From Clostridiales bacterium DTU086 (GTDB lineage: Bacteria; Bacillota; DTU086): a DNA stretch of 34,890 nucleotides. Position 1 is the first letter of the stretch; each line of letters starts with the position of its first letter. The translations under genes were made by a program, and so were the position numbers. Location of the stretch: positions 1-34,890 of the forward strand of contig LFTO01000105.1 in assembly GCA_001513335.1 (NCBI GenBank). The letters are read 5' to 3'. This document shows positions 1 to 34,890 of this stretch, piece by piece. Below the pieces are notes generated by a model. It was not told where the DNA came from. It was given only the letters and a program-made list of their open reading frames with translations, and made no database searches.

Positions 1-104
1 GCCATCTTCTGCCGCTGGGCAAGTGTCCTAATTTCCTGGAGGTAGCGTTTTCTTTTTGTCAGCTGTTCAACCAACTCATGGACAGCCTCATCCATACTTG
101 TCAT
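1..104 (-). CDS. small flagellar protein, FliT-like/unknown (partial, runs off the left edge)
   Basis: Reverse complement of 1-104 reads MTSMDEAVHELVEQLTKRKRYLQEIRTLAQRQKM..., a short charged helical N-terminus directly downstream of fliD, where fliS/fliT-type genes sit; family not proven. Confidence 0.45.
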   Translation of the reverse strand, partial: MTSMDEAVHELVEQLTKRKRYLQEIRTLAQRQKM

Positions 105-130
105 GGTCTTTACCCACCTTAATCATTTTC

Positions 131-1624
131 TTAACCCTTGCCCATCCAGAACTGCTGCGTCAACCACATGCTCTGGCTGTTCATCTGGTTAATCGCTTCT
201 TCCATGGCAGTAAACTGCCTCCAGTACCGGTCCTCAATCATTTTCATCCTGTCTTCGTAATCTTCAATCCTGTCGTCCATATCTTTTATCCGTTTTCCGA
301 TTACACTGTTATCTACCAGGCTGAAATCAGACTCTATCCCCGCCTTTTCAGTAACCTTGGAGATACCTGCCACAACCTCATTGTAAAGACGGGAAGCTAT
401 ACCCTCATTTTTGCTACTTCCGTCAGCACTTGTTGCCGTAAACAATTCCTTGATCCCTTCCGGGTCTTTGGCAATTGCTTCCCTGAGCTTATCCTCATTA
501 ACATGAAGCTTACCCCGCTCAGAATAATCCTTAGTCGTAATCCCAAGGGAAGCCAGTGAGTTATATTCACCGGAAACCCCTTCTACAACACCGTAAATCG
601 CTGTTCTAATCTGACTTACAATGCCGGAAAGCATGCTGTCATTTCTCAGCAGACCGCTTCTTGCCTTTTCCGTCCACTTTTCAATCTGATCATCATCCAA
701 CTGTTCCCGCATTGCATCAGTAAGAGGTGGATAATCACGGTAATATTTTTCAAAAAGCTTCCCGTTGATCTTGTTAATAGTCTCATTGTAGAGGTTTACA
801 AAGTCCATGATAGTATCAAAAATTTTATCGGTATCTGATTTTACGCTGACACTGGCAGGAACGGGCTCTCCACCTGGCCCTTCGGGGCTCACCCCTTTAA
901 GAGAATAATTAATTCCGTTAATGGTAAACTCGTTGGAAGCCATAGTAAACTCCGCCCCGTTCAGGGTAAACCTCGCGTCGGAACCATGAACTGCCGCTGT
1001 ATCTATTTTCAGCCTGGGAAAAAGGCTCTGACCTTCAAGCTCATCTATCACAATTTTCGCTTCAGAACCGGTCCCCGTTGTGCTCAAGAAAAAACGGTCC
1101 AGGTTGCGGTCATAAGAAGCTTGCACACCAATGTCTGCCTTGTTAATTTTATTGATTAAATCATAAATACTCTCTGTTTCCGTATTGATGATAAACTCCT
1201 GACCATTAATTTTGAACTTGATTTCTCCTGTCAGCCCCACCAGTTGGGTACTCAAAGTAGAGTAATCATCCGTTGAGCCTACAGGTGCATCACTTGTCTT
1301 AAAAGCCCCTTCCGCAAGCTGCTTGACAACTATTTTGTATGTTCCGTTAAGAGCATTTCCCCCGGCAGATACCTGGACAATATCCTCATTTGAAGAAAAG
1401 GCGCACTTTACATTGAATGTCCCCTGGAGTTTCAGACTAAAAACACTTTCCCGCAGGCTGAACAGCTGCTTGTTGATAGCACGGTAATCTTCCTGCTGCC
1501 ATTCCAGCCGCTGCCTCTGCTGAGTCAGCTTATCCAGAGGTAAACGCCTGACACTCATCATATCAGATATAATCTGGTCAATATCCATACCTGAGGCCAG
1601 GCCACCAATACGCATAATACTCAA
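131..1624 (-). CDS. fliD: flagellar hook-associated protein 2 (filament cap)
   Basis: N-terminus MRIGGLASGMDIDQIISDMMSVRRLPLDKLTQQRQRLEWQQEDYRAIN and C-terminal coiled coil ending in MNSQSMWLTQQF are characteristic of FliD; adjacent to flaG. Confidence 0.95.
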   Translation of the reverse strand: MSIMRIGGLASGMDIDQIISDMMSVRRLPLDKLTQQRQRLEWQQEDYRAINKQLFSLRESVFSLKLQGTFNVKCAFSSNEDIVQVSAGGNALNGTYKIVVKQLAEGAFKTSDAPVGSTDDYSTLSTQLVGLTGEIKFKINGQEFIINTETESIYDLINKINKADIGVQASYDRNLDRFFLSTTGTGSEAKIVIDELEGQSLFPRLKIDTAAVHGSDARFTLNGAEFTMASNEFTINGINYSLKGVSPEGPGGEPVPASVSVKSDTDKIFDTIMDFVNLYNETINKINGKLFEKYYRDYPPLTDAMREQLDDDQIEKWTEKARSGLLRNDSMLSGIVSQIRTAIYGVVEGVSGEYNSLASLGITTKDYSERGKLHVNEDKLREAIAKDPEGIKELFTATSADGSSKNEGIASRLYNEVVAGISKVTEKAGIESDFSLVDNSVIGKRIKDMDDRIEDYEDRMKMIEDRYWRQFTAMEEAINQMNSQSMWLTQQFWMGKG

Positions 1625-1636
1625 ACCAATCCCCCC

Positions 1637-2011
1637 TTATGCCCTCTTGTCCACCAGCAGACCTGCTAATTCCCACATCTTGGCTACCATGTTAAGAATC
1701 TGTTCCGGTGGTATTTCCCGAATAATCTCATCTGTAACCTCATCGATTACCTTGACCATTATCTTTTCTGTTCCTTCATGCACAGAAAACTCAAAGCGTG
1801 TGTTCCTTACCCGGAGAACCTCTTTGGAATCCATACCTGCACTGCTTTGACCGTAAATGTCTTCATTTATTGGAACCACTGACTGTTTCTGTTCCTGGGA
1901 GACAACTGCCGGGTTCTGCCTGCGGGAGACACCGCCGCCGGAATATTCTGCATTTGTCCCAAACGGATTTACCACAGCTTGGTGGATGCCTGCTACTGCC
2001 ACTTTCCTCAC
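1637..2011 (-). CDS. flaG: FlaG family flagellar protein (likely GTG start)
   Basis: C-terminal FlaG motif 'RFEFSVHEGTEKIMVKVIDEVTDEIIREIPPEQILNMVAKMWELAGLLVDKRA'; immediately upstream of fliD. Confidence 0.9.
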   Translation of the reverse strand: MRKVAVAGIHQAVVNPFGTNAEYSGGGVSRRQNPAVVSQEQKQSVVPINEDIYGQSSAGMDSKEVLRVRNTRFEFSVHEGTEKIMVKVIDEVTDEIIREIPPEQILNMVAKMWELAGLLVDKRA

Positions 2012-2197
2012 CCCTGTAGATTAATAATTCTGTTTCTTCTTCTATGTTCTTCGGAAACAAAAACACGTCTCCACAGTCCCAAAATAAAATAGGACCTCAT
2101 GGAGCTGCTCCAGCTAAATCTCCAAGAAACCCTTACCGGGGTCTCAAACATATCTAAAAAAATTTTGTAAATTTATCTGTCACTTGGAGGCAGTTAA

Positions 2198-2234
2198 ACA
2201 AAAACATCCCACACGCGCTGAGGCGTATGAGATG
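2198..2234 (-). terminator. rho-independent terminator downstream of the SNase-like gene
   Basis: Minus strand CATCTCATACGC-CTCAGC-GCGTGTGGGATG (12 pairs, two of them G-T) followed by TTTTTGTTT. Confidence 0.75.
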
Positions 2235-2261
2235 TCTATCGAAAAACCCCCCTTATATCAG

Positions 2262-3050
2262 CTAAGTTAACAATGATTTACAAACAGAGCACGGTTCATA
2301 TCCCTGAGATTGGGCCTCCTCCAAACTCATAGGAACCTTGTTTTGTTTCAAATATCTGCACCCATCCCGATGATACTTCTTTCCGCTGTTCGTAACATAG
2401 ACAGTGCTCGTCTGCTGGTCTCGCGCATCTAAAGCGTTACGGTGCGCCGACTCCTCTGCGTCGGATTTCAACCCCCACAGCCCTTTATTTAATTCCCTAG
2501 CTTCGGTCTGAAAACGTATGAAATAATCATCGGTATATTTTACGTCCGGGGCATATGTTGCAACTTGGGCATATCCTTCCAACAAAAGAATAGCATTGAA
2601 AAGTTTTCCCCTGATAGAGTCTTCTGATACTTCTGCTGGCGGTTCAAGCCATATATATCTAAGAAGCCTTCCGTACCTATCTCTGTCACTAACATCTTTT
2701 TCAAGATAAACAATTTCTCCGTCCAACCGACTCCTTGTGAAAGAAGCCGCCTCTTCACCATACGGCTCATGTTTCGTAGTTGACTCCGGGGTATTCACAC
2801 CAATGAAACGAACCCGTTCTTCGGCACCGGTCTCAAGACGGACAACAACGGTATCCCCGTCAACGACACGTACTACTTCGGCTTTTTCAAGTAAGAGGGG
2901 AGAGTCGATTTCTGATATTGTACGAGTATCTGTATTGTACTGATCGGATGCTTCATCAACATCCCCGCACCCAGCCAGAAGCGATAGGCACAAGAGACTC
3001 AAAATAGCAAGAAACCATTTCCGTGCCGCCAACTCTCTAATATTTTTCAA
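2262..3050 (-). CDS. secreted thermonuclease (SNase)-like lipoprotein with a C-terminal Cys/His-rich module
   Basis: Lipobox LSLLAGC; SNase motifs VVDGDTVVV, VRFIGVNTPES, DRYGRLLRYIW, AREL(N)KGLW; C-terminal 'KYHRDGCRYLKQNKVPMSLEEAQSQGYEPCSVC'. Confidence 0.9.
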   Translation of the reverse strand: MKNIRELAARKWFLAILSLLCLSLLAGCGDVDEASDQYNTDTRTISEIDSPLLLEKAEVVRVVDGDTVVVRLETGAEERVRFIGVNTPESTTKHEPYGEEAASFTRSRLDGEIVYLEKDVSDRDRYGRLLRYIWLEPPAEVSEDSIRGKLFNAILLLEGYAQVATYAPDVKYTDDYFIRFQTEARELNKGLWGLKSDAEESAHRNALDARDQQTSTVYVTNSGKKYHRDGCRYLKQNKVPMSLEEAQSQGYEPCSVCKSLLT

Positions 3051-3289
3051 TTATTTAATCCTTCCTTTTCTTAATATTGCTCATAATACCATTATCATTT
3101 TATTCCTCTTCGAGAACCCCGGTGTATATTAATACTTAAATTTCAATGCATCAAGGGCAACTTCAGTGTTTTCCAAGAGAATAAAATATATAATTTACAG
3201 TAGTCGGCAATACTCCAGGGCAAAAATAAATCTGCAGCCAGCTTTACAAGTTAATAAGAACTATTGAATTCCAATGCCTTTTTGGCATA

Positions 3290-3328
3290 AAAAAGCCCTG
3301 AAAAACAAATTTGCCTCAGGGCAAAAAA
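3290..3328. terminator. rho-independent terminator at the end of the glycan operon (may be bidirectional)
   Basis: GCCCTGA...TCAGGGC stem (3295-3322) with A-run/T-run on both sides, just downstream of the neuA-like stop at 3392. Confidence 0.7.
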
Positions 3329-3391
3329 TATAAATAAAGGAAGATAGCATTAGCTTTTTTTCGACTAAATCTGTCTTGACAATGGGAGGCA

Positions 3392-4096
3392 TTATACAGA
3401 GGTTGATAAAGGATTATTCAAAAGAAAATCACATATTATTAAATCAATTTCCGAATCAATATCAAAAGATCTGTCTCTTGGCATAAAGTAGGGAATAGTA
3501 TCAGATGTCAGAAATGAGCGCGCTTCAAGCAGCCATTCCCACTGTGCCACATATACAGCTCCATTTAAAGCATACACTGTTGGCAAGTCTTGCCGTCTCG
3601 TAATCCCCTTATCGAGGTTTATCAAGGGAATCATGTGCCCATTTTCATCAATCTTGTACATCCAAAAGGGGCTTTTTTCCGGTTCGGTGACAGAAACACA
3701 TGCCTTTGCATTTTTTTGCAGGCATTGCTCAATACAATTGTCAATGTCCGTAACTTTACGCAAAGGCGATGTCGGTTGAAGCAGCACAATATAATCATAT
3801 TTTTCCGGAATTGTTTGAACAGCATGAACGATTACATCAATACTGGGGGTTTCATCTTGTGCCAGGGAACTTGGACGTGTAAACGGCACTTCGCAACCCA
3901 GTTTTTTTGCTACATTTATTATCCTTTCGTCCTCTGATGATAAGATTAGCCGATCAATATATTTTGACTTTTTCCCTTCCATGATAGTCCAGGCAATTAG
4001 GGGTTTTCCGCCAACGTCTCGAATATTCTTCAAGGGGACGCCTTTAGAGCCTCCACGAGCCGGAATTATAGCCAAAACAGTTTTATCTTTTATCAT
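3392..4096 (-). CDS. neuA: acylneuraminate cytidylyltransferase family (CMP-nonulosonate synthetase, NeuA/LegF type)
   Basis: LAIIPARGGSKGVPLKNIRDVGGKPLIAWTI, LLQPTSPLR and DIDSEIDL are hallmark motifs of CMP-NulO synthetases. Confidence 0.93.
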   Translation of the reverse strand: MIKDKTVLAIIPARGGSKGVPLKNIRDVGGKPLIAWTIMEGKKSKYIDRLILSSEDERIINVAKKLGCEVPFTRPSSLAQDETPSIDVIVHAVQTIPEKYDYIVLLQPTSPLRKVTDIDNCIEQCLQKNAKACVSVTEPEKSPFWMYKIDENGHMIPLINLDKGITRRQDLPTVYALNGAVYVAQWEWLLEARSFLTSDTIPYFMPRDRSFDIDSEIDLIICDFLLNNPLSTSV

Positions 4097-4135
4097 TTTT
4101 TCATCCCTTTAGACCCTTTCTGCATTTAACTAATT

Positions 4136-4807
4136 CTAGACAATTTCCTTTAACAGCATAAAAGCTTCCGCGGCTAGACAACCTGCGGTTGCACCACGGT
4201 ACGCAGCTAATGCACGAATTGCTTGTTCACTTCTCGGAAAGGGAAATGTACCGAACTCACTGGAATAAATTTTCATTATCTCCAATTTGGTTTCTAAGAA
4301 TTTGCTAATATCCACAAATACATTAGGCCGAAAGCCATTATCATCAGGATTAATCCCGAAATCTGTTTCAGAAAGAGTTTCATATGCCAGTACACGTTTA
4401 ACCGACCCGTAACGGAACCATTTAGTGCAAGCAGAGACTGCATCAAAGGTAATACGGTGGTCACTATGTATATCCCCACGGTAAGGTATATATATTACTT
4501 CAGGAGTAACCATTGCAAACACTTTTCCTATTGTTTTAATAATTTCGCCAATAGAAAGACTTTCGAGCCGAGCAGCGGGAAATCTCAGATCGTGTACTGA
4601 GGAAAAACCATATTTTAACGCAACTTTTTTTATCTCAGCATCTCTTCTCTGCACCTGCTCCTTAGAAAACCCCTGTTCAACTTGCATTCCTGTAATTATT
4701 AACCAATGAACAATATCACCTTCGGCTATATGTCGAAGGATTGTCCCCCCACAACCGAGGGTTTCGTCATCTGGATGAGGTGCGATAACAATAATTTGTT
4801 TGTTCAT
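4136..4807 (-). CDS. PIG-L family (LmbE-like) deacetylase
   Basis: VIAPHPDDETLGCGGTI and HSDHR metal-binding motifs. Start overlaps the neuC stop (TAATG), suggesting translational coupling. Confidence 0.92.
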   Translation of the reverse strand: MNKQIIVIAPHPDDETLGCGGTILRHIAEGDIVHWLIITGMQVEQGFSKEQVQRRDAEIKKVALKYGFSSVHDLRFPAARLESLSIGEIIKTIGKVFAMVTPEVIYIPYRGDIHSDHRITFDAVSACTKWFRYGSVKRVLAYETLSETDFGINPDDNGFRPNVFVDISKFLETKLEIMKIYSSEFGTFPFPRSEQAIRALAAYRGATAGCLAAEAFMLLKEIV

Positions 4808-5967
4808 TAATAAGTAATGTCCTTTACTAATAATTTTTTGTTAATAGGGATTGTAGCCAGAATCTCAGCTATTTTTTCTGAGGAATGGCCATCTCCATAA
4901 GGATTGGAACATTTAGCTACCTTTTCTCTGTATGATCTGTCGAATAATGCTTTGGTTACAGCATTACATATGGCATCAACATCATGTGGGACGAACTGGA
5001 CGTTCTCAGCATGTAATCGACCTTTTTGACGATTACCAACATTTATTACCGGGAGTTTCAACAAGGGCGCCTCTAAAATTCCAGCACTGGAATTTCCCAG
5101 CATGCAACCTGCTCTCCTCATAAGATTTACAAATTCCAAACGTGGAATATTTTTTGTAACATGAAGAAAACGTAAGTCTTTATATTCATTGATTGCCTTG
5201 ATTATCTGCTGGCTACCTGCATCGGAGTTTGGATAGCTGAGTATCGTTTTTATTTGTAGTCTTTTTACTGCTTCAAGAGTTTGTTTCATTTGAAAATAAC
5301 CACATTCACTTTCAGTGGAAATAACATGCTGAATTAATATTATTAATGGTTCATCCTCTTTAATATCAAAACCCAGTCTTTGTGACAGTTCAGCAGCCGT
5401 TAAATAAGGTGCCTTTTTTAATCTGTCTAATCCTGGGTTACCTGTATTAAAAACTCTAAACGGCTGCTCACCCAATTTAATAACTCGTTCATAGCTTTCC
5501 TTGTTGGTAACGAAATGTAGGTGAGCCAGTTTAGTTACTGCATGTCTTACCTGATCATCAACATTACCTACAACCCGGTCCCCCCCACCTATATGGGCAA
5601 CCGGGATATTCATATAAGCCCCAACCAGAGCAGTAGCAATTGACTCTTCCCTGTCACCTAATACCAATAGAAAATCGGGCTTAATTCTAGTAACCGTTTG
5701 AATCATACCCGCTAACTGAACTGCTAGTCCTTTAACACGGGAGGAGACATTATCCCCATTAATCAAACTTTCCACTTCATCAGCAATCTTAAAGCCATCG
5801 GATTTTATTTCTTTAATTGTATAACCATAAGCTTCTGATAAATGTGCCCCAGTAACAATGAGTTCTAAATCAAGCAACGGATGCCTATCTATTGCATGGA
5901 ACACCGAAGACATAATGTCGTATTCAGAGCGTATTCCGGTAACTCCCAAAATCTTTCGTTTATTCAT
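4807..5967 (-). CDS. neuC: hydrolysing UDP-N-acetylglucosamine 2-epimerase, NeuC/LegG type
   Basis: KRKILGVTGIRSEYDIMSSV, LVLGDREE, VAHIGGGDR and GNSSAGILEAPLLKLPVINVGNRQKGR are typical of NeuC-type epimerases. Confidence 0.93.
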   Translation of the reverse strand: MNKRKILGVTGIRSEYDIMSSVFHAIDRHPLLDLELIVTGAHLSEAYGYTIKEIKSDGFKIADEVESLINGDNVSSRVKGLAVQLAGMIQTVTRIKPDFLLVLGDREESIATALVGAYMNIPVAHIGGGDRVVGNVDDQVRHAVTKLAHLHFVTNKESYERVIKLGEQPFRVFNTGNPGLDRLKKAPYLTAAELSQRLGFDIKEDEPLIILIQHVISTESECGYFQMKQTLEAVKRLQIKTILSYPNSDAGSQQIIKAINEYKDLRFLHVTKNIPRLEFVNLMRRAGCMLGNSSAGILEAPLLKLPVINVGNRQKGRLHAENVQFVPHDVDAICNAVTKALFDRSYREKVAKCSNPYGDGHSSEKIAEILATIPINKKLLVKDITY

Positions 5968-5993
5968 ATTTTTCTCCTAATACATGATAATCT

Positions 5994-6659
5994 TCAAGTT
6001 ATAAAATGTAGTTTCATATTGTCTAAACATTTCACATTAATAAAATGAAACCCGGCATTATTAGAAAATTCTTCGTCAACTTCTCTATCTCCCCAGAAAA
6101 CAGTCTCATGGGGACTTATACCGCGAAGTACTTTTATCTTTCCTACGCTCAATACAGAAGGTTTATAGTATTCTTTACCATAAGCCCCAGTTATTACTAT
6201 GTTTTCAGTTTTGAACCAACGAAGCAACCCTAATGTTTCAATTTTTGCTAATTGGAGAGAAACAGATCCATCAGTAACTAAAAACAAATCATGAAATTCT
6301 TCAGCAAACAAGTCTAACAGCCAGCATGACCTTTTTGGCAGAGTTAAGTTTGGCTTAAACGACCTATAAATCTCAACGCACTTAGATATTATTACTTCTC
6401 TTGCGTTTTGTTCAACACCGCGGTTGATTAAAACCTCACAAAAAATACGATTGTAAGAACTCCCCTTTTCCAACCACCTTCTCACCATCCAATTATAAAT
6501 ACCTGATGGGTTACAAGAACATACCTTAGCTAAGTACTCGGAAATTGGTTTGTAAACTTGAGTGATAAAATCCAATTCATCATAAAGAGTACCATCTAAA
6601 TCAAAACCGACTACTCTTATAGAATTCCAATCAATATTAGGGAATAAAGACTTCAGCAT
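5994..6659 (-). CDS. HAD-superfamily hydrolase
   Basis: VVGFDLDGTLYDE (motif I), LVTDGS (motif II), K and FWGDREVDEEFSNNAGF (motifs III/IV). Confidence 0.88.
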   Translation of the reverse strand: MLKSLFPNIDWNSIRVVGFDLDGTLYDELDFITQVYKPISEYLAKVCSCNPSGIYNWMVRRWLEKGSSYNRIFCEVLINRGVEQNAREVIISKCVEIYRSFKPNLTLPKRSCWLLDLFAEEFHDLFLVTDGSVSLQLAKIETLGLLRWFKTENIVITGAYGKEYYKPSVLSVGKIKVLRGISPHETVFWGDREVDEEFSNNAGFHFINVKCLDNMKLHFIT

Positions 6660-7536
6660 AATACCTCTTCATTTTCATCCCATACCGGACTGGTTTAGGG
6701 TTAATTTTCTTACCAAAAATAAAATGGTCGACTATAAGATTAATCCAGTTTTCTGTTGCAGCAAACCCCAATGCCATTCCACCCGCTATACGGGGATTAA
6801 TTTCAACAAACTTAACTGAGCCGTCCTTACAGATAAAACATTGAATATTAATGGGACCCAAAAAAGGAATTTGTTTGCATATTCTTTTTACCCACTTAAT
6901 AATCTGCGGATGATTTACCACTATTCCGCCAGTTGATTTACCATCTTTAACACCCAGTCGCTTACGGGGAACAATATAAACAGGTTCTGATTGTTTGTTG
7001 CAAAAAACATCAACTGTATATTCCTCACCTTCAAGTAATTCCTGGGATATCATTCCCTCCATGTGAACAAATTCTGAAGTAACTTTAATCCCTTTTGAAC
7101 CGCGTCCGTTTCTAGGTTTTATTAATGGATATTTTTGCTCAAGGCTGGTTAGTGGTGTAGGTATTCCCGCTTGTCTAAAAAACTGAAACGTAAGCCATTT
7201 GTCTTGAAATATTTTTACAGTTTGTGGGTTGGAAATAATAGTGTGAACTCCGTGTTGTAGAAACTCTTCTTTTTTTTGAGCCCAACCCAACAAGGTTTCA
7301 TCAAGTGAAGGAATTACAATATCTATCTTATGAGAAATAAGCTTGCCCAGAGTTTTCTCCCAAAGATTCTTGTCGTCTTTGCTAGGCATCTCTATAAAGT
7401 CATGTGCCAGATAACGCCCAACACATTCAGGATCGATATCCGAAGCAACAGGGAAAAACCCGGCTTTCTTTATTGCCTCAATTAAATAAGCTGAAGTCAG
7501 GCTTCCCGATGCTTCTGTTAATATTTTTGTGGACAT
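6637..7536 (-). CDS. ATP-grasp domain protein (CarB/PylC-like carboxylate-amine ligase type)
   Basis: PLIKPRNGRGSKGIKV, ISQELLEGEEYTVDVF and FVEINPRIAGGMALGFAA are ATP-grasp motifs. Overlaps the HAD start by about 20 bp. Confidence 0.88.
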   Translation of the reverse strand: MSTKILTEASGSLTSAYLIEAIKKAGFFPVASDIDPECVGRYLAHDFIEMPSKDDKNLWEKTLGKLISHKIDIVIPSLDETLLGWAQKKEEFLQHGVHTIISNPQTVKIFQDKWLTFQFFRQAGIPTPLTSLEQKYPLIKPRNGRGSKGIKVTSEFVHMEGMISQELLEGEEYTVDVFCNKQSEPVYIVPRKRLGVKDGKSTGGIVVNHPQIIKWVKRICKQIPFLGPINIQCFICKDGSVKFVEINPRIAGGMALGFAATENWINLIVDHFIFGKKINPKPVRYGMKMKRYYAEVFIP

Positions 7537-7548
7537 ATAGATACCTCT

Positions 7549-7650
7549 TCATAAGATAGTGTAGGAATTATTTGGGTTAGCCCAAGCAAAAAGGCCTCCA
7601 TCGTGATGGACACCACATTCTATAATACTCCCTTTAATATTTAGCTGCAT
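7549..7650 (-). pseudogene. short remnant resembling the SAM-binding motif of a TylF-like methyltransferase (tentative)
   Basis: Frame reads MQLNIKGSIIECGVHHDGGLFAWANPNNSYTIL*; 'GSIIECGVhhdGGLF.WA' resembles the 'GdIVECGV..GgSL' motif I. Only 33 aa, no full gene. Confidence 0.35.
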
Positions 7651-7844
7651 CTTAAAAAGTTCAACCTAGCAAGAAATCTTGACAATATTTGTCGTCACAC
7701 CTAACATCAATCGGAACATCATATTTTTGGATTACTTCTAACATACTCGTTTCCTTAAAGATAATCTTCTTGTTTAAACGTAAACCGACAATAACCCTTC
7801 CCTAATTCTTTAACTCTAGTTAGCTATTAAGACACATATCTTCT

Positions 7845-8840
7845 TTATAATACTATCAACTCATCCTCTTTAAAATCTCTAACAGCTCTTTGTCCAAGCA
7901 CTTCATACCACCGCATTGGGCTGATTCCGTTGCCTGGCCGTTTTGTTGTGAGATTATCTTCTGTAAAAACCTCACCTTTTTTGATATTACGGCTGGCCAC
8001 AATGCTCTTCCTTGCAACAGCAATATTTTTCTGCTCTGACGGAGTAGGTTTCTTTACTCCTTCACCCATTGCCAATTCCACATTTCGAATAGCACTAACC
8101 ATAGCTTTTAATTCGTGGGGCTCTAAACTGGCTTTGTGATCAGGTCCTTCCATATTTCTGTCCAGGGTAAAATGTTTTTCAATTACCGTAGCTCCCAACG
8201 TTACTGCAGCAACCGGAACCTCTATTCCCATTGTATGATCAGAATATCCCACCGGAGTATTGAACTTTTCTTTCAGCGTAAGCATTGCCCTTAAATTGAC
8301 ATCTTCGTATGGTGCAGGGTATTCAGTTGTACAATGAAGTAATGTGATTTCGCCACTGCCGTTTTCTTGCAATAAATTAAAGGCTTCTTGAATTTCATCT
8401 AAATTACTCATTCCCGTGGACATTATAACCGGCTTGTGTGTTTTTGCAATCTTAATTAGATATGGTAGATTAGTAATTTCCCCGGAAGGAATCTTCCAAA
8501 ATTCCATACCAAGGTTAGCTAGGAAATCTATACTTTCTAAATCAAAAGGAGTGGAAAGAAACGTGATTTTTTGCATTTCGCAATAATTCTTCAATTCGAT
8601 AAAATCGTCAAACGACAACTCCAGTTTTCGCAGCATTTCCAATTGGCTCTCGCCAGCGCCTGTCTGCTGTATTTGATATGCGGCTTTTTCTGCATTACTG
8701 GTGACGCAATTTTCCGATTTAAATGTCTGAAACTTAATACAGTCAACGCCAGCTTCCTTTGCTTTATCAACCAACTCCTTAGCTAATTCCGGCTTGCCGT
8801 TATGGTTAACACCTGCCTCAGCAATAATAAATACTCTCAT
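7845..8840 (-). CDS. neuB: N-acetylneuraminate/legionaminate synthase (NeuB/LegI type)
   Basis: FIIAEAGVNHNGKPELAKELVDKAKEAGVDCIKFQTF, GYSDHT, EKHFTLDRNMEGPDHKASLEP and a C-terminal SAF domain. Start set at MRVFIIAEAG (ATGA overlap with the neuD stop). Confidence 0.95.
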   Translation of the reverse strand: MRVFIIAEAGVNHNGKPELAKELVDKAKEAGVDCIKFQTFKSENCVTSNAEKAAYQIQQTGAGESQLEMLRKLELSFDDFIELKNYCEMQKITFLSTPFDLESIDFLANLGMEFWKIPSGEITNLPYLIKIAKTHKPVIMSTGMSNLDEIQEAFNLLQENGSGEITLLHCTTEYPAPYEDVNLRAMLTLKEKFNTPVGYSDHTMGIEVPVAAVTLGATVIEKHFTLDRNMEGPDHKASLEPHELKAMVSAIRNVELAMGEGVKKPTPSEQKNIAVARKSIVASRNIKKGEVFTEDNLTTKRPGNGISPMRWYEVLGQRAVRDFKEDELIVL

Positions 8841-9484
8841 AAAAAGTCCTTTGCCTCCTTGCAAGGATTGCCATAGGCCAATTTGTTATCGCCAATATCA
8901 TGCAGTACTACGCTCCCCATTCCAATTAGAGAGTTTGAACCTATTTTGACCTGCTGTTTAACAACACTGTTGGCACCTATATGTGTATTTCGTCCAATAT
9001 GCACTTCTCCGCACAGGACCGAACCTGAAGCGATATGAACAAATTGACCTATAACACAATCATGTTCTACAGTACTGGAGGTATTAATGATCACACCTTC
9101 CCCGATTGTAGAACCCGTATTAATAACAACATTTTTCCCGACATATATACCTTTTGTCATAGTTACATTGTCGCTAATAATAGCTGTTGAATCACAGATA
9201 TTGGGTATATTGAAACCAATACGTTCAATCTTTGTAAACAACTTTATTCGTTTTGCCGGATTTCCTATGCTTCCAATAGTAACAAACGCATAGTTAAAAC
9301 CTTGTTGAAATAATTCCAATAAATCATCGTCACCACCTATAATGGGCACACCTAAAATTGCCTTTCCAATGTTTTCTTTCTTATCGATTATGCCAATATC
9401 CTTGTACTGGCTGGTCTTAAGAAGGCTGTCCAACACGGATTTACAATGCCCCCCACCGCCAACCAAAAGTAATTTCTTAGCCAT
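8837..9484 (-). CDS. neuD: NeuD/PglD-like sugar O/N-acetyltransferase (LbH hexapeptide repeats)
   Basis: LLLVGGGGHCKSVLDSL N-terminus followed by left-handed beta-helix hexapeptides (HIGRNTHIGANSVVKQQVKIGSNSLIGMGSVVL). Confidence 0.92.
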   Translation of the reverse strand: MAKKLLLVGGGGHCKSVLDSLLKTSQYKDIGIIDKKENIGKAILGVPIIGGDDDLLELFQQGFNYAFVTIGSIGNPAKRIKLFTKIERIGFNIPNICDSTAIISDNVTMTKGIYVGKNVVINTGSTIGEGVIINTSSTVEHDCVIGQFVHIASGSVLCGEVHIGRNTHIGANSVVKQQVKIGSNSLIGMGSVVLHDIGDNKLAYGNPCKEAKDFL

Positions 9485-9617
9485 CTCCAGCTAACCTCTT
9501 TCTCATTTCTTCCATTTCATCGAACTGGCAAATATCCATCCAACCATTCTCGCTGATAGAAAATACGCCTACCTTCTCTCTTGCTGATTGTGCATTCCCC
9601 ATCAATGAGAATGTCTT
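9477..9617 (-). pseudogene. C-terminal remnant of a sugar-phosphate nucleotidyltransferase-like gene
   Basis: Open frame KTFSLMGNAQSAREKVGVFSISENGWMDICQFDEMEEMRKRLAGDG* resembles the C-terminus of the intact paralog in this window (KTGVFPFHGKWFDVGQWEEYRQTL). It still overlaps the neuD start. Confidence 0.5.
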
Positions 9618-9718
9618 TTAATTCCATTAGCCTCTCCCTCAAACTTCCCATGCTGACAAGTAATTTAGACCCGCAAATTCAAACTTTCTAAAAACCCCGT
9701 TTTTTTGCAGAACTTATT

Positions 9719-9831
9719 TTATCCCGCTTTCCTCAAACACTTTACAATATACAGCACTTCCTCTACCTTTTTTTCAAATTCATCCAAATATTGGCCACTG
9801 GTTGCCACCCTGTATTGATTGCATGAGTCAC
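9719..9831 (-). pseudogene. legC: N-terminal, frameshifted remnant of a LegC-type (DegT/DnrJ/EryC1) aminotransferase
   Basis: Two frames: VTHAINTGW (9831-9805) then VATSGQYLDEFEKKVEEVLY... (9817-9719). Joined, NTGW-VATSGQYLDEFEKKVEE matches the 'TGWVSS.GKYVDEFEK' N-terminal region of LegC-like aminotransferases, directly after the legB-like gene. Confidence 0.6.
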
Positions 9832-9885
9832 TTATTTAAGCTCATTACCTCTCAAATTGGGAACGGATAACGGATTGTTTAATCT

Positions 9886-10878
9886 TTAAAGGTTATATAA
9901 ATCAACCTTGTATTTGTCCAAGTTATGCTTAATGAAATCTACAGTTTCCGCCAACCCCTGTTCAAGGGAATATTGGGGTTCCCAACTGGTCAGCCGCTTA
10001 ATCTTTTCATTAGAGCCCAAGAGACGGTTGACTTCGCTTTTTTCAGGTCTAATCCTCTGCTCATCACACACAATCTTTGCCTCAGGGTTAATCTGTCTAA
10101 TGAGTTCTTCCGCAAGGTGACCAATAGAAATTTCTTTTTGAGTCGCTATATTTATTTCCTCACCAATGGTCTTATCCGATTTAGCAATTTCAATGAATCC
10201 ACGGACAGTGTCTTTTACATAATTGAAATCCCTGGTAGGAGTTAAAGAACCAAGCTTTATTTCTTCTTTACCCGCCAGCAGCTGCATAATGATTGTCGGG
10301 ATAACCGCTCGGGCTGACTGCCGCGGGCCGTATGTATTAAAGGGCCTTACAATAGTTATCGGCATATCAAAACTTCTGTAGAAGGATTCTGCCAGCCTGT
10401 CTGCACCTATCTTGGTGGCTGAATAGGGTGATTGTCCCTGGAAAGGATGCTTTTCATCTATAGGTACATATTTGGCAGTACCGTACACCTCGGATGTCGA
10501 GGTGACCAATAAACGGCTTGTCCCTAAATCCCTAGCGGCCTGTAAAACATTTAACATACCTTTGATATTTGTATCAACATAACTGTCGGGAGAATGGTAA
10601 CTGAAGGGAATTGCGATAAGAGCGGCAAGGTGAAAAACCATATCTATACCTTTCATTGCCTCCCGAACCCCATTGGGATCACGGATGTCACCTGCAAACA
10701 CATCCATCTTATTCCGAATTTCCCGGGGAAACTCGTCCAGCCATCCCCACGAATTAAAGGAATTATAGTGAACAAAAGTGCGGACATTAAGACCGCTTTT
10801 TATCAGTTCTTCCGTTAGGTGAGAACCAATAAAACCACCCGCACCTGTCACAAGAATTTTTTTTCCCTGCAAATTCAT
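9886..10878 (-). CDS. legB: NAD-dependent 4,6-dehydratase (SDR), LegB-like
   Basis: KILVTGAGGFIGSHLTEELIKSG, TSTSEVYGTAKYVPIDEKHPFQGQSPYSATKIGADRLAESFYRSF and RPFNTYGPRQSARAVIPTII are typical of LegB. Start reset to MNLQGKKILVTG with a GGAGGA RBS. Confidence 0.92.
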   Translation of the reverse strand: MNLQGKKILVTGAGGFIGSHLTEELIKSGLNVRTFVHYNSFNSWGWLDEFPREIRNKMDVFAGDIRDPNGVREAMKGIDMVFHLAALIAIPFSYHSPDSYVDTNIKGMLNVLQAARDLGTSRLLVTSTSEVYGTAKYVPIDEKHPFQGQSPYSATKIGADRLAESFYRSFDMPITIVRPFNTYGPRQSARAVIPTIIMQLLAGKEEIKLGSLTPTRDFNYVKDTVRGFIEIAKSDKTIGEEINIATQKEISIGHLAEELIRQINPEAKIVCDEQRIRPEKSEVNRLLGSNEKIKRLTSWEPQYSLEQGLAETVDFIKHNLDKYKVDLYNL

Positions 10879-10913
10879 GATGAGTTCCTCCAGGATTGTT
10901 TGTTTTAATTTTT

Positions 10914-11990
10914 TCACATATTTATTAAAGAGGATAATTCAAAAACCTTTAATGTTTGGCGGTATTCTTCCCACTGCCCCACATCAAACCATTTTCCATG
11001 AAATGGAAAGACCCCTGTTTTGAAACCGTTTTTTTGGGCAAGAACGATTAATTCTGTCATGTGTAAAGGTTGATGTCTGGGAACAAGTGATAATAGTCTA
11101 GGTTCTAATACATAAACTCCGGTATTAACCAAATAATGAAGGTTGGGTTTTTCCTCTATGTTATGTAACTTTCCGTTGTCTGTTCGCAATACTCCATAAG
11201 GGATAGTAAACTCCTTGAGAGCACCGACAATAGTAAGATCATTTTCTCTATCTTTATGAAAAGATAGAACATCATCGTAATTGGCCTCAAGAATAATGTC
11301 ACAATTCGTTACAAAAAAGGTAGTTTGTATTTTGTTATCCAACAGGCTTAATGCTCCCGCAGTACCAAGGGGCTCTTTCTCTTGCACAAAATCAGTTTTA
11401 TAAGGACGCCCGTTATTTTCCGCAAAATAAGTTTTGATAATCTCTGCCTTGTATCCGAGGGACAGTATGAAATTGCTAAAGCCCTGCCTGTAAAACTTAT
11501 CCATAATAACCTCAACAATAGGCTTATCACCCAGGGGAATCATCGGTTTAGGAAGAATCTTCGTAAAAGGATCTAGTCGGGTCCCCATTCCCCCAGCCAT
11601 AATTACTACTGGTTCATCTTTTTTCGTGCATGGCCGGTCAAATACATCTAGCCACAAGACTAAGTCAACCAAAAAACCCTGCTCGTCTGTCAAAGGAATA
11701 TGCCGAATATTTTTTTTGAGCATAACATTTTTTATGTAAGATATTGGCGTACCAACTTTTAAAACCAAGGGAGCGGGATTCATAATTTGGGAAAGGACAA
11801 CTTCCAAACCGCCACCCCGCAGCAGTGTCCGCCGTATATCACCATCAGTGATAGTACCTAACAAGCGCCCTGCCTCATCAACTATCAAAAGCACCTGCAT
11901 AGCGGCAGCTTCCATACGAGGCAACGCAAAAGATAACTTTTCCTCCGGTGAAGCTATTATTTTTTTCAGTTCATTACGATGCCATTCCAT
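10914..11990 (-). CDS. CBS-domain plus sugar nucleotidyltransferase (PtmE/LegF-like)
   Basis: N-terminal CBS pair (LLIVDEAGRLLGTITDGDIRRTLLRG) and NTP-transferase (PVVIMAGGMGTRLDPFTKILPKPMIPLGDKPIVEVIMDKF), as in GDP-linked legionaminic acid clusters. Confidence 0.92.
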   Translation of the reverse strand: MEWHRNELKKIIASPEEKLSFALPRMEAAAMQVLLIVDEAGRLLGTITDGDIRRTLLRGGGLEVVLSQIMNPAPLVLKVGTPISYIKNVMLKKNIRHIPLTDEQGFLVDLVLWLDVFDRPCTKKDEPVVIMAGGMGTRLDPFTKILPKPMIPLGDKPIVEVIMDKFYRQGFSNFILSLGYKAEIIKTYFAENNGRPYKTDFVQEKEPLGTAGALSLLDNKIQTTFFVTNCDIILEANYDDVLSFHKDRENDLTIVGALKEFTIPYGVLRTDNGKLHNIEEKPNLHYLVNTGVYVLEPRLLSLVPRHQPLHMTELIVLAQKNGFKTGVFPFHGKWFDVGQWEEYRQTLKVFELSSLINM

Positions 11991-12017
11991 TTTATATCAC
12001 CTTACATATTTGGATTT

Positions 12018-13013
12018 TCAAACACTGCCGTCTTTTGCCCGGAGTGGCAACTCGCACTTTCTGCACATTTCTATATCGTAATATTTCCCCAAGCGATGTT
12101 TGCTTCGAATATAATCGTATTTTTCATTTGTCCAAATTTCTTTTAAACTGTTTTTGGTTAGGTGACCAACTATATATTCTTTTTTAGAGTCTACACAACA
12201 CACCGTCACTTCTCCATCCCAAGCGACAATCATTCTTTGCCATAACTGACTGCATGCAAAATCGAATATTCGGTTTGTAGCATTACCTTCCGGGGAACGG
12301 TAATCCACATAAGCCACGACATCAACTATATCTTTGAACAGATTTGTATATTCTTGAAGCGTATATTTTTTATTATCCTCCAAAACCATTGAAACTCTGG
12401 TCAAAGGATAGTCAACACCCAACCGTTGTTTAATTTCGGAAACCTTTTTTATGTTAGCTAATACTTCATCATACCGGGCACCAATCCTTATTTTTTCGTA
12501 TTCATCCTTGAAAGGAGAATCAAAGGAAAAAAAGATCTTGTCAAGTCCGGCCTCAATAAGTCTAATTATTACCTCCTCCGTCACCAGAACACCATTTGTA
12601 TTGAACATTACATCGATTATGCCTCTTTTTTTGGCATAGGAAACCATTTCGCACAATTGCGGGTGAACCAAAGGTTCTCCGAGCCAATTTAACTTAATGG
12701 AGTAAACGCCTATGTCTACGGCTTCGTCGATAATTTTTTTGTATAGACTAAAATCCATAACCCCTTGTAAAAAATTATTATCATCATTTTCTAACAAAAC
12801 CGTTCTTGGACACATAGGACATTTGAGATTACACCTGTTTGTTGGTTCGATATCCAGGTGCAATGGAGCCTCCTCCAAAATAAAGTTTTTTGGATTGCTA
12901 CTCCATTTTTTTCGGTAGTTATGATAATTAGCATCTCTTTTATTTTCCCATGCTTTTGCACTTTCGTTAATGATTTCATGATAAGTTGCATTGACAGGTA
13001 CTTTTAAACTCAC
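12018..13013 (-). CDS. radical SAM / SPASM-type protein
   Basis: LDIEPTNRCNLKCPMCPRT (CxxxCxxC) and a C-terminal Cys-rich tail 'GEVTVCCVDSKKEYIVGHL...MCRKCELPLR'. Confidence 0.9.
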   Translation of the reverse strand: MSLKVPVNATYHEIINESAKAWENKRDANYHNYRKKWSSNPKNFILEEAPLHLDIEPTNRCNLKCPMCPRTVLLENDDNNFLQGVMDFSLYKKIIDEAVDIGVYSIKLNWLGEPLVHPQLCEMVSYAKKRGIIDVMFNTNGVLVTEEVIIRLIEAGLDKIFFSFDSPFKDEYEKIRIGARYDEVLANIKKVSEIKQRLGVDYPLTRVSMVLEDNKKYTLQEYTNLFKDIVDVVAYVDYRSPEGNATNRIFDFACSQLWQRMIVAWDGEVTVCCVDSKKEYIVGHLTKNSLKEIWTNEKYDYIRSKHRLGKYYDIEMCRKCELPLRAKDGSV

Positions 13014-13068
13014 AAAAATTCTCCTCTCGTTCGGTATTTCTAAATTCCCCTAATAAGCCAGGTTGATT

Positions 13069-14955
13069 TCAAAATCGACTTTCTTTTGGTTCTCCAGAAT
13101 ATAAACCAGTTATTGTTCTGTTGATTATTTCAAACTCCCCGTACGTAAAGGATAAATCTTTATTACAAACATACAAAAACTTGCCAAAGGCATTGATAAC
13201 CTTCTCAGCTTTCGCCCGGGGTTCTTTTTCCTCACGAATATAAATGGCTTCCTTGCTCAATATGTCGGCGTACACCCTATTCATAGGTTTGATAAATACT
13301 TTAAAGTAACTGTTATCCTGCAGTTTTTCCGTTGTTGCATCAAGTTTGCTGTACATTCTTTCCAGCTGGCCAAAATTCCCGTTTACAGCCAGTGAACAGA
13401 TTTTCTTCAATAGCTCGTCAACATTGGACATTATCTTCTTGAGATCTGTGTATGCTGCATTCATTTTGTCAAGCTGGACAAATAAGTAATCAATATCATA
13501 GCTGTATTTATCCTTTGGCAGCCAATCAGAAACGGTTATTTCATCTTTTAGAAACCGAGTAATGACTTCGTCCAGGGAAATAAAGGAAGCACCCTTAATA
13601 TCGGCCCCTCCCTGGGTGGTATTGATGACTTTTATACCGGATAGCTTCTCTATATACAGTTCCATTTGCTGCCGTGTTCTGTTAAAGACTTCATTGGTGA
13701 GAACTTTTCCGCCATGGACATCCTTCACCCATAGTCCGTTTTGTTTTTCCTGTTCATTTACTTCACTACTGTAGTCCACCCCGGCAGAGTGACGCTTATT
13801 ATCCTTGTAAGCCAGGTTCTGCCCCACAAGGATAATGGGATTAAACCCCAACTGATACAACAACTGTAGAGTAACTCCAGTAATTGAAGGTGCATCATAA
13901 ACCCCTTGTATCGGCTCCCCGTTTCTGCTCTTTAAAAAGAAGGCAGAGACCGTATCCTGGCTGGTAAGCACGTGATATTTGGGCCCCGGATATTTTTCCA
14001 GTGTCTCATACCCCACGCTGCTGCCAAAAATCATGGGGATTCCCTTAATATCCCGTTCCACTACCTTGGCAAAAACCTTCTGGTTATTTTCAGTTGGGTC
14101 ATAGGTACAAGCCGCGTGAGGATAGATATTGTTTTCAACCAAAGTATTGATAGAACCACCGACACTGAATATATACGCCAAACCGTTATCTTTTATATAA
14201 CGAACCTTTTCAATCTCTTCATTTAGAGAGGGTCCAGGGGCTACCAGCAGGGCAGGCTGACCTGTAAAGGCTCCCTTTTTCTCCATTAAAATATTGGGAG
14301 TGTTGAGTACCTCTTTGAAGTTCTTTATACTGTTTAGGGTCCAGCGTTTCTGGAAAGCATAATTGGTACGCAAACTGTTTCTTTTGTCTTTAATTAATTT
14401 GTTGAATAATTCCTGAAACTGGTTGTATTGTTCAGGGAAAGCAGTTTTATGGCCGGGTAGAGGAATAATTATCAACTTTCTGTCCAAGCGATTAAAAAAG
14501 TTAATAAAAAAGTTTGTCGCCTGTTGTTCGGCATCTGCCAAAACTATACTTTTTACCCTGGACAGCGGCAGTTTTGACAATTCACCATGGGATATGTACT
14601 GGTTAAAAACTTCTGGCACCGGTTCGTAAATAAAGAAATCAACATTTGGGTGTCTTTTGGCAAAAGCAGCGATATGGTAGCCAAGTCCGGTTCCGTAAAA
14701 AATAACAGTGGAATTATCCTCGAAGTTTTTATACTCTTCAAGTATCATCTCGGCTTCCCGATGCGGATCATATTTACTGTGTAAATAAACGCGGCGCTCG
14801 GAGACATTGACCGCCAAAGTTTTGGTACCATTCCGGGAATTTTCCGCTTCTACCAGAGAAGGCTCTAGTTTTTTTTCCTGTTTGTATTCTTCCCACTGCT
14901 TCCATAAAGGGTAGAAATTATTTTTTAATGCATTAATATTGTCAATCATGGACAT
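13069..14955 (-). CDS. Maf/DUF115 (motility accessory factor) family, putative flagellin nonulosonate transferase
   Basis: FYGTGLGYHIAAFAKRHPNVDFFIYEPVPEVF, ALLVAPGPSLNEEIEKV, IFSVGGSINTLVENNIYPHAACTYDPT and SITGVTLQLLYQLGFNPIILVGQNLAY are Maf motifs. Confidence 0.92.
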   Translation of the reverse strand: MSMIDNINALKNNFYPLWKQWEEYKQEKKLEPSLVEAENSRNGTKTLAVNVSERRVYLHSKYDPHREAEMILEEYKNFEDNSTVIFYGTGLGYHIAAFAKRHPNVDFFIYEPVPEVFNQYISHGELSKLPLSRVKSIVLADAEQQATNFFINFFNRLDRKLIIIPLPGHKTAFPEQYNQFQELFNKLIKDKRNSLRTNYAFQKRWTLNSIKNFKEVLNTPNILMEKKGAFTGQPALLVAPGPSLNEEIEKVRYIKDNGLAYIFSVGGSINTLVENNIYPHAACTYDPTENNQKVFAKVVERDIKGIPMIFGSSVGYETLEKYPGPKYHVLTSQDTVSAFFLKSRNGEPIQGVYDAPSITGVTLQLLYQLGFNPIILVGQNLAYKDNKRHSAGVDYSSEVNEQEKQNGLWVKDVHGGKVLTNEVFNRTRQQMELYIEKLSGIKVINTTQGGADIKGASFISLDEVITRFLKDEITVSDWLPKDKYSYDIDYLFVQLDKMNAAYTDLKKIMSNVDELLKKICSLAVNGNFGQLERMYSKLDATTEKLQDNSYFKVFIKPMNRVYADILSKEAIYIREEKEPRAKAEKVINAFGKFLYVCNKDLSFTYGEFEIINRTITGLYSGEPKESRF

Positions 14956-14958
14956 TTG

Positions 14959-15567
14959 CTAAACCTCCCACGGAAGCATGTTATCCAGAGATTCTCTCAT
15001 GTTTTTAAAAAGGTCTATAACTTCATAGTTAAGGAGGTCACCCATAAGAACTGTATCCCTGTTTTTCATAGCCTGTCCCAGCTCTACCACAATTTCCTTT
15101 AAAGAATAAATATCCTTAAGGTATTCCTCCCAGTTGGGATAGTCACTGATATATGGGCTGCCAGCTATTTCCCTATCAATTAATGAAAAGGAATCTAAAA
15201 GCCATTCAATGCCTTCCAATAGTTTCCCAAGCTGCTGCCAGGAATCAGTGTCAGGCTCCCGGTAAAACTGAGGGGCAAGTTCGGCCAAGGCAGGTACGGC
15301 TCGACTCAAATAGTCCACAGCAGAGAGTATTACCTCATCAGCCAGCTCCTTTAACGTGCACCCCACAATTTTAATTTTTTCTATACCCTCAATGTTATCC
15401 TGCAAATACTCTTCCAATCCATCATAGCGTTTATCACCATCTACACTAAAGTGACTGTAATAAATCCCGGCCTGGCTGAACTTTTTATCTATAGTTTGGA
15501 TTATTTCAGGTACAGCTTCTGTTTTGTTGGGAAACTCCAAGGTTTCATTTAATATTTCAATTTGCAT
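14959..15567 (-). CDS. uncharacterised protein, first gene of the flagellin glycosylation operon
   Basis: 202 aa helical ORF with an RBS, immediately upstream of the Maf gene and downstream of a sigma28-like promoter; no recognised motif. Confidence 0.8.
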   Translation of the reverse strand: MQIEILNETLEFPNKTEAVPEIIQTIDKKFSQAGIYYSHFSVDGDKRYDGLEEYLQDNIEGIEKIKIVGCTLKELADEVILSAVDYLSRAVPALAELAPQFYREPDTDSWQQLGKLLEGIEWLLDSFSLIDREIAGSPYISDYPNWEEYLKDIYSLKEIVVELGQAMKNRDTVLMGDLLNYEVIDLFKNMRESLDNMLPWEV

Positions 15568-15626
15568 TCTAAAACCTCCAAGGATAAAGAAGAATTAATT
15601 TACCGCAACATTCCTTTATATTTTAA

Positions 15627-15653
15627 TTATCGACATAAAAGGGCATTACTTTA
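15627..15653 (-). promoter_or_regulatory. sigma28 (SigD)-like promoter for the glycosylation operon
   Basis: Minus strand TAAA-N15-GTCGATAA versus consensus TAAA-N15-GCCGATAA (one mismatch), about 60 nt upstream of the ATG at 15567. Confidence 0.65.
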
Positions 15654-15755
15654 TGGGGCAAAGGTTTTCTAAAAAGATTCAAATCAAAATAAAGCTGCTG
15701 CCGTTAACACAATGAGCTATTCAGCCACCCCCAGTTGATAATTCAACAGCCCATT

Positions 15756-15793
15756 AAAAAGTTGAAGCCGGAGAGGATTTACCTCTCCGGCTT
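15756..15793 (-). terminator. rho-independent terminator downstream of flagellin
   Basis: Minus strand AAGCCGGAGAGG-TAAAT-CCTCTCCGGCTT followed by CAACTTTTT, just after the flagellin stop. Confidence 0.85.
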
Positions 15794-15811
15794 GGTAAGT
15801 CTGGTATAGAG

Positions 15812-17140
15812 CTACTGTAGCAACTGCAGAACTAGCTGGGGCATCATGTTTGCCTGGGCAAGCATGGCAGTTGCAGCCTGGCTGATGATGTTGTTCTTGG
15901 TGAACTCCATCATTTCTTTGGCCATGTCAACGTCACGGATACGGGACTCGGCTGCTGTCAGGTTTTCAGCAGAGGTTCCCAGGTTGTTAATAGTGTGCTC
16001 CAGACGGTTCTGGTAGGCACCAAGCTTGGAACGCTCGGTAGATACAGCCTCAATTGCGTCGTTTATTGTTGTGATAGCGGCATTAGCAGTATCTTGTGAG
16101 GAAATATTGATGCCAACAACAGTTAATTCGACACCAGCAACAAGTGCATTTTCTGCACTCATTACAACTGTACCCTCACTGTTAACATATCCCTTCTCAG
16201 TATCGTCAAATGTAGCTACAACTTCTCCTTTAGAGTTTACAATGCCATCATCAGTTGTCTTATAGACTCCAGCATTTAAACCGTTATTAGAAACAGACAC
16301 AGTTTGTGGTTCATCAAAATTAATTGTCGCTGTAGTTTGACTAGTATCAATAACCACTTCCGTTCCAATTGTTAATTTTGAACCAAATTCGATTTTATCG
16401 GCCACACCGTCACCTGGTTTTGTCCCGGTAAAAGTAATCCCATCAGTACTGTTCGCAATCACATTGCCCGAAGAATCTTCCAATGTATAAGCTCCTTCAC
16501 TGCCACCAACAGTATAGGTCCCATTGACAATAGTTGCCTCTGCGGAGGTACCACCGGAACCAACTCCACTATTGTTCACTGCTGTATAAGTAGCACTAAT
16601 TTTTGCAGATTCAGTTTCATAGGTTATGTCTCCAACAACGTTTAACGTTAGAGAATCCATAGCACCGATTTCTAATGCAATATTCTGACTCTCATTTGCC
16701 CCAATATGAAAAATCCCTTTAAAAGACCCGTTGAGGAGTTTCTGGGTGTTAAATTCAGTATTTTCTGCAATACGAGTAAGTTCCTGGGCCAACTGGTCCA
16801 CTTCTTTTTGCAGCTCAGCGCGATCTTTTTCAGTGTTGGTGTCAGAGGCAGCCTGGACAGCCAGCTCGCGCATACGCTGTAAAATAGAGTGGGTTTCGTT
16901 CAGTGCCCCCTCAGCGGTTTGGATAAGGGAAATGCCGTCCTGAGCATTCTTGGTAGCCATTTCCAATCCGCGAATCTGACCACGCATTTTTTCACTGATG
17001 GCCAGACCGGCTGCGTCGTCACCTGCACGGTTAATCCTGTAACCAGACGACAGTTTTTCCAGGGACTTTTGTGTGAAGTTGTTTACCCCTGTTAGCTGCC
17101 TGTAGGTGTTTAAAGCGGCAATGTTGTGGTTAATTCTCAT
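15812..17140 (-). CDS. fliC: flagellin
   Basis: Canonical flagellin N-terminus (MRINHNIAALNTYRQL...LSSGYRINRAGDDAAGLAISEKMRGQIRGL) and C-terminus (LGAYQNRLEHTINNL...RDVDMAKEMMEFTKNNIISQAATAMLAQAN), with a variable Ser/Thr/Gly-rich centre. Confidence 0.97.
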   Translation of the reverse strand: MRINHNIAALNTYRQLTGVNNFTQKSLEKLSSGYRINRAGDDAAGLAISEKMRGQIRGLEMATKNAQDGISLIQTAEGALNETHSILQRMRELAVQAASDTNTEKDRAELQKEVDQLAQELTRIAENTEFNTQKLLNGSFKGIFHIGANESQNIALEIGAMDSLTLNVVGDITYETESAKISATYTAVNNSGVGSGGTSAEATIVNGTYTVGGSEGAYTLEDSSGNVIANSTDGITFTGTKPGDGVADKIEFGSKLTIGTEVVIDTSQTTATINFDEPQTVSVSNNGLNAGVYKTTDDGIVNSKGEVVATFDDTEKGYVNSEGTVVMSAENALVAGVELTVVGINISSQDTANAAITTINDAIEAVSTERSKLGAYQNRLEHTINNLGTSAENLTAAESRIRDVDMAKEMMEFTKNNIISQAATAMLAQANMMPQLVLQLLQ

Positions 17141-17218
17141 TATTTAATTCCTCCTTGAATTTTATTGGGCTTCCCTGCCCTTTAACTCCCCGCGGCCGCT
17201 TGGGAAGTTCTACAAGAA

Positions 17219-17246
17219 TTATCGGCTGGATGGGGCCGGGACTTTA
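17219..17246 (-). promoter_or_regulatory. sigma28 (SigD) promoter of flagellin
   Basis: Minus strand TAAA-N16-GCCGATAA, matching the sigma28 consensus core, about 80 nt upstream of the flagellin ATG. Confidence 0.88.
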
Positions 17247-17285
17247 GAGGTTGTTGGTTATTTATGGAGAATAATCAGCCAGCCT

Positions 17286-17311
17286 AAGATCCTTCGCTTC
17301 GTTCAGAATGA
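17286..17311 (+). repeat. isolated copy of the GATCCTTCGCTTCG(C/T)TCAGGATGAC-type dispersed repeat
   Basis: aagatccttcgcttcgttcagaatgac; near-identical to copies at 23612-23639 and 23865-23890. Confidence 0.8.
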
Positions 17312-17426
17312 CATTCTAGCTCAATAGAATACAAAACCGGAGGGGTAACGGTACCCTACCGGTTAAATTTGTCCATGCTCATTAATTAAATTAAGCTATA
17401 TTTTACTCTATCCCTGTCAAACCACC

Positions 17427-18365
17427 CTATCCCTGGAGCAATCCCTGGACGATCATTTCTGTGGCCTCTTCTTCATCCAGGCCCCTGGCCATGAGGGTCT
17501 CCAGTTGGGTGCGGTTTACCCCGCCGATGGCTGCCTCATGGGTTACCTGGGCTTCCGGGTGGCGCACATCCACAACAGGAACCGCTTTTGCCCGGGCATT
17601 TTCCATGATGATTTCCGTACAGTCCACATGTCCCCGGGACTTGGCACCCAGGGCAATCATCTCATTGTATACATCCCCTACGGCGTTTCCCTTGAGGGCA
17701 ATCCTGCTCTTCAAGACGCCACGGGAATTTTCTCCTTTGAGGGTTCCTGCCTCACGGATCTTAATCAGGTCATCTCCATAGCCGTTGACCTTGGTAATCA
17801 TCTCCACCGTTGCGTGAGCGTCCAATTCGGCATCGTAGTCAATGTCCACATACCCGGCCCTCCCCCTGGGGAGGTTAAACTCCGTATAAAAATAGCTGTA
17901 TTCCCCCATGATAATCTTTGTCTTGGGGACTACTTTTACACCGCCGTTCATGCCGTGGAAATGGGTTTCATTATACTTGTACTCGGCTCCTTTGCCCAGG
18001 ATTATTTCCGCGTCCATGATGTGGGTTACTTTAACAGCATTGGGGAAGACGCAGTGGGCACTGACACTGGCACTGGCCCCGTCAAGTACTTCCACGTGCA
18101 TATCAATTTTCTGCAGGCCTTCTTCGGGCACAACACCAAAGCACATGTGTATCGGGCGGGCAATCTTTACCCCCTCTTCAACCACAATCTTCACCGCAAC
18201 CCCGTCTTTTGTCTCCCGGGGGTCAACGCGAAGCCCCGGTACCAGGTGTGCTCCCAATACCTTGTTTCCAGAAATAACTAAATGTGCAACATCGCTGTCC
18301 TTAAAGACTTCCGGCTGTCCTCCGGCGTCAGCGTAAACTTTGGCCATCTGCTCAAAGTGGTTCAT
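17427..18365 (-). CDS. SufB/SufD family Fe-S scaffold component (short, SufB-like)
   Basis: GYVDIDYDAELDAHATVEMITKV...GVLKSRIALKGNAVGDVYNEMIALGAKSRGHVDCTEIIM...VTHEAAIGGVNRTQLETLMARGLDEEEATEMIVQGLL is the SufB/D core. Confidence 0.92.
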   Translation of the reverse strand: MNHFEQMAKVYADAGGQPEVFKDSDVAHLVISGNKVLGAHLVPGLRVDPRETKDGVAVKIVVEEGVKIARPIHMCFGVVPEEGLQKIDMHVEVLDGASASVSAHCVFPNAVKVTHIMDAEIILGKGAEYKYNETHFHGMNGGVKVVPKTKIIMGEYSYFYTEFNLPRGRAGYVDIDYDAELDAHATVEMITKVNGYGDDLIKIREAGTLKGENSRGVLKSRIALKGNAVGDVYNEMIALGAKSRGHVDCTEIIMENARAKAVPVVDVRHPEAQVTHEAAIGGVNRTQLETLMARGLDEEEATEMIVQGLLQG

Positions 18366-19129
18366 TATTCTGCCACCTCCCGGGGGTACCTTTCATCAAT
18401 ACATGAGAGGCACTGGTCCGTATAGTAGTCTGCAGCCTCGGAGGGACTGCCTGTCTTGATAATATGCCCGGAACACAGCAGACTTGCCCTGTCAGCAATG
18501 CTGAGAATCTTATTGGAATGGGTAATCAGCAGAATCCCTATCCCCAGCTGTTTGAACTCTTCAATAATTTCGAATATCTTTTCAATGGCCAGGGTATCAA
18601 TACCTGAGTCCGGTTCATCCAGGATGACCACCCTGGGACGCATCAAGAGGATGGAAGCCAGTTCAACACGCTTCCTTTCGCCCCCGCTTAAACTCTTGTC
18701 TACACTTCTCTTAAGGTACTTCTGGGGGCTCAAGGCTACCTTTTCCAGGGCCTCACTGACAGTGTGCTGGAGGATTTTTCTGCCATTTCTGCTGTAGTCC
18801 TGGGCGTTTTTCAGGCTAATCCCCAGGTATTGTTCAACAGAAATCCCCTCAAAGCGGGCAGGTTCCTGCCAACCCATAGTCAGCCCTGCCTTGGCACGCT
18901 CGGTAACGGAATACCCGGTAATGTCTTTGCCTTCCAGGTAAATCCTGCCTTCATGGTCATTGTATCCTTCCAGTCCCATCAAAACATAGGACAGGCTGCT
19001 CTTGCCGGCCCCGTTGGGACCGATAACGGCATGGACCTCTCCCATTCCCAGGGAAAGGTTGACTTTATTCAATATCTGGGCGTTCCCTTTTTTCAGGGAA
19101 ACATCCTCTATCTTCAGCAATTCCATCAT
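18365..19129 (-). CDS. sufC: Fe-S assembly ATPase SufC
   Basis: Walker A (GPNGAGKSSLSYVLMG), LSGGERKRVELASILLM and VVILDEPDSGID are SufC signatures. Start reset to ATGATGGAA with an AGGAGG RBS (longer ORF in the track starts at 19174). Confidence 0.94.
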   Translation of the reverse strand: MMELLKIEDVSLKKGNAQILNKVNLSLGMGEVHAVIGPNGAGKSSLSYVLMGLEGYNDHEGRIYLEGKDITGYSVTERAKAGLTMGWQEPARFEGISVEQYLGISLKNAQDYSRNGRKILQHTVSEALEKVALSPQKYLKRSVDKSLSGGERKRVELASILLMRPRVVILDEPDSGIDTLAIEKIFEIIEEFKQLGIGILLITHSNKILSIADRASLLCSGHIIKTGSPSEAADYYTDQCLSCIDERYPREVAE

Positions 19130-19183
19130 CGTCCTCCTACTCTGCCCGGATTTTTGAAACCATACTAATTCCATATATTGATT

Positions 19184-19207
19184 AGAGGTGGCCGGTCAGC
19201 CACCTCT
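19184..19207. other. 9-bp perfect inverted repeat between the SLH gene and sufC
   Basis: AGAGGTGGC-CGGTCA-GCCACCTCT; no clear T-run in the minus direction, so not called a terminator. Confidence 0.6.
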
Positions 19208-19458
19208 GATTATTTTATAGAATTTTCCGAGTATTAGCAACAACGTCCTTTTAATCGCCATGTTTTACAATTGTTAATGTCACCATGTAAACTACCGGGG
19301 GAAATGTCTCCCCCCTCGTCCAAAGCCTTCCTAAATGGACACTTAAACAGTATAGATGAAAATTCTCCTTAAATTCCTTAAATACAGTAGCGTTTATAAT
19401 TAAAGGCCTAAATCTCAGCACCAGATTACCATAAATGAGAGTACGCAGTGGAAAATCT

Positions 19459-21006
19459 CTAATAGTTCAGTACCCTGTCCCTGTACTCGTACCTCAAATC
19501 ATCCTGGAGGTAGACGATAAACCTGTGGAGCAGGGCAGCCCCTTCAGCCCGGGTCAGGTTCTGGTTGGGGTTGGCGTAGCCGAATGCGTCACCTGAGATC
19601 AACCCGATGCTTCCAGCCGTAAAGAAAGCTTCTTTTGCCCAGTCAGGTATGCTGCCTGCATCCCGAAATGTGGGGACGGCATACACGGTCCCGTGGTTTT
19701 TGAATCCCAAAGCACGGATAAATGCTGTTATCGCCTGGGCTCGGGTAAGGGGTTCGTCCGGTGAAAAGCGCCCGTTCCCTGTTCCGGTAAGAAGGTTATT
19801 CTCGTATACCGCTTTTATATCTTTGTAGTAGGGGTGGTCTGTGCGCACATCTTCAAAGAAGAATTCATCTTCAGTGTCTTCCTTCAGTGGGTTCCCCCAG
19901 GGAAGAGTAATTCTCCGGGCAGGCGCAGTCTTCGTCTCCTCCCCGTCAGTCAATTCCAGTGCCTTGGCCAGTGCTCGGGCAAATTCTCCCCTGGTCATAT
20001 TGATGGTAGGACCGAAATAATTGCCGGCAGACATAACTCCCAGACCGGTCAAAATTTCCACATCACTTTTTGCCCAGTGTCCCGTCATGTCGTTAAAGCC
20101 GTACACCGGCAGGCGCTGGTAGACCGGGAAACTGTCCCTGCTCAAGGTGTCCGACCAGGAGTCCCAGCCTCCCCTTGACCTCCCGTTGGCATCCAGCTCA
20201 GGAAACCTGGCGTTATAGGTTAAGGCACTGCCGGCCTCCCGTACAAGGACATACCCGCCGGGAAAGCTGATAGCCAGGACATCGTTGGGCTGGTAGATGA
20301 TTTCGCTCCCTGTGCTGTAAGAAACGTCAGTCCTAAATGTTCCGGACCAGTCATCGGAGTAAACTGCCTCGCCTACTGTAATATTCCCCTTAAATGCCAC
20401 CGTACCGGAAATGTTCTGGGTTTCAGCAGTGCTCCAGGGGTTTTCGTAGCCTACGGACCTCCCCTGGAAAAAGACTTCCACGGTACCGTTTCCTCTGTTA
20501 AAGTCATATATTTTCCTGCCGCTCCAGTTACCGGTGAAGTAATCAGCAGCAGGTCTGTCATCGGCGATTACCGATTTGGTAAACTGAAAATCATCCAGTT
20601 GATAGTCATTATCTCCTATTTGAATCTTCTCCGAGAAAGACCTTATTTCCATAGTGGTTATGGTCTGTTTGTCTCGTTTTTCCTCGTTTATGGAAAAGGT
20701 GATATTGCAGGTAAGCTTAACACTCTCTTCAATATTTTCCAGGTCATAACGGAGCACAAGGGTACCGGTGCCGTTCCTCACTGTCTGCCGGGCATCGATC
20801 TTACCTGTTACAACAATAGGCTTCCCGGTAACAAAAATGACTTCCTGGTATTTGGTCTCGTCGTAGATTCCGCCGGAATTGTTCCGGGCATCCATGGCGT
20901 AAACAGGGATTATGCTCCCAAAAACAACTGTTAAAACTGTAAGCAGTGCAGTACAGACACGACTAGGATTCTTTTTTCCTCCCACCTCTGACTTCTCTCC
21001 TCTCAC
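19459..21006 (-). CDS. exported S-layer homology (SLH) domain protein
   Basis: Signal peptide; FNDMTGHWAKSDVEILTGLGVMSAG..FGPTINMTRGEFARALAKAL and FSPDEPLTRAQAITAFIRALG, NQNLTRAEGAALLHRFI (three SLH motifs). Confidence 0.93.
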   Translation of the reverse strand: MRGEKSEVGGKKNPSRVCTALLTVLTVVFGSIIPVYAMDARNNSGGIYDETKYQEVIFVTGKPIVVTGKIDARQTVRNGTGTLVLRYDLENIEESVKLTCNITFSINEEKRDKQTITTMEIRSFSEKIQIGDNDYQLDDFQFTKSVIADDRPAADYFTGNWSGRKIYDFNRGNGTVEVFFQGRSVGYENPWSTAETQNISGTVAFKGNITVGEAVYSDDWSGTFRTDVSYSTGSEIIYQPNDVLAISFPGGYVLVREAGSALTYNARFPELDANGRSRGGWDSWSDTLSRDSFPVYQRLPVYGFNDMTGHWAKSDVEILTGLGVMSAGNYFGPTINMTRGEFARALAKALELTDGEETKTAPARRITLPWGNPLKEDTEDEFFFEDVRTDHPYYKDIKAVYENNLLTGTGNGRFSPDEPLTRAQAITAFIRALGFKNHGTVYAVPTFRDAGSIPDWAKEAFFTAGSIGLISGDAFGYANPNQNLTRAEGAALLHRFIVYLQDDLRYEYRDRVLNY

Positions 21007-21038
21007 TTCCCCAGGGCACCCTGAAAGGCCACCCTAAA

Positions 21039-23582
21039 TCATTGAATGAAAATTATATATGCGCCCCGTCCGTCATGGATAATGTAAACCTTGTCCCCTG
21101 CATGGAGCATTCCTCTCCCCACACGCTCATTATCCTTGAAAATCAGAGCGTAACGGGTATCCAGCACAGCAGGGAAGCTGTTCTGCTTCCACTTGCCGGT
21201 AGCCTCGCTCCAGTTCATTTCCCTATCCAAGGAAATTCTACCACCGTTAACTGCCGCTATGCGTGCAACACTGGTCTTATCACCTTCAAAGTCCCCTTCT
21301 AAAATAATCATTGCGTGGACAAGCCCGTCACGGCTAACAGCAATAACGGAACAATCCTCGTATTCTCCACTGTACTGGGAATAGCGGAAGTCCCCAGGGG
21401 AAATTACTCTGGGGTTGTTCCTGTCCCTGGCGTCAATAATATAAGCCTCGGGAGACAAATCAAGGTCTTCGGACGAGCCCTCATCCTCCCACGAGTTTCC
21501 CTCAAACTCGCTGTAATCTTCCAGTACAAATTTCCTGCCGTCTACCTCTTCGAGCACCCCGCGGGCAATCTCATTATCCCCCGGGACAAAGTCCTCCCAA
21601 GCAATAAAAGTACCGTAATGCTTACCCTCCCGGAGGTTGGTTTCCATAAAGACACTAACACCTTCCGGGATGTCCCCGGCATCCAGGGACCTGCCGTTGT
21701 GCAGGGCAATTGTCCCCGGCCCTACAGTCCCGGAAACATCTTCAAGATAAATAGCCCCTGCAGCCCGGTCAACTTCATCCACAATGCTGCTGTACATCTC
21801 TGCAGGTCCTGACTGGGCAGAGAGCTTCAAACCTCTCACTCCTGCCCCGTTATCCGTAACCAGGGTGTACAGCTGCAGCCCCAAGCCTGCCTGAGCCAGC
21901 CAGTGAAGGTCAACAGCCTCACCGTCAAGATAGACAGGGGCACCGGGAGAGATGTTCAAAGTAAGGGTATTGCTGTACGGATACCAACCGCCGAAGAAAT
22001 ATTCCCTGGCATCCCGGATTACCACCCGGCCGTCAACAGGGTAAACTGCCTGAACGTACCCTTTATAAACATTTCCTGCAGCATTATTTGCACCGGCCAC
22101 CTCAACTCTTGACACATAGCTGCCGGAAATGCCGCCGTTTTCTATGTAAGCCAGCACCTTGTCACCTACCTGGACCCTGCTGGCAGGAATCAGTGAACCG
22201 CTGCGGGTAATCCGGGTATACTGGTCAATATCAAGAGTGACCCGGCCGTTGTTTGTTGACAGGGTCAGTTTCCTTGCCCCCACATCACTTACCTGTCCTT
22301 CGAGGACCTGGGTGTAAGCCATAGGATATGACTCTATAGCCGAAGAAGTTGTAGATCCCCTGATACCGGTAACGCTTCCCCCGGCAAGGGTAAGGGATAC
22401 CTCCTGGCCGTGGATCAAATCCTTCACAGAGGCCGCCTGGTTGTTAATACTAACAGAAACTGCGGACTTTAAGGGGTAAACCAGGTTTTTCCCCGAAGAA
22501 TCCCTGATGTTAATAGTCCTGTTGTCCGGTCCCAGTCCGGCAAAAATGCCCTTGAGGCTGCCGGCAGTGGAACCAACCACCTGGACGAACAAGACCTTGT
22601 TGTCAGTAGTAAGAATAAGCTTCACTGAGTCCCCTGATTTCAACAGGTCATGGAGGCCCAGTTTATTGCCCTTGTAAACCACAAAACCTTTCTTGGGACT
22701 GGCGGAGTTTGCCGGCACTTCCGAAGCGATCAGTACAAGGAGCTCCCCTGAATTATACTTTACTGTGTAGGAAATCTCCTTGACTATACCACCGTTTGTG
22801 GCTGCCCACACCTCGTCCCTTTTCGCAACATATCCTTCTTTAAACTGCAGGTTTCTGACTTCAGCCATCCTGGGGCTTACCTTGTCGGCAATAACAGCCA
22901 TTTCAGCACGGGTCACCTGTTTTTTCGGCTGGAATTTGCCGCCGGTGGAGCCTGCCATTATGCCTTCGTTAATCACAGCTGCCACCATGCCCATATACCC
23001 CGGCTTGATGCTCCTCCAATCCTGCATACTCTGCATCCTTGCCTGCTGGGCACCGTAGGCAGGATCAAGGTCCAGGCACCGGCCGCACCAGGCTGCAACT
23101 TCCTCACGGGTAGCAGGGCTGCGCCTTGCCTGTTCCAGGGCCTGCTGCTCTTCCGGGGCAATAATGCCTTCCCGGACTGCAACAGCTATGTAACCGTTCC
23201 CCCAGTATTCGGAGAGGTCTCTCCACTTTGTCCCCGCTGCCGCCGCCTGGGCTGCGGCCTGCTGGGCTTCTGCGTCCAGGCCTTTCAGGCTCAACAGCAT
23301 GGTAACAGCCTGCTCTTTGGTAACGGCAGCATTGGGCTTGAAGTACCCCTGGCTGCCCTGCATGAGACCCTGGGCGGCAACACGGTAAATGGATTCTTTT
23401 GCCCAGTGGCCGGAGACATCACGAAAGTTGATGGCTGACAAAACATTGTCAGTGCCGGTAATTCCTGAATAGGAACCCGCTGCTGCCGCCGGTTGGGGTG
23501 CTGTTGCGAGAGAGACGGCAGCTGCCAAAAGAACTGTAGTTATTTTCTTTGCTAAACCAAGTGAAAAGCTTCTCATCTCCAT
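21039..23582 (-). CDS. exported SLH domain protein (847 aa)
   Basis: Signal peptide; N-terminal SLH motifs FRDVSGHWAKESIYRVAAQGLMQGSQGYFKPNAAVTKEQAVTMLLSL and FQPKKQVTRAEMAVIADKV; long beta-rich C-terminus. Confidence 0.92.
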   Translation of the reverse strand: MEMRSFSLGLAKKITTVLLAAAVSLATAPQPAAAAGSYSGITGTDNVLSAINFRDVSGHWAKESIYRVAAQGLMQGSQGYFKPNAAVTKEQAVTMLLSLKGLDAEAQQAAAQAAAAGTKWRDLSEYWGNGYIAVAVREGIIAPEEQQALEQARRSPATREEVAAWCGRCLDLDPAYGAQQARMQSMQDWRSIKPGYMGMVAAVINEGIMAGSTGGKFQPKKQVTRAEMAVIADKVSPRMAEVRNLQFKEGYVAKRDEVWAATNGGIVKEISYTVKYNSGELLVLIASEVPANSASPKKGFVVYKGNKLGLHDLLKSGDSVKLILTTDNKVLFVQVVGSTAGSLKGIFAGLGPDNRTINIRDSSGKNLVYPLKSAVSVSINNQAASVKDLIHGQEVSLTLAGGSVTGIRGSTTSSAIESYPMAYTQVLEGQVSDVGARKLTLSTNNGRVTLDIDQYTRITRSGSLIPASRVQVGDKVLAYIENGGISGSYVSRVEVAGANNAAGNVYKGYVQAVYPVDGRVVIRDAREYFFGGWYPYSNTLTLNISPGAPVYLDGEAVDLHWLAQAGLGLQLYTLVTDNGAGVRGLKLSAQSGPAEMYSSIVDEVDRAAGAIYLEDVSGTVGPGTIALHNGRSLDAGDIPEGVSVFMETNLREGKHYGTFIAWEDFVPGDNEIARGVLEEVDGRKFVLEDYSEFEGNSWEDEGSSEDLDLSPEAYIIDARDRNNPRVISPGDFRYSQYSGEYEDCSVIAVSRDGLVHAMIILEGDFEGDKTSVARIAAVNGGRISLDREMNWSEATGKWKQNSFPAVLDTRYALIFKDNERVGRGMLHAGDKVYIIHDGRGAYIIFIQ

Positions 23583-23611
23583 TACCTCTCCAAACTTTGT
23601 TTTGCTAAATC

Positions 23612-23940
23612 AAGATCCTTCGCTTCGCTCAGGATGACAACCGGGGTGTCATGTCCCTACGAAAGTTTCTTCGCTTCGCTCAGGATGACTCCCAAGACGC
23701 TCAGGATGACACCCAAGTTGCTCAGGATGATACCTAAGGCGTTCAAAATAAAACCTTCCGCCTTGGATAGATACACTGATCCATATGTCATCCTGAGGAG
23801 GCAAAGCCAACGAAGGATCTTGGAGGCAAAGCCGACGAAGGATCTTGGAGGCAAAGCTGACGTTAGATCCTTCGCTTCGCTCAGGATGACTCCCTGGGCG
23901 CCGTATCTCTATCAAAGATCCTTCGCTTCACTCGGGATAA
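23612..23940. repeat. cluster of dispersed-repeat units (GATCCTTCGCTTCGCTCAGGATGAC family) in both orientations plus truncated units
   Basis: Direct copies near 23612-23639, 23666-23689, 23865-23890 and 23915-23939; partial GCTCAGGATGAC units near 23698-23730; inverted units starting near 23787 (gtcatcctgaggaggcaaagccaacgaaggatct). Confidence 0.9.
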
Positions 23941-23958
23941 CACCCAAGCAATTTTTAC

Positions 23959-26900
23959 TTAAAAGCTTGCCAGGAGGAAAGTGGTAGAGTTGTATGTGTA
24001 AGCCCTGGCAGTGCTAAGAGTAACCGTTGAACCCGGGGCTTTTGCCCAGGTACCATATAAGTTTCGGCTGTAAACCGCTGCATTTCTCAACATATATCCC
24101 GCCGGCACATCAAGAGTGATATTTACAGGATAAGAAAATAGACCCACTGCTTCGCTCTTTCCCCGGGACACAACCTCAAGCTGCAGGGAATAAACTCTGG
24201 AAATAACCTTGGCCCCGTAAGGCAAGTATGCCAGTGCGCTTTCCGCCTCCCTCTGCCCGGCATCGGTAAGGATTACCCTGACAACAGCCTCTCTCTTCTC
24301 CCTGCTGGAAAGGGAATTTAAAGCAGGAAGGTTCCACAGGGCTGAAGGTATGGAAATCCGGCAACCGGGTAAAATTATCCCAACCTCCCGGTCAATATCT
24401 TCAGCCACATCCCCATTTATCTGGACAATTTTCACAGGGTTCTTCTGTGATAGGGCATCGGTAAAATCAAAGGTATAGCTGCAGTCCCTCAGGGCAGTCC
24501 TGGTTGACGCTGCAAAAGTAACTGACCCCTGACCAAGGATAACCTGAACGTTTTCCTCTATTTCCTCCCGCTCCTCATCAGCCTCGGTCCTGCTGCTCCC
24601 GGATTTTGTCCTGGCGCTGTCTGTAGCGGAAAAGCCGGACAGGCCAAGTTCATTCACGGCACGGACCTGGAAGTAGTATGTTGTTCCAGGTTCCAAACCG
24701 GTAACATAATAGACGTTCACGTTGGATTTCGTCTGGTCCACGAAACGGTAATTGTCTTCCCCTCTCTCCCGGACATAGATTTCAAAGTAGTTGGCAAATT
24801 CAGAGGTATCCCATTCAAGTTTTATGGTGAATTTGTCAACAGGTGTTGCCTCCAGGGCCCCGGGGGTATCCGGTACTGTCCGGGACCTCTTGTATTCGAA
24901 GCCCCTTTCCAGGACAGCTTTTCCCCCGTCGGGATTAGTAACGGCAACATCCTGCCAACCCACCTCTCCCGGGGGAGTGACTGCCCGGATTTCATTGGCA
25001 GTTACATTTAGAATATCGGCATCTCTGCCGCCGATTTTTACAGAAACGCCTTTAGCAAAATTGTCGCCGATAATGGTAATTTCAGTTCCCCCTTCGGAAG
25101 GTCCCTGGTTGGGCGTTACCCGTCCAATAACAGGAAGTTCCACATATATAAAAGTGAAGCCGTTTTTCAGGGTAAAGGAACCCATATCATCATTTACAAC
25201 TGTCACATCGGCAGGACCTGGTTCTCCCCCAGGGGTGACTGCAGTAATCGTCTTATAATTCACGAAAATGATATCATGACACAGCTCACCACCAACATAG
25301 ACCTGGACACCTTCACGGAAGTCCCTCCCAGTCACGGTGATAACCGTCCCCCCGGTCTGGGGCCCCTTATTGGGGGATACAGAGGTAATTTGCGGTTCAC
25401 TCAAGGGAGTCATGTAGGTAAATCCCTGTTCCAGGGTAAAGCTGCCTCCGTCATAGTTGACGATAGTAACGTCCTTGGACCCCGGTGAATGAGCAGGTGT
25501 AACAGCTTTTATGGTAGTATCGTCCACTACCTGTACTCCGGTAGCTTCTTTGCCGCCGATAAATACCAAGGCGTCATCCCTGAAGTCCTTCCCGTAAATT
25601 TTTATTGGGGTGCCTCCCAGAACCGTCCCGGAGGCAGGTTCAATCATGGAAATTTCCGGCTTGCTGTCCGGTGCCAAGTATTTAAAGCCGTCCTTCAATA
25701 CAGCCTTGGCACCGTCATGGTTTACCACCCTAACATCATAAAACCCGATAACACCGTTGGGGGCAGGGGGTGTAACGATAAACAGTTCCTCTGTAGTTGA
25801 CCCTGTCCGAACTTCCGCTTCAACTGAAAGTTCACCCTGTTCAAAGTAAACAGCAGGAGCAACACTTAAGGAGCCTCCCAGGTATTCAACAACGAACTCC
25901 CGCCCGAATATGGTGATCTTGTCACCCCCGGCACGACTGCCGCTGTTGGGGTTTACGCTGAGGATTTCCGGAGCGGAACTGCGATAGGTAAATCCACCCT
26001 TCAAAGTCCCAGTTCCGAAATCCTCATTGACAACAGTAACATCCACCGTTCCTGCTTCCTGTGCAGGGGCAAGAGCCCGCAGTGTCTTATAATCCTTGTA
26101 TTCCACTACCGGAGCCTCAACGGCACCGAAATATACCTTGGCATTGACACGGAAATCAAGCCCTGTAATCGTTGTCCATGTGGTCTTGCCTGCAGGGCCA
26201 AATCCCGGTTCAACAGAGTCAACTTTAGGAGAACTTCCTGCCACCGCATAGGTAAAGCCGGTTTCTTGTTCCTCATCTCCATAGGTAAAGGACCCGCCGT
26301 CATAGTTTACAACTGTAACACACGTTTTCCCCGGACCGTGGGCAGGAGTAACAGCGGTTATTATCTCACTGTCCACAAGGACCACATCTGAGGCGGGAAG
26401 TCCGTCCAGGTACAGTCTTAAACCGGTCCTAAAATCTTTACCCTTGACAGTGATCTTCGTGCCGCCTGTGGTTGGGCCGCTGACAGGCATTACTGAAGTG
26501 ATTTCCGGTTGGCTGGCAGGTTTTCTGTATTCAAAACCGTCTTCCACTATGGCAATGCCAAAGGAGTTATCCGGGTTGATAACAGCAACGTCAACAAAGC
26601 CCAATTCCCCTTCAGGAGTATAGCAGGTAATCTTGTAGGTTTTGGAAGCAGCATCTTCCAAAGTAACAGTTACATTTTCAGCTTCGTTGCTGCCAAAGTA
26701 AACTTCCGCCCCTGAACGGAAATCCGTCCCCCGGATGGTAACGTATGTTCCGCCCTCTGTACTTCCGGTGTTGGGGGTAATGGAAGTGATTTTCATTTCC
26801 GTGGAAGGCACACGGTACTGGAAAATTGCATCCTTCGAAACCCCTGTACCCCCGTCAGGGTTGGTAACGGTAACTTTGTAATCACCCTCTTCATTGGGAG

Positions 26901-28713
26901 GAATTATTACTCTGAAGCGTCCCCCTCCCAAATATTCCTGAACCTGCGTCTCCTCCAGACCGATGAAAATCTGCGCATCGGGGGCTGCATTTTCGTCACA
27001 GACAACAACAGCCTGAGTACCTCCGGTGGTGGGTCCCCGGTTAGGATAAATGCTTTTTACACTGGGAGAAACTTCAGGGGGATCTTCGAACAAAACCCCG
27101 TTTTTTAATACAGCCTGACCAAGTCCGGTATCAGGATCATAGTCAGCGTTTCTGACTATTACATCATAATGACCCGTTGCCTCTACGGCAGGAATACGGG
27201 CATAAACTGTGTTCAAGTCAACAACCCGGACTTCAGGAGATCTGGTTAGCTTTCCTCCACCTCTAAAAAACACTCTTGCATTGGGATAGAACTGTTCGCC
27301 GGAAATAACCACTATACTCCCCCCGGCGGTGTTTACCACACTTGGGGTTACGGAGTCAACCACAGGATAGCTTACATATGTAAAACCTCCCGTGAGAATG
27401 TCAAAAGCACCATCAGGGTTTGTTACTTTAACATCACAGGGTCCCGGCGTCCCCGGAGGGGTAATGACTCGCAGATTGTACCAGTCGGAAGCATCCAGGA
27501 GAACCTGTGCCTCCTTACCCCCAATAGTTACGGTAGACCCGGAGATAAAACCGCGGCCGGAAATTAAGATTTCATCTCCGCCTTTAGCCGTACCCTGTGA
27601 AGGAGAAACAGAATCTATACTCGGCTGGCTTAAAGGAGGCAGATAGGTAAAACCATTCTCCAGTACCCGCTGGCCAAAACGGTTATAAACAACTACGTCC
27701 TTGACCCCGTCCTGGCTGGGAGGAAGAATAAATTCAATCTCTGTATTGGTTACATTCCGGATCCTGTGCCTTTCCACTTCGGTGGTTGCCCCTGTAGTAC
27801 CATCTTCATTTTTGTGTACGAATTTTACCCATACAGTGGCATCTTCCAGGAAATTGCCCCCGGAGATAACAGCATAGACTTCTCCGGTAACAGAAGCATA
27901 TTCAGGTGTAATACCGGTAATTGAAAGATTGCACGTTTTGTAGATCCAACCGTTACGCGAAGTGACCGACCCCAGGTCAGGGTTTACTACACGGACATCC
28001 ACGCTCCCCGTCTCCGTACCTGGCGGAGCAACAGCAATAATTGCCATTTCCTTTTCTCCCTCAACATAACCGGGGAGCCCGCTTTCGTAATTGGGAACCT
28101 GCCCGGGATTGATGCTGATTACTTCTTTTACCTTGGCTTCAACCCATTCTGTACCCTTGCCAAAATAAACGGCGGATACAACGCTCCCTTCAGAGCGGAA
28201 GTCCGTCCCCACAATGACAACGTCATTGCCCCCCTCAAGGGGTCCCGAGTTAATAGCCTTTCCCTGTTCCTGGCAGAACAGCTCCCGGTCATAAATCTCA
28301 GTAATTTTAGGGTTGCTGTCGGGTATTACATATGTAAAACCATTTTTTAGGACACTCTCTTGCTCGACACCGTTTACCTTTTGTACAACTTTTACATTAC
28401 AGGAGCGTTCTGTTTCCCATTCTTCTAGATCTCCCATAGGTGTCAGGGCTTTAAGGGTTCTGCTGTCAATAAAAGTAAGACCGGCCACAGGCTTTCCGTC
28501 AATATACACTTCAAGTGTATTGGAACCGGTAGGCTTAACAAAATTTATCCCCTTTATGGTAATAGGGGTATTCTGGTCCACTGCACCCCTGTTCGGGGTA
28601 ACACTGACAACCCGCATCTCGTCGGCAAAAACAGCGGAAATGTTTAAGAAAATAAAAAAAACTAGACAAATTAATAATAAAGTCCGGTTTCTTTTCAAAA
28701 GGGTCATATCCAT
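23959..28713 (-). CDS. giant exported IPT/TIG-repeat protein with FN3 domain (1584 aa)
   Basis: Signal peptide (LLLICLVFFIFLNISAVFADE); 13 units of the type 'ITSVTPNxGPxxGGTxITIxGxDF' by my count; FN3-like segment 'PDTPGALEATPVDKFTIKLEWDTSEFANYFEIYVRE...YYVTGLEPGTTYYFQVRAVNELGLSGFS'. Confidence 0.92.
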   Translation of the reverse strand: MDMTLLKRNRTLLLICLVFFIFLNISAVFADEMRVVSVTPNRGAVDQNTPITIKGINFVKPTGSNTLEVYIDGKPVAGLTFIDSRTLKALTPMGDLEEWETERSCNVKVVQKVNGVEQESVLKNGFTYVIPDSNPKITEIYDRELFCQEQGKAINSGPLEGGNDVVIVGTDFRSEGSVVSAVYFGKGTEWVEAKVKEVISINPGQVPNYESGLPGYVEGEKEMAIIAVAPPGTETGSVDVRVVNPDLGSVTSRNGWIYKTCNLSITGITPEYASVTGEVYAVISGGNFLEDATVWVKFVHKNEDGTTGATTEVERHRIRNVTNTEIEFILPPSQDGVKDVVVYNRFGQRVLENGFTYLPPLSQPSIDSVSPSQGTAKGGDEILISGRGFISGSTVTIGGKEAQVLLDASDWYNLRVITPPGTPGPCDVKVTNPDGAFDILTGGFTYVSYPVVDSVTPSVVNTAGGSIVVISGEQFYPNARVFFRGGGKLTRSPEVRVVDLNTVYARIPAVEATGHYDVIVRNADYDPDTGLGQAVLKNGVLFEDPPEVSPSVKSIYPNRGPTTGGTQAVVVCDENAAPDAQIFIGLEETQVQEYLGGGRFRVIIPPNEEGDYKVTVTNPDGGTGVSKDAIFQYRVPSTEMKITSITPNTGSTEGGTYVTIRGTDFRSGAEVYFGSNEAENVTVTLEDAASKTYKITCYTPEGELGFVDVAVINPDNSFGIAIVEDGFEYRKPASQPEITSVMPVSGPTTGGTKITVKGKDFRTGLRLYLDGLPASDVVLVDSEIITAVTPAHGPGKTCVTVVNYDGGSFTYGDEEQETGFTYAVAGSSPKVDSVEPGFGPAGKTTWTTITGLDFRVNAKVYFGAVEAPVVEYKDYKTLRALAPAQEAGTVDVTVVNEDFGTGTLKGGFTYRSSAPEILSVNPNSGSRAGGDKITIFGREFVVEYLGGSLSVAPAVYFEQGELSVEAEVRTGSTTEELFIVTPPAPNGVIGFYDVRVVNHDGAKAVLKDGFKYLAPDSKPEISMIEPASGTVLGGTPIKIYGKDFRDDALVFIGGKEATGVQVVDDTTIKAVTPAHSPGSKDVTIVNYDGGSFTLEQGFTYMTPLSEPQITSVSPNKGPQTGGTVITVTGRDFREGVQVYVGGELCHDIIFVNYKTITAVTPGGEPGPADVTVVNDDMGSFTLKNGFTFIYVELPVIGRVTPNQGPSEGGTEITIIGDNFAKGVSVKIGGRDADILNVTANEIRAVTPPGEVGWQDVAVTNPDGGKAVLERGFEYKRSRTVPDTPGALEATPVDKFTIKLEWDTSEFANYFEIYVRERGEDNYRFVDQTKSNVNVYYVTGLEPGTTYYFQVRAVNELGLSGFSATDSARTKSGSSRTEADEEREEIEENVQVILGQGSVTFAASTRTALRDCSYTFDFTDALSQKNPVKIVQINGDVAEDIDREVGIILPGCRISIPSALWNLPALNSLSSREKREAVVRVILTDAGQREAESALAYLPYGAKVISRVYSLQLEVVSRGKSEAVGLFSYPVNITLDVPAGYMLRNAAVYSRNLYGTWAKAPGSTVTLSTARAYTYNSTTFLLASF

Positions 28714-28731
28714 CTCCCCACAGTCTAAGCG

Positions 28732-28983
28732 TTAACCTTTTTCCCGTGCCCCCACTGACTCGTCCAGCAAATACTGAATTCCTGCGAACTGATCAGGCGC
28801 AATTTCGGCGGCCAGTTTGTTTTCCTCAACAATGGCATCATAAACCTCCTTGCGGTACACCGATACCGCTTTGGGAGCCTCAACACCCAGCTTTACTTTA
28901 TCCCCGGAGACTTCAAGCACGGTGAGTACGATGTCGTCCCCAATTACCAGGGTTTGTCCTTTTTTGCGGGAAAGTACCAGCAT
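28732..28983 (-). CDS. csrA: carbon storage regulator / translational repressor CsrA
   Basis: [48 protein letters not shown] is canonical CsrA. Confidence 0.97.
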
Positions 28984-29454
28984 CTATGCCTCACCTGCTC
29001 TCTGGAGAGAATCGTTCTCCGGTGGAATTTCCTTGAACAACCTGTGTTTTGTTGTATAGCCGCTGTGGGAAATGACTACCTGCTTGCCGGTCCTGTTTTT
29101 TACGTTAATGACCACAGGTCCCACAAGGTTGGCAGTCATATCTTTCACCCCTGTCTTAGGAACGGTGACAATAGACTGGATAACCAAATCTTCACGGCTG
29201 CTTATATCTAAGGCCTGACACAGGGCCGGTTCCAGGTCCACTGCATAATCGGCAAAAAATACAAAAGGGTCAGCCAGCAGAAATGCCACCTGGGGCTCTT
29301 CCGTGGACTGCATCCAGGTAAATATCTGGCTGTTATCCACAGGAAGAAGGGTGAAACTCTTAAGAGTATCAAAACCCAGCAGTCCTTCTTTAAATCTTAT
29401 GATTTGTTCAGGATCCACTTCAATTTCTCCAAAACGGGAAGTCGCTATCTTCAT
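28984..29454 (-). CDS. fliW: flagellar assembly factor FliW
   Basis: IRFKEGLLGFDTLKSFTLLPVD...LLADPFVFFADY...GPVVINVKNRTGKQVV; directly upstream of csrA. Confidence 0.95.
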   Translation of the reverse strand: MKIATSRFGEIEVDPEQIIRFKEGLLGFDTLKSFTLLPVDNSQIFTWMQSTEEPQVAFLLADPFVFFADYAVDLEPALCQALDISSREDLVIQSIVTVPKTGVKDMTANLVGPVVINVKNRTGKQVVISHSGYTTKHRLFKEIPPENDSLQRAGEA

Positions 29455-29459
29455 TCATA

Positions 29460-30395
29460 TCACCTCAAATAATCCAATAGGGTAGGCTGAATAACCTGAG
29501 CCCCCGTTGCCAGGGCAGCGTTATAGACCGCTGCAGCAGTAGCAAAATTCATTGAAGCTTCCGCCCAGTCCACATCCTCAAGCTTGGAAAGCATTTCTGT
29601 CAAGTTAATGTTGCTGGTAAAAGCCCTGTCCTGTGCAACTTCCAGTCTGTTGCTCCTGGCACCCAGAACGGCCCTCTGGGACACGATATGGTTGGAGGCC
29701 CCATCTATCCCTTCGAGAACAGAACCTCCCAAAGCTTCCTGGTCACCACTGGAGAGGGCCTCTTTTAAATCCAGTAATGCCTCAAAAACGTCAGCAGATA
29801 CAGTTGTATCATCCGATACAGATTGATATTTTGTATCCGCCGCAAAAAAAAGCCTATTACCAGGGATATTGACAGGGATTGTAACACCCCGCGCAACTTC
29901 CCACAGCATTTCACCGGTGTCACCTTTGTACTCAACCGTATCACCAACCCGTTTGAAGGGAGGTTCCTCACTTTTGAATCCTCCAAAAACATATCTCCCG
30001 TCAAAACTGGTATTGGCTACTTCAATAACTTCATCAATGAGTTCGTCTACCTCGGCAAGTACGTGTTGACGGTCAGAATCTGACATATCTCCGTTAGCGG
30101 CATCTATTGCCAGTTCCCGGGCCCTGTTGAGAATATCAGATACGGTTGCCAGGGCAGACTCCGCATTATCAATAAATCCCTGAGCATTCTCCATATTCTC
30201 TTGGTATTTTTCCTGTTCATGAACCATTGATTGGAGGCGCATTATCCTGGCCACGTTGACAGGATCATCTGAGGGACGGGATACTTTTTTACCTGAAGAC
30301 ATCTGTTCCTGCATCTTTTGCAGCCTTTTTAAATTCCTGTTAAGGTTGCTCAAAATCGTGTCTGCAATCATTCCGTTGGTAACTCGCATTGACAC
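29460..30395 (-). CDS. flgL: flagellar hook-associated protein 3
   Basis: MRVTNGMIADTILSNLNRNLKRLQKMQEQMSSGKKVSRPSDDPVNVARIMRLQS and FDGRYVFGGF; C-terminal flagellin-like helix. Confidence 0.95.
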   Translation of the reverse strand: MSMRVTNGMIADTILSNLNRNLKRLQKMQEQMSSGKKVSRPSDDPVNVARIMRLQSMVHEQEKYQENMENAQGFIDNAESALATVSDILNRARELAIDAANGDMSDSDRQHVLAEVDELIDEVIEVANTSFDGRYVFGGFKSEEPPFKRVGDTVEYKGDTGEMLWEVARGVTIPVNIPGNRLFFAADTKYQSVSDDTTVSADVFEALLDLKEALSSGDQEALGGSVLEGIDGASNHIVSQRAVLGARSNRLEVAQDRAFTSNINLTEMLSKLEDVDWAEASMNFATAAAVYNAALATGAQVIQPTLLDYLR

Positions 30396-30403
30396 TCCCT
30401 CCC

Positions 30404-31813
30404 TTACATTGCAGTGCGGTTAATCAAAGTGTCCAGGAGCTGGTCCATGGTATTCAGAAAACGGGCAGCAGCCTGGTATGAGTGCTGGCATTCAATCATA
30501 TGAGCCAACTCCTCGTCTATAGATACGCCGGAAATGCTCTCCTTCCGTTCTCCCAACTGTCCCACCAAAGCTTCCTGGTTCTCTTTCATACGCCGGGACT
30601 CATTAGTATCTACACCAAGCCGGGAAATGAGATTCCGGTAATCATCGTCAAACCCCTTTTCCCGCAGTCTGCTGACAGCCAGGGCATTTGACCCGTCACC
30701 GGGACCTCCGTCCGGGGCAGATGCAGCGGCAATTTTAGAAACATCGGACTTGATATTAGGGTTTACTTCGATAAAGTCGGCAGCAGGTTCACCCCAAAAA
30801 AAAGATTGTCCTGGTTCGCCGTCAATGTCATATCCTTGTGTGTGTTGGGCATTTACTTCAGTGATAAGATTCGCAACAAAAGTCTCCAAATCTTCCTTGT
30901 ACTGATCCAACATTTCCTTGGAATTAAAGAGACCTTTCAGCTCACCCCTGGATACTGTTATTTCGATTTCCTCAGTTTGCTCACCGGAACCTTTCACCAA
31001 AACAGCAGAATCATCTTGGATTTTTAGAGTATTAAAACTGCCTCCGGCACCATCTACCAACGGGCTGTCATAAATGCCGGTTTCCGTATTAAAAAAGTTA
31101 ACATCAATGGTCCCGTCATCATTTTCTTGAAACTTGAAATCAATTACTCCCGCTAATTCATCCAGAAGCAGGTCCCTCTGGTCCATCAGATCATTGGGTT
31201 CAAAACCAGCAGTCTTCAGCGTTTTTATCTGGTTGTTCAATGCATCAATTTGCTCTGCAATTGAATTTACCTGATCAACTTTTATCTTTATAATATTGTC
31301 CATATCCTCCGAAAGAGCACCCAGCTGCATCTTGGTGTGGCGCAGGGCATCACACAATGAGGAAGCCGTTTCCACCACTGTAGTCCGGACAGCACTGCTG
31401 GTGCCCTCTGAGTTCATACTTAACTGGAGCCAGCTGTCCCAAAACTGGGTGAGCAGGGAGTTTAACCCCGTTTCTGTAGGCTCCTGAAAAATTATTTCTA
31501 TCTGTTCAAGAGTATCCTGTTTAATTGTCCATTCACCCAGGATACCCTTCTCTTTTCTTATCTGCACATCCAGGTACGCATCCCTCAGCCTTTCAATCCT
31601 TGCCACATCCACACCGGTTCCCACCTGGCCGACCATACCTGAACTGTTGATTGAAGGCATCGGCCAGGGTGGAGTTGTTTCCAGGACCGCACGCTGCCGG
31701 GAAAAACCATCCGTTTCCGCATTGGCAATATTGTGGGCATATGTTTCCAAAGACAACTGCTGGGCCTGCATGGCCCTGAGACAAATATAAAGACCGCTGA
31801 AAGTGGACGGCAT
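30404..31813 (-). CDS. flgK: flagellar hook-associated protein 1
   Basis: MPSTFSGLYICLRAMQAQQLSLETYAHNIANAETDGFSRQRAVLET...; C-terminus QHSYQAAARFLNTMDQLLDTLIN. Start reset from 31888 to 31813, which removes the overlap with flgN. Confidence 0.94.
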   Translation of the reverse strand: MPSTFSGLYICLRAMQAQQLSLETYAHNIANAETDGFSRQRAVLETTPPWPMPSINSSGMVGQVGTGVDVARIERLRDAYLDVQIRKEKGILGEWTIKQDTLEQIEIIFQEPTETGLNSLLTQFWDSWLQLSMNSEGTSSAVRTTVVETASSLCDALRHTKMQLGALSEDMDNIIKIKVDQVNSIAEQIDALNNQIKTLKTAGFEPNDLMDQRDLLLDELAGVIDFKFQENDDGTIDVNFFNTETGIYDSPLVDGAGGSFNTLKIQDDSAVLVKGSGEQTEEIEITVSRGELKGLFNSKEMLDQYKEDLETFVANLITEVNAQHTQGYDIDGEPGQSFFWGEPAADFIEVNPNIKSDVSKIAAASAPDGGPGDGSNALAVSRLREKGFDDDYRNLISRLGVDTNESRRMKENQEALVGQLGERKESISGVSIDEELAHMIECQHSYQAAARFLNTMDQLLDTLINRTAM

Positions 31814-31832
31814 TACTTCACACCCTTTCCAA

Positions 31833-32333
31833 CTACACAGTCCGGTTGACAAACGGTGACTGGAGCCCCCTGTGGTATACATCCCCACTTTTGCTGTAAG
31901 TCAGCTTGCTGTCAGGCTGCAGTGCACTGATTATGGTACCGGCATAAGCAGCAGCCTGCCTGAGCAACAGCTGGTTAAGCTCGTTGTATTGCTTCAGTTC
32001 CGTATAAGAAGCGTTCAGTGCTTCCGCTTCTTTTTCCAGGCTGTTTGCCAATACAGGCTCTTTTTCTTTGACTGCTGCAATCAGTTCTTTCAGGCCTGTA
32101 CCCTCTGCCAGCCCCAACCTGCCGGCTGCCCGGCAGTGAATTTCCATTCTTTCTTCTTCAAGCTGCGCCAGCTGCTGGGACAGAACGGTAATCTCCTTGC
32201 ACAAAGCAAAAAGCTCCTGGACATTATCTTCCTTTAACGCATTTCTTTCAGCTCTGGACAGTTCAAGAAGCCCACCGGAGCAGCGGGACTGTTTCCTGAG
32301 GACTTCCAGCAGCTCTGTCAAATAGCTATTCAT
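31833..32333 (-). CDS. flgN: FlgN-family flagellar export chaperone
   Basis: Helical ORF between flgM and flgK in conserved order; LTELLEVLRKQSRCSGGLLELSRAERNALKEDNVQELFALCKEITVLSQQLAQLEEER. Confidence 0.85.
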   Translation of the reverse strand: MNSYLTELLEVLRKQSRCSGGLLELSRAERNALKEDNVQELFALCKEITVLSQQLAQLEEERMEIHCRAAGRLGLAEGTGLKELIAAVKEKEPVLANSLEKEAEALNASYTELKQYNELNQLLLRQAAAYAGTIISALQPDSKLTYSKSGDVYHRGLQSPFVNRTV

Positions 32334-32634
32334 TTTTTACATCCCCTGCCCGGCTCCAGCCTGTATATTTGAGAATGGCATCTGCAAGTTTCTTGGCAGG
32401 AACGTGGTACTGCCCTGTATCGATTTTGTTCTTCAGGTCTTCCACTTTTTCCAACCTTACGTCATCGAGAGCCAGGGTATTCTGGACCAGTTTTTGCATT
32501 TCCTTAGCCGCCTTTGATATTTCTACACTATCCCCGCCTTGTTCAGCTTCGTTAGGCTTTAAGTCAGGTTCTTTCACTGGTCTATGACCGTATACTTTTG
32601 AAATGTAGCCCTTTCCTATACCCCTAATTACCAT
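32326..32634 (-). CDS. flgM: anti-sigma28 factor FlgM
   Basis: DSVEISKAAKEMQKLVQ...RLEKVEDLKNKIDTGQYHVPAKKLADAIL is the FlgM signature. Confidence 0.94.
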   Translation of the reverse strand: MVIRGIGKGYISKVYGHRPVKEPDLKPNEAEQGGDSVEISKAAKEMQKLVQNTLALDDVRLEKVEDLKNKIDTGQYHVPAKKLADAILKYTGWSRAGDVKNE

Positions 32635-32668
32635 ACAATCACCTACATCAGAATTTCCCTTAAGAGAT

Positions 32669-32696
32669 TTATCGGCACACGGGATAAATATCTTTA
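32669..32696 (-). promoter_or_regulatory. sigma28 (SigD) promoter upstream of flgM
   Basis: Minus strand TAAA-GATATTTATCCCGTGT-GCCGATAA (N16), same architecture as the flagellin promoter. Confidence 0.88.
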
Positions 32697-32726
32697 GAAG
32701 AAATTTATTCTATATTTAACATCACC

Positions 32727-33779
32727 CTATTTCCCTACTGCACGGATTATTGCTGCGGCAATGCTGTCAACAGGGTGGATCTCATCTATAACTCCGGCAT
32801 TTATGGCTGCTTTGGGCATACCAAAAACAGTGCAGGTCTGTTCTGCCTCCGCCAGGCAGCTCCCGCCCCTTCTTTTTATTTCTTTAAGGCCACGGACACC
32901 GTCACTGCCCATTCCTGTCATTATTACGCCGAGAACACTGTTTCCATAGACTTCCGCCGCCGATAACATTGTCACGTCAACGGAAGGCTTAAAAACCGTA
33001 CTGACGTTTGCCTCACTGCGCAAGGTAATATGCGCTCCTCCAAGCCCCTTTTCTACATACATTTGTCTTCCTGCCGGTGCCACCAGGGCCAGACCTGGCT
33101 TAATCAAATCTCCCTCCTGGGCTTCCTTTACAAAAATGTGGCTGCTTTGATTGAGCCGTTCGGCCAGGGCACGGGTGAAGCCTTCAGGCATATGCTGAAC
33201 AATAAGTACACCTGCAGGAATGTCTTTAGGGAGTTTAGGAACAACCTTCTGCAGGGCAGAGGGACCTCCCGTCGATGTCCCAATTACTACCAATCGAATG
33301 CCCCCGGGGCGAATGGCCAGTTGAGGAAAGGTCTCCAAAGACAAGTGCTGCACTCCGGCAGTGAAGTGCTTAGCAGCCACAGGTACCGTTGCTGCCAGTT
33401 TGATTTTAGCAGGCAGTTCAAAAGCCAGCTGCTCAAGTTCCTCTTGATTTGCTGGCTTGAGGATAAAATCTACTGCCCCCAGTTCCAGGGCTTTAAGGGT
33501 CGTATGGGCGCCCTTTCCGGTCACTGCACTAAGCATCACCACCGGCACAGGGTATATCTCCATGATTTTTTTCAGTGTTTCCAAACCATCCATCAGGGGC
33601 ATCTCAACATCAAGGGTTACTACGTCAGGTTTTAATTTGACGATTCTGTCTACGGCCTCCCGGCCGTTGCGGGCACGACCGACAATGCGAATGTGTTTGT
33701 CCTTTTCTACAATTTTTGTTATCATCTGCCGCATTACTGCGGAATCGTCAATAACAAACAGTCTTATTTCCAGGTCCAT
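32727..33779 (-). CDS. cheB: chemotaxis response regulator protein-glutamate methylesterase
   Basis: Receiver domain (FVIDDSAVMRQMI, VTLDVEMPLMDGLETL) plus CheB catalytic motifs (VVIGTSTGGPSALQKV, QHMPEGFTRALAERLN, GMGSDGVRGLKEIKRRGG). Confidence 0.96.
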   Translation of the reverse strand: MDLEIRLFVIDDSAVMRQMITKIVEKDKHIRIVGRARNGREAVDRIVKLKPDVVTLDVEMPLMDGLETLKKIMEIYPVPVVMLSAVTGKGAHTTLKALELGAVDFILKPANQEELEQLAFELPAKIKLAATVPVAAKHFTAGVQHLSLETFPQLAIRPGGIRLVVIGTSTGGPSALQKVVPKLPKDIPAGVLIVQHMPEGFTRALAERLNQSSHIFVKEAQEGDLIKPGLALVAPAGRQMYVEKGLGGAHITLRSEANVSTVFKPSVDVTMLSAAEVYGNSVLGVIMTGMGSDGVRGLKEIKRRGGSCLAEAEQTCTVFGMPKAAINAGVIDEIHPVDSIAAAIIRAVGK

Positions 33780-33781
33780 AG

Positions 33782-34890
33782 CTATTCCGCTCCTGCAGTT
33801 TGAACTAATCCACGGACATCCAGTATCAGTGCCACGCTGCCATCACCCATGATGGTAGCTCCGGCCAATCCATGAATGTCTCCTATGTATCCTCCCAAAG
33901 ATTTAATTACTATTTCCTGCTCTCCCACAAGCTCGTCCACAACAATGCCGATGCGTTTATCCTGAACCCCGACAACTACCACAGGCACGCTGCCTTCCGC
34001 GGGCAGTTCTCCTCCCCTGCCAAGGAGATAATCCAGGAGAAACAGGGATAGAAAACTGTCCCGGACAAGGGCAACCTTGTTGCCCTGCATGCTCTGTACC
34101 CGGCTGCAGTCAATTTCAATTATTTCCAAGACATTAGCCAGGGGCAGGGCAAAAATCCGGCCCCCCTGTTTGATCAACAGAGATCTGCTGATGGCCAGGG
34201 TCAGGGGGAGCTTGATGGTAAACTTTGTACCGGCACCTTTTTTCGAATGGATTTCAATAATCCCGTTAATTTTTTCAATATGGGTGCGGACAATATCCAT
34301 ACCCACACCACGTCCGGAAATGTCAGTAACCTGCTGGGCCGTTGAAAAGCCGGGCAGGAAAATGAGGTTCAATGCCTCCTGGTCCGACATCTTATCGGCA
34401 GCCTGCTGGCTGATCAACTCTTTGTTCACTGCTTTTTCCTTGATCGCCTGGGGATCCATACCTCTTCCGTCATCCTCAACGGTAATTACTATCTGGTTCT
34501 CCTGGTGAGCAGCAGTAAGCCTGATGGTACCTTGAGCCTGCTTACCCAGGGCCACCCTTTCCTCCGGCGGTTCAATACCGTGGTCAATGGAATTGCGCAG
34601 CAGGTGAATGAGCGGGTCACCAATCTCCTCAATTACAGTACGGTCCAGTTCCGTCTCCCGACCTTCGATAATAAAGTTTATGTCCCTGTTAAATTTGTGG
34701 GACAGATCCCGCACCATTCGCGGAAAACGGTTGAAAACCTGGTCGATCGGAAACATGCGGGCCTGCATTATTTCCTCCTGCAGTTCCCCGGTCAAACGGG
34801 CAATGTGCAGGGATATCTCTTCCATGGCCTCAGTGAGAAATTCCGAACCTACCACACCCCGTATCTTACCGCTCACTGACTCCAGGCGGG
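33782..34890 (-). CDS. cheA: chemotaxis histidine kinase CheA (3' part; runs off the right edge)
   Basis: RDLSHKFNRDINFIIEGRETELDRTVIEEIGDPLIHLLRNSIDHGIEPPEERVALGK, VEDDGRGMD, GRGVGMDIVRTHIEKINGIIEIHSKKGAGTKFTIKLPLTLAI; CheW-like C-terminus. Confidence 0.95.
   Translation of the reverse strand, partial: RLESVSGKIRGVVGSEFLTEAMEEISLHIARLTGELQEEIMQARMFPIDQVFNRFPRMVRDLSHKFNRDINFIIEGRETELDRTVIEEIGDPLIHLLRNSIDHGIEPPEERVALGKQAQGTIRLTAAHQENQIVITVEDDGRGMDPQAIKEKAVNKELISQQAADKMSDQEALNLIFLPGFSTAQQVTDISGRGVGMDIVRTHIEKINGIIEIHSKKGAGTKFTIKLPLTLAISRSLLIKQGGRIFALPLANVLEIIEIDCSRVQSMQGNKVALVRDSFLSLFLLDYLLGRGGELPAEGSVPVVVVGVQDKRIGIVVDELVGEQEIVIKSLGGYIGDIHGLAGATIMGDGSVALILDVRGLVQTAGAE

Follow-up and report, generated by a model that had tools for sequence, protein, structure and literature searches.

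In nonulosonate pathways, what is numbered as the 4-amino group in the precursor is the 7-amino group of the finished nonulosonate. The presence of PtmE implies GDP-linked precursors, and PglE/EpsN aminotransferases use UDP-sugars. The usual order of the legionaminate genes in relatives of the cluster studied here is legB-legC-ptmE-neuD-neuB-neuC-neuA. LegB and LegC have been described as GDP-sugar enzymes (PMC13317340). The legionaminate pathway of Bacillus subtilis uses UDP-sugars, and Campylobacter jejuni legB failed to restore legionaminate completely in a B. subtilis spsM mutant (PMC7439481).

The window, the whole 34,890-nucleotide stretch of Clostridiales bacterium DTU086 that was analysed, carries a cluster with the same legB/neuD/neuB type, gene order and spacing as the legionaminate clusters of other Bacillota (Tepidibacillus, Sedimentibacter, Acetobacterium), which often lie near maf and flagellin genes. 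By contrast with these clusters, legC and the ancestral ptmE are gutted here, their relics occupying the ancestral slots, a ptmE of another type stands upstream of legB, and neuC and the ATP-grasp, HAD and PIG-L genes appear to come from another cluster type. Judged from its sequence, this is a real pseudogene pair in an otherwise open legionaminate-type flagellar cluster.

Two gutted genes between legB and neuD

The gap between legB and neuD spans 401 bases and contains two pseudogenes, legC and ptmE (Table 1). An earlier note had read a decayed legC from two minus-strand frames at 9719-9835, VTHAINTGW and VATSGQYLDEFEKKVEEVLYIVKCLRKAG with its stop. Both frames are present and, joined across the frameshift, they do resemble LegC. 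Read as one stretch, the relic matched NCBIfam TIGR04181 (LegC) over profile positions 16-45 with E = 1.7e-5, a fragment match far below the 420-bit cut-off, and a whole-genome search with a LegC profile built from 15 relatives returned the same site unprompted (C121:9799-9876, E = 9e-4, one internal TAA). A frameshift-aware profile aligner, written for this analysis and run on the 401-base gap, gave the relic a score of 99.8 against a 49-sequence LegC profile, compared with a mean of 25.3 (SD 3.4, maximum 42.4) for 200 dinucleotide shuffles and at most 41.3 for other 401-base pieces of the window. The relic lies on the same strand as its neighbours, between legB and ptmE/neuD, and its recognisable part starts 12 bases past the legB stop, a spacing as tight as that of relatives.

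Table 1. Features of the flagellar sugar cluster and its surroundings in the window
Feature	Position	Strand	Remarks
CMP-nonulosonate synthetase (neuA/legF/pseF-like)	3392-4096	-	
PIG-L family deacetylase	4136-4807	-	in cluster
neuC/legG hydrolysing 2-epimerase	4807-5967	-	type found in genome G398, 70% identical
HAD phosphatase	5994-6659	-	in cluster
ATP-grasp ligase	6637-7536	-	in cluster
neuB/legI nonulosonate synthase, intact	7845-8864	-	TIGR03569, 531.8 bits
neuD/legH-like N-acetyltransferase, intact	8837-9484	-	TIGR03570, 210 bits (cut-off 160.8)
ptmE pseudogene, type following legC in relatives	9627-9477	-	both ends match
legC pseudogene	9873-9719	-	codons ~7-46 fused to last ~15 codons and stop
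legB, nucleotide-GlcNAc 4,6-dehydratase, intact	9886-10917	-	TIGR04180, 519.6 bits (cut-off 475)
ptmE (CBS + nucleotidyltransferase), other type, intact	10914-11990	-	upstream of legB
Maf/MptE-like flagellin glycosyltransferase	13069-14955	-	probable user of the sugar
Flagellin	15812-17140	-	probable acceptor

The site and the N-terminal LegC region had been placed correctly, but the relic starts 38 bases further upstream, with PLSVPNLRGNELK and its stop at 9873-9832 (in-frame TAA at 9834-9832). The full order is PLSVPNLRGNELK, stop, VTHAINTGW, a frameshift (4 bases lost net, following TGW at 9805), TSGQYLDEFEKKVEE, and VLYIVKCLRKAG with the stop that ends at 9719. Nor is the relic N-terminal throughout, as had been proposed: its last residues, EEVLYIVKCLRKAG and stop, match the carboxyl end of LegC (25.2 versus a shuffle maximum of 20.4; consensus EDVLYVIECLKN), indicating that the middle of the gene was deleted. 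About 330 internal codons (residues ~47 to 374) are gone and both ends are kept, the last ~15 codons and stop lying at 9763-9719. The relic is a pseudogene and not a working LegC, the PLP-binding lysine and the catalytic core being absent from the two ends that remain.

The 3' half of the gap was considered as further legC sequence, but it scored at background against LegC (23.5) and fits ptmE instead. This second relic, which fills most of the remainder of the gap and had been missed, scored 94.0 (shuffle maximum 38.8), its amino-terminal match alone being marginal (26.1 versus a shuffle maximum of 25.8). Its first 14 codons, MELKDILIDGECTI (9627-9586), are followed in another frame by the last ~34 codons, EKVGVFSISENGWMDICQFDEMEEMRKRLAGDG and stop (9578-9477), with ~300 internal codons deleted. 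Its stop and the start of neuD share 8 bases, an overlap of identical length to that in many relatives, and keeping this 3' end may matter because the likely neuD ribosome site would lie there. The relic does not derive from partial copying of the intact ptmE that precedes legB, as its sequence fits the type that follows legC in relatives; the intact gene, 60% identical to those of two other loci (L036 and L224), probably replaces it. From these alignments, legC and ptmE each lost the middle through a deletion of its own and retained the ends. Both relics, the ancestral gene order and the intact ptmE of another type can be read directly from the DNA. The pieces are short and readable only across a frameshift, as chance similarity or an assembly error might produce. 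Either is highly improbable: both relics lie more than 20 SD above shuffles, order, strand and spacing are right, the ancestral 8-base overlap is kept, and two separate deletions of about a kilobase together with a stop and a frameshift are atypical of assembly error.

Ancestral order and the open genes of the cluster

LegB was scanned in one genome per species across 84,980 species, and 80 of the loci carried organism names. In 60 of these, legB has an intact legC no more than 1.6 kb away (58 downstream, 2 upstream), and relatives have it exactly where the decayed copy sits here, which agrees with the position assigned by the earlier note. LegB, NeuD and NeuB of the window are of the relatives' type (maximum identities of 85%, 69% and 73%, respectively), so the relics represent the two genes that this cassette now lacks. 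The earlier note had declared beforehand that its claim would fall with a lack of LegC similarity or with relatives lacking legC ancestry at this position; similarity and ancestry were both found, and its observation is, on this comparison, correct but understated, being confirmed and extended here. The cluster is absent from the three same-family genomes examined. When LegB loci without an adjacent legC were checked for relics (134 stretches, not all from different genomes), only one, L085, gave a clear case. Another, L065, has two frameshifts beside a contig end that may be a sequencing fault, and at several loci legC lies further away or on another contig. Three such LegB clusters carry, in or near the legC slot, a protein that by eye resembles a WbpG/PseA-type sugar amidotransferase (L086 8987-10102, without a Pfam match; L229 7974-9086; L117 13748-14842), and in a further one a 376-residue protein without a Pfam match lies between neuC and neuB (L288 5452-6582).

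As the earlier note had stated, the operon holds no intact aminotransferase, and the remaining pathway genes are open: an intact legC is absent from the cluster, no other PF01041 match occurs on the window's contig, and LegB, LegH/NeuD, LegG/NeuC, LegI/NeuB, LegF/NeuA and the upstream ptmE all have open frames. Invariant columns are kept at 156 of 159 positions in LegB, 13 of 13 in NeuD and 58 of 59 in NeuB. The neuC, ATP-grasp, HAD and PIG-L genes (70, 61, 46 and 59% identity to a block in genome G398) look imported from another cluster type, which would make the cluster a mosaic. ATP-grasp, HAD, NeuC-type epimerase and PIG-L genes form a conserved block in nonulosonate clusters (window 4136-7536; L221 10402-13752), and this block may serve to link an acyl or aminoacyl group to the sugar and to trim it.

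Such an import, together with NeuC and NeuB matches well above cut-off to the sialic-acid models TIGR03568 and TIGR03569, would suit a cluster that has dropped the LegC step and makes a nonulosonate without the 7-amino group, e.g. ordinary or 9-deoxy sialic acid. However, LegG and LegI enzymes also fall within these models, so that the matches do not tell the product; in addition, NeuD, the acetylator of the amino group, is intact, and the compared LegB clusters with the same NeuC/ATP-grasp module retain legC. We regard a product of this kind as improbable.

Candidate aminotransferases elsewhere in the genome

A whole-genome search for another LegC, which the earlier note had proposed, found no second one: the LegC profile detected no further LegC fragment in the whole assembly. 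An intact legC hidden in an assembly gap, conceivable in a draft of 243 contigs, is a slightly weaker prospect still than a product lacking the 7-amino group, given this result and an estimated completeness of 98.8%. Two other DegT-family sugar aminotransferases are encoded in the genome, on contigs C45 and C149. The C45 enzyme is distant, looks QdtB/WlbE-like and has a Gfo/Idh-like oxidoreductase and a hexapeptide acyltransferase as neighbours, making it an unlikely replacement for LegC. The C149 enzyme is the sole LegC-like enzyme in the genome, scoring 385 bits against the LegC model (cut-off 420) and containing the catalytic-lysine motif SFNGNK. Its nearest PDB entries are 1o61 and 4ztc, which we take to be C. 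jejuni PglE, and it falls into an EpsN/PglE-type clade apart from operonic LegC (support 100/100). Its gene precedes one for a PglC-like bacterial sugar transferase (PF02397), and the contig ends inside the gene after the aminotransferase. Contamination is not supported: a neighbouring gene on C149 shares 51-53% identity with same-family genomes and no more than 45% with others, and GC contents agree (0.458 versus 0.451), placing the contig, by similarity and composition, in this genome. The C149 enzyme is the one plausible candidate for 4-amination. As the search yielded one such enzyme, we lean towards complementation among the two alternatives offered by the earlier note, and give less weight to a changed nonulosonate.

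The likeliest single explanation, drawn from genome content, is that the C149 enzyme supplies the amination. We judge it slightly better than even that, despite the two gutted genes, the cluster still makes a 7-amino flagellin nonulosonate in this way. LegB would make the 4-keto-6-deoxy sugar, the PglE/EpsN-type enzyme would stand in for LegC in adding the amino group, which NeuD would acetylate; in return, LegB and perhaps NeuD may serve the C149 exopolysaccharide pathway, which has no detected dehydratase of its own. PF02719 dehydratases of the PglF/EpsC kind went undetected in the draft genome, in which assembly gaps are possible: four weak matches (at most 64.5 bits) correspond to LegB itself, two GalE-like proteins and another SDR, while all 11 other genomes examined that encode this aminotransferase have a match of 406-435 bits. 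The genome has no NeuD/PglD-family member above cut-off besides the NeuD of the window. LegB without LegC and EpsN without EpsC could thus form one pathway. Reciprocal loss may even have merged two pathways, the flagellar cluster losing its aminotransferase and the exopolysaccharide cluster its dehydratase (perhaps also its acetyltransferase), with LegB, an EpsN-type enzyme competent for the LegB product, and NeuD serving the flagellin nonulosonate and a bacillosamine-type sugar alike; this broader proposal is tentative and rather doubtful. Since C149 ends mid-gene, PglD and perhaps PglF may be unassembled, and in Clostridiaceae bacterium BRH_c20a a PglD-like acetyltransferase gene directly follows the EpsN-type aminotransferase, so the absence of PglD here may be an assembly gap.

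The likely mismatch between GDP (PtmE) and UDP (PglE/EpsN) counts against a take-over by the C149 enzyme, as does the inability of C. jejuni legB to replace the UDP-using SpsM of B. subtilis completely (PMC7439481). The mismatch lends some weight to the view that the pathway was recently broken, with legC dead and unreplaced and the other genes intact only for want of time to decay. A coding-like substitution pattern persists in the remnants (in the first part 0.24/0.15/0.67 by codon position, as in intact genes), so the loss of legC may be recent and the integrity of LegB says little. Nevertheless, legC has several separate lesions (stop, frameshift, ~330-codon deletion), ptmE has another deletion, and the rest of the cluster is open and has acquired a new ptmE; we consider a recent break unlikely. 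The main doubts about C149 amination are UDP versus GDP substrates, gaps in the draft assembly and, possibly, a recent loss.

A parallel locus and comparison with described pathways

In BRH_c20a, a metagenome-assembled genome, legC has decayed separately: the pseudogene (L085 8990-10090) is full-length, carries 15 frameshifts and 3 stops, and lies between intact legB and ptmE, with neuD, neuB and neuC also open. An EpsN-type aminotransferase 75% identical to that of C149 is encoded ~11 kb upstream on the same contig. As in DTU086, legC has decayed in place, the other genes are open and the genome holds an EpsN-type gene; unlike in DTU086, legC has no large deletion, ptmE is intact and the genome has PglF-type dehydratases. 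This case fits a take-over by the EpsN type. However, an EpsN-type gene was found in about 9 of the 35 LegB genomes searched, mostly alongside an intact legC, so that two paired cases prove little and may have arisen by chance; the instances in which a LegB locus lacking legC co-occurs with an EpsN-type gene are too few for statistics. One LegB cluster without legC (L229) has an EpsN-type aminotransferase (252-1418, 56-58% identical to C149) ~0.9 kb downstream of neuA, and that genome encodes both LegB and LegC in another cluster (L290).

If amination is supplied in trans, a bacillosamine-type aminotransferase can replace legC, cluster content alone would mispredict the nonulosonates made by such genomes, and it becomes possible to test directly which substrates, GDP- or UDP-linked, LegB and EpsN accept. 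Otherwise, this is ordinary gene decay in a flagellar sugar cluster caught in the middle of remodelling.

Among described systems, the C149 enzyme groups with the PglE/EpsN UDP-4-amino-sugar aminotransferases (1o61, 4ztc) and, in keeping with them, is encoded before a PglC-like sugar transferase; in contrast to those systems, the search of this genome yielded no PglF/EpsC dehydratase to partner it. The proposed arrangement resembles the B. subtilis sps legionaminate pathway, in which one enzyme, SpsM, is also encoded away from the main operon, but there the remote enzyme is the dehydratase and the pathway runs on UDP-sugars (PMC7439481).
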